This document shows, piece after piece, positions 1 through 40,779 of a stretch of DNA of 40,779 nucleotides (position 1 is the first letter of the stretch; every line of letters begins with the position of its first letter). Source of the DNA: Armatimonadota bacterium (GTDB lineage: Bacteria > Armatimonadota > Hebobacteria > CAIYQO01); the NCBI GenBank assembly GCA_029553475.1, contig JAKPKV010000125.1, forward strand, positions 1 to 40,779, given 5' to 3'. The notes beneath the pieces were generated by a model. That model was not told the DNA's origin. It did no database searches and was given only the letters and a program-made list of their open reading frames with translations. A program made the position numbers and the translations under genes.

Positions 1-55
1 TCTCAATGATCCGCAGGCGGTCCACCACCGCGGTCTCTCGGGTCATCCGACTCAC
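1..55 (-). CDS. 5' end of an unidentified protein, cut by the window edge
   Basis: Only the N-terminus lies in the window. Reading the minus strand from GTG at 55-53 gives MSRMTRETAVVDRLRIIE, open to the edge. A G-rich Shine-Dalgarno-like stretch (AAGGGGGA on the minus strand, about 64-71) precedes the GTG; an in-frame ATG at 46-44 is the alternative start. About 18 residues are too few to name a family. The gene diverges from trpA, and a 24-bp tandem repeat lies just upstream of it. Confidence 0.35.
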   Translation of the reverse strand, partial: MSRMTRETAVVDRLRIIE

Positions 56-85
56 TGATCTGGTCCCCCTTCACTGACAGCTTAC

Positions 86-133
86 CTGTTCAGCTTTGGA
101 GGTACAAATCTGTTCAGTCTTGAAGGTTACGGA
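86..133. repeat. Imperfect 24-bp tandem repeat between divergent genes
   Basis: Two head-to-tail copies start with CTGTTCAG at 86 and at 110. They share the following TTG-AGGT core (about 17 of the first 21 positions match). The pair sits upstream of the minus-strand gene that starts near 55 and upstream of the likely trpA promoter. Such spaced direct repeats are often regulator sites, but no regulator can be assigned here. Confidence 0.45.
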
Positions 134-165
134 ACAGGGGGGTGGTGATGGGCCGATGCGGGCGA

Positions 166-194
166 TTCTCGATTCACCGGGAATCTGCTAGAAT
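166..194 (+). promoter_or_regulatory. Candidate sigma70-like promoter for trpA
   Basis: TTCTCG (166-171), a 17-bp spacer and TAGAAT (189-194). The -10 box is good and the -35 box weak. It would give a leader of roughly 210 nt running through the C-rich inverted repeat before the trpA ATG. No leader peptide with Trp codons is visible. Confidence 0.35.
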
Positions 195-205
195 GAGGCG
201 GATGT

Positions 206-329
206 ACCTCTCCCCCCGGCCCCCTCCTCTAAGCGGGGAGGGGGAGTGGGGGTGAATCTGTAACCAGTTCCGCCATTCAACTCCGGCCCTCCCCCTCCCC
301 AGGTAGGGGAGGGGGCCGGGGGGAGAGGT
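206..329. repeat. C-rich inverted repeat in the trpA leader
   Basis: The segment at 206-246 recurs as an inverted copy at 289-329. Its first 22 bases (206-227, starting ACCTCTCCCCCCGGCC) are perfectly complementary to 308-329. Each arm also folds on itself (C runs facing G runs). A further small hairpin, CTCCCC-GGGGAG, lies at 366-382. CGGAAAGCGAG occurs twice, at about 335 and 391. The pattern resembles a REP-like palindromic unit; the long G/C runs could also form G-quadruplex or i-motif structures. Confidence 0.6.
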
Positions 330-410
330 GAGTTCGGAAAGCGAGATGATTTCCCACTCACTCCCCCTCCCCGTGTCGGGGAGAGGCGCATCCGGAAAGC
401 GAGTGGATAC

Positions 411-1217
411 ATGAGCCGTATTGCCGCCCAATTCGACGCCTGCCGTGCCCGCGATGAAGGCGCGCTGGTGACCTATCTGATGGCCGGAGACCCCGACGCC
501 GACCGCGGCCTGGCGGCGCTGCGCGCGGTGGCCGCCGGCGGGGCGGACATCATCGAGCTGGGCGTGCCCTTCTCCGACCCGATGGCCGACGGCCGCGTCA
601 TCGAGCAGGCGGCGGCGCGCGCGCTGGCCGGGGGCATGCACCTGCCGGAGCTCTTCGCCCTGGTGCGCGCCTTCCGGCAGGAGTACGACACGCCGCTGCT
701 GCTGATGACCTACTGGAACCCCATATTGCAGTACGGCATCGCGCGCGTCTGCGCGGAGGCGACGGCCGCCGGGGTGGACGGCCTGCTCATCTCCGACCTG
801 CCGCCGGAAGAGGCGGGGGAGTGGCTGGCGGCGGCGCGCCCGGCGGGACTCGACACCATCTTCCTGCTGGCGCCCACCAGTCCGGAGAGCCGCATCCGTC
901 TCGTCGCCCGCGCGGGGGGCGGCTTCATCTACTGCGTATCGCGCCTGGGCGTCACCGGCGCCCAGCAGGAGCTGCCGCCCGACCTGTTTTCCCTCATTGC
1001 TCGCATCAAATCCTTCACCGACAAGCCGGTGGCGGTGGGGTTTGGCCTCTCCACCCCCGCCCAGGTGGCCGAGGTCTGCGCCCACGCCGACGGCGCCATC
1101 GTCGGCAGCGCGCTGGTGACCGTCATCGCCGAGCACGCGGAGGGCGACCTGGCGGGCGCGGTGACGGCGTTCGTGCGGGAATTGAAGGACGCGACGCGGG
1201 GGCGGGAATCGGCGTAA
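411..1217 (+). CDS. trpA: Tryptophan synthase alpha chain
   Basis: The alpha subunit of tryptophan synthase cleaves indole-3-glycerol phosphate to indole and glyceraldehyde 3-phosphate and passes indole to the TrpB subunit in the cytoplasm. The 268-residue TIM barrel has the normal length. The catalytic acids fall at the classical positions: Glu49 in DIIELGVPFSDP and Asp60 in PMADG. The GVDGLLISDLPPEE and PVAVGFGLSTP segments of the family (phosphate-binding side) are also present. The ATG at 411 follows a poor ribosome site. No trpB or other trp gene is adjacent in the window, so trpA appears detached from a trp operon. The ABC ATPase starts 79 bp downstream on the same strand. Confidence 0.97.
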   Translation: MSRIAAQFDACRARDEGALVTYLMAGDPDADRGLAALRAVAAGGADIIELGVPFSDPMADGRVIEQAAARALAGGMHLPELFALVRAFRQEYDTPLLLMTYWNPILQYGIARVCAEATAAGVDGLLISDLPPEEAGEWLAAARPAGLDTIFLLAPTSPESRIRLVARAGGGFIYCVSRLGVTGAQQELPPDLFSLIARIKSFTDKPVAVGFGLSTPAQVAEVCAHADGAIVGSALVTVIAEHAEGDLAGAVTAFVRELKDATRGRESA

Positions 1218-1296
1218 GGCGTAAATGGACGGAAAGGATTTCCCGCCCGCCGGGCGAATGTGATCAGCAGACACCCACCTGTGCCAGGGAGGACCT

Positions 1297-2229
1297 ATGC
1301 TCGTCATTGACCATCTCAGGAAGGAATACAAGGCGCTCGTCGCCGTCAACGACCTGTCGCTGCACCTGGAGCCGGGCGACATCTTTGGCTTCATCGGGCC
1401 GAACGGGGCGGGGAAGACGACCACCATCCGCATGCTCGCCACCCTGCTCACCCCCACCGCGGGCGCCGCCTACGTGGACGGCATTGACGTCACCCGTTTT
1501 CCGGAAGAGGTGCGCTCCATCGTCGGCTATATGCCGGATTTCTTCGGCGTCTATGACGACGTGAAGGTGTGGGAGTACCTCGATTTTTTCGCCGCCGCCT
1601 ATAAAATCCCGCGCGCGGAGCGCGCGCAGATCATTGACGACGTGCTGGAGCTCACCGACCTGACGGTGAAAAAGGACGCCTACGTGGAGGAGCTGTCGCG
1701 CGGGATGAAGCAGCGCCTCTGCCTGGCGAAGACGCTGGTGCACGATCCCAAGCTGTTACTGCTCGACGAGCCGGCCTCCGGCCTCGACCCCCGCGCCCGC
1801 GTGGAGCTGCGCGAGCTGCTGAAAGAGCTGCGCAACATGGGCAAGACCATCCTCGTCTCCTCGCACATCCTGCCCGAGCTCGCCGATTTTTGCAACAAAA
1901 TCGGCATCATCGAGAAGGGCAACCTGCTCCTTTTCGGCGGGGTAGACGAGATCATGCAGCAGATCAACGGCGGCCTGGGATTGGAAATCCGCCTGGCGAA
2001 GGGCGATGATATGGAGCAGGCCATCGCCGTGCTGCGGGCGGTGCCCGGCGTGCAGGAGGTGGGGCAGGACGGCGAGTTGCTGCGGGTCGCCTTCGACCAC
2101 GCCCTGGCCGAACAGCACCAGCTCCTCTCCGCCCTCATCACCGCCGGCCTCCGCGTCGAAAGCTGCGCCGAATCCCGCCTCGACCTGGAAGACCTGTTCA
2201 TGCATATCACGCAGGGGGAAGTGCAGTAG
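1297..2229 (+). CDS. ABC transporter ATP-binding protein (ABC-2 type)
   Basis: This cytoplasmic ATPase subunit would energise an ABC exporter. The 310 residues contain Walker A (GPNGAGKTT, about residues 34-42), the signature LSRGMKQRL (about 131), Walker B with the catalytic Glu (LLLLDEPASGLDP, about 153) and the switch His (SSHILPE). The C-terminal third (about 220-310) is the variable extension seen in CcmA/DrrA/GldA-like ATPases. A GGAGG ribosome site lies just before the ATG at 1297. No permease follows, which is odd because these ATPases usually sit beside an ABC-2 membrane protein; the partner must be elsewhere. The substrate cannot be inferred. Confidence 0.93.
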   Translation: MLVIDHLRKEYKALVAVNDLSLHLEPGDIFGFIGPNGAGKTTTIRMLATLLTPTAGAAYVDGIDVTRFPEEVRSIVGYMPDFFGVYDDVKVWEYLDFFAAAYKIPRAERAQIIDDVLELTDLTVKKDAYVEELSRGMKQRLCLAKTLVHDPKLLLLDEPASGLDPRARVELRELLKELRNMGKTILVSSHILPELADFCNKIGIIEKGNLLLFGGVDEIMQQINGGLGLEIRLAKGDDMEQAIAVLRAVPGVQEVGQDGELLRVAFDHALAEQHQLLSALITAGLRVESCAESRLDLEDLFMHITQGEVQ

Positions 2230-2347
2230 CATCCGGCGCCGGCGCAGACGTAAATTTTTGAAAAACCAAGCGGGCACGCGCTCTGCACCCGTGCGGATTT
2301 AGGCATCGTTACCGCATGCAAAATCGGACGGCACTCCGTCCCCATGG

Positions 2348-2504
2348 ATGCTCTGTGACATATTGGTTCCGCTTTGGTGGGCTGTTCACTGGGGCCGCGG
2401 ATTGAAATCCGGGGCTGGAGAAACGAAGTCCGCCCCCGCGGACTGGCTGAGCGGGCCGACTGACCGGATACCGAGCACAGCGGGAGTCATTTATCAAAAA
2501 GCAT
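2348..2504. repeat. Dispersed MITE-like foldback element, copy A
   Basis: A 157-bp non-coding unit also present at 23791-23958. The left end reads ATGCTCTGTGACA; the right end is its degenerate inverted copy (complement ATGCTTTTTGATAAATGA). Conserved interior blocks include TCCGCT-TGGTGGGCTGTTCA, a GGATT-AAATCC hairpin, GGGGCTGGAG, an AGTCCGC-GCGGACT hairpin and GACCGGATACCGAGCA. It lies 118 bp after the ABC ATPase gene and just upstream of the helicase promoter. No open frame is conserved between the copies, so it is probably a non-autonomous mobile element. Confidence 0.75.
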
Positions 2505-2531
2505 GCATCGGGATCGCCCATCCAGTGCGGC

Positions 2532-2560
2532 TTGCATCGTCGCGCGTTTCCTGCTATACT
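2532..2560 (+). promoter_or_regulatory. Sigma70-like promoter for the DEAD-box helicase
   Basis: TTGCAT (2532-2537), 17 bp, TATACT (2555-2560). Transcription would start near 2567, leaving a leader of about 295 nt before the helicase ATG. It lies 27 bp beyond the right end of the repeat element. Confidence 0.6.
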
Positions 2561-2862
2561 GATTATGATAAAAAAGCTCGTTGATTCGACCGACAACATC
2601 CTGCCTGATTTGGCCTCGTCCGTGTGCGCCCACCGTGGCGCAGACCCCAGATCTCGCCCCGATGGCGGTCCACACATCGGCAGCAGCGCGCGCCGTGCCG
2701 GTCCGCGCTCCCGATCTCGCCGCGGTGCGCGCCCTCGCCGCCCGCGTGTGACGCCCTGTCCCTTCCGGCACGCGGCCCGACGGATGCGCCGCGTGACAAG
2801 GTTCGCCCGCCAGACCGGATGCCGATGCCGTGCGCATCGCTGGCCGGCGCCAACAGGATACC
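2561..2862 (+). other. Long GC-rich leader of the helicase gene
   Basis: About 300 bases between the promoter and the helicase start hold no convincing gene. An ATG at 2565 opens a frame beginning MIKKLVDSTDNILPDLA that soon becomes Arg/Ser/Pro-rich shadow coding and overlaps the helicase start. It could be a short upstream peptide or a remnant. Two similar segments (AGATCTCGCC near 2649 and CGATCTCGCC near 2709) form a weak direct repeat. Long structured leaders are common on bacterial RNA-helicase and cold-shock mRNAs. Confidence 0.35.
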
Positions 2863-4128
2863 ATGACCTTTACTCAGTTCCCGCTGGATGACCGCGTGCA
2901 GCGCGCCATTGTCGCCGCCGGCTTCCAGACCCCCACGCCGATTCAGGCGGCGGCGATTCCCGTCGCGCTGGCCGGCGGCGACCTCCTGGGCACCGCACAG
3001 ACGGGCACCGGCAAAACCGCGGCCTTCGTCCTGCCGCTGCTGCAGCGCCTGCTGGCGACGCCCGCCGCCGGCCCGCGGACCCGCGCGCTCATCCTGCTGC
3101 CCACCCGCGAGTTGGCCGGACAGGTGCACGAGGCCATCCGCCAGCTTGCCCGGTTTACGAAGCTGCGCTCCGCCACCGTGTATGGCGGCGTGGGCATGGC
3201 CCCGCAGGAGCGCGCCTTGCGCGAGGGCGCCGAAATGATCGTCGCCTGTCCGGGCCGCCTGCTCGATCATCTGCAGCGCGGATACGTGGATTTGCGCGCG
3301 CTGGAATGCCTGATCCTGGACGAGGCCGACCGCATGCTGGACATGGGCTTTTTGCCCGACATCCGGCGCATTGTCAGCCAGGTGCCCGCGGCGCGGCAGA
3401 CGATGCTGTTTGCCGCCACCTTCGCGCCCGACCTCGACCGCTTTGCCGCGCAGATTCTGCGCGATCCCGCGCGCGTGGCGGTGGGCACGGTGGCGCCGGC
3501 CTCCACCGTCGAGCACACCGTCTACCCGGTGCCCGCCCACCTGAAGATGGCGCTGCTGCTCGCGCTGCTGCAGCGCATCTCCTCCGACGCCGTGCTGATC
3601 TTCACCCGCACGAAGCACCGGGCCGACAAGGTGACCGCCGCGCTGCGGCGCGCCGGCTACGCGGTGGGCGTGCTGCATGCCGACCGCACGCAGAAGGAAC
3701 GCCAGCGCGCGCTGGATGCCTTCCGCGCCGGCACGGTACCGTATCTCGTCGCCACCGACATCGCCGCGCGCGGCCTTGACGTTTCGACGGTATCGCACGT
3801 GATCAACTACGACATCCCGGAGAATGCCGACACCTACATCCACCGCATCGGCCGCACGGGGCGCGCCGAACGAAATGGCGACGCGTTTACCCTGGTCACG
3901 ACTGAAGACTACGATATCGTCCGCGTCATCGAGCGCAGCCTGGGCGAGCGGCTGCCGACGCAGACGCTGGACGGCTTTAACTACCAGCAGGCGGCGACGG
4001 CGATGGATGCCCGCACCGGCGGCAGCGGTCGCGGCGCGGGGAATGGACGCCCGCATCCCGGCCTCGCCTACCTCTCCTCGCCGAATTACCGTGCCGCACT
4101 GGAAGCCGCGCGGAAAACCGGCGGATAA
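2863..4128 (+). CDS. DEAD-box ATP-dependent RNA helicase, RhlE-like
   Basis: This enzyme unwinds short RNA duplexes using ATP in RNA decay, ribosome assembly or cold adaptation. All core motifs are present: the Q motif (PTPIQAAAIP), Walker A AQTGTGKT (about residue 45), PTRELAGQ, DEAD in LILDEADRMLDMGF (about 152), AAT in place of SAT, TDIAARGLDV and HRIGRTGR (about 326). At about 421 residues it is the minimal two-RecA-domain form with a short basic tail, closest in style to RhlE. I place the start at the ATG (MTFTQFPLDD); an in-frame GTG at 2830 would add 11 residues unlike the family. It stands alone, with its own promoter and long leader, and a large inverted repeat follows 14 bp after the stop. 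Confidence 0.95.
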   Translation: MTFTQFPLDDRVQRAIVAAGFQTPTPIQAAAIPVALAGGDLLGTAQTGTGKTAAFVLPLLQRLLATPAAGPRTRALILLPTRELAGQVHEAIRQLARFTKLRSATVYGGVGMAPQERALREGAEMIVACPGRLLDHLQRGYVDLRALECLILDEADRMLDMGFLPDIRRIVSQVPAARQTMLFAATFAPDLDRFAAQILRDPARVAVGTVAPASTVEHTVYPVPAHLKMALLLALLQRISSDAVLIFTRTKHRADKVTAALRRAGYAVGVLHADRTQKERQRALDAFRAGTVPYLVATDIAARGLDVSTVSHVINYDIPENADTYIHRIGRTGRAERNGDAFTLVTTEDYDIVRVIERSLGERLPTQTLDGFNYQQAATAMDARTGGSGRGAGNGRPHPGLAYLSSPNYRAALEAARKTGG

Positions 4129-4142
4129 TGCCCGCGGATGAT

Positions 4143-4296
4143 GGGCGGGCGAGCGTCCTCGCGAGCCGACTCCGGGAGGAAGTCTTATCCGTCGTGCTCA
4201 ATAGATAGTCTTTCTGCTCAATAGATAGTCTTTCTACCGAACACGACATACGATCACTTCCCCCCGGAGTCGGCTCGCGAGGACGCTCGCCCGCCC
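4143..4296. repeat. 34-bp perfect inverted repeat enclosing a 20-bp tandem duplication
   Basis: The left arm (4143-4176) and right arm (4263-4296) are exact reverse complements over 34 bp. Pairing continues imperfectly inward (GGAAGT and GTCGTG facing CACGAC and ACTTCC). The loop holds a perfect 20-bp unit repeated head to tail at 4195-4214 and 4215-4234 (TGCTCAATAGATAGTCTTTC). The AT-rich loop contrasts with the GC-rich arms. It begins 14 bp after the helicase stop and could serve as an RNA 3'-end structure. It looks like a MITE/foldback insertion. Confidence 0.8.
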
Positions 4297-4385
4297 GTTA
4301 TGGTTCGCCCGCCCAGGAGCCTGGGGCGGGCCCGGTCGCTGCGGAGTGCAGCGCCGCGGGGATCAGCTCAGCGCCGTGACGGACG

Positions 4386-4414
4386 TTTACGCCGCGCGCG
4401 CCGCGTGGTAAGAT
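4386..4414 (+). promoter_or_regulatory. Candidate promoter of the secreted hydrolase gene
   Basis: TTTACG (4386-4391), 17 bp, TAAGAT (4409-4414), about 70 bp upstream of the preferred ATG at 4485. Confidence 0.4.
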
Positions 4415-4484
4415 GACCGTGACCGGCGCGTGCCCTCCCACGCGGGGCAGGCCATTGTCGGGATCACGGGTGAAAGGAAGCATT

Positions 4485-6164
4485 ATGCGCGGCACAGCCA
4501 TGCTCCGCCGGATGATGGCGGTCCTCTTCCTCTGCAGTTCCTTCGCGACCGTCGGCGCGCTGCGCGCGTCCGCGCAGGCCGCGCCGGGCGGGGGGAAGAT
4601 CGGTATCTTCGATCTGCCCGCCATTCACGCCACGCCGCTGGCGCCGGAGATCCTCACGCGCACGGAAGAGGGGAATATCATCACCGAGGAGGTGCGCTTC
4701 ACCAGCGTCCCCGGCGTGCGCGTCTTCGGGTATTACAGTTACCCGAAGGGCGGCAAAAAGCTGCCCGGGGTGCTGCTGGCGCGTTACGTCGGCGCCGAAT
4801 CGCGCAAGGCTGACGCGAAAAACGGCTTCGTCGGCTTCTCCATCGCCGCGCCGAACGCCAACGCCGACCCCGCGAAGAAGGAATCGCTGGGCGGGGCGCC
4901 CTTCAATCAGAACTTCACCGACGACCCGACGCAGAGCTGGGTGTACCATCACGTCGTCGCCCTCACCCGCGCGCTGGACTACATGGCATCGCGCCCGGAG
5001 ACGGACATGAAGCGTGTGGTGGTGATGGGCTACTCCTGGGCTGGCTACATCACCGCGCTGCTGCACGGGATTGACAACCGCCCCTGCGCCTACGTGAGCT
5101 GGCACGGCACGGGGTATTACGCCGATGCGCAGGGCCTGTCCGGCGACAAACCGTCGCTGCTCGGCAGCCGGCGGTATTACGAGATGTATGCCCCGTCCGC
5201 GTACGCGCAGTACGGCACCCAGCCCATCTACCTGGCGGTGGCGTTGACCGATTACTTCGCCACGCTGGACGGATTGATCCAGATGTATTCCACGCTGCGC
5301 TGTCCCAAGCTGCTCGCCGTGTCGCCGAATCGTTATCACGCGAACACCAGCCGCGATGAATTCCGCGGCTCCGGCAATTGGGCCTTCCACTGGCAGGGCG
5401 GGGGGCCGCCCCCGCCGAAAGTCACCGACGGCGTCGTCGCCGCGCGGGACGGCAAACTGGTGTACAGCTTCACCGTCACCGCTACCCAGGCGATACAGCG
5501 GACGGAAGTGCTGTACAGTTTTGGGCAGCCGGGACACTGGACCGGGCGCACCTGGCACCGCGCGCCGGCGGTGAAGCGCGGCGCGCAGTACGAGTGCGTG
5601 CTCCCGGTCTATGATCCCGCCGTGCCCCTCTACGCGCTGGCGCAGGTGGAGACCGCGGAATACGGCGGCACCGCCAATACGCCGCAATTCATCGCGCCGG
5701 CGAAGCTGGGGATCACCCGGAAGACCCCGTATCCGAACATGTTGATGGACTTCGAGGACGCCTGCGACCTCTACATCCCGTCGGGCACGCCCACCTTCAT
5801 CGCCGACGCGCCGCAGGGCAAGAAGGCCGCCGCCATCAAGCCGTTCCATGACGGCACCATCCAGCTGCTCAACATGGAGGCGTTCCTCTGGTCGAATCCT
5901 ACAGAGCTGCGCTTTTTTCTGAAAGGCGACGGCAAGCCCGGCCCGGTGAACGTGTACCTGGTCCACGACACCTCGTACTGGCTGGATCACGAGCGGAAAA
6001 ACTACACGAAAATCACGCTGGTGGCCGAGGGCAAGACCTTTCCCGCCGCCTGGAAAGAATACGTCATCCCGCTGGCGGGCGTGGCGAACCTGGCGCAGAT
6101 GGATTCCCTGTTTTTCGAAATGGGCGAGCGCACGCTGCTGATTGATGCCATCCGCTGGCAATAG
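4485..6164 (+). CDS. Secreted alpha/beta-hydrolase with C-terminal beta-sandwich-like domain (paralogue 1)
   Basis: A predicted exported hydrolase or esterase of 559 residues. A signal peptide (about residues 1-31, ending ASAQA) precedes an alpha/beta-hydrolase domain. The nucleophile elbow is VVMGYSWAGY (Ser184); candidate acid and base are Asp in ALTDYF and His in NRYHAN. This is a GxSxxG layout resembling CE7-type esterases or PhoPQ-regulated-protein-like enzymes rather than the strict GxSxG. The C-terminal part (about 405-559), from MLMDFEDACDLYIP to LLIDAIRWQ, looks like a carbohydrate-binding jelly roll. The ATG at 4485 follows AAAGGAAG; the open frame reaches back to 4413 without a signal peptide. 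A clear paralogue on the opposite strand ends at 9960. The substrate is unknown; an acyl-decorated plant polysaccharide is an inference. Confidence 0.8.
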   Translation: MRGTAMLRRMMAVLFLCSSFATVGALRASAQAAPGGGKIGIFDLPAIHATPLAPEILTRTEEGNIITEEVRFTSVPGVRVFGYYSYPKGGKKLPGVLLARYVGAESRKADAKNGFVGFSIAAPNANADPAKKESLGGAPFNQNFTDDPTQSWVYHHVVALTRALDYMASRPETDMKRVVVMGYSWAGYITALLHGIDNRPCAYVSWHGTGYYADAQGLSGDKPSLLGSRRYYEMYAPSAYAQYGTQPIYLAVALTDYFATLDGLIQMYSTLRCPKLLAVSPNRYHANTSRDEFRGSGNWAFHWQGGGPPPPKVTDGVVAARDGKLVYSFTVTATQAIQRTEVLYSFGQPGHWTGRTWHRAPAVKRGAQYECVLPVYDPAVPLYALAQVETAEYGGTANTPQFIAPAKLGITRKTPYPNMLMDFEDACDLYIPSGTPTFIADAPQGKKAAAIKPFHDGTIQLLNMEAFLWSNPTELRFFLKGDGKPGPVNVYLVHDTSYWLDHERKNYTKITLVAEGKTFPAAWKEYVIPLAGVANLAQMDSLFFEMGERTLLIDAIRWQ

Positions 6165-6477
6165 CGCGGCGCAGGTGGATGAGCGACATGGAGACAGCCA
6201 CGCATGGCACGGCTGGCTGCGCTGGTACGGCGTGGATGCGTCGGGACATGCGGGGGTTATTATCAGGCGAGCGGCCCGTATTGTCGGAGGAATCGGGGAT
6301 GACGCGCGCGTCACCACGCGAGATGAACATGGTGAGCGGCCCGGCGCCACTCCACTCCGTTGCGTGGCGCACTACCAACACACGGATGCGATTTTCTGAG
6401 GGGCCAGCCCCGATTTCATCGGGGAGGCGGTCACCGAATTCTTGAGCAGAGACTTCACGGCGTAGTAATGAGGCACG
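6165..6477. other. 313-base intergenic stretch without a gene
   Basis: I see no credible coding sequence here. The decamer GAGCGGCCCG occurs twice (about 6270 and 6333). The only clear structure is a palindrome at 6408-6424 (listed separately). Confidence 0.5.
6408..6424. repeat. Short palindrome CCCCGAT-ttc-ATCGGGG
   Basis: Seven-base perfect arms around a 3-base loop. The same core on the other strand, CCCGAT-gaa-ATCGGG, recurs at 23984-24000, so this is a small dispersed REP-like palindrome. It precedes the LamG-like gene by about 50 bp. Confidence 0.55.
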
Positions 6478-7803
6478 ATGATGAAAACCCTGTTCTCCAC
6501 AGTTCTCCTACTGGCGATCCTCGCCGCCCTTCCCATCCTGGCGCGTGCTGAGGAGCCCGCGGTGCGCGCGGCGATGGTGGATGCCACCCACGCGGTGCTC
6601 GTCAGCGCCGCGCCGCTGTCGCTCACGCGTCCCGTCTTCACGCTGGACCAACCGGACGTCACGGTGAAAACGTGGACGCTGTCGCGCCAGCGCGACCGGC
6701 TGCTGCTCACGCTGTCCGCGCCGCTCACCGCGCCGGCGTCGCTAAGCGTCACCGGCCTGGCGCCCGACGCCGCCGCGCGCACGTTCAGCCTGCAGCCCGC
6801 GGTGTGGCCCGCGCGCCGGGACAAGCTGGTCTGGCTGTGGGAAAATCAGCACTCGCTGCTGCCGGTGAACGCAGGGACGGTGGCCGGTGCCGTGCCCGCG
6901 CGGCTGCGGGGCGCGGGCGACGCGCTTTTTGACGCCGACGGCCGGCTGCAGCTGCTGGCCGGCGAGGCGACCGCCGCCGACGGGCGCGCGGCGCTGCGCG
7001 CCTGCCGCGCCCGCGACCAGTTCACCGTGGAATGCCTGTACACGCCCACGCTGGCGCCGGTGGAGGCCGCGCTCATCCGCCTGGGTGAGCGCATGGCGCT
7101 GCGCCGCGCCGGTCCCCAGGTGCACTGGGAGATGCCGTCCAAGGATGGCCGCACGGCGTTCACCTGCCAGACCGTCACCACGGCGGACCCGCTCCACCTC
7201 CTCATCAGCGTGGATCGCGCGCGGGTGACGTGTTATGTCAACGGGCAGCCGGTGCTCGCCGCGCCGCGTCCCGCGGGCGCCGCGCCTTGGGCCGGCGACG
7301 CGTTGACGCTGGGCGCGCGCGCCGGCGCGGACCATGCGCCGCAGGGGACGCTGGAAGGGGTGGCGCTCTACGCGCGGGCGTTCACGGCGGAGGACGCGCA
7401 GCGGGCGGCGGCCGCTGCCGCGGCGCGCCAGGCCCAGCGCCAGCCCGCCGCCGCGGAGACGAAGCAGGTCATCGTGATGGCGGAGTTGGTGGCCTGCACC
7501 GCCGTGCCGGCCCCGGAGAGCATCCTGCCCTACCGGCACGCGTTGATCACCCACGAATACGTGGTGCGCGAGGTGGTGGCCGGCGCGAAAGCCGGCGTGG
7601 CGCCCGGCGCGCATCTCCGCGTCGCCCGCTGGGGCATCCTCGCCAGCAAGCCCACCGCGGTGGCGGAGCAGACGGTGGGGCAGCGATATCGCCTGGTGCT
7701 GGAGTCGTTCACGGATCACCCGGACCTGGACCGCCAGTTCACCGTGGATGAATTGCCGGAGAATTTTGACCTGCCGTACCTGCTGGAGATGACGCGGCTG
7801 TAG
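6478..7803 (+). CDS. Secreted LamG/concanavalin-like domain protein
   Basis: A predicted exported protein of 441 residues with a strong signal peptide (about 1-24, ending ARAEE). A beta-rich segment follows (about 25-105). A LamG-like jelly roll spans about 150-305: FTVECLYTP, HLLISVDRARVTCYVNGQPV, then LEGVALYARAFTAEDAQR, the usual C-terminal strand of Laminin_G_3 domains. An Ala/Gln-rich linker leads to a further beta domain (about 325-441) with no recognisable family. No catalytic motif is visible, so carbohydrate or surface binding is likely. Two ATGs in tandem (6478, 6481) follow a GAGG site. Its last 65 bp overlap the convergent glycosidase-like gene. Confidence 0.75.
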   Translation: MMKTLFSTVLLLAILAALPILARAEEPAVRAAMVDATHAVLVSAAPLSLTRPVFTLDQPDVTVKTWTLSRQRDRLLLTLSAPLTAPASLSVTGLAPDAAARTFSLQPAVWPARRDKLVWLWENQHSLLPVNAGTVAGAVPARLRGAGDALFDADGRLQLLAGEATAADGRAALRACRARDQFTVECLYTPTLAPVEAALIRLGERMALRRAGPQVHWEMPSKDGRTAFTCQTVTTADPLHLLISVDRARVTCYVNGQPVLAAPRPAGAAPWAGDALTLGARAGADHAPQGTLEGVALYARAFTAEDAQRAAAAAAARQAQRQPAAAETKQVIVMAELVACTAVPAPESILPYRHALITHEYVVREVVAGAKAGVAPGAHLRVARWGILASKPTAVAEQTVGQRYRLVLESFTDHPDLDRQFTVDELPENFDLPYLLEMTRL

Positions 7804-9982
7804 TCACCGCGGCCGGCGGCGGGTCGAGCAGCACAGTATGCGTGCCGGCCGGCAGCGCGATGACCGGCGCCTCCGGCGTGCCGACGTTCACCAGCGGCAG
7901 CGCCTGCCCGTTGGCCTGGATGCCCGCCGGCAGCCAGGAGAGGGACACGTAGCAGCGGGACGACGCGCTGTACGTCACCGCGACGCGCCGCTGGCGATAC
8001 TCCGCGTGCCGCAGGGTGCCGCTGCAGGCGATCACCCGCGGCGCGTCCGGCCTGGCGGGCGCCGGCTGCACGGCCACGGCATGCGTGCCGGCCGGCAGCA
8101 GCACCCGGTCGGTATCGTAGGCCGCCCAGGGGCGGCCATCCACCACCGGCGTCGCCGCCCGCGTGTCCGTGTACCAGATCAGCGGCCACGGCGAGGTATA
8201 CTGGCGCTGCCCTTCCACCGTGCGCCAGCTCACCTGGCCCGCGATGACCTCCGGCAGCAGCGCGCGGTCGGCCGGCAGCAGCGTGTTGTACGCGTACACC
8301 GAGACGGCGGACGCCTCGCTGGCCGCCATGCGCACCCAACTGCACAGCTCCAGCCCCGCCACGCGCTTCAGCGGCGCCCCGTCCCAGCGGTCCACCACGT
8401 TCAGGTTGAGGATCAACGGCGCCTGCGCCCCCAGCCGCTCGCGATGCCAGGCGCCCATCGTCGCGTAGCGCGCCGGCCCCTGGTGCCAGGTGGTGTAGGG
8501 ATCCTCCACCTGCAGGGCGAACGGCAGCACCCGGCGCAGCCCCAGCAACTGCTCGATATCCAGGCCCAGCCGTTCGCGCATCACCGGGTCCAGCCGGGTA
8601 TCCATCGTCGTCACCGTCACGCCCAGGTCCGAGCGCTCCGCGGTGATCGCCGCCAATTCGCGCAGCAGCGTCTCGGTGATGCCGGTGAGGGTCTCGATGC
8701 GAAACGCCAGCAGCTGCGCGAACAGCTCCGGCCGCGCGCGCCAGCTCACCGCGCTGTCCGGCTGCAGGATCGCCAGCGGGTCAACCTGATAGCGCGCCCG
8801 GAACGCTTCGCGGAACGACGGGTGCATGGGGGTGAACATCTCCGGCGCTTCCGTCCCGCAGCGCGGCGACTCGAAATACAGCTCCGCGAGATTGGCGCCG
8901 TCCCAATCCGCGGCGGCCAGCTTCTCGCGCATCAGCGCGCAGACGGCCCGCAGGCAGGCGGGGTCGGTCAGCGCCATCAGGCGGCGCCAGTCCAGGTGCG
9001 CCTCCGCGCCGGTCGCGGTGATCTCCCGCCACTCCGGATGCGCGAGCCAGAACGCCTCGCTGACCATGGGGAACTCGAACCAGCAATAGACCAGGATGCC
9101 GCGGCGATGGGCGGCGGAGATGAAGCCGCGCACGAAGGCGGTATACGCGTCGTGCTCGTACCAGGCGCTCAGGTAGACCAGGTTGACGCGGTCCGCCGCG
9201 AGCTGCCGGACGAGCTGCTCGGGATCCGCGCCGAAGTGAAACCCCCAGTCCAGGTAATAGTGCATGGCCTGCGCCTCGAGCTCCGGCTTCACCCCCAGCA
9301 CGTCCCGCACGGTGTGGACGAGAAAGGGCAGGGTGGCGTCCAGCGCCGGCTGCGGCGGGACGAGCGGCAGCGCGGTATAGACGAAGCCGCCCTCGCCGAA
9401 TGTCCCCGACACGATGAGCGGCGCGTCCCCTTCCACCGCCAGCGCGTGCCGCGTCGCGGTGAAGAGCGGATGGATGCGGGGCACGCGCATCGGCGCGGGC
9501 AGCCGCACCGGCTCCGGAGTCATGGACGGGCAGCGATAGGCCGTGACGGTCATGGGCGTGAGGAGATAGGTGAGGCCCAGCGCCATGTTGAAGGCGGAGC
9601 GCCCGTCCACCAGCACCGGCAGGCCGCCCTTCACCCGCGCGCAGAGCCAGCCCACCTGGGTGGTATTCAGATTCTGCGATTCCGCGCCGGGCACCACCAG
9701 CAGCGTGCCCGGGCGCCGGAACTGCTCTACCTCGGCGAAGGACCGGCACGTCCGCGTCTCGTACCCCATCACGCGGAAGGCTTCCCGCACTTGCGTGTAG
9801 GGTTGTCGGCTGGGCGCCAGCACCAGGCAGAGCGGCAGCGCCGGCACGCGCGCCGGCTCCTCCGCCCGGCCGGGCACGGCGAGCAGCAGGAGCGCGAGCA
9901 GCGCCAGGCAGGCCCCGCGCCAGGCCGGGCCTGCCGCGTTGGGGGGGGAGTCGGGAGCGTTACTGCCAGCGGACCGCGTCAA
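7739..9982 (-). CDS. Secreted TIM-barrel glycoside-hydrolase-like protein
   Basis: 747 residues with a hydrophobic export signal (about 23-41). An N-terminal Rossmann/GATase1-like segment follows (about 45-235; LCLVLAPSRQPYTQV, GTLLVVPGAE). The central TIM barrel spans about 240-530, with FHFGADPEQLVRQL, NLVYLSAWYEHDAYT, RGILVYCWFEFP and WDGANLAELYFE, where the Glu residues are candidate catalytic acids. This resembles GHL10/family-10-like lipoprotein glycosidases. A C-terminal beta domain follows. The start codon is probably TTG at 9982-9980, inside the 3' end of the upstream esterase gene (23-bp overlap), which suggests translational coupling. Its 3' end overlaps the LamG gene on the other strand. 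Substrate unknown. Confidence 0.7.
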   Translation of the reverse strand: MTRSAGSNAPDSPPNAAGPAWRGACLALLALLLLAVPGRAEEPARVPALPLCLVLAPSRQPYTQVREAFRVMGYETRTCRSFAEVEQFRRPGTLLVVPGAESQNLNTTQVGWLCARVKGGLPVLVDGRSAFNMALGLTYLLTPMTVTAYRCPSMTPEPVRLPAPMRVPRIHPLFTATRHALAVEGDAPLIVSGTFGEGGFVYTALPLVPPQPALDATLPFLVHTVRDVLGVKPELEAQAMHYYLDWGFHFGADPEQLVRQLAADRVNLVYLSAWYEHDAYTAFVRGFISAAHRRGILVYCWFEFPMVSEAFWLAHPEWREITATGAEAHLDWRRLMALTDPACLRAVCALMREKLAAADWDGANLAELYFESPRCGTEAPEMFTPMHPSFREAFRARYQVDPLAILQPDSAVSWRARPELFAQLLAFRIETLTGITETLLRELAAITAERSDLGVTVTTMDTRLDPVMRERLGLDIEQLLGLRRVLPFALQVEDPYTTWHQGPARYATMGAWHRERLGAQAPLILNLNVVDRWDGAPLKRVAGLELCSWVRMAASEASAVSVYAYNTLLPADRALLPEVIAGQVSWRTVEGQRQYTSPWPLIWYTDTRAATPVVDGRPWAAYDTDRVLLPAGTHAVAVQPAPARPDAPRVIACSGTLRHAEYRQRRVAVTYSASSRCYVSLSWLPAGIQANGQALPLVNVGTPEAPVIALPAGTHTVLLDPPPAAVTTAASSPAGTAGQNSPAIHPR

Positions 9983-11651
9983 GGTAGAGCACCTGTCGGT
10001 GTTGCGCCGTGAAGGCGAGCGTCGTCATCTCGGGCAGGTTGGCGATGGCGTCCAGCGGGACCACGTATTCGTGCCAGCCTTCCGCGAAGGGCTCCTCCGG
10101 CTGTACCAGCGTGATCTTCGGAAAATCCCAGTAGTTGCGATCATTGGTGACGTAGAGGTCCACCGGCCCCGGTTTCCCGTCGCCCTTCAGGGAGAAGCGC
10201 ACTTCCTTGGCGCCGTTCCAGAGGAACGGCTCGATATTGACGAGCTGCACGGTGCCGTCCGCGAAGGGCGTGATGGCGGCGGCGAATTTGCCCTGCGCCG
10301 CGTCGGGAACGTAGCGCGCCGTGCCGACGGGGATGTACAGGTCATTCACCTCTTCAAAGTCATGCAGCATGGTGGGATAGACGGCGTTGGCCTGGGTGAT
10401 GCCCAGCTTCGCCGGTTCAAAATACTGCGGGATATTCGCCATCACCCCGAGGGCGTTCGTCTCCACCTGCGCCGCCGCGTAGAGGGGCACGGCGGGGTCG
10501 TAGATGGGGATCGCCATCGCGTAAATGCCGGTGGCGACTTTGGTCGCCGCGCCGCGATGCCAGGTGCGGCCCACCCAGCGGCCCGGCCCGCCGTAGCTGT
10601 AAAAAACGTCCGCGTATTTCGGCTGTTCGGCGGAGGTGACGGTGAACTGGTAGATGAACTGCCCTTCCTTCGCCGCGACGGTGCCGTCATGCACCACCGG
10701 CAGCACCGGGCCGTTGAACTGCCAGCGGGCGCACCACACCGGCGCGCTGCGGAGCTCGTTGCGGCTCGTTTCCTGGTGGCCGCGGTTGGGCGCCAGCGCC
10801 AACCCTTTGGGGCAGCGCAGGTTGCGGTACATCTCCAGCAGCCCGTCGAAGACCGCGTAGTAATCGTTCAGCGCGTTGGCGATATAGAGCGGCGAGGACC
10901 CATACTGCGCGTAGGCGGCCGGCCCATACATCTCGTACTGCTTGCGCGTCAGCACGCCGGGCTTGCCGCCGGACATCCCCTGCGGGTCCGTGTAGTGCCC
11001 GGTGCCGTGCCAGGTGTAGTAGCACACCGGCCGGCTGTCAATGGCGTGCAGCAGGTTGGCGACGTAGCCGCTGGTGGAATACCCCTGCACCATGATGTTC
11101 TTCGGATCAGCTTCCGGGCGGGTGCAGATGTAGTCAATGGCGCGCAGCAGCGCCACCACGTGATGGTAATACCAGCTCTGTTCCGGATCGTCGGTGTAGA
11201 ACTGGTTGAAGGGCGGGCCGCCGGTGGTGAGCTTTTTCGTCGGATCGCTGTTGCCCGAGGTGGGGCAGACGGAGACGCCGACGAAGGTGTTTTTCGCTTC
11301 CAGCTTCAGCGTGGAAACGCCGTAATTGCGCACGTTCAGACTGACCGGGCGCTTGAATTTCCCCGGCGCGTAGGTCAGCATCATCAGCACCCGCACGCCG
11401 GGACGGCCCGTGAAGCGGATCTCCTCAATGACGATGCCGTCGTCCACCGTTTTGTTCACGATCTCGACGTCCAGCGGCACCGCGCGAATGGCGGGCAGGT
11501 CAAAGATGCCCACTTTCCCATTCACCGGCTCCAGCGGTTTCAACGTGGCGCCCGGCGCGTCCGCCGCCAGCGCGGCGCCCAGGCACCCGCAGATCAGCAG
11601 ACACACCCAGCGGCACCGCGACGTTGCCCATTGTATGCGCGGACTCCTCAC
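9960..11651 (-). CDS. Secreted alpha/beta-hydrolase with C-terminal beta-sandwich-like domain (paralogue 2)
   Basis: A 563-residue paralogue of the 4485-6164 product, aligned end to end: KVGIFDLPAIRAVPLD, DDPEQSWYYHHVVAL, WHGTGHYTDPQG, QYEMYGPAAYAQYG, IYDPAVPLYAAAQVE and YLDAVRWQ all have close counterparts. The nucleophile is Ser192 in VQGYSTSGY; NDYY and NRGHQE give the candidate Asp and His. A signal peptide covers about residues 1-30 (SRCRWVCLLICGCLGAALAA). The annotated start is GTG at 11651-11649. A strong promoter (TTGACA-N18-TATAGT) places the RNA start about 20 nt upstream. It is probably co-transcribed with the glycosidase-like gene. Esterase activity on a decorated polysaccharide is an inference. 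Confidence 0.8.
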   Translation of the reverse strand: MRSPRIQWATSRCRWVCLLICGCLGAALAADAPGATLKPLEPVNGKVGIFDLPAIRAVPLDVEIVNKTVDDGIVIEEIRFTGRPGVRVLMMLTYAPGKFKRPVSLNVRNYGVSTLKLEAKNTFVGVSVCPTSGNSDPTKKLTTGGPPFNQFYTDDPEQSWYYHHVVALLRAIDYICTRPEADPKNIMVQGYSTSGYVANLLHAIDSRPVCYYTWHGTGHYTDPQGMSGGKPGVLTRKQYEMYGPAAYAQYGSSPLYIANALNDYYAVFDGLLEMYRNLRCPKGLALAPNRGHQETSRNELRSAPVWCARWQFNGPVLPVVHDGTVAAKEGQFIYQFTVTSAEQPKYADVFYSYGGPGRWVGRTWHRGAATKVATGIYAMAIPIYDPAVPLYAAAQVETNALGVMANIPQYFEPAKLGITQANAVYPTMLHDFEEVNDLYIPVGTARYVPDAAQGKFAAAITPFADGTVQLVNIEPFLWNGAKEVRFSLKGDGKPGPVDLYVTNDRNYWDFPKITLVQPEEPFAEGWHEYVVPLDAIANLPEMTTLAFTAQHRQVLYLDAVRWQ

Positions 11652-11677
11652 GAATAATACCCCCTGGCGATGGTCGT

Positions 11678-11707
11678 ACTATATCCTCGCGCTTTTCCGC
11701 CTGTCAA
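11678..11707 (-). promoter_or_regulatory. Strong sigma70-like promoter for the hydrolase/glycosidase pair
   Basis: On the minus strand: TTGACA (11707-11702), 18 bp, TATAGT (11683-11678). The predicted start near 11671 leaves about 20 nt before the GTG at 11651. Confidence 0.7.
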
Positions 11708-11733
11708 GCGCGGCGCCGCCGGAGAGACGGCGG

Positions 11734-13035
11734 TCATTTCTTCGCGGGAAAGACGGCGGTCAGAAAGGCCTGTTCGAACTCCGGTGAGCACTCGTGTCCC
11801 AGCGTCCACTCCCGCAGGATGGTTTTCTTGCCCGGCACTTGATTGTAGGCGGCATAGACGCTGGTGGGCGGGGAGACGGTGTCAAAGAAGCCGACGCTCA
11901 ACAGCGTCCGCGCGGTGCAGCGGCGCGCGAAGTTGACGCTGTCATAATAGCGCGCCGTGGTCGTCACCCGCGCCTGCATCGCCTCGTCGGCTTCGCGGGG
12001 GATCAGGTCCGGCCACGGCGCCGGGCGCCCGACGGTGAAGGCGGTGTGATCGCACATTGCCGGCACCGCCGCCGCGATCAGCGTCACCCGGCGGTCGAAC
12101 GCGCCCGCCGCCAGCGCCAGCGCCCCCCCTTGGCTGGAGCCGAAGACCGCCAGCACCTTGCCGTTCCACTCCGGGCGTGAGGCCAGGTAGTCCAGCGCGC
12201 GCCAGGCCATCAGGTAGGCCTCCCGGTAGAAATAGGTGTCCCGGCTTTCACGCCCCAGGAGGGGGTAGTGTTTGTACATCCCCTCTTCGAACAGGGCGTA
12301 GTGTTCGGGGCTCAGCCCGTTCTCCATGCCGAAGATATTGATGGCGAGCGACAGCGCGCCCAGCTCGGCCCCGCGCACGGCGTGGTACTGGTAGGCGCTG
12401 CCCACCCCCGCGAAGGGGAGCCAGAGGATGGCCGGCAGGCTGCCTTTCCCGGCGCCGGCCGGCCGGGCCAGATAGCCTTTCACCGCCTTGTTCGGGAGAA
12501 AGGTGATGGCGATATCCTGGCAGTCAACGTTCGGCACGCTGGCCGGCACCGGGCGGGCGGTGGCGCTCAGCGGCAGCGCGGCGATCTGCGCCCGCTGCGC
12601 CTCCCAGTAGGCGTCAAAATCCGCCGGCGGCGGCAGGCTGGGCTGCACCTGCTCGAGCCCAACTCCCACGACGGCCATCGCGTACAGTGTGGCCTCCGCG
12701 TCTACGGTATAGCTCGCGTGGCAGCGCACGATACCCGGCTCACTCCGGGCGGTCGCCAGCACCACGGGGTCGGGGCCGAGGGGACAGGTGCCGCCGTTGC
12801 GTTCGTCGCGCACGCCGTCGTCCAGCAAAAAGATGATCGTGCCGGAGGTGACCGGCGCGCCGTCGCGCTCCACGCGCACCTGGAAGCGGATCTCCTGGTT
12901 CACCGCGTAGAGCGTTCGCGGGCGGTCCGGCGTCACGGTCAGCGTGTAGGCCGCGACGCCGGGCAGGCCGACGAGACAGCACAGCCCGGCGAAGAGCAGA
13001 CGGCAGAATCGCGAAAACGAGCGTGGCGCGGTCAT
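11734..13035 (-). CDS. Secreted acetyl xylan esterase, AXE1/CE7 family
   Basis: A carbohydrate esterase that removes acetyl groups from xylan-type oligosaccharides or polymers (CE7/cephalosporin-C deacetylase fold). The 433 residues begin with a signal peptide (about 1-30). An Ig-like beta domain follows (about 31-130), then the AXE1 domain (about 135-430). The catalytic triad is visible: Ser301 in FGSSQGG, Asp in GFFDTVSPPT (about 390) and His in LGHE (about 418). I chose the ATG at 13035-13033, immediately before MTAPRSFSRFC; the frame stays open to 13095 without a signal peptide. It is followed by the promoter of the next minus-strand gene, so the two are separate units. Confidence 0.88.
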   Translation of the reverse strand: MTAPRSFSRFCRLLFAGLCCLVGLPGVAAYTLTVTPDRPRTLYAVNQEIRFQVRVERDGAPVTSGTIIFLLDDGVRDERNGGTCPLGPDPVVLATARSEPGIVRCHASYTVDAEATLYAMAVVGVGLEQVQPSLPPPADFDAYWEAQRAQIAALPLSATARPVPASVPNVDCQDIAITFLPNKAVKGYLARPAGAGKGSLPAILWLPFAGVGSAYQYHAVRGAELGALSLAINIFGMENGLSPEHYALFEEGMYKHYPLLGRESRDTYFYREAYLMAWRALDYLASRPEWNGKVLAVFGSSQGGALALAAGAFDRRVTLIAAAVPAMCDHTAFTVGRPAPWPDLIPREADEAMQARVTTTARYYDSVNFARRCTARTLLSVGFFDTVSPPTSVYAAYNQVPGKKTILREWTLGHECSPEFEQAFLTAVFPAKK

Positions 13036-13163
13036 GAATGCTGGACGGTCTCCTGAATGATCGGATACATGGCGGTTTCCATCAACCTCTTCCATATGTA
13101 TGCCCGATTTCCCTGTCGCTTACTCGTCGCGACGCGTCGGCATGGCGTGCTGAGAGGCACTGT

Positions 13164-13192
13164 TTCACAGGACAGGCCATCTCCTGTATAAT
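13164..13192 (+). promoter_or_regulatory. Near-consensus sigma70 promoter for the ankyrin protein
   Basis: TTCACA (13164-13169), exactly 17 bp, TATAAT (13187-13192). The predicted start is near 13199, about 70 nt before the ATG. Confidence 0.75.
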
Positions 13193-13268
13193 ACGCGTAT
13201 CATCCGCCGCGTGGACCGCGGGCGAGCGCCCCGCGCGTCACCCGGCATCCGGAAGGAGGGAGAGCAGC

Positions 13269-16232
13269 ATGGGTTGGCGTTTTCTCCTGTGCGCCGGCGT
13301 GCTCGGCGCGCTGTCCGTCTTCGCCGTCGCCGCGCCGCCGCCGCGTCCCTTCGTCTCCAATCGCGTCGTGATGGTGCCGTATCGCTATATCGCCGAGTGG
13401 GTGGGCGCCACCGTGCAGTACCACCCGGAGACGCTCTCCGTCACCACCGCGCTCGCTGGGCGCGCGATGATGCTCACCATCAACGCGCCGACCGCGAAAG
13501 TCAAAGAGAAACAGGTCCTCCTCAGCATCCCGCCGACGCTGCAGCAGTGGCTGACGTACGTGCCGCTGGAGTTCGCCGCGGAGACGCTGGAGATCGGCAT
13601 CACCTGGGACGAGGCGTTGGAAAAGGTGACGGTGGCGCATCCGCGCTCGAGGGGGCGCCTCGTGCTGCGCACGGGGGCGGAGCGCGTCATCTTTGACGCC
13701 GTGGACAATGGCGCGCTGCCCGAGGTGGAGGCCGCGCTGGCCGGGCGGAAAGACGCGCTGGTGGCGCGCGACCGCGACGGCGCCACGCCGCTGCATGTGG
13801 CGGTGCGCGCGGGGCACTACGCCGTCGCCGCCATGCTGCTGCTGCGCGGCGCCGAGGTGAATGCCCTCGATGCCCGCGAGCGCGCCCCGCTGCATGACGC
13901 GGTGGCGCTGGAGCGCCCGGATCTGGTGCGGCTGCTGGTGGACGGCGGCGCGGATATTCGCGCCAATCACCTGGATCTCGCGCAATTGAACGCCCTGCTG
14001 GCGCGCGCCGGCCAGACGGAGAAACCCGCCGCGGCGCTGCTGCATGACGCGGTGCGCCAGCAGTTGGATGATCTGGTATTGGTGCTGATCGAGAAAGGGG
14101 CCGATGTCGCGGCGCAGGATGCCGAGGGCCGCACGGCGCTGCATCTGGCCGTTGCCGCCGGGTCGGAGCGCCTCACCGCGCTGCTGCTCGCGTACAAGGC
14201 GCCCGTCAACGCGAAAGACGCGGAGGGCCGCACGCCGCTGGCGGTGGCGCTCGCGACCGGACATCCCGCCATCGTGCGCCTGCTGGCCGAGGCCGGAGCG
14301 GATATCACCGCGCCGGGGATTGAGCTGGCCCGCTTGAATGCGCTGCTCCAGCCCGCGCCGGAGCCGGTGACGGAGCCCCGCGTCTCCACGCCGCTGCATA
14401 CCGCGGTGAGCCAGGGGCTCGGGGTGGTGCTGCCGCTGTTGCTGAAACATGAGGACGCGCGCGGGCACCTGAACCGGCAGGATGCCCAGGGCAACACGCC
14501 GCTGCTGCTGGCGCTGGCCGGTAAGCAGGACGATATGGCGAAGGCGCTGTTGGAAGCGGGCGCCGCGGTGACGCCGGCGAATGATGACGGGGACACCGCG
14601 CTGCACCTGTGCGCGCGGACGGGCAGTCTCGACATGACCAAGCTGCTGGTGGAGACGTATCGGGCGCCCGTGGACCCGCTGAACGCGCGGCAGTATTCAC
14701 CGCTGGCCATCGCCGTGGAGGACGGGCGCGCGCCGGTGGCGGCCTACCTGGTGGGGAAAGGCGCCAGCCTTGACGTACCGACGGTCAAGCTGGCCGCGCT
14801 GGAACGGATGCTGGAGCGTGCCCCGGCCACATCACCCGCGCCCGCCCCGCCGGAGGCTGCCGCCGGCGCCGCGACGCCGCTCCACCGGGCGGCCGGCGCG
14901 GGGTTGACGCTGCTGGTACAGCGCCTGCTCGCGCAAGGGGCGGCGGTGGAGGCGACGGATGCCGACGGGGCGACGCCGCTGCATCTGGCCGCCGGCGCGG
15001 GCGCGGTGCCGGTGATCGAGGCGCTGCTGGCGGCGCATGCCGACCCCGGCGCGGTGGACCAGGCCGGGTGCACGCCGCTGCATCGCGCGCTGGTGGCCGG
15101 GAAAGATGAGGCCGCCGCGCTGCTGCTGCGCCACGGCGCCGATCCGCGGCGGGAGCACCCCGACGGCGGGAGTCCGCTGCATCTCGCGGCGGCACAGCGG
15201 CTGCCGCACACCGTCGCCGCGCTGCTGGCGGCGCGCGCGCCGGTGGATGCCCTTGACCGTTTCGCGCGCACGCCGCTGATGCTGGCGGCGGAGCGGAATG
15301 ACGCCGAGATCGCCCGGCTGCTGCTCGCCCGCGGCGCCGACCCGGCGCTGCGCGCGCGGGACGGCATCAGCGTCTTCGGCCGCGCGATGCCGGCGGTGGC
15401 GCCGCTGCTGCTGCCGCCGCTGCCGGAATATGCCGTGGCGCCGCGCCCCGAGTGGTCCTTCCTGCACACGGGCGCGGCGGAGGGGAAGCTCCCGTACGTG
15501 CGCACCATGATGCTGGCCTCGAAGCTGCAGGCGAATGCCGCGGATGAGTTGGGACGCACCCCGCTGCACGTGGCCGCGACGGGAGAGGCCGCGCGCGTGC
15601 TCATCGCCCGCGGGGCGAACGTCAACGCGCCGGATAAGGAGAAGCGTACCCCGCTGCTGGCGGCCTTGCTGCGCGGCAATGACGAGGTGGCCCGGGAGCT
15701 GCTCCACGCCGGCGCCTTCGTCAATCTGCGGGATGCCGCCGGCCTGTCGCCCCTGCGGGTCGCCCTGCAGCGCCAATCGGCGGAGTGGGCGCGGGCGCTG
15801 GTGGAGAAGGGCGCCGACATCACGGAGCCGCTCGTGCAACAGGTGACGCCGGTGCATCTGGCCATTGCCCTCGGCGATGACGCGCTGATCGCGGGGCTGC
15901 TGGCGGCGAAATTCGCCGCGGCGGTGCGCGATCCCGTCTGTGGGGCGCAGCCCCTCCACTGGGCCGCGCTGCGCGGGCAAACGGCGACGATGGCGCGCCT
16001 GGTCGAGCTGGGGGCGTACGTGATGGTGCCGGATACGCGGGGCTGCACCCCGCTGCACTGGGCGGCGGCGGCCGGGCAGGCGGCGGCGGTGTCCCTGCTG
16101 CTGGAGCGCGACGCGCCGCGCGCGGCGGCGGATGACGACGGCTTGACAGCACTCGATTTCGCGCGGCATTATGGATGGACGGAAGCGGTGGCCGCCCTGG
16201 CGCCGAACGCGGCGCCCGTCGCGGCGCCGTGA
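13269..16232 (+). CDS. Secreted copper-amine-oxidase-N domain / ankyrin-repeat protein
   Basis: 987 residues. A signal peptide (about 1-21) is followed by a copper amine oxidase N-terminal-like stalk domain (about 25-125). This carries the typical pattern: VVMVPYRYIAEWVGATVQY, GRAMMLTINAP, then TYVPLEFAAETLEIGITWDEALEKVTV. From about residue 140 to the end I count roughly 23 ankyrin units (DGATPLHVAV, EGRTALHLAVA, DGATPLHLAAG, RGCTPLHWAAA). A recurring linker with L-LA-LNALL occurs near residues 233, 351 and 505 and splits the array into blocks. Export suggests a periplasmic or surface binding scaffold, not a cytosolic one. The ATG at 13269 is fixed by GGAAGGAGGG just upstream; the frame is open back to 13038. 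The beta-barrel gene follows 63 bp later. Confidence 0.88.
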   Translation: MGWRFLLCAGVLGALSVFAVAAPPPRPFVSNRVVMVPYRYIAEWVGATVQYHPETLSVTTALAGRAMMLTINAPTAKVKEKQVLLSIPPTLQQWLTYVPLEFAAETLEIGITWDEALEKVTVAHPRSRGRLVLRTGAERVIFDAVDNGALPEVEAALAGRKDALVARDRDGATPLHVAVRAGHYAVAAMLLLRGAEVNALDARERAPLHDAVALERPDLVRLLVDGGADIRANHLDLAQLNALLARAGQTEKPAAALLHDAVRQQLDDLVLVLIEKGADVAAQDAEGRTALHLAVAAGSERLTALLLAYKAPVNAKDAEGRTPLAVALATGHPAIVRLLAEAGADITAPGIELARLNALLQPAPEPVTEPRVSTPLHTAVSQGLGVVLPLLLKHEDARGHLNRQDAQGNTPLLLALAGKQDDMAKALLEAGAAVTPANDDGDTALHLCARTGSLDMTKLLVETYRAPVDPLNARQYSPLAIAVEDGRAPVAAYLVGKGASLDVPTVKLAALERMLERAPATSPAPAPPEAAAGAATPLHRAAGAGLTLLVQRLLAQGAAVEATDADGATPLHLAAGAGAVPVIEALLAAHADPGAVDQAGCTPLHRALVAGKDEAAALLLRHGADPRREHPDGGSPLHLAAAQRLPHTVAALLAARAPVDALDRFARTPLMLAAERNDAEIARLLLARGADPALRARDGISVFGRAMPAVAPLLLPPLPEYAVAPRPEWSFLHTGAAEGKLPYVRTMMLASKLQANAADELGRTPLHVAATGEAARVLIARGANVNAPDKEKRTPLLAALLRGNDEVARELLHAGAFVNLRDAAGLSPLRVALQRQSAEWARALVEKGADITEPLVQQVTPVHLAIALGDDALIAGLLAAKFAAAVRDPVCGAQPLHWAALRGQTATMARLVELGAYVMVPDTRGCTPLHWAAAAGQAAAVSLLLERDAPRAAADDDGLTALDFARHYGWTEAVAALAPNAAPVAAP

Positions 16233-16295
16233 CGACGGCGCACCCGCGCATGATACCAGTATCGGTAGTCTTTTCACGGTAAAGGAGTGAACACT

Positions 16296-17042
16296 ATGAG
16301 GCATCTCCCTTTCCTCACGGCCGCCCTCTGCGGCCTGCTGCTGCTGGCGCTGGCGGCGCCGGCCCAGAACGCGGACGAATGGCGCAACTTCCACACGCTG
16401 TATGTGGACGCCGTCTGGATGCGGTTGACCGGCTACTCCTCGGTGCAGCAGTTCACCACCGGCGTGCGCAAAGGCCAGTACGGCGCGTATCTGGCCCTGC
16501 AGAACGCCTGGGCGGATACCCGCGGTTCGGACGCGATCTACCAATACACCACCCAGGGGGTCACCCTCACCGGCGGGCTGCGCTACTGGTTCCCCGGCGA
16601 TCAATGGTTCGCCTTCACCTCGTTCGGGCACGCCGTTGCCGGCGAGAGCAAGGGCACGGACGATTTTCGCTTCGGTGCGGCGGGCTTCAACGAGTGGGAA
16701 CATGGCGCCAATCGGGTTTTTGACCTGTACGGCGACATCACCTGGGTCGGGGCGGCGGATGACCTGTATCTGACCATCCGCGCGCGCGAAGGCGTCATCC
16801 TGCGCCAGCAGGGCAACACCCGCTGGTGGCTCTATGGGGTGGGGCACCTGGCGGCGTCCGCCTCCGGCGACAACGGCGCGTCCAATCGCCTGGAAGCCGG
16901 CATCGGGCTGGGCTACCGCACCTTCAAGGCGCCCTTCGGCCTCTCCGCCAGCTTCGAGCTGCGCGAAGGCTATTCGTATCGCGGTACCATTGACGACCGT
17001 CTCTTCTTCAATCCCACGATCATCATCGCCGGAGGCTTTTGA
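16296..17042 (+). CDS. Predicted outer-membrane beta-barrel protein
   Basis: 248 residues with a signal peptide (about 1-23, ending APAQNADE). The rest is aromatic, with alternating strands: QYGAYLALQNAWADTR, GVTLTGGLRYWFPGDQWF, ANRVFDLYGDITWVG, DDLYLTIRAREGVIL, WWLYGVGHLAASASG and LEAGIGLGYRTF. It ends in Gly-Gly-Phe, the C-terminal Phe typical of barrel proteins. The pattern recalls the C-terminal barrel-like domain of phage N4 adsorption protein NfrA, but I cannot confirm this. The ATG at 16296 follows AAAGGAG by 8 nt; the GTG at 16287 overlaps that site and is unlikely to be the start. It sits just upstream of the O-acetylation genes, so a link to exopolysaccharide export is possible. Confidence 0.65.
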   Translation: MRHLPFLTAALCGLLLLALAAPAQNADEWRNFHTLYVDAVWMRLTGYSSVQQFTTGVRKGQYGAYLALQNAWADTRGSDAIYQYTTQGVTLTGGLRYWFPGDQWFAFTSFGHAVAGESKGTDDFRFGAAGFNEWEHGANRVFDLYGDITWVGAADDLYLTIRAREGVILRQQGNTRWWLYGVGHLAASASGDNGASNRLEAGIGLGYRTFKAPFGLSASFELREGYSYRGTIDDRLFFNPTIIIAGGF

Positions 17043-17060
17043 GCGGGTGACGCGTGCCGC

Positions 17061-17082
17061 GGCCGCGCCGCAGGGCGCGGCC
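17061..17082. terminator. GC hairpin after the beta-barrel gene
   Basis: GGCCGCGCC (17061-17069) pairs perfectly with GGCGCGGCC (17074-17082). No T tract follows, so it may only pause or process the transcript before the acyltransferase gene. Confidence 0.4.
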
Positions 17083-17146
17083 ACGGCTGCCGGGTAGGAA
17101 AACGTAGCGGAATTGGCCGGCTCACCGGCATCACGGGAGGTTTCTG

Positions 17147-18622
17147 GTGGTCTTTAGCTCGCATATCTTCATCTACTACTTCTTGCCGATTGCGTTGATA
17201 AGCTACTACGCCTTATGGAAGGCACCGATCCGCTGGCGCAACTTCTCGCTGATCATCCTCGGATATATCTTTTACGGATGGGCGAATCCAAAATTCATCT
17301 TCCTCATGTTCGCCACCACCTTCATTGACTGGCTGCTCAGCCTGGTCATCGCCTACAATTCCTGGCACATCCTGCGCGATTGGCGCGCGCCCATCACCCC
17401 GCTGGCGAAAGGGTCGCGGACCCGCCTCCAGCGCGCGGCCATCGTCATTTCCGTCGTCTCGAACCTGCTGATGCTGGGGTTTTTCAAGTATTTCAATTTC
17501 GGCATTGACAGCTATAACGCCCTGGTCGAATCCCTCGGCCTGGCCAGTTGGCAGTGGGACACCTTCTTCCGCGTCATCCTGCCGCTGGGCATCAGCTTCT
17601 ACACCTTCCAGTCGTTGAGCTACACCATTGACGTCTATCGCGGCGACGCCAAGGCGATGCGGAACTTCACCGACTTTTCCTGCTTCGTCTCCATGTTCCC
17701 CCACCTGGTCGCGGGACCGATCCTCAAGTTCTCCTACCTGGCGGATCAGTTGGAGCGCCGCACCCTGACGCTGGATAAATTCGCGCGCGGCTCGGCGTTC
17801 TTCATGCTGGGCATGGCGAAAAAAGTGCTCATCGCCAATCCGTGCGGCAAAGTCGCGGACCTGACCTTCAATGCCGGCTCGCTGCATACCCTCGATGCCT
17901 GGGTGGGCCTGCTGGGCTACGCCGGGCAGATTTACTTCGACTTCAGCGGCTATTCCGACATGGCGATCGGCCTGGGCCTGATGCTGGGCTTCGTCTTCGC
18001 GCGGAATTTCGATCACCCCTACCGCTCCCAGTCCATCACCGAGTTCTGGCGGCGCTGGCATATCTCGCTCTCCACCTGGCTGCGCGAATATCTCTACATC
18101 CCGCTGGGCGGCAACCGCAAAGGCACGGTGCGCACCTATGTCAATCTCGCGCTCACCATGCTGCTCGGCGGGCTGTGGCATGGCGCGTCGTGGAATTTCG
18201 TCGTCTGGGGCGGCATCCACGGCGGCGCGCTGGCCTTCGAGCGCGCGATGGGCAAAAAGAGCTGGTATGAAGCATTTCCGAAGATCGCGCGCGTGGTGCT
18301 CACCTTCCTCGTGGTGATCATCGCCTGGGTATTCTTCCGCGCGACCACGCTGCCCGATGCGCTGGCATATCTGGGGAGCATGTTCGGCGCCTCCGCGCAC
18401 GTGCAGGCGGGCGCGGGACTGCTGTCCGGCCTCCTCTTCCAGCCGTATTATCTGATCAGCCTCGGTATCGCGGGCGCCCTGGTCTGGGGGGTGCCGGATA
18501 CCTGGGAATGGACGCAAAAACTCACCTGGTCGAAAGCCATCGTCGCGTTCGGCCTGTTCCTCATCGCCCTGGTGGCGTTGCGGACACAGGAATACAACCC
18601 GTTCATTTATTTCATTTTCTAG
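17147..18622 (+). CDS. MBOAT-family O-acyltransferase (AlgI/DltB-like)
   Basis: An integral inner-membrane protein of 491 residues that would pass acetyl groups across the membrane for polysaccharide O-acetylation. Family hallmarks: the N-terminus VFSSHIFIYYFLPIAL, YIFYGWANPKFIFLM, LPLGISFYTFQSLSYTIDVYRG, FPHLVAGPIL, QIYFDFSGYSDMAIGLG, EFWRRWHISLSTWLREYLYIPLGG and the catalytic-His segment LLGGLWHGASWNFVVWG (His about residue 344). The start is GTG at 17147, spaced 6 nt from GGGAGG. Length is normal for AlgI. It is the first gene of a tight operon with two AlgJ/AlgX-like proteins (gap of 9 bp to the next). Alginate itself is not implied; cellulose or other exopolysaccharides are equally possible. 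Confidence 0.93.
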   Translation: MVFSSHIFIYYFLPIALISYYALWKAPIRWRNFSLIILGYIFYGWANPKFIFLMFATTFIDWLLSLVIAYNSWHILRDWRAPITPLAKGSRTRLQRAAIVISVVSNLLMLGFFKYFNFGIDSYNALVESLGLASWQWDTFFRVILPLGISFYTFQSLSYTIDVYRGDAKAMRNFTDFSCFVSMFPHLVAGPILKFSYLADQLERRTLTLDKFARGSAFFMLGMAKKVLIANPCGKVADLTFNAGSLHTLDAWVGLLGYAGQIYFDFSGYSDMAIGLGLMLGFVFARNFDHPYRSQSITEFWRRWHISLSTWLREYLYIPLGGNRKGTVRTYVNLALTMLLGGLWHGASWNFVVWGGIHGGALAFERAMGKKSWYEAFPKIARVVLTFLVVIIAWVFFRATTLPDALAYLGSMFGASAHVQAGAGLLSGLLFQPYYLISLGIAGALVWGVPDTWEWTQKLTWSKAIVAFGLFLIALVALRTQEYNPFIYFIF

Positions 18623-18631
18623 GAGATCGTC

Positions 18632-20494
18632 ATGGTAGATACCCTGCCGCGGCCGGCGCCGGACGTGCCGCTATATGAAAAACACAGCCGGGAAGAAGAG
18701 GCGGAGCTGGCGCTGAAACGCACGCACATCGCGCCGGCGCTGGCCGTGGCCATCACGGCGCTCCTGCTGCTGACGATCATCAGCGAGCCGCTGATCCAGC
18801 AGAGCCTGGAGATCGCGCGGCATCCCGGCCGCGCGCCCCAGGTGCTGGAGATCGTGACGCTGCTGCCCAGCACGGCGCGCTCCAAACAGATCGCGGTCGC
18901 GCGCCCGGCCGAAGGGCGGGGGTTCATGTATTACTGGAATACGCTGCCGCCGGTGAAGGAGATTCTCGCCTACGAGAAAGCGCTGGAAAAAGGCTCCTAC
19001 CTCGGGCAGTGGGTGCTGCCGCGCGCGCAAGCCCTCCTCTCGCAATGGGGCGGCGCCGGCAACGAGCAGGCGTATATCGGACGGGATGGCTGGTTGTATT
19101 ACCGGCCGGAAGTCGAATATCTGACGAATGACGCTTTTCTGAACCCTGAAAGCCTGAAGCAGCGCGCGCGCAGCGGCGAAGACGCCGTCCAGCCTAACCC
19201 GATTACCGCCATCGCGGCGCTGCACGCCCAACTCGCCGCCCGCGGCATCACCCTCGTCGTCATGCCCGCGCCCGTGAAACCGAGCATCTATCCGCAGGGC
19301 CTGTCCGCCCGCTATGCGGCGGGAGCCGCCCCGGTGCAGAATCCGTCATATCGCCGGTTCCTGGGGGAGATGGCGCGTCGCGGCATCCTCGTGGTGGACG
19401 TGTCGGCGGCGCTCATCGCCGCGCAAGCCGCGACGGGGACCCCGCAGTACCTGAAGACCGATACCCACTGGACGCCGGCGGGGATGGCGCTCGCCGCCGA
19501 TACCCTCGCCAGGGAGCTCGAAGCGCGCAAGCTGCTCCCCCCGCGCGCGCCCGTCGGGTATCGTCGCCTGGACCAGCGCGTCACCAATCTCGGGGATATC
19601 GCGGAAATGTTCAAGCTGCCGGCGTCGCAGCGCCTGCTGCGGCCGGAAACCGTGACGATCCATCCCGTGCGGACGCCGGACGGGCGCCCCTGGCAGCCGG
19701 AGAACACCGCCGACGTGCTGGTGCTCGGCGACAGCTTCTTCAATATCTATTCGCTGGGCGGCATGCGCTGGGGCGAAGGCGCCGGTTTTGTCGAACAGTT
19801 GAGCTATCGCCTGCGGCGGCCGCTAGATAAGATCGTCATCAATGCCGGCGGTTCGTTCGCCGCCCGCCAGGAGCTGGCGAAGCGGCTGGCGCGCGGGCAA
19901 GATGTGCTCGCCGGGAAGAAAGTCGTCATCTACGAGTTCGCCATGCGCGACCTCCTAGTGGGCGATTGGAAGCTCATTGATCTCCCGGCGGTGAAAGGCC
20001 AGCCGACGCCCGTGCCCGATCCCACCCCGACGCCGGATCCCACGCCGGTGCCCGATCCCACGCCCGATCCCACCCCGACGCCGGTGCCCGATCCCACGCC
20101 GACGCCCACACCGCATCCGACGCCGACGCCCACCCCGACGCCCGTGCCCGATCCCACCCCGGCCGAGCGGGGGCTGGTGGTGCGCGGCACCCTCGCCGCG
20201 CGCAGCGAGGCGCCCCAGCCGGGGTCCGTGCCGTATAAAGACTGCCTCATCGCGCTGCATCTCACCGGGGTGACGGCGATCTCCGGCAACGCGCCGGCGA
20301 AAGAGATCATCGTCTTCGTCTGGGGCATGCGCGATAACCAGTGGACGAAGGCCGCCGGTTATGCCGTCGGCAAGCCCATCAGCCTGCGCCTGAAACCCTG
20401 GGCGGAGGTTGAAGGCCGCTACGGTGGGTATAATCGCGTCGAGTTAGACGATGATGCCCTGTTCCTGCTGGATACCTTCTGGGGAGAGGAGTGA
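18632..20494 (+). CDS. AlgJ/AlgX-like SGNH O-acetyltransferase with PT-rich linker
   Basis: A membrane-anchored periplasmic acetyltransferase of 620 residues. One N-terminal transmembrane helix (about 34-50, AVAITALLLLTIISEPL) leads to an SGNH/DHHW-type domain (about 140-450). It contains GRDGWLYYRPEVEYL, the Asp-His pair in TDTHWTPAGM and the nucleophile Ser in VLVLGDSFFNIY. Residues about 456-510 form a Pro/Thr/Asp repeat (units such as PDPTPTPDPTPVPDPTP), a probable extended spacer. The C-terminal domain (about 511-620; VPYKDCLIALHLTGV, FVWGMRDNQWTKAA, EGRYGGYNRVELDD) also occurs in other AlgX-related proteins, as far as I recall. AGGAG lies before the ATG. It works with the upstream MBOAT protein. 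Confidence 0.88.
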   Translation: MVDTLPRPAPDVPLYEKHSREEEAELALKRTHIAPALAVAITALLLLTIISEPLIQQSLEIARHPGRAPQVLEIVTLLPSTARSKQIAVARPAEGRGFMYYWNTLPPVKEILAYEKALEKGSYLGQWVLPRAQALLSQWGGAGNEQAYIGRDGWLYYRPEVEYLTNDAFLNPESLKQRARSGEDAVQPNPITAIAALHAQLAARGITLVVMPAPVKPSIYPQGLSARYAAGAAPVQNPSYRRFLGEMARRGILVVDVSAALIAAQAATGTPQYLKTDTHWTPAGMALAADTLARELEARKLLPPRAPVGYRRLDQRVTNLGDIAEMFKLPASQRLLRPETVTIHPVRTPDGRPWQPENTADVLVLGDSFFNIYSLGGMRWGEGAGFVEQLSYRLRRPLDKIVINAGGSFAARQELAKRLARGQDVLAGKKVVIYEFAMRDLLVGDWKLIDLPAVKGQPTPVPDPTPTPDPTPVPDPTPDPTPTPVPDPTPTPTPHPTPTPTPTPVPDPTPAERGLVVRGTLAARSEAPQPGSVPYKDCLIALHLTGVTAISGNAPAKEIIVFVWGMRDNQWTKAAGYAVGKPISLRLKPWAEVEGRYGGYNRVELDDDALFLLDTFWGEE

Positions 20495-20500
20495 GCGACG

Positions 20501-21544
20501 ATGTCCTGGCCGCATGTGCTGCTGGCGGTGATGATGCTGGGCGGTCTGTTGCCCGCGACGGCGGCGGAGCCGACGCCCGCCGACGTCTTTCGGCACGAAG
20601 CCGCGGAGCAATTCGCCGCCGCCGAGCGGGCGAAATCCTCGGTGGTGACGGGCAAAGACGGCTGGCTGTTTTTCTCCTACGAGCTGCGCGCGATGAGCGT
20701 GGGGAAATTCTGGGGGCCGGACGCCGCCGCGGTGAATCGGGTGGCGAAGCCGGAGGTGGCCGATGCCATCCCCGCCATTCTCGACTTCAAGCGCCAGCTT
20801 GACGCCGCCGGCATCGCGCTCATCGTCGTCCCCGTGCCGGCGAAGGCCGCCATTTACCCGGAGTTGTTCTCCGCGGCGATCGCCGCGCCGACGCCGCGCG
20901 TGGACGTCACGCACCAGGCCTTTTACCAGGTGCTGGCGGACAAAGGGGTGACGGTGCTGGACCTGACCCCCGGCTATCTCCAGCAGCGCGCGGCCGGCGG
21001 CCCGGCGCTCTACTGCAAGCAGGATTCCCATTGGTCCAGCGCCGGCTGCGCGGCGGCGGCGACGGCGCTGGCCGCGCGGCTCACGGATATGCCGTGGGTG
21101 AAGACCGTGCCGAAACGCAAGCTGGAAGCCACGGCGAAGGAGATCGAGATCACCGGCGACCTGTGGACGATGCTCAATACCCCCGCGCTGCCGAAGGAAA
21201 AACTGCCCATCCAGATCGTGCAGGAGCGCACGAAGGAGGGCCTGGCGCCGCTGAAGCCGTGGCGCGAGAGCCCGGTGCTGCTGCTGGGCGACAGCCACAC
21301 GCTCGTGTTTCACGCCGGCGAGGATATGCTCGCCAGCGGCGCGGGGTTGGCGGACCATCTGGCGCTGCAGCTCGGCTTTCCGGTGGACGTGGTGGGCGTG
21401 CGCGGCTCCGGCGCCACGCCGTCGCGCATCTCCCTGCTGCGGCGCGGCGATAACCTCGCCGGGAAGAAAGTCGTCATCTGGTGCTTCTCGATCCGCGAAT
21501 TCACCGAGGGACAGGGGTGGCGGCTGGTGCCCGTGATCCGCTGA
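20501..21544 (+). CDS. Second AlgJ/AlgX-like SGNH acetyltransferase
   Basis: A predicted periplasmic protein of 347 residues with a cleavable signal (about 1-22). It has GKDGWLFFSYELRAMS, the Asp-His pair in KQDSHWSSAGCA and the Ser nucleophile in VLLLGDSHTLVFH. It is shorter than the preceding gene product, lacking the PT linker and tail domain, but belongs to the same family. The ATG is 6 bp after the previous stop, with GGAGAGGAG overlapping the end of the previous gene, so the three genes form one operon. By analogy with alginate acetylation, one SGNH protein may relay acetyl groups while the other modifies the polymer. Which does which cannot be told. Confidence 0.87.
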   Translation: MSWPHVLLAVMMLGGLLPATAAEPTPADVFRHEAAEQFAAAERAKSSVVTGKDGWLFFSYELRAMSVGKFWGPDAAAVNRVAKPEVADAIPAILDFKRQLDAAGIALIVVPVPAKAAIYPELFSAAIAAPTPRVDVTHQAFYQVLADKGVTVLDLTPGYLQQRAAGGPALYCKQDSHWSSAGCAAAATALAARLTDMPWVKTVPKRKLEATAKEIEITGDLWTMLNTPALPKEKLPIQIVQERTKEGLAPLKPWRESPVLLLGDSHTLVFHAGEDMLASGAGLADHLALQLGFPVDVVGVRGSGATPSRISLLRRGDNLAGKKVVIWCFSIREFTEGQGWRLVPVIR

Positions 21545-21601
21545 CGCGTTTCCTCCCCGTGCCGCATTCCCGTATCCTGCTGCCCCCGCCCCTCACCGAC
21601 G

Positions 21602-21634
21602 ACGTGCCCCGCGCGGATGCCGCGCGGGGCACGT
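21602..21634. terminator. 15-bp perfect-stem hairpin between convergent genes
   Basis: ACGTGCCCCGCGCGG (21602-21616) pairs perfectly with 21620-21634 around the 3-base loop ATG. On the plus strand it is followed by a moderately T-rich GTTCGTT. It probably terminates the O-acetylation operon and possibly also the facing cytochrome gene. Confidence 0.65.
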
Positions 21635-21658
21635 GTTCGTTCCGCAGTCACCCGTGCG

Positions 21659-22468
21659 TCATTCGGCCTTCGGCTTCGCGAAGGCGTGCGAGCCTTTCGG
21701 CAGGTGGCAGGTGGCGCAGGTGGCGCCTGCCGCGGCTTTCGGCGCGTGGGCGGCCATCGTCTGGTCTTGGTGGCAGCTCAGGCAGAGCTCGTTCACCGGT
21801 TTCTTCAATTGGTGCGCCTGCGGCGTCGCGGTGTGCGAGGAATGGCAGCTCACGCAGGTGACGCCCTTGGCGAAGTGCGTGCTGGCGACCACTTCGTTCA
21901 TCTCCTGCATCGCCGCGCCGGCCTTCACCTCGGCGAGGGTGAAGCCGTCGGTGGCAAGCAGGTCCTGCCCGAATTTGTAGTTCAGCGCGACTTTCTGTCC
22001 GCCGATGGTATACTGGCCGTGGCAGCGGCCGCAGACGGAAATCTGCTGGCCGGCGGTTTTCAACGCGGCGGGGTCAATGATCGTCGCCGTTTTGTCCTTC
22101 GCCATCATGTGCGCGCTGCCGGGGCCATGGCAGGCTTCGCAGGTGACGCCTTTGTCCTTCCACGTCTTCGTGGCCGCGCTGTAGCCGGTTACGTGGCGGT
22201 AGGCCACCTCCGCCGCGGGCGTCTCCCCCTCTTTCCAGGGAAGGCTGCCGGCGATCTTCGCGTGCGCCGAGGCTTCCCAGTGGGTGTAGGTCGGCGCGTC
22301 TTTCTTGTTGTGGCACATCTTGCAGACGGTTGCGCCCCGATACGTCGCGGTGTCGAGATAGGCCGGGGTGACCGGCGTATCCGCGCAGAGCGCGGCGGTG
22401 GTCACCAGCCCGATGAGCAAGGCGGCGAGGGCATAGGCCCAACTGAGGCGGGAGCACAGCGCTTTCAT
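21659..22468 (-). CDS. Secreted hexaheme cytochrome c (cytochrome c554-like)
   Basis: A predicted periplasmic electron carrier of 269 residues. It has an N-terminal signal (about 1-29, SWAYALAALLIGLVTTAALCA) and six CxxCH heme sites: CKMCH, CEACH, CGRCH, CVSCH, CLSCH and CATCH. Extra His residues (SAHAKI, GSAHMM, STHFAK, SSHTAT, KGSHAF) can serve as distal ligands. The spacing resembles cytochrome c554/NrfB-like multiheme carriers. I take the ATG at 22468-22466 (AAGGGACC upstream); an earlier in-frame start would add a Cys-rich peptide before the signal. No oxidoreductase or cytochrome maturation gene is near, so its redox partner is unknown. Confidence 0.9.
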   Translation of the reverse strand: MKALCSRLSWAYALAALLIGLVTTAALCADTPVTPAYLDTATYRGATVCKMCHNKKDAPTYTHWEASAHAKIAGSLPWKEGETPAAEVAYRHVTGYSAATKTWKDKGVTCEACHGPGSAHMMAKDKTATIIDPAALKTAGQQISVCGRCHGQYTIGGQKVALNYKFGQDLLATDGFTLAEVKAGAAMQEMNEVVASTHFAKGVTCVSCHSSHTATPQAHQLKKPVNELCLSCHQDQTMAAHAPKAAAGATCATCHLPKGSHAFAKPKAE

Positions 22469-22560
22469 GATGGTCAGGTCCCTTTCGTTGCATACCGGAC
22501 AGTCGTAGACCAAAAATTCTCCGCGCGCGGCAAGATTCCTGCTTTTCTTTATCGAGAAAG

Positions 22561-22589
22561 ATAATTCCCCGTTTCACGGGGGGAATAAT
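22561..22589. repeat. Imperfect palindrome between divergent genes
   Basis: ATAATTCCCCG (from 22561) faces CGGGGGGAATAAT (to 22589) across TTTCA. It lies upstream of both the cytochrome gene (minus) and the oxidoreductase gene (plus), so an operator role is possible. Confidence 0.4.
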
Positions 22590-22697
22590 CGTCGTGCCGC
22601 CGCTGGGGGGCGTCTTCTTGCCACACAATGCGGCAAGGGTATTCCATGCGCATGAATTATGCGGTATGCTAGAGAGAGCAATACAGCAGGACGGACG

Positions 22698-23720
22698 ATG
22701 AGCGATTCTCTACTGCAGCTTGCCATCTTCGGCTGCGGGCGCAATGCCCGCGAGCACGCGCAGACTTTTCGCGCCATGGCGGGGGTGCGTCTGCGCGCCT
22801 ACTGGAACCGCCCGGACGATTTCCACCTGGCGGAAGCGATGCTGCGCGACTTCGGCGGTGCGTACTGCACGGATGACTACCGGCGGGTGGCTGATGACCC
22901 GGCGGTGGACGCCATCTACATCTGTACCATGCATAATGATCGCCTGCGGCTGCTGGACGCGGCCGCCCGCGCCGGCAAGCCGGTCTTCATGGAGAAGCCG
23001 CTGGCGCTGCCGGCGGAGCTGCTGCGCGAGATGGCCGACGTGCTGCGGCGGCACCCCATCCTCTTTCAATCCGGCTTTAAAATCCGCTTCCATTCCCTGG
23101 TCGGCCGGGCGGCGGCGCTGCTGCCGAACCCGGAGATACTCGTCGCGCACGTGCTGGACGACCCCTGGCCGCCTGGCGACCTGAATGATCCGGCCATCAG
23201 CGGCGGGAATGTGCGCGCGCAGGGCGTCTACGCCGCCGACGCGCTGCAGATCCTCGCCGGCAGCCTGCCGGTGGCGGTGACCGCGTCCGCGCGCAACGCG
23301 CGCCAGCCCAGCGGGGTGGAGGATACCCTCTGCGCCACCTTTGAATTCGCCAGCGGCGCGCTGGGCTGCCTGGCGGTGGCTGATGCCGGCAATGGTCCGG
23401 GCGCCATCTCAAAATTCCTCGTCGAGGCGGCGGGCGGCGGCACAAGTCTCGCCCTGTTCTCGCGCTTCACCCGCCTGCAGGTCCGCGAGGCGGATGGCCG
23501 CGAGACCACCATCATCGGCGAGGAAGACGGCTTCCTGCGGCAATCCGCGGCCTTCATCGCCGCCGTACGCGCCGGTGGCCCCAGCCCCAACCCCTTCCTC
23601 CAGGGCGCCATCCCCTCCATCATGATCGCCCGCGCCCTCGATGCCGCCGCCTCCGGCTGCCGGGAAAGGATAGATGTCCACGCCTGGTTGGCGCCCGCCG
23701 CCACATCCGCGGGGCGCTGA
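22698..23720 (+). CDS. Gfo/Idh/MocA family NAD(P)-dependent oxidoreductase
   Basis: A cytoplasmic oxidoreductase of 340 residues, likely acting on a sugar, inositol or their acid derivatives. The N-terminal Rossmann fold starts LAIFGCGRNAREHAQTF and includes DAIYICTMHNDR and the family EKP motif (GKPVFMEKPLALP, about residues 94-106). The C-terminal alpha/beta domain contains SGGNVRAQGVYAADALQILAG, where the usual catalytic Asp/His positions cannot be fixed by eye. Start ATG 22698. A TATGCT -10-like box lies at 22675-22680 without a good -35. It is a single gene, separated from the minus-strand ceramidase-like gene by a dispersed repeat. The exact substrate cannot be predicted. Confidence 0.88.
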   Translation: MSDSLLQLAIFGCGRNAREHAQTFRAMAGVRLRAYWNRPDDFHLAEAMLRDFGGAYCTDDYRRVADDPAVDAIYICTMHNDRLRLLDAAARAGKPVFMEKPLALPAELLREMADVLRRHPILFQSGFKIRFHSLVGRAAALLPNPEILVAHVLDDPWPPGDLNDPAISGGNVRAQGVYAADALQILAGSLPVAVTASARNARQPSGVEDTLCATFEFASGALGCLAVADAGNGPGAISKFLVEAAGGGTSLALFSRFTRLQVREADGRETTIIGEEDGFLRQSAAFIAAVRAGGPSPNPFLQGAIPSIMIARALDAAASGCRERIDVHAWLAPAATSAGR

Positions 23721-23790
23721 TGCCGATTTCCGTGTTCCTGGTTCGTTGCCCTCCGCGGCCCCCGTGGTGGGCGGAGCGTCCCCCGGATTG

Positions 23791-23958
23791 ATGCTCTTTG
23801 ACACATTGTTTCCGCTCTGGTGGGCTGTTCATCGAGAGGCTTCCGTCCCCCGGATTCAAATCCGGGGCTGGAGCCACAAAGCCCACCTGCGTGGACTCCC
23901 CGGATCGGGCCGAAGGACCGGATACCGAGCAACGCGGAAGTCATGTGTCACAGAGCAT
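23791..23958. repeat. Dispersed MITE-like foldback element, copy B
   Basis: The second copy of the element at 2348-2504 and the better preserved one. The ends ATGCTCTTTGACACAT and (complement) ATGCTCTGTGACACAT are inverted repeats extending to TTCCGC, about 24 bp. The interior again carries GGTGGGCTGTTCA, a GGATT-AAATCC hairpin, GGGGCTGGAG and GACCGGATACCGAGCAA. It also contains a roughly 8-bp insertion relative to copy A. It begins 70 bp after the oxidoreductase stop. Confidence 0.78.
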
Positions 23959-23982
23959 ATACTCCGCAGCTACCGGGGCCGC

Positions 23983-24033
23983 GTCCCGATGAAATCGGGA
24001 CACACAAACTGGGATCGCGGAGTGGCACTCCGC
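23983..24033. repeat. Two short palindromes next to copy B
   Basis: GTCCCGAT-gaa-ATCGGGAC (23983-24001) shares its core with the palindrome at 6408-6424. GCGGAGT-ggc-ACTCCGC (24017-24033) shares its arms with the pair at 25492-25536. Both lie just downstream of the ceramidase-like gene stop (minus strand). Confidence 0.6.
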
Positions 24034-24067
24034 CCCCGCCGCGCGGCGCCCCCCAAGCCTGCGGATG

Positions 24068-25453
24068 CTACTCGCCGAGGGGGAACAGCTCGCGGACCAT
24101 CGCCGTCGCTTCGGCGGTGATGATGTCCAGCGCGTCGGGGGCGAGTTTGGCCCAGTAGCGGGTGGCGCACTCGTGCCCGCCGCGGCGGAGGGCCTCCCTG
24201 CTCGGGATATAGCCGACATACTGGCTGATCATATGGACGACGTATGTCCAGCGGGTGGGGGACGCTTCCTTGATCCACAGTGCCGCTTCGATGAACGGCT
24301 CGCCGGGGAGGCCGACGAAGGCGGCGTCGCCGATGCGCATGACCTGGATTTCATATTCGAAGGTGCCCTCGCGCCGGGCCTGCAGGTACGCGCTGAGGTA
24401 GGAGGCGGCAGCCATCCATTCGTTGGAGACGGCGGTGTGCGCGTCATCGGTGAAGGGGATGCCGTCGGCGGCGTCAATCACCGCCCGCGCGCGGGCGACC
24501 TCCTCCGCCGGAAAATCGCGGAAGGGGAGGTGGATGCGGCGGGCGCGCCAGTCAATCGTCCCCGGCGCGCAGGTCATCGCTGCCAGCACGTTGCCCGCCA
24601 TTTCGGCCAGCGCCTGGCCCATCACGCGGTGGTCTTCGGTATACGCGGGGTCGAAGGGCGGCCAGGGATTGATGTTGCCGCAGCAGCCGTTGAGCACCAT
24701 CGGCGTGCCGCCGAAGCGCGCCCGCATCGCCGCGCACCAGGCGCCCGGCCAGTCGGCGGAGACGAGCGGTTGGGGGAAGACGTGCACGGGGTGGCAGGCG
24801 TAGTTGAGGAGCATGGCGACGGGGTGCAGATCGTCGCCGCGCAGGCAGAGCACGCCCACTTCCGGATCCATCGGCCCTTCCACGTAGAGGATATCCGTCG
24901 GCCCCAGCTTGCCGCCCTGCCAGCCTTTCCACGGCATGCCGATGCTGCCGTCGCGCAGCACTGCCCGGCGATTATAGGCGTAGCGCCCCTCGATGCCGCT
25001 GCCGGCGCCCACCTGCACCGGCCGCATGGCGGCCAGCGCCTGGCCCAGGGCGTCGAGGGCGCGCGCGATGACCAGCTCATCATACGCCGGGTCGCCGCCG
25101 CGAATCCAGGCGTAGTCTTCGGGAATGCCGGGGAAGTCGTCGTCCAGCATGAAGTGCCCCAGACCGGGGGCGGTGTGGGTCTGGGTGGCGTGGATCATCA
25201 GCGCGTCCGGCTCGATGCCGTGCCGTTCGGCGGCGAGGGCGCGGATGCGCCGGCACTGCGGCTTCGACACGATGCACAGGTCCAGCGCGATGATGGCCAG
25301 CGCGCGCTCCCCGTCGCGCAGCGCCAGCGCGCGGGCGTACAGCGGATCGAGCACCAGCTTCGCCGGCCGATAGCGGCCGATATCCCCGGCAAGCTGCACG
25401 CCCGCCGCGGGGGTGATGTCGGTCTGGGCGGCGCCGGCATGGAGGGTGGTCAT
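24068..25453 (-). CDS. Neutral/alkaline ceramidase-like protein
   Basis: 461 residues of the neutral/alkaline non-lysosomal ceramidase-like family, a zinc amidase fold. The hallmark N-terminus is GAAQTDITPAAGVQLAG. HATQTHTAPG supplies a His-x-His-type metal site; NYACHPVHV and LNGCCGNINP match the second metal His and the active-site segment. The C-terminal part (FVGLPGEPFIEAALWIKE) is also typical. There is no signal peptide, so it is probably cytoplasmic. Many bacterial members without a signal have unknown substrates, so ceramide hydrolysis should not be assumed. Start ATG 25453-25451 with GAGGA upstream. It follows the heparinase-like gene on the same strand, 141 bp away. Confidence 0.85.
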   Translation of the reverse strand: MTTLHAGAAQTDITPAAGVQLAGDIGRYRPAKLVLDPLYARALALRDGERALAIIALDLCIVSKPQCRRIRALAAERHGIEPDALMIHATQTHTAPGLGHFMLDDDFPGIPEDYAWIRGGDPAYDELVIARALDALGQALAAMRPVQVGAGSGIEGRYAYNRRAVLRDGSIGMPWKGWQGGKLGPTDILYVEGPMDPEVGVLCLRGDDLHPVAMLLNYACHPVHVFPQPLVSADWPGAWCAAMRARFGGTPMVLNGCCGNINPWPPFDPAYTEDHRVMGQALAEMAGNVLAAMTCAPGTIDWRARRIHLPFRDFPAEEVARARAVIDAADGIPFTDDAHTAVSNEWMAAASYLSAYLQARREGTFEYEIQVMRIGDAAFVGLPGEPFIEAALWIKEASPTRWTYVVHMISQYVGYIPSREALRRGGHECATRYWAKLAPDALDIITAEATAMVRELFPLGE

Positions 25454-25491
25454 GGTATCGTCCTCATTGATGAGCGTGTGATGAATTTCGT

Positions 25492-25565
25492 GCGGAGTAC
25501 AACTCCGCGGCCCCAGTGGGCGGAGTACAACTCCGCCGTCACCGCATGATCGCGCATGCGCGATC
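25492..25565. repeat. Cluster of three short palindromes
   Basis: GCGGAGT-aca-ACTCCGC-type units (GCGGAGTACAACTCCGC) lie at 25492-25508 and 25520-25536. A perfect 18-bp palindrome, GATCGCGCATGCGCGATC, lies at 25548-25565. They fill the gap between the heparinase-like gene and the ceramidase-like gene and could shape an intercistronic RNA structure. Confidence 0.65.
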
Positions 25566-25594
25566 CGCTGCCCGTCGTGCCTGCTGATGATGCA

Positions 25595-27721
25595 TTACCT
25601 GTCCGCGGGTACGGGCGTATGTTGATGTTGCTCGCGCAGCATCGCGCGGGTGGAATAGGTGGGGGTTTCCACCGCGCAGCGCAGATGCTCCAGCCATCGC
25701 GTGCCGACTGTCATCCCGCCGGGGTCTTCGCCGAGGTCAACGCTGAACTGATACGCCGTATCATCCGGCAGCCGGATTTTCCAGTGCGTCCAGTTCCCCC
25801 TACCCGCGCCTGCGGCCCCCGCGATGGCGCTGCTGATGGCGAGCTCGCGCGCGCCGCCGGATAAATCATACACCGTGACGAAGCTGGCGCGTTTCCCGCG
25901 CTGCCGGCGCAGGAGAAACGGCACCGTATCCGTCAACTGGTAGCCAAGGCCTTCGCCGGTGACGAGGGTGGTGTCGTCGGTGAGACAGTAGGCGCGGTAC
26001 GGCCTGCCGTTCGGCGGGGTGAAGGTGAAGGGCAGCCATTTCTCCCCCTGACCTTCCCGCAGGTGTGTCAGATGCTGGTAGCCGGCCTTCTCTCCCAGGC
26101 GCGCTCGGCGTTCAGTGAGCGCCACCGGGGAGGTGATGGCGCCGCGACCGTGGATGAACCAATCAATCTGCGCCGATTTCTTGCCCTCAACCGCGAAGAT
26201 GTCGAAGAGCAGGTCGTCCGCGAGGATGAGGAAGCGTTTGAGGGTGTAGCCGGGATAGGCGCCTGTGCTGATGGCGAAGGCGGCGGCGTAGCCGGGGGTG
26301 GTTTCGAAGTGGAGGAGCCTGCCGGTGTCCGGTTGCTGATTCGCGCCGTTGATGACCACCGTATTATGCGCCACCGTGGTGCGGGCCCAGCTTTCGTATT
26401 CAGGGACGCTGTAGGTGAGGCGTCCGGGGTCGAGGAGCCATTCCCGGCCCTGGGCATAGACGACGATATTGAGCTTGTCGGGGTGGCCGTGATGGTCGCC
26501 GTGCTGGCCGTAGTCCAGCATGGCGCAGATGGGGTTCTCCGGCGTGCCGCCGCGGAGGACGGCGATGCCCAGGCCGGCGAGGTTGACGCTCTTCAACTCC
26601 GGCTTGCGCGCACCGTCGGCCGGGATGCCGGCGTAGAGGGCCAGCAGCGGATCGCCGAAGTAGCCGTAGCCCCAGCGGAAGACGTCCTTCCAGCCGTCGA
26701 GACTGGCGGGGTCGCTGTCATTGATGACGGGGAACTGGCCGTTGGGATAGGCGAGGTTGAGCGGGCCGGTCCAGAGACTTTTCAGGCGGACGTCATCGGC
26801 GAGGGTGATGCCGACGCGCTTGAGGGCGTCGAGGTGCTCCATGATCGCCTGCATGGTGTAGCGCTGGTAGGCCATGGTGCCTTCGTACCAGAGGCCGTCA
26901 TCGGTGACGGATGCTGTGAGCTGCCAGCGCAGGCCGGCGGGGCCGTCCACGCTGTCGCGGATGAGCGCTTCGTCGCCGATGGCGACGCTGACGGCGGCAT
27001 ACGCGGCGTTGAACCAAGTCTGATGGTTGTTCTTCGCGCCGACGAAGCCCTGCAGGCGGCGGATTTCGCGCACCGGATCGCCGAGGGCGCCCCGTTCGAT
27101 GATCGCGCGATCGGCGTCCGGGATGGCGGTCGCGACGAGATCGTACGCGCGGGCGAGGCGGATGGCGGCGAAGGCTTCGTCGAGGTGCTGGGCGTAGCGG
27201 CGCCCGCCGACCACGGCCAGCGCGCCTTTGCGCCCCCAGCGGTCGTGGCGCGTCCAGGTGGGGTACAGGCGGGCGAGCGTGAGCAGCACGTCCTTCACCG
27301 CGTCGGCGTATTTGCGCTCCCCGGTGAGGGCATACGCGGTGCCCAGGGTGATGCAGTCCTCATTCAGCGCGTCATTCAGGCGGGTGCGGTAGGCGGCTTT
27401 CGTGCGTTCATCGGTGTAGACGGCCTCGCACTTCGGGCAGCGGTGCCGTTCCCGCGATTCTGGCTGCAGCCAGGCGCCGTCTTTCGGGCAGGCGTAGTAG
27501 AAGACCCAGTCGCCTTCCTGCGCGGGGACGACCAGCCCTTCCGCCAGCAGGGCGTCGGCGCGGGTGAGGACGTGTTGCACCTCCCCCTGGCGGGCGGGAT
27601 CGGCTTTCCAGGCGGCGATCTCCTCCGCCGTGTAGAGGAAACGCGGGTGCGGCCGGAAGGCGAGAGGTTCGGCGGCGCCGGCCAGCGCCACCAGCAGCCC
27701 GAGCAGCACAAGGTATCGCAT
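25595..27721 (-). CDS. Secreted heparinase II/III / alginate-lyase-like polysaccharide lyase
   Basis: An exported 708-residue enzyme expected to cleave uronic-acid polysaccharides by beta-elimination. A signal peptide (about 1-17) is followed by an (alpha/alpha) toroid domain (about 20-340), with PHPRFLYTAEEIAAWKAD, NNHQTWFNAAYAAVS and GLWYEGTMAYQRYTMQAI. The heparinase II/III-like beta domain (about 370-700) contains DYGQHGDHHGHPDKLN, the conserved His/Asp-rich site, and WLLDPGRLTYSVPEYESW. A small Cys knuckle near residues 79-103 (ACPKDG...RCPKCEAVY) may bind zinc. I use the ATG at 27721-27719 (GGGAGAG upstream). Substrate (alginate, heparin-like or other) is not determined. Confidence 0.88.
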   Translation of the reverse strand: MRYLVLLGLLVALAGAAEPLAFRPHPRFLYTAEEIAAWKADPARQGEVQHVLTRADALLAEGLVVPAQEGDWVFYYACPKDGAWLQPESRERHRCPKCEAVYTDERTKAAYRTRLNDALNEDCITLGTAYALTGERKYADAVKDVLLTLARLYPTWTRHDRWGRKGALAVVGGRRYAQHLDEAFAAIRLARAYDLVATAIPDADRAIIERGALGDPVREIRRLQGFVGAKNNHQTWFNAAYAAVSVAIGDEALIRDSVDGPAGLRWQLTASVTDDGLWYEGTMAYQRYTMQAIMEHLDALKRVGITLADDVRLKSLWTGPLNLAYPNGQFPVINDSDPASLDGWKDVFRWGYGYFGDPLLALYAGIPADGARKPELKSVNLAGLGIAVLRGGTPENPICAMLDYGQHGDHHGHPDKLNIVVYAQGREWLLDPGRLTYSVPEYESWARTTVAHNTVVINGANQQPDTGRLLHFETTPGYAAAFAISTGAYPGYTLKRFLILADDLLFDIFAVEGKKSAQIDWFIHGRGAITSPVALTERRARLGEKAGYQHLTHLREGQGEKWLPFTFTPPNGRPYRAYCLTDDTTLVTGEGLGYQLTDTVPFLLRRQRGKRASFVTVYDLSGGARELAISSAIAGAAGAGRGNWTHWKIRLPDDTAYQFSVDLGEDPGGMTVGTRWLEHLRCAVETPTYSTRAMLREQHQHTPVPADR

Positions 27722-27775
27722 GGCACTCTCCCAGCCATGAGCGTAGCGCATTTTCCCGGCCGGCGCAAGGGCCGG

Positions 27776-28897
27776 TCAGCGCTTCACCGACGCCCGCACC
27801 GTGCCGGTGGTGGCGCTGTCCACCACCAATTTCGGTGCGGTGAAGGCGGTCATGGCGGCGGCGAGGTCTTTCACCGTCTTCGTGTACAGCACCTCCAGCC
27901 GCGCGACGCCACGGTCGAAGCCGAGCAGGCGGGTACGGCGGACGAAGCGCAGGTCGGCAAGCTGGCGCTCGACGGCGCTGACATCCTGCATGCCGCAGCC
28001 GGTGAGGGTGACGATGTAGCCGCGCGCCGGGTCCACGGCGGCTCTGATGAGCAGGCCCAGATTCTTCGTCAACCAGTCCTGGGCGCAGACAGTCAACGCG
28101 CTCTCCGCCGCGTTGTTTTCCGCAAAGGCGGCTACGGCGAAGGGAGTTTTTCCCTGCCAGGCGGCGACGATGTGCGCGGTATCCACGCGGATGGCTTTCG
28201 CGTTGAGCCAGGCTTCCCCGCTGAACATCTCGGTGTTGGCGACGGTGTTGCGCGCGGTGCGGTACTTCGCCTCGCCGATGATGAGGATATCGGCGACGTC
28301 CTGCAAGGCGAGGATGCGCGCGGCGTCGTATTTCCCTTCGCGCAGCAGCTTCATGGCCTCTTTCGATTTGTTGTTCGCGAGCTGATCGGCATCGAGGACG
28401 GTGAAGCCCAGCGCCACCAGCTTCTCGGTGACGAGGGTCTGCGCGAGGGTCGGATCGTCGCAGGCTTGCGGCTGGCGCAGGTCCACCAGCACGCGCGGGC
28501 TGCCCGCCACGTGCAGGCGCGCGGACACGTCGGTGAGATCGTCCTCGAGTTTGCCCATGCGCACCTGCGCGCGAATCTTCACCCGGTATTCGTCGCCGTC
28601 GTACTGTTCGTTGAGGATGGCGTAGTGCTGCACGTAGCCCTGGCTGTGCGCGTAGATGTCGTCGGAGAGCACTGCGCCGTTTTTCACCACCGTCTCGGAC
28701 TCAATATAGAGCCCGACGGCCTCCTCCACCGCGCGGCGCTGCGCGTCGGCGAGGGCGTCGTCGCGGGCTTTGCCGCGATCAGGGCCGGCGCCCACGCCGT
28801 CCGCCACCACGCTCTTCAGCGCCGTGACGGGCGCCTGCGCCGGCGCCAGGCAGGCCAGCAGGCCGAGTATCGCACACAGCAGCGCTCGCATCATCAT
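27776..28897 (-). CDS. Secreted protein with FlgT-N/LPP20-like N-terminal domain
   Basis: A predicted exported protein of 373 residues. After a signal peptide (about 1-22) comes a domain with DRGKARDDALADAQRRAVEEAVGLYIESET and VLSDDIYAHSQGYVQHYAIL. This is the pattern of the FlgT N-terminal/LPP20 family. The remainder (about 135-373; RVLVDLRQPQ, VADILIIGEAKY, GYIVTLTGCGMQDVSAVERQLADL) resembles the middle and C-terminal FlgT-like or surface-assembly domains. No flagellar gene is in the window, so an outer-envelope structural role is more neutral. The start is the first of three tandem ATGs, 6 nt after GGAAGGAG. A TATAGT box (minus strand, 28934-28929) lies just upstream. The heparinase gene follows 54 bp later and may be co-transcribed. 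Confidence 0.72.
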   Translation of the reverse strand: MMMRALLCAILGLLACLAPAQAPVTALKSVVADGVGAGPDRGKARDDALADAQRRAVEEAVGLYIESETVVKNGAVLSDDIYAHSQGYVQHYAILNEQYDGDEYRVKIRAQVRMGKLEDDLTDVSARLHVAGSPRVLVDLRQPQACDDPTLAQTLVTEKLVALGFTVLDADQLANNKSKEAMKLLREGKYDAARILALQDVADILIIGEAKYRTARNTVANTEMFSGEAWLNAKAIRVDTAHIVAAWQGKTPFAVAAFAENNAAESALTVCAQDWLTKNLGLLIRAAVDPARGYIVTLTGCGMQDVSAVERQLADLRFVRRTRLLGFDRGVARLEVLYTKTVKDLAAAMTAFTAPKLVVDSATTGTVRASVKR

Positions 28898-28979
28898 CTC
28901 TCGCTCCTTCCGACAATCGCTTCCTTACACTATACGCGGCAATGGCGCGGTGTTGCGCGGTATGGGGGGCGGTGGGGCG

Positions 28980-29013
28980 AAAAACCTCCGCGGCCCGGAA
29001 GGCCGGACCGCGG
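28980..29013 (-). terminator. Intrinsic terminator of the dehydrogenase operon
   Basis: On the minus strand CCGCGGTCCGG (29013-29003) pairs with CCGGGCCGCGG (28998-28988; one G-T/mismatch position). A GG-TTTTT tract (28984-28980) follows. It starts 15 bp after the stop codon of the dehydrogenase gene. Confidence 0.75.
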
Positions 29014-29028
29014 GTCGTGGCGACGGTG

Positions 29029-30792
29029 CTATGGTACCGCGGCGGCTTCGGGAAGCCGCAGCTTGAGGCGGAGCAGCTCCTCTTCCGCGTCTTTCGTCCA
29101 GTATTTGCCGTCGCGGAGTTGTGCGGCGACGGTGGGGAGGGCGGCGGCGAGATCGCTCAGCCGGGTGAGCGGCAGGTCCTCGATCTGCTGGTAGATGACG
29201 ATTTTGCCGGGGATGGCCTGCGCCTGCACCAGCTCGAGGCCGTCCAGCACGGCGTTGAGGCCGCCGATGGCGGCCACCGCGTTGGCGGTGAGCAGCTCGC
29301 CGGTTTCGGCGAGGCGCAGCGTCTCGCGCATGTCCGCGATTGTTGAGCCGGAGCTGCCCACCCAGCGCACGTTGCGCAGGTAGATATCTTCCAGCTTCAT
29401 CGCCACCCGCGTGCCGCGGGCGACGCCGGCGAAGATATTCAGCAGACCGCCGTAGCCGCAGCGCAGCGCCGCCTGCTCGACCAGCGCGGGCACCGGCACC
29501 AGCGCCACCACGTCGTCAAAGCCGCAGCCGCTGGAGAGCTCGCAGAGCTCCATCTCGAAGGCTTCGGGGGTGAAGTCGTTCGGATTCATCACGGCCAGCG
29601 TACGGCCATTGGCGTCCGCCACCGGGAGGAAGCGCTCGCGCAGCTCCCGCAGGCGGTCGGGGTTGATGTCGGTGGCCACGATGAGCGCGGGCCCGTCCTT
29701 CATCTCGCAGGCGCGCTGCACGTGCATCTGCCCCATCGGTCCGCCGGCGCCCAGGAACCAGACGCTGCCGCCGGGCTTCAGCTCGGTGGGCACGCGGTGG
29801 CTGCCGTAGGAGGCGCTGATCTCCGGGCCGGGATTGCCGCAGTAGTACCAGTCCTCGTAATGGATGCGGCCCACGTCAATGGAGAGCGGGCGGGCGGGCG
29901 CCTGGTCGCAGACGATGTTCAGCACGCCGCCGCGCGCCAGCTTCGCCGCCAGCTTCTCCAGGCAGTCATCGCCGATCGTGCCGCAGATGATGATGTCATC
30001 AAAACCCTGGCCGCCGGTGTGCGCCTCGGCCAGCGCTTCCACGCCCCCGCACTGGCCGTCGCAGCGGACCTCCGTCACCGCGGCGCCGGTCGTCTGCACG
30101 GCCGCCAGCAGCTCCGCCGACAGGTTCGCGGCGACGATGGTCGCGGGCCGGTGCTCCGCGAAGGTGTCGCCCAGCACGAGCCGCTCCGCGCCGGCGCCGC
30201 CCACCATCAGGCAGACGCCGCCGCCCTTCACGTGCTGGCGATAACGCAGCACGTAGGAATGCACCACGCAGGCCCACGGCTCGGTGAGCGCGGCTTCGGC
30301 GTAGGCGGTCTGCTCGGCGACGGGGATGAGGTAGCAGCCGTCGTCGCCGTTGAGGATCTCCTGGGTCATCACCTCGTACTGGGTGAGGGCGCCGGGCAGG
30401 GCGTAGCCGTAGGCGCGGGTGACGCCGTTGACGTAGACATCCGCCTGCACCACGAAGCGCTGGCCGACGGCAAACTGCCCCGCGAGCCGCTCGCCCACCC
30501 GCACCACGGTGACGACTGATTCGTGCCCCATAATCACCGGGTCTGCCGCGATGTCGCGCTTGATGCGCACGTGATCGCCGCCCTGCAGGATGATCTTGAT
30601 ATCGCTGAAGCAGAGCCCGTTGGCGTCGCAGCGCACCAGCAGCTCATCCGGCCCGGGCGTCGGCACCGCGTGCTCCACCGGCCGGCCGTCTTGCCCCAGG
30701 CTCTCCAGGCCGACGCCGTAGAGGAACCAGGAGCGCTCGCGCGCCGGGGTCGGATAGTCCACGGCCTTGTATCGGTGTAAGATGTCTGTCAT
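29029..30792 (-). CDS. Zn-dependent dehydrogenase (MDR superfamily) with a duplicated Rossmann region
   Basis: A 587-residue cytoplasmic dehydrogenase, far longer than the usual 340-410. The N-terminal GroES-like domain (about 1-180) has NGLCFSDIKIILQGG and VIMGHESV, giving the Cys and His-Glu of the catalytic zinc site. The four-Cys structural zinc loop of classical ADHs is not seen, as in sorbose-1-phosphate-reductase-like members. Two nucleotide-binding-like segments follow: KGGGVCLMVGGAGAERL ... GFDDIIICGT ... ARGGVLNIV (about 210-330), then PGGSVWFLGAGGPMGQMHV ... GFDDVVALV ... YGGLLNIFA (about 365-490). The ATG at 30792-30790 follows AAAGGA. With the upstream aldolase and SDR it suggests a sugar or polyol pathway; substrate unknown. 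Confidence 0.8.
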   Translation of the reverse strand: MTDILHRYKAVDYPTPARERSWFLYGVGLESLGQDGRPVEHAVPTPGPDELLVRCDANGLCFSDIKIILQGGDHVRIKRDIAADPVIMGHESVVTVVRVGERLAGQFAVGQRFVVQADVYVNGVTRAYGYALPGALTQYEVMTQEILNGDDGCYLIPVAEQTAYAEAALTEPWACVVHSYVLRYRQHVKGGGVCLMVGGAGAERLVLGDTFAEHRPATIVAANLSAELLAAVQTTGAAVTEVRCDGQCGGVEALAEAHTGGQGFDDIIICGTIGDDCLEKLAAKLARGGVLNIVCDQAPARPLSIDVGRIHYEDWYYCGNPGPEISASYGSHRVPTELKPGGSVWFLGAGGPMGQMHVQRACEMKDGPALIVATDINPDRLRELRERFLPVADANGRTLAVMNPNDFTPEAFEMELCELSSGCGFDDVVALVPVPALVEQAALRCGYGGLLNIFAGVARGTRVAMKLEDIYLRNVRWVGSSGSTIADMRETLRLAETGELLTANAVAAIGGLNAVLDGLELVQAQAIPGKIVIYQQIEDLPLTRLSDLAAALPTVAAQLRDGKYWTKDAEEELLRLKLRLPEAAAVP

Positions 30793-30844
30793 CGCTGATC
30801 CTTTCGCTGTCTGCGTAATCGCCATGCCGGCTTGCGGACAAGCT

Positions 30845-31245
30845 GGCAGTAAGAGTAAGTAGTAATCAGTAATTGTCGTGGGTCGTTCACGATGTACCTT
30901 GTACCGTCGTCGAGCCACCGGTAGTCCGCGCCCTCCGCGGCGCGTGTTGCCGAAAGTAATATTCTGGTTGTTTCTCCCCATACACGTGTCGTGGAGGGCA
31001 CGGATAATACAGCGCGGTACATCGTGACGACCCACTACAGGTATTCAGCAATCAGTAATTCTGGTGGGTCATCACGTTGTACCTTGTTCTTCGTATCAAC
31101 TCAAGCGTCTTGTCGGGAATGCCACGGCGGGCCATGCCCGACAAGCGCTGATACCGATGTCGCAGGCAAGGTATATCGTAACAACCCACGACAATTACTG
31201 AACTGAATTACTACTCACTGATTACTGTTCACTGCTTACTGCTCA
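30845..31245. repeat. Two adjacent foldback elements with heptad-repeat ends
   Basis: A unit of about 35 bp (core CAGTAATTGTCGTGGGTC ... GTACCTTG) occurs four times in alternating orientation: 30867-30904 (+), 31016-31055 (-), 31053-31086 (+) and 31167-31200 (-). This makes two consecutive foldbacks. In the first, pairing continues inward (30931-30946 with 30984-30999). In the second, CTTGTCGGG at 31109-31117 faces CCCGACAAG at 31137-31145. The outer flanks are degenerate heptads (AGTAAGC, AGTGAAC, AGTAATC, AGTGAGT) at 31195-31243 and 30847-30870. The right flank overlaps the stop codon of the aldolase gene. The block fills the 450-bp gap between aldolase and dehydrogenase. Confidence 0.75.
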
Positions 31246-31986
31246 CTTCCCGATCAGCGCCGCGCGGAATTTTTCATCCGGGCGGGTGGCGATGCGCGCC
31301 ACCTGCGCCGCGGTCAGCGGGTGGATGCCGCCGCAGGCGAGGGCGCCGAGCATGACGCGGGCGGTTTTCGCCCACATCAGCGCGCAGCTCGTGACCTCTT
31401 TGGGGGTGGCGCCGAGGGCGAAGAGGCCGTGGTTCTGGATGAGGATCGCCTTCGGGGCCATGCCTTCCGCCCGCATCCAGGCGTGCACGCGGTCGCGCAC
31501 GGCGCGGGCCAGCGGCAGGCCGGGATCGGTATAGGGCACGTAGACGGGGGAGGCCCCGCAACAGACGATCTGATCCGGGAAGAGGCAGAGATGGACGAGC
31601 CGTTCGGCGTCGTTGCCGCAGAGCAGGGCGTTCACCGCGGTGGGGTGGGTGTGCCCGACGAAGGTGACGCCGGGGAGGGCCAGCAGGAAGGCGTGCATCA
31701 TCGCCTCCACCGAGGGCTGCCGCGTCTGGCCGGGGGCGCGCACGCCGAGCATCGCCGCCTGGATGGCCTCGTCGGTGGGGAGGTCGTCGTCGAGCAGCGC
31801 GGCGGCGCCCGCCAGGTCCAGCTTCACGAAGCTGTTTTCATCGGCGGTGCCCAGCGTGGTGCCGCTGGCCTTCACCCAGAAGGCGCCGTCGTCCAGCTTC
31901 ACCGAGGTATTCCCCTCGCCGAGGATGGCCAGGTCATATTCCGGCTTGCCCAGTTCGCGCGACAGGGCGATGAGTTGATCGAGCAT
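31243..31986 (-). CDS. Class II aldolase/adducin family protein
   Basis: A 247-residue cytoplasmic metal-dependent aldolase or epimerase-type protein (fuculose-/rhamnulose-/ribulose-phosphate aldolase superfamily). The N-terminus has DLAILGEGNTSVKLDDGAF and KASGTTLG, the phosphate-binding segment. Metal-ligand His residues sit in FVGHTHPTAVNAL and in ILIQNHGLFALGATPKEV. I take the ATG at 31986-31984 (MLDQLIALSREL, AGAGGAGAG upstream) rather than the longer frame to 32136. Together with an SDR and a long Zn-dehydrogenase it looks like part of a deoxy-sugar or ketose degradation route. The stop TGA runs straight into the heptad repeats. Confidence 0.88.
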   Translation of the reverse strand: MLDQLIALSRELGKPEYDLAILGEGNTSVKLDDGAFWVKASGTTLGTADENSFVKLDLAGAAALLDDDLPTDEAIQAAMLGVRAPGQTRQPSVEAMMHAFLLALPGVTFVGHTHPTAVNALLCGNDAERLVHLCLFPDQIVCCGASPVYVPYTDPGLPLARAVRDRVHAWMRAEGMAPKAILIQNHGLFALGATPKEVTSCALMWAKTARVMLGALACGGIHPLTAAQVARIATRPDEKFRAALIGK

Positions 31987-32080
31987 AGGTCTCTCCTCTT
32001 CGTTGATGATCGTCACCTTATTCCGAATCCCGGCACCCGGCTGGCGCCCCGCCCCGCTTGCCTCCGGATCTCCACCGCGT

Positions 32081-32110
32081 GCCGCACGGCGAACGAGTTC
32101 GTCGTGCGGC
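32081..32110. repeat. Intercistronic hairpin between SDR and aldolase genes
   Basis: GCCGCACGGCGAAC (32081-32094) pairs with GTTCGTCGTGCGGC (32097-32110) at 13 of 14 positions around a 2-base loop. No T tract follows on the minus strand, so it may stabilise or process the operon mRNA. Confidence 0.5.
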
Positions 32111-32126
32111 GCCGCCGGCCATGGTG

Positions 32127-32855
32127 CTATCCCCACAGCGGGTCTGCCGCGATACGGCGGATGGGCAGCTCGTCCACCGTGGCGCGGGGCGACAGGCTGA
32201 GGAGGTAGACGACGGCGGCGGCGATATCCTCCGGCGCCATCAGGTTTTCCGGGTGCCAGTCCGGGCGCTGGCCGGTGGTCATCTCCGTGGCGACGCCGCC
32301 GGGGCAGACGGCGTGCACGCGGATGCCCAGCGGGCGCAGCTCGGCGGCGAGCACCTTGTTCATGCCCAGCAGGCCGTGCTTGCTGGCGCAGTAGGCGGAT
32401 TGATCCGCGTAGAAGCGCTTGCCGGCGGCGGAGGCGATGTTGATGATCGCGCCGGCGCCGCGGGCGGACAGGTAGGGCAGCGCCGCTTTCGCCAGCGCGA
32501 AGGGCGCGCGGAGATTCACCGCCAGCAGGCGGTCGAAGTCCTCCATCGTCGTCGCGGCGAAGGGCTTCACCAGCAGCACCCCGGCGTTATTCACCAGCAC
32601 GTCCAGCGCGCCGAAAGCGGCGACGGTCTCTGCGACGAGATACGCCGGCGCCGCGGGGTCGGCCAGGTCGGCGGTGATGGTGCTCACCGCCGCGCCTTCC
32701 GCGCGCGCCAGCGCCGCCGTCGCTTCGAGACCGTCGGACGTGCGCGCGGTCAGCGCCAGGCGCAGGCCCAAGCGCGCGAGCGCCACGGCGATGGCGCGGC
32801 CGATGCCGCGCCCCGCGCCGGTGATGAGAGCTGTCTGGCCTGTTCGGTGAGTCAT
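32127..32855 (-). CDS. Short-chain dehydrogenase/reductase (classical SDR)
   Basis: A cytoplasmic NAD(P)-dependent oxidoreductase of 242 residues. It has the cofactor motif TGAGRGIG (about 12-19), NNAG (about 87-90), the catalytic Ser in IINIASAAG and the Tyr-Lys pair in YCASK. CPGGVATEMT closes the fold. I take the ATG at 32855-32853 (MTHRTGQTALITGAG); the frame stays open to 32972, into hisG, without a plausible start. It lies 113 bp after hisG on the same strand and upstream of the aldolase, which suggests a role in sugar or polyol oxidation. The substrate is unknown. Confidence 0.9.
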   Translation of the reverse strand: MTHRTGQTALITGAGRGIGRAIAVALARLGLRLALTARTSDGLEATAALARAEGAAVSTITADLADPAAPAYLVAETVAAFGALDVLVNNAGVLLVKPFAATTMEDFDRLLAVNLRAPFALAKAALPYLSARGAGAIINIASAAGKRFYADQSAYCASKHGLLGMNKVLAAELRPLGIRVHAVCPGGVATEMTTGQRPDWHPENLMAPEDIAAAVVYLLSLSPRATVDELPIRRIAADPLWG

Positions 32856-32968
32856 GGGTGTTCTGGTTTTGAAAATCGGGACCGCCCCGGCGAGATCCCG
32901 CGGATCATCCGGCCACCATGTTCTGGGGGGCCGTTCCCCTGTTTCGGCGCTCCGTGTCGCCGCCGGCC

Positions 32969-33847
32969 TCACGGGATGATCTTATTCAACGGGAACTCGA
33001 TGATATCCTGGGCGCCGGCGGCTTTGAGCTGCGGGATGATGTCGCGCACCACTTTCTCGTCAATGACCGTTTCCACCGCCACCCAGGCGTCATCGGTGAG
33101 GGTGGAGATGGTGGGGCCTTTCATGGCGGGCAGCAGGCTGGTGACGCGGCCCAGATGATCGGACGGGACGTTCATCTTCAGGCAGACGCGGCCTTCGGCA
33201 CGGAGCGCCCCCTGCAGCAGCATGGCCAGTTGCGCCATTTTCCGCCGCTTCCACGGGTCTTCCCAGGAATCCTTATTCGCCACCAACACGGTGACCGACT
33301 CGATGACATCGCAGAGGATGCGGAGGTTGTTCGCGCGCAGCGAGCTGCCGGTTTCGGTGACATCCACGATGGCATCCACCAGCGTGGGCACTTTCGCCTC
33401 GGTGGCGCCCCAGGAGAACTCGACGTGCGCGGTGACGCCGTGCTGGGCGAGGAAGCGCTTCGTGGCGCCCACCAGCTCGGTGGCGATGCGCTTCCCCTGC
33501 AGGTCCTGCACGGTGGTGATCGCGGAGGCGTCCGGCACCGCCACCACCCAGCGCACCGGGCGGGCTTCCTGCTTGGCGTAGACCAGCGCGCAGACTTCCA
33601 CCACGTCGGCCTCGTTTTCCATCACCCAGTCGCGGCCGGTGAGGCCGCAGTCCATCACGCCGTCCTCCACGTAGCGGGCGATTTCCTGGGCGCGGATGAG
33701 GATGGCTTCCAGCTCCGGATCGTCCATGCGCGGGAAATACGAGCGGGAGGAGGAGGAAATTTTCCACCCCGCGTGCGCGAACAGGCGATAGGTTGATTCC
33801 TGTAAACTGCCTTTGGGCAGGGCGATTTTCAGCGTTGGGCTGCTCAT
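32969..33847 (-). CDS. hisG: ATP phosphoribosyltransferase, long form
   Basis: Catalyses the first step of histidine synthesis, joining ATP and PRPP to N1-(5-phosphoribosyl)-ATP. The 292 residues are the long, hexameric form. The periplasmic-binding-protein-like catalytic domain has [24 protein letters not shown] and the PRPP loop region [19 protein letters not shown]. The C-terminal HisG_C domain (about 215-292; [26 protein letters not shown]) normally binds histidine for feedback inhibition, so no HisZ is needed. ATG 33847-33845 follows GGAGGAG. No other his gene is nearby; it heads an otherwise unrelated minus-strand run from a strong promoter. Confidence 0.96.
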
Positions 33848-33893
33848 GACTCCTCCGATCTCTCGGGCCGCGGGGACGGGATGTGTCCGCGGT

Positions 33894-33923
33894 ATTATAC
33901 CGTTGCCCCTTGCCGAGGGTCAA
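33894..33923 (-). promoter_or_regulatory. Strong sigma70-like promoter for hisG
   Basis: On the minus strand: TTGACC (33923-33918), 18 bp, TATAAT (33899-33894). The -10 box sits inside a GGTATTATACC palindrome. The predicted leader is about 40 nt. Confidence 0.7.
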
Positions 33924-33989
33924 CGTACCGCTCTGCTGCCGAACGACGGCGGGACAGTGCAGCTGCTGTATCATTACGCCGATATCCGG

Positions 33990-33995
33990 TATAAT
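33990..33995 (+). promoter_or_regulatory. Candidate -10 box of the GGDEF gene
   Basis: A perfect TATAAT in an AT-rich patch, divergent from the hisG promoter about 90 bp away. No convincing -35 box lies 16-18 bp upstream. The leader to the GTG at 34089 would be about 87 nt; it does not show the conserved core of a c-di-GMP riboswitch. Confidence 0.4.
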
Positions 33996-34088
33996 ATTTC
34001 TTCCCAACCGGCATGAGGCATGGGGCCTCCACGGTACTGTCCTTTCCAGGGATGACAGACGATATCGCTCGTGAGGAGGGGCGCGAGG

Positions 34089-35516
34089 GTGGTTGCCACG
34101 TCACGCCATCGAGAGTCTTCGCCGTGCATGACGCTCATCGTGCATGCGGACGCCTGCCCGGCGCTCGCGGCGCTGCGCTGCGGGGCGTGGCCGGGCCACG
34201 CCTTCTGCGCGGCGTCGTCGGAGGCGGAGCTGCGGGCGGCGCTGGAAACCCTTCCCCCTGACGTCGGCATCATCTGCGGGTCGCCCGCCGATCCGCGGCT
34301 GCGCCCGCTGCTCGCCGACCTGCGGGCCGCGGCGCCTGACCTGGCGCTGCTCTGGGTGACGGACAGGCCGGACGGCGCCGACCTGCCCGCCGACGCCGTC
34401 ACCCTCCCGTCGCTGGAGCCGGATCGCGGCTTCTTTCACGCGCTGGCGCTGGCGCGCCGGGTGACGCGATCGCGGGAAGAAACCCGGCGCGCGCGGGACG
34501 AGCTGGCGGCGATGCGGGAGCTGGCGGACGAGCTGGCGGATTTGCGCACGCCGGCGGAGATCAGCGCGCGCCTGCTGGCGGCGGCGATGACGCTGCTGCG
34601 TCGGCGTGGATACCAGCCGGCGTCGGGCGCGGTGCTGGCGGCGGGAGAGGGGGCGCAGCTCATCGTGCAGGCGGCGCTGCCGCCGTATGACGCCTGCCTG
34701 GGAGGCGCGCTGCCGCCGTCGCTGAGCGCGGATCTCGCGCAGCTTGTCGAGCATCAGTGCGTGCGCGCCACCGCGACGCAACTGCTCCTCCCCCTGTGCT
34801 GGTACGGCCGCGTGCGCGGCGCGCTGCTCTTGGACGGCCCGGCGCTGCCGGCGGCGCCGCCGGACGGGCTGCGCCTGCTGGCGCGCCAGGGCGCCGCCGC
34901 GCTGGAAGGCGCCGCGCTCTTCGAGCTGGCGGCGATAGATGCCACCACCAGCGCCTACACGCGCACCTTCACCCTGCAGCGGCTGTATGAAACGCTCAAG
35001 TCCGCGTACCGGTCCGGCCTCCATCTCACCATCATGATGATGGACCTAGACAAATTCAAGCTGGTGAACGATACCTACGGCCACCTCGTCGGCGACCGCG
35101 TGCTGCACGCGGCCGGGCAACTGCTGCGCACCACGCTGCGCGAGTCGGACGTGCTGGGGCGCTACGGCGGCGACGAGTTCCTCCTCATTCTCCCCAATAC
35201 CTCCATCGCCGGGGGGATCGAGGTGGCCCGCCGCCTGCTGGAGTCAGTGCGCGCCTTCAGCCTGGAGATCAACGGCGCGCGGCTCACCCTGCAGGTCAGC
35301 ATCGGCATCGGCGGCATCTGCTCGGATGACCAGCCCGCCATCGCCGGCCTACGCCCCGACCAGGCGTTTTTCCATCGCGCCATGGAGCGCCTCATCACCC
35401 AGGCCGACGGGCACATGTACCGCGCGAAGCATGCCCCCAATTCCCCCCATTACGCGGCCGGGCTGCCGATGAGCTGGGGCAGCCTGATCGCGGGCGAAGG
35501 GCTGCTGATGGTGTGA
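34089..35516 (+). CDS. Diguanylate cyclase: receiver-like, GAF-like and GGDEF domains
   Basis: Expected to make c-di-GMP from two GTP in the cytoplasm. The GGDEF domain (about 290-460) is complete: MMMDLDKFKLVNDTYGHLVGD, the active-site RYGGDEFLL (about 358), and RESD just before it as the inhibitory I-site (RxxD). Upstream lie a short receiver-like region (about 14-110, VGIICGSPADP), a coiled segment and a GAF-like domain (about 155-285, LLLPLCWYGRVRGALLLDGP). No phospho-acceptor Asp of a true receiver is obvious. The start is set to GTG 34089 because AGGAGG (34074-34079) is well spaced; ATG 34128 is the alternative. The TGA stop is also the first bases of a foldback repeat. Confidence 0.88.
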   Translation: MVATSRHRESSPCMTLIVHADACPALAALRCGAWPGHAFCAASSEAELRAALETLPPDVGIICGSPADPRLRPLLADLRAAAPDLALLWVTDRPDGADLPADAVTLPSLEPDRGFFHALALARRVTRSREETRRARDELAAMRELADELADLRTPAEISARLLAAAMTLLRRRGYQPASGAVLAAGEGAQLIVQAALPPYDACLGGALPPSLSADLAQLVEHQCVRATATQLLLPLCWYGRVRGALLLDGPALPAAPPDGLRLLARQGAAALEGAALFELAAIDATTSAYTRTFTLQRLYETLKSAYRSGLHLTIMMMDLDKFKLVNDTYGHLVGDRVLHAAGQLLRTTLRESDVLGRYGGDEFLLILPNTSIAGGIEVARRLLESVRAFSLEINGARLTLQVSIGIGGICSDDQPAIAGLRPDQAFFHRAMERLITQADGHMYRAKHAPNSPHYAAGLPMSWGSLIAGEGLLMV

Positions 35517-35683
35517 GAAACTGTCCGAGCAGTCTCAGCGCGTGCCTGCTGGTGGCTTCCGGCCTGGCTCGGCGTTGGCCGTCCTCACCCTATCTCTCTC
35601 CGATAGCGCCTCGTCCGTCCGCCGTGATCCAAGCCGGCATCCCCTCAGCAGCCCCACACCGAGACGGCTCGGACAGTTTCTGA
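35514..35683. repeat. MITE-like foldback element 1, AGAAACT termini
   Basis: The left end AGAAACTGTCCGAGC-a-GTCTC (35516-35536) is complementary to 35661-35681 with one mismatch in 21. Weaker pairing continues through the whole unit (CTGCTG, CCGGC-TGG) to a central hairpin CTATC-tctctcc-GATAG near 35589-35605. It is about 168 bp long. Its first bases TGAGAAACT contain the stop codon of the GGDEF gene. Confidence 0.8.
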
Positions 35684-35705
35684 GGGCCGCGCCCGCGGGC
35701 GGCTA

Positions 35706-35735
35706 TTGCCAAGGCCGGCCTCCGGCGGGTATGAT
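35706..35735 (+). promoter_or_regulatory. Sigma70-like promoter for the MetV-like gene
   Basis: TTGCCA (35706-35711), 18 bp, TATGAT (35730-35735). It lies about 22 bp after foldback element 1 and gives a leader of about 25 nt containing AAGGAGG (35751-35757). Confidence 0.6.
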
Positions 35736-35766
35736 GAGGGCGCCTGACTCAAGGAGGCTTCGCGCG

Positions 35767-36156
35767 ATGTCCGTGATGCAGTGGATTGGTAAGCAGTTTC
35801 ACACCTGCGTGGTGTGGGCCGAATACTGCGGCAAGCACCTGATTTTCGGCTGCCGCATGTGCGGGCAGTGCAAGCTGCACGACCTGGGCATGACCTGCCC
35901 GATGACCTGCCCGAAGCAGTTGCGCAACGGGCCGTGCGGGGGCGTGCGGGCGAACGGCCACTGCGAAGTGAAGCCGGAGATGGAGTGCCGCTGGGTGCGC
36001 GCCATCCGCCGCGCCGAACGATACTGGCCGAAGAGCTGGTGGCGCCCGCGCCACATCAACCCGGCGGTGGACTGGCGGCTGCAGCACACCTCGTCCTGGA
36101 TCAACTACTTGACGAACCGCGACGGGCACGTGGAAGACTACCGGCGCGAGCCGTAA
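35767..36156 (+). CDS. Free-standing methylenetetrahydrofolate reductase C-terminal domain protein (MetV-like)
   Basis: 129 residues, Cys-rich (10 Cys within about 12-78): CRMCGQCKLHDLGMTCP, CPKQLRNGPCGG, GHCEVKPEMECRWVRA. This is the signature of the MTHFR C-terminal/MetV family, a small zinc or Fe-S protein that partners the FAD-containing MetF in some anaerobes and early-branching bacteria to reduce methylene- to methyl-tetrahydrofolate. The ATG is spaced 9 nt from AAGGAGG. metF itself is not in the window. The gene has its own promoter and is bracketed by two related foldback elements, the second beginning in its own TAA stop codon. Confidence 0.85.
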   Translation: MSVMQWIGKQFHTCVVWAEYCGKHLIFGCRMCGQCKLHDLGMTCPMTCPKQLRNGPCGGVRANGHCEVKPEMECRWVRAIRRAERYWPKSWWRPRHINPAVDWRLQHTSSWINYLTNRDGHVEDYRREP

Positions 36157-36322
36157 GAAACTCTCTCAACATGGACCGTAACCGGATTGCGGAGGATTTT
36201 TCGTGTCTGGCAAGGCGGATGTCCGAAGAGTGTATGAGGCCATACATGCTCGGACATCCAACGCGGCCAGGCGCGAAAAAGACCCGCAAGACGGCTGCGA
36301 GACGTGTTGAGAGAGTTTCTAA
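36154..36322. repeat. MITE-like foldback element 2, AGAAACT termini
   Basis: AGAAACTCTCTCAACA (36156-36171) is perfectly complementary to 36305-36320. Imperfect pairing runs through the whole unit (TTTTTCG-G-CTGG, GGATGTCCGA) to the centre, where ATGTCCGA, TGTATG and GGC face GCC, CATACA and TCGGACAT. It is about 165 bp long. The TAA stop of the MetV-like gene merges with its left end (TAAGAAACT). The interior sequence differs from element 1, but size and termini match. Confidence 0.82.
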
Positions 36323-36456
36323 GCCTGTCGCGATATCCCGACATCCGCGGGGGCCGTTTCGGCGAGGAACGGCCCCCGCGCGCGTCGAAGGGTGCGGTAG
36401 GATTGGGGGGTGAAGCCGGCGGAAATGCGCCCGCCCGACGAGTGGAGGAGACACCC

Positions 36457-37812
36457 ATGCTGACGCGTGATGACGCGCTGAATCTGCTGGACGCGGCGCT
36501 GCGGCATTCGACCGCGGAGCAGACCGAGGTGATGCTGCACGGGAGCGAGCACGGGCTGACGCGGCTGGCGAACGGGAGCATTCATCAGAACGTGCATATC
36601 GCGAACCTGTCGGCGCACGTGCGGGCGGTGGTCGGCCAGCGGGTGGGCGTGGCGTCGTCGAACCGGCTGAGCGGCGACGGGCTGCGGGCGCTGGTGGAGC
36701 GCGCGGTGGCCATCGCGAACGTCTCAGCGCCGAACGCGGAGTTCGACGCGCTGCCCGGACCGGGTGAATATGTCTTCTCCGCGGGCACGCTGGCTTCACC
36801 GGCGCCGGAGATTGACGAAGAGGCCTTTTCGCCCGCCGGGCGAGCGGCGGCGGCGCTGGCGATGATCCACACCGCGCGCGGGAACGGCGCCACCGCGTTC
36901 GGCCACGTCGCGACCGACATCAGCATGCTGGCGGTGGGGAATTCGCGTGGGGTGCGCGCGCATCACGCCTGGACGGCCTGCTCGCTGATGGCGATCGCCA
37001 CCCTGGGCGACGCGTCCGGCTACGCGCAGTGGAGCGGGCGGTCGCTCGCCGGCGCGCCGGCCGGGGAGACGGCGGCGCACGCGGTGAGTAAATGCCTGGC
37101 GGCGGACGTGACGGGCACGGTGGAGCCGGGGCGCTACACCGTCATCCTGGAGCCGCCGGCGGTGGCGGAGATGCTCGGCCTGCTCGCCTATATGGGGCTG
37201 GGCGCCACCCAGTACCAGGAGGGGCGCAGCTTCCTGTCCGGCAAGGTGGGCGAGCGGCTCGTCGGCGAGAACATCACCCTGCGCGACGACACCTACCATC
37301 CGCTTTCCATCGCGCTGCCCTTCGATTTCGAGGGCGTGCCGCGGCAGGTGGTGCCGTTTTTCGAGCGGGGCGTGGCGAAGGGCGTCGTCTACGACAGCTA
37401 TACCGCGCGCAAGGAGGGGCGCGCCTCCACCGGCCACGCGCTGCCCGCGCCGAACACCTACGGGCCGATCCCGCTGCACCTGGTGCTGGAGGGCGGCACG
37501 CGGACGCGTGAGGAGCTGATCGCCGGCGTCGAGCGCGGCATCCTCGTCACCCGCTTTCACTACGTGAATATCGTCCACCCGGCCGAGGCGATCATCACCG
37601 GCATGACGCGCGACGGCACCTTCCTCATCGAGAACGGCGCCGTGACGAAGGCGGTGAACAAATTGCGCTTCACGCAGAGCATGCTGGAGGCGCTGCAGCA
37701 TGTCAGCGATCTCGAGCGCGCCCTCACCCTGGTGAGCGGCGAAGGCATGTACTGCGTGGTGCCGACGCTGCGCATCGAGGGCTTCCATTTCACCAGCGCG
37801 TCGCCGGAGTGA
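36457..37812 (+). CDS. TldD/PmbA family protein, TldE-type
   Basis: A 451-residue member of the TldD/TldE protease-modulator family, which in TldD-TldE heterodimers degrades unfolded peptides and matures modified peptides. Recognisable segments: NGSIHQNVHIANLSAHVRAVVGQRVG, the central EPGRYTVILEPPAVAEMLGLL, and the C-terminal GILVTRFHYVNIVHPAEAIITGMTRDGTFLIENG. The HExxxH zinc site of TldD is absent, so this is the non-catalytic TldE/PmbA-type subunit or a single-protein relative. No tldD gene is adjacent, although the two are often paired. Start ATG 36457 after GGAGGAG; the frame extends back into the repeat element without meaning. Confidence 0.9.
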   Translation: MLTRDDALNLLDAALRHSTAEQTEVMLHGSEHGLTRLANGSIHQNVHIANLSAHVRAVVGQRVGVASSNRLSGDGLRALVERAVAIANVSAPNAEFDALPGPGEYVFSAGTLASPAPEIDEEAFSPAGRAAAALAMIHTARGNGATAFGHVATDISMLAVGNSRGVRAHHAWTACSLMAIATLGDASGYAQWSGRSLAGAPAGETAAHAVSKCLAADVTGTVEPGRYTVILEPPAVAEMLGLLAYMGLGATQYQEGRSFLSGKVGERLVGENITLRDDTYHPLSIALPFDFEGVPRQVVPFFERGVAKGVVYDSYTARKEGRASTGHALPAPNTYGPIPLHLVLEGGTRTREELIAGVERGILVTRFHYVNIVHPAEAIITGMTRDGTFLIENGAVTKAVNKLRFTQSMLEALQHVSDLERALTLVSGEGMYCVVPTLRIEGFHFTSASPE

Positions 37813-37855
37813 GCGTGCGCCCCCCGCTCGCGCCCGCGCACGTGGCCATTTTTGG

Positions 37856-37861
37856 TATACT
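37856..37861 (+). promoter_or_regulatory. -10 box of mnmA, possibly giving a leaderless mRNA
   Basis: TATACT at 37856-37861 lies 8 bp before the ATG at 37870, so transcription would start at or next to the start codon. No Shine-Dalgarno sequence is present. No clear -35 box is seen. Confidence 0.45.
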
Positions 37862-37869
37862 GGGCGGTG

Positions 37870-38940
37870 ATGACACGGGTGGTCTGCGCGATGTCTGGAG
37901 GGGTGGATAGCGCGGTGGCGGCGGCGGCCTTGCGGGCGCAGGGGTACGACGTCGTCGGCGTGACGCTGCAGGTCTGGCCGACCGCGCGCGACGACGACCG
38001 CGCCTGCTGCGCGCTGTCGGCGGTGGAGGAGGCCCGCCGGGTCGCCGCGAAACTGGGCGTGCCGCACTACGTGCTCAACTGCCAGGAGGAGTTCCGCCGC
38101 GCGGTCATTGACCACTTCATCAGCGAATACCGCGCCGGGCGTACGCCGAACCCCTGCATTCAGTGCAACCGCTGGATCAAATTTGATTGGCTGTTGCAGC
38201 GCGCGGCGGAGCTGGGCGCCGACTGCGTGGCCACCGGGCATTACGCCCGCACCATCTACCACGCGGACCTGGGGCGCTGGAGCGTGCGGCGCGGCGTGGA
38301 CCGCCACAAGGACCAGTCGTACGTGCTCTACGGCCTCACCCAGGCGCAGCTGCCGCGCGTGTGCTTCCCACTGGGGGGCCTGACGAAGCCGGCGGTGCGC
38401 GACCTCGCCCGCGCGCACGGCTTCCGCGTGCACAACAAGCCGGAGAGCCAGGAGATCTGCTTCGTGCCGGATGACGATTATGGCCAGTTCCTGCGCCAGG
38501 AGCTGCCGGAGATCGCCACGCCCGGCCCCATCGTGGATACGACGGGGAGGCGGCGCGGCACCCACCCGGGCGTGGCCTTCTACACCATCGGCCAGCGCCG
38601 CGGGCTGGGCATCGCCGCCCCGGAGCCGCTCTACGTGGTCGCCCTCGATCCCGCGCGCAACACGGTGGTGGTGGGCGCGGAGGCCGACCTGCGGCGGCAG
38701 CGCGCGGCCGCGGAGGACCTCGTCTTCGGCAAGTACGCCGCGGCCATGCTGGCCGAGCCGGTGCCCGTCCTCGCCAGCCTCCGCTCTACGATGTCGGCGC
38801 AGCCGGCCCTCGCCCACGTCGAAGCGGGCCGCCTGCTCGTCACCTTCCAGGAGCCTCAGCGCGCGGTGACCCCCGGCCAGGCGCTGGTCTGCTACGCCGG
38901 CGAGGATGTGGCGGTCGGCGGGACGGTCATCGGGCCGTGA
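37870..38940 (+). CDS. mnmA: tRNA-specific 2-thiouridylase MnmA
   Basis: Catalyses ATP-dependent 2-thiolation of the wobble uridine in tRNAs for Lys, Glu and Gln. The 356 residues have normal length. The PP-loop SGGVDS lies at residues 9-14. The two catalytic Cys lie in TPNPCIQCNRWIKF (about 98) and in ESQEICFVPD (about 198). TGHYAR, DQSYVLYGL, the LGGLTKPAVRDLA segment and the C-terminal beta-barrel (FYTIGQRRGLGI) complete the family pattern. The ATG at 37870 (MTRVVCAMSGGVDS) is preferred over an in-frame GTG at 37852. It has no ribosome site and a -10 box right upstream. It is convergent with the LacI-type regulator gene. Confidence 0.97.
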   Translation: MTRVVCAMSGGVDSAVAAAALRAQGYDVVGVTLQVWPTARDDDRACCALSAVEEARRVAAKLGVPHYVLNCQEEFRRAVIDHFISEYRAGRTPNPCIQCNRWIKFDWLLQRAAELGADCVATGHYARTIYHADLGRWSVRRGVDRHKDQSYVLYGLTQAQLPRVCFPLGGLTKPAVRDLARAHGFRVHNKPESQEICFVPDDDYGQFLRQELPEIATPGPIVDTTGRRRGTHPGVAFYTIGQRRGLGIAAPEPLYVVALDPARNTVVVGAEADLRRQRAAAEDLVFGKYAAAMLAEPVPVLASLRSTMSAQPALAHVEAGRLLVTFQEPQRAVTPGQALVCYAGEDVAVGGTVIGP

Positions 38941-39003
38941 GGGGGCCGCTTCTGCCGCGTGCAGCGGGGGCGCCGGACGCATTTTCCCGGCTCCGTGACC
39001 GGG

Positions 39004-40071
39004 TTAGCGCGCGGGTGCCGGGGGGAAACCACCGGACGGGGGGTATCCCCACCGGGGCGGCGCGCAGGATTCCCGAATCACCAGGGACGGTGTGATGGGG
39101 GTCATTGCCGGCACCGCGATGCGCGCGTTCGCCGCGGCGTTGAGGGCGTTCAGAATATGCCGACAGGCGACGCGGCCTATATCGGCGGGATATTGTTCGA
39201 TGGTAGTGATGGCAGGCAAGAGGAATTCGGCGATCGCGCAATTTGAGCAGCCGATGACGCTCAGATCGCCCGGAACAGCCAGCTCACGTTCGCGCGCGGC
39301 GCGGATGATGCGGGCGGCCACGCGGTCTTCCCAGCAGATAATGGCGGTGGGAGGCTCCCGCTGGTCGAGCAGACTCGCCAATGCGCGATCCGCGGCGAAA
39401 TCCCACGCGGATTCGGCTTCCCAATCGCGCAGCGTGCTTGTGGGCAAGTGGCGGCGGCGCAAAGCCGCATAGATCGCGCTGGCACGTTCCCCGCGATACG
39501 CCCCCATCGGCGGACCGACGTAGGCCATCACCCGGTGGCCCAGATCGAACAGATGCTGCACCGCGATTTCACCGAGCTGCGCCTCATCCGTGCCGACCCA
39601 GGCGGTGTTCCCGTCCATCGCGGTAAAGTCCAGGCAGACGAACGGCACGTCATGACTCCGCATCTCCAGCAGCGTGCTCCGCGGGAGGGGGGTTCGGTGG
39701 ATACTGAGCAGCAACAGACCTTCAACCCGCTGTTCGAGCAGGGTGTGGATCGCCTGCCGCGCCCGGGGCATGTCAAAGGCGGTTTCCTCGACGATGATGC
39801 GGTACCCGTGGCTATACGCCACATCGAGCACCCCCCGGAGAATATGCGATTCAAAATCAATGCCGACATCCGTAATCAGCATGCCGAGCAGGGAGCTTTT
39901 GCCGGTCAGTACGCTCTGCGCCAGGCGATTGGGCCGGAAGTGACACTCGGCGGCCAACGCGTGAATGCGCTGGCGCGTCGCCGGACTGATCCGCGGATCA
40001 TCGCGCAGCGCGCGTGAGACGGTCGAGTGCGATACCCCGGCCAATTCTGCCAGTTGACGGATCGTCGGCAT
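39004..40071 (-). CDS. LacI-family transcriptional regulator
   Basis: A 355-residue DNA-binding repressor. The N-terminal helix-turn-helix (about 2-50) reads TIRQLAELAGVSHSTVSRAL, then RISPATRQRIHALA, with the minor-groove hinge FRPNRLAQSVLTGKS. The periplasmic-binding-like ligand domain (about 60-340) includes LGMLITDVGIDFESHILRGV, EGLLLLSIHRTPLP, HLFDLGHRVMAYVGPP and PTAIICWEDRVAARII, typical of sugar-responsive members. The C-terminal tail is Pro-rich. ATG 40071-40069 follows GGAGAAA; the frame extends upstream without a plausible start. A 14-bp palindrome in its leader is a good candidate for its own operator. It is divergent from the prepilin gene; the effector is probably a sugar, unidentified. 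Confidence 0.93.
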   Translation of the reverse strand: MPTIRQLAELAGVSHSTVSRALRDDPRISPATRQRIHALAAECHFRPNRLAQSVLTGKSSLLGMLITDVGIDFESHILRGVLDVAYSHGYRIIVEETAFDMPRARQAIHTLLEQRVEGLLLLSIHRTPLPRSTLLEMRSHDVPFVCLDFTAMDGNTAWVGTDEAQLGEIAVQHLFDLGHRVMAYVGPPMGAYRGERASAIYAALRRRHLPTSTLRDWEAESAWDFAADRALASLLDQREPPTAIICWEDRVAARIIRAARERELAVPGDLSVIGCSNCAIAEFLLPAITTIEQYPADIGRVACRHILNALNAAANARIAVPAMTPITPSLVIRESCAPPRWGYPPSGGFPPAPAR

Positions 40072-40088
40072 GCAGGTTTCTCCGCTTG

Positions 40089-40102
40089 TGCACCTTGGTG
40101 CA
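40089..40102. promoter_or_regulatory. Candidate LacI-type operator (autoregulation)
   Basis: TGCACC-TT-GGTGCA is a palindrome with 6-bp perfect arms, the size and symmetry of LacI-family operators. It lies 18 bp upstream of the regulator ATG, downstream of its predicted promoter, so bound repressor would block elongation. Confidence 0.55.
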
Positions 40103-40133
40103 TTGACGATAACACAACGACGGTGAGCCGTAA

Positions 40134-40161
40134 AGCATACTAACGGATATAATACTATCAA
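40134..40161 (-). promoter_or_regulatory. Candidate promoter of the LacI-family gene
   Basis: On the minus strand: TTGATA (40161-40156), 16 bp, TATGCT (40139-40134), in an unusually AT-rich patch. The predicted start near 40127 gives a leader of about 55 nt. Confidence 0.5.
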
Positions 40162-40543
40162 ATTTTCATAACGGCGTTGCCTTCGCTGACCGGCGTACGA
40201 CAACAGGGTGGAAATGTCAGCGCCGTGCCCTTGGGGGCACCAGCGGCGCCAGTCCCGGGCGTACACATCTGGTGTGCGCTCGGCGGGTCGCGAGTCTAGC
40301 AACGATGGCGCGGGGTGCGGGCGATCAACATCGAAGGAGAGGGTCTCCAGGCGCGCAGGCGTACAGACGCCGCGCGCATCCTGGTTGGCGGACGGTTCCG
40401 GAAATCGAATATTCTCGGAAGCCAGCGGGCGAAAAATGTGCTGCCTGCGCTCCTTTCAATCTACATGGGGCGTAGCGTGCCCTCGAGCGCTGCTGTCCGG
40501 CGGCGATACCTGGTGCGTTTTTGGGGGGAAATGCTCGCAATGC
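40162..40543. other. Intergenic stretch between regulator and prepilin genes
   Basis: No convincing gene is seen in either direction. GTGCCC-TTGG-GGGCAC (40225-40240) is a small hairpin that loosely resembles the candidate LacI operator but with different centre spacing. Confidence 0.4.
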
Positions 40544-40572
40544 TTGACAACATGGGCCCATGAACGTATCTT
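40544..40572 (+). promoter_or_regulatory. Sigma70-like promoter for the prepilin gene
   Basis: A perfect TTGACA (40544-40549), 17 bp, TATCTT (40567-40572). The leader is about 65 nt and contains GGAAAGGAG (40627-40635) before the ATG. Confidence 0.65.
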
Positions 40573-40644
40573 AAGTTCTGGAAATATTCGATTCTCTGAA
40601 ATGAAGCATCAGCCATTCGTTCTTTTGGAAAGGAGTGTAGAGGT

Positions 40645-40779
40645 ATGTCTCACATGCAGCGCAGAGGGACCCGCCGCGCGGGCTTCACCCTCATCGAGCT
40701 CCTGGTGGTGATCGCGATCATTGCGATTTTGGCCGCCATCCTCTTCCCCGTGTTCGCGAAAGCGCGGGAGAAGGCCCGG
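40645..40779 (+). CDS. Type IV prepilin-like protein, N-terminal part only
   Basis: The first 45 residues, cut by the window end. A short basic leader ([13 protein letters not shown]) is followed by [19 protein letters not shown], the class III prepilin signal: cleavage after Gly, N-methylated Phe and Glu5. The next residues, [12 protein letters not shown], are the characteristic continuation in the large prepilin-like families of Armatimonadota and Planctomycetota (often with a DUF1559-type C-terminus, not visible here). It would be processed by PilD-type peptidase and act as a pseudopilin or secreted surface protein. Its nearest neighbour is the divergent LacI regulator, which may control it. 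Confidence 0.92.

Follow-up and report, generated by a model that had tools for sequence, protein, structure and literature searches.

Two foldbacks adjoining stop codons in an Armatimonadota genome as probable insertions of a palindromic MITE with TNA target sites

In a contig of 40,779 nucleotides from an Armatimonadota bacterium (the window analysed here), a short MetV-like gene is bracketed by two long palindromes, each of which appears to begin inside the stop codon of the preceding gene. An earlier note, made from the letters of the sequence, had suggested that this arrangement could be a composite mobile cassette, a MITE family targeted to stop codons or a convergent class of 3'-end RNA structures. 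The locus thus raises the question of what the two palindromes are, and why mobile elements should seem to start in a stop codon.

The foldbacks and their empty sites

Both foldbacks were found, with the shared AGAAACT termini described previously, at 35514-35683 and 36154-36322, and they are borne out by the sequence, the terminal inverted repeat (TIR) pattern and the folds. The window holds two matches to AGAAACT-N(140-170)-AGTTTCT, a pattern that appeared in none of 100 shuffles, and as RNA of the + strand the first stretch folds at -87 kcal/mol (z = -4.6) and the second at -106.9 kcal/mol (z = -12.8). The elements proper, bounded by GAAACT...AGTTTC, measure 164 bp (35517-35680) and 163 bp (36157-36319), the wider intervals being the element plus both copies of a 3-bp target-site duplication (TSD). 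What looked like elements that start inside stop codons is this duplication: the stops TGA and TAA stand at their edges as left TSD copies, outside the element. The features of the locus are:

34071..35516, + strand: host gene for a GGDEF-domain protein, intact, ending at the first insertion (PF00990, E = 3.2e-36; gene call; G001 orthologue)
35514..35516, + strand: left TSD copy TGA, the in-frame stop of the GGDEF gene (sequence; TSD rule; single copy in the G001 empty site)
35517..35680, - strand: foldback MITE copy 1, subfamily A, 164 bp (TIR pattern; fold; alignment with subfamily A copies)
35681..35683, unstranded: right TSD copy TGA (sequence; TSD rule)
35767..36156, + strand: host gene for a MetV-like / methylene-tetrahydrofolate reductase C-terminal-domain protein, 129 aa (Pfam PF12225 DUF5981, E = 2.5e-23)
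36154..36156, + strand: left TSD copy TAA, the in-frame stop of the MetV-like gene (sequence; TSD rule; single copy in the G001 empty site)
36157..36319, + strand: foldback MITE copy 2, subfamily B, 163 bp (TIR pattern; fold z = -12.8)
36320..36322, unstranded: right TSD copy TAA (sequence; TSD rule)
36457..37812, + strand: downstream host gene of the TldD/PmbA metallopeptidase family (PF19289, E = 3.3e-47; PF01523, E = 1.4e-9)

With a covariance model (R1), built from element copies and used for the genome searches, copy 1 scores 142.3 bits on the - strand and copy 2 scores 149.6 bits on the + strand, in each case the better-folding strand. The interiors of the two foldbacks differ because each comes from a different subfamily and they were inserted in opposite directions; when turned the same way, the copies align end to end and display the same architecture.

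Contig C769 of G001, a genome of the same genus, carries the GGDEF, MetV-like and TldD/PmbA genes in collinear order (83-91% identity), with both insertion sites empty, TGA and TAA each in a single copy and the MetV-like gene between them. The comparison with sister genomes that the earlier note had proposed thus reveals both empty sites and no gain of the MetV-like gene, which was already there, and it follows that the two insertions were separate events and that this gene was not cargo. A composite cassette, with the foldbacks acting as ends that move the enclosed gene, accords with the position of the MetV-like gene between two elements about 480 bp apart; nevertheless, it is refuted by the presence of the gene between empty sites in G001, and the two elements also differ in subfamily and orientation and each have their own, different duplication, which leaves this reading practically no probability. 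We conclude instead that each foldback is a MITE, non-autonomous and palindromic throughout, that inserted independently of the other (probability about 0.9).

The element codes for no protein, is 163-166 bp long and has the terminal inverted repeats GAAACT...AGTTTC. Its own genome (G000; 5.27 Mb in 194 contigs) contains 29 exact copies and many more by DNA similarity, at least 48 matches to the covariance model and, after reading of the loci, about 60 full-length copies. The model matched at least 20 times in G001 and about 40 times in G002, a genome of the same taxonomic family, a few of these matches being the two strands of one palindromic copy; the other 288 of the 291 genomes searched from the phylum gave no match at E<=1e-6. 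The earlier note had seen in solitary palindromes, or in palindromes conserved at these places in distant relatives, an argument against mobility; what emerges is a multi-copy family with the same ends recurring elsewhere, empty sites in G001 and 288 genomes devoid of matches. The subfamily A end, looked for as an exact pattern in the species collection, gave no match, and a literature search of partial coverage surfaced no description of a GAAACT...AGTTTC foldback family.

Target sites and stop codons

Identical 3-bp flanks are present in 67 of 102 full-length copies, and in 66 of these 67 they are of the form TNA (TAA 25, TTA 20, TCA 11, TGA 10). The base outside the duplication is C on the left in 67/102 and G on the right in 66/102, so that the target is TNA with a preferred context of roughly CTNAG. 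The duplication is fixed at 3 bp, no copy having four identical flanking bases. About a third of the copies are without a perfect duplication, as expected for older copies or recombinants.

On one of its two strands any TNA spells TAA or TGA, and each insertion consequently has a stop-like trinucleotide at its edge. This explains why small elements may seem to begin in stop codons when the transposase targets and duplicates TNA. Beyond this, in-frame stops are hit more often than TNA counts predict: on the fetched loci, with genes taken from a simple home-made codon-usage caller that misses some short genes, 19 of 60 insertions in G000 lie at in-frame stops, whereas such stops make up 10.7% of the available TNA sites (p = 9e-6), or 14.0% when weighted for the C/G flank preference (p = 5e-4), an excess of two to three times. 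In G002 the excess is borderline (6/35, p = 0.054). In-frame stops are thus enriched but not required as insertion sites. The stop-targeted MITE family envisaged by the earlier note survives as a MITE, on the evidence of its copies, TSDs and empty sites, with TNA in place of the stop codon as its target.

Recognition of stop codons as such, through targeting linked to translation or its termination, would account for the G000 insertions that fall exactly on in-frame stops, but it is highly improbable in view of the remaining data. About two thirds of the insertions occupy intergenic TNA triplets instead, TTA and TCA are freely used, the better-folding strand runs with the ended gene about as often as against it (14 same, 13 opposite), and the G002 excess is marginal; strict recognition was rejected on this insertion spectrum. 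Moreover, the excess does not call for stop recognition because an insertion at a stop rebuilds the stop and leaves the gene intact, and purging of insertions in genes and promoters may suffice to generate it. Under the proposed mechanism, landing on a stop codon would be harmless, since a TNA always supplies TAA or TGA on one of its strands and the stop is restored, and such sites would come to be over-represented.

Family variants and the origin of the fold

Several variants accompany the full-length copies. Deletion derivatives of 45 and 30 bp retain both ends (L083:2462-2506, L084:2444-2488, L200:1522-1566, L091:2339-2368), and three of these four (L084, L200 and L091) are bounded by a matching TNA duplication. 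The smallest remnants, 11 bp long, consist of GAAAC-T/A-GTTTC, framed by TGA or TCA repeats, and are found at L197 about 1501-1511 (TCA GAAACAGTTTC TCA), at L199 about 1498-1521, where two of them form a nested pair, and, within G000 itself, at C2:121737; they may represent palindrome deletion taken to an extreme. Tandem arrangements, with extra elements adjoining or inserted into the TSD of an existing copy, occur at L012:2104-2266 onward, L181:1501-1830 and L069:1506-1668. Longer variants with about 26 or 53 additional internal bases are represented by L188, L189 (189 bp), L052:522-709 (188 bp), L096 (190 bp), L127 (189 bp), and L136 and L162 (216-217 bp). A separate foldback family, about 163 bp long and bounded by different ends (GCAG...GTCGGATAAAGTC; L110:1501-1663, L328, L329, L330, L331, L333), is present in G056, a genome from another family of the phylum; these foldbacks have an internal motif, GATCGCGC / CAAGCGAGA, in common with the G002 copies. 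Four copies near 1502-1664 of their loci (L045, L047, L048, L055) combine different stems with a common apical tip, about CCCGATAGCATCGGGA, which suggests exchange between copies.

Oriented copies of both subfamilies share one common architecture, with changes on both sides in 35 of 49 consensus pairs and 93.9% paired cells, where shuffles give 72.6% and slid controls 36-42%. In their own alignment the G002 copies have changes on both sides in 20 of 44 pairs, the middle stems being replaced on both sides and the internal loops kept, and the GATCGCG/GCGAGA motif outlasts the replacement of stems, also in a distant family. The fold has a distinct polarity: of 113 copies from three genomes, 110 fold better on the same strand, the mismatches on it are purine-purine (A.G versus C.T, 474:41 in G000, 79:6 in G001 and 301:45 in G002), and the unpaired consensus positions are purine-rich in 6/6 clusters tested (p = 0.0001 to 0.014), these mismatch and purine counts being non-independent as the copies share descent. 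A stricter count, of distinct recent changes on pairs predicted from both strands and hence strand-neutral, gives G.U versus A.C as 37:20 in G000 (p = 0.033), 16:13 in G002 and 6:5 in G001. On this count, a strong case for RNA selection based on recent mutations was dropped, the cell-counted excess being largely due to shared descent. Single copies appear to drift with little strand constraint, and the lineage appears to keep a strand-polarised hairpin. The proposal of convergent 3'-end RNA structures was accordingly wrong on their origin, but it did anticipate an orientation-specific, RNA-like fold, which is conserved inside the elements.

Two accounts of this fold have to be weighed. In one, held tentatively, it is kept by selection on RNA (or on one DNA strand) from active elements, which would constitute a mobile structured non-coding RNA; the covariation across subfamilies and within G002, the constancy of the better-folding strand, the purine-purine character of its mismatches, the purine-rich unpaired positions of the six clusters and the retention of GATCGCG/GCGAGA despite stem replacement, also in a distant family, all point this way. 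The cells behind these figures are not independent, however, and the distinct strand-neutral events display a small bias; the scarcity of G.U intermediates and the many simultaneous double changes fit correction of the palindrome at the DNA level, the argument draws on covariation and strand asymmetry rather than on promoter or transcript evidence, and no Rfam family matched at the gathering score, the hits being weak chance matches. In the other account, equally possible but likewise put forward with reserve, the arms are kept alike by DNA processes, namely template switching within the palindrome and gene conversion among copies, without an RNA function. In its favour, 35 of 47 distinct double-change events in G000 are Watson-Crick and G.U intermediates are few. 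Copies seem to have swapped apical tips, and the arms of a few G002 copies (L203, L208) are apparently mismatched and chimaeric. Such correction would nevertheless erase conserved mismatches, yet the purine-rich loops persist on the same strand in three genomes.

The conserved loops favour RNA-level selection and the scarcity of G.U intermediates favours DNA-level palindrome correction, its main alternative; given the weak strand bias of recent mutations, selection acting on RNA of the active lineage is plausible but not proven. The retention of a long hairpin, with purine-rich internal loops on one strand, suggests that active elements are structurally constrained in their transcript or in one DNA strand, and individual copies seem to drift once inserted. 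It is conceivable, although on balance rather unlikely, that the MITE lineage is a mobile structured-RNA gene, specifying a one-strand RNA with conserved purine loops and freely replaced stems, on which the spread of the element itself or some effect on the host would depend. In that event selection would be keeping an RNA fold through transposition. Because the family numbers more than 100 copies over three genomes, with stems that covary and loops polarised by strand, the choice between RNA and DNA is directly testable.

The candidate transposase and known elements

G000 contains a truncated IS5-family remnant with an end that reads TCA followed by GAAACTGTTTTC... and, about 50 bp later, an N-terminal DUF4096 peptide (MSRKRYPSGLTAAEWGILEPLLPKAKPGGRPRR); its left end is the same terminus as that of the foldback MITEs. 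The remnant matched the DUF4096 profile in the genome search (E = 1e-9), and its 44-aa peptide alone matches Pfam DUF4096 with E = 9.4e-8, just under the curated cut-off, and NCBIfam transpos_IS5_3 below the cut-off. Elements of the IS1031 group prefer TNA and generate a 3-bp repeat (PMC12016507). On the basis of the TNA duplications, the end sequence and this remnant, we infer that the MITEs are likely mobilised by an IS5-family, IS1031-like DDE transposase, which would cut at TNA and duplicate it. No intact transposase or IS element with the ends of the foldbacks was recovered from the own genome or 100 relatives, and the proposal therefore relies on the truncated remnant and the TSD rule; the genomes are fragmented assemblies, from which IS copies are often lost. 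A PF01609 search of the own genome gave one weak match, unlinked to GAAACT ends, and the remnant DNA gave one distant coding match among the 100 relatives, in G002, without GAAACT ends. The IS-like end TNAGAAACTGTTTTCAAA occurs in 117 stretches, but the loci checked have no adjacent DUF4096-like gene, and these are probably chance matches.

By the features tested, the foldback element is a bacterial MITE: it is short and without a transposase gene, and it has terminal inverted repeats, a TSD, dispersed copies and empty orthologous sites. REP/REPIN sequences with their RAYT are palindromic, present in many copies and mobilised in trans, the REP units being moved by Y1 transposases. The foldbacks resemble them in being palindromic and multi-copy. 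They differ in that REP units are 20-40 bp long (PMC3733652), as opposed to a 163-bp foldback with a staggered TNA duplication. The ERIC and Correia/NEMIS MITEs are likewise small, palindromic and intergenic, and as RNA their hairpins can act on mRNA, for example through RNase III (PMC10969869), but they have TA dinucleotide ends (PMC2229807) in place of GAAACT ends within TNA. The nearest look-alike in size and shape, with no relationship implied, is YPAL / RU-2 of Yersinia, a mobile palindromic repeat of about 168 bp that is intergenic and not A+T-rich, has known empty sites and may influence upstream transcripts (PMC2229807). Unlike the foldbacks, with their fixed 3-bp TNA, it has duplications of 3-26 bp (PMC2229807), and its inverted repeats are internal whereas those of the foldback are terminal. 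Elements of the IS5/IS1031 group such as ISLrh are unlike the foldbacks, which are of about 163 bp, protein-less and palindromic throughout; they have in common with them a 3-bp TNA duplication, including insertion at TGA, and the ISLrh end GAACCTGTCT... agrees with the foldback end GAAACTGTCT in 9/10 bases (PMC12016507). The DUF4096-type transposase remnant with the same end in G000 adds to this likeness.
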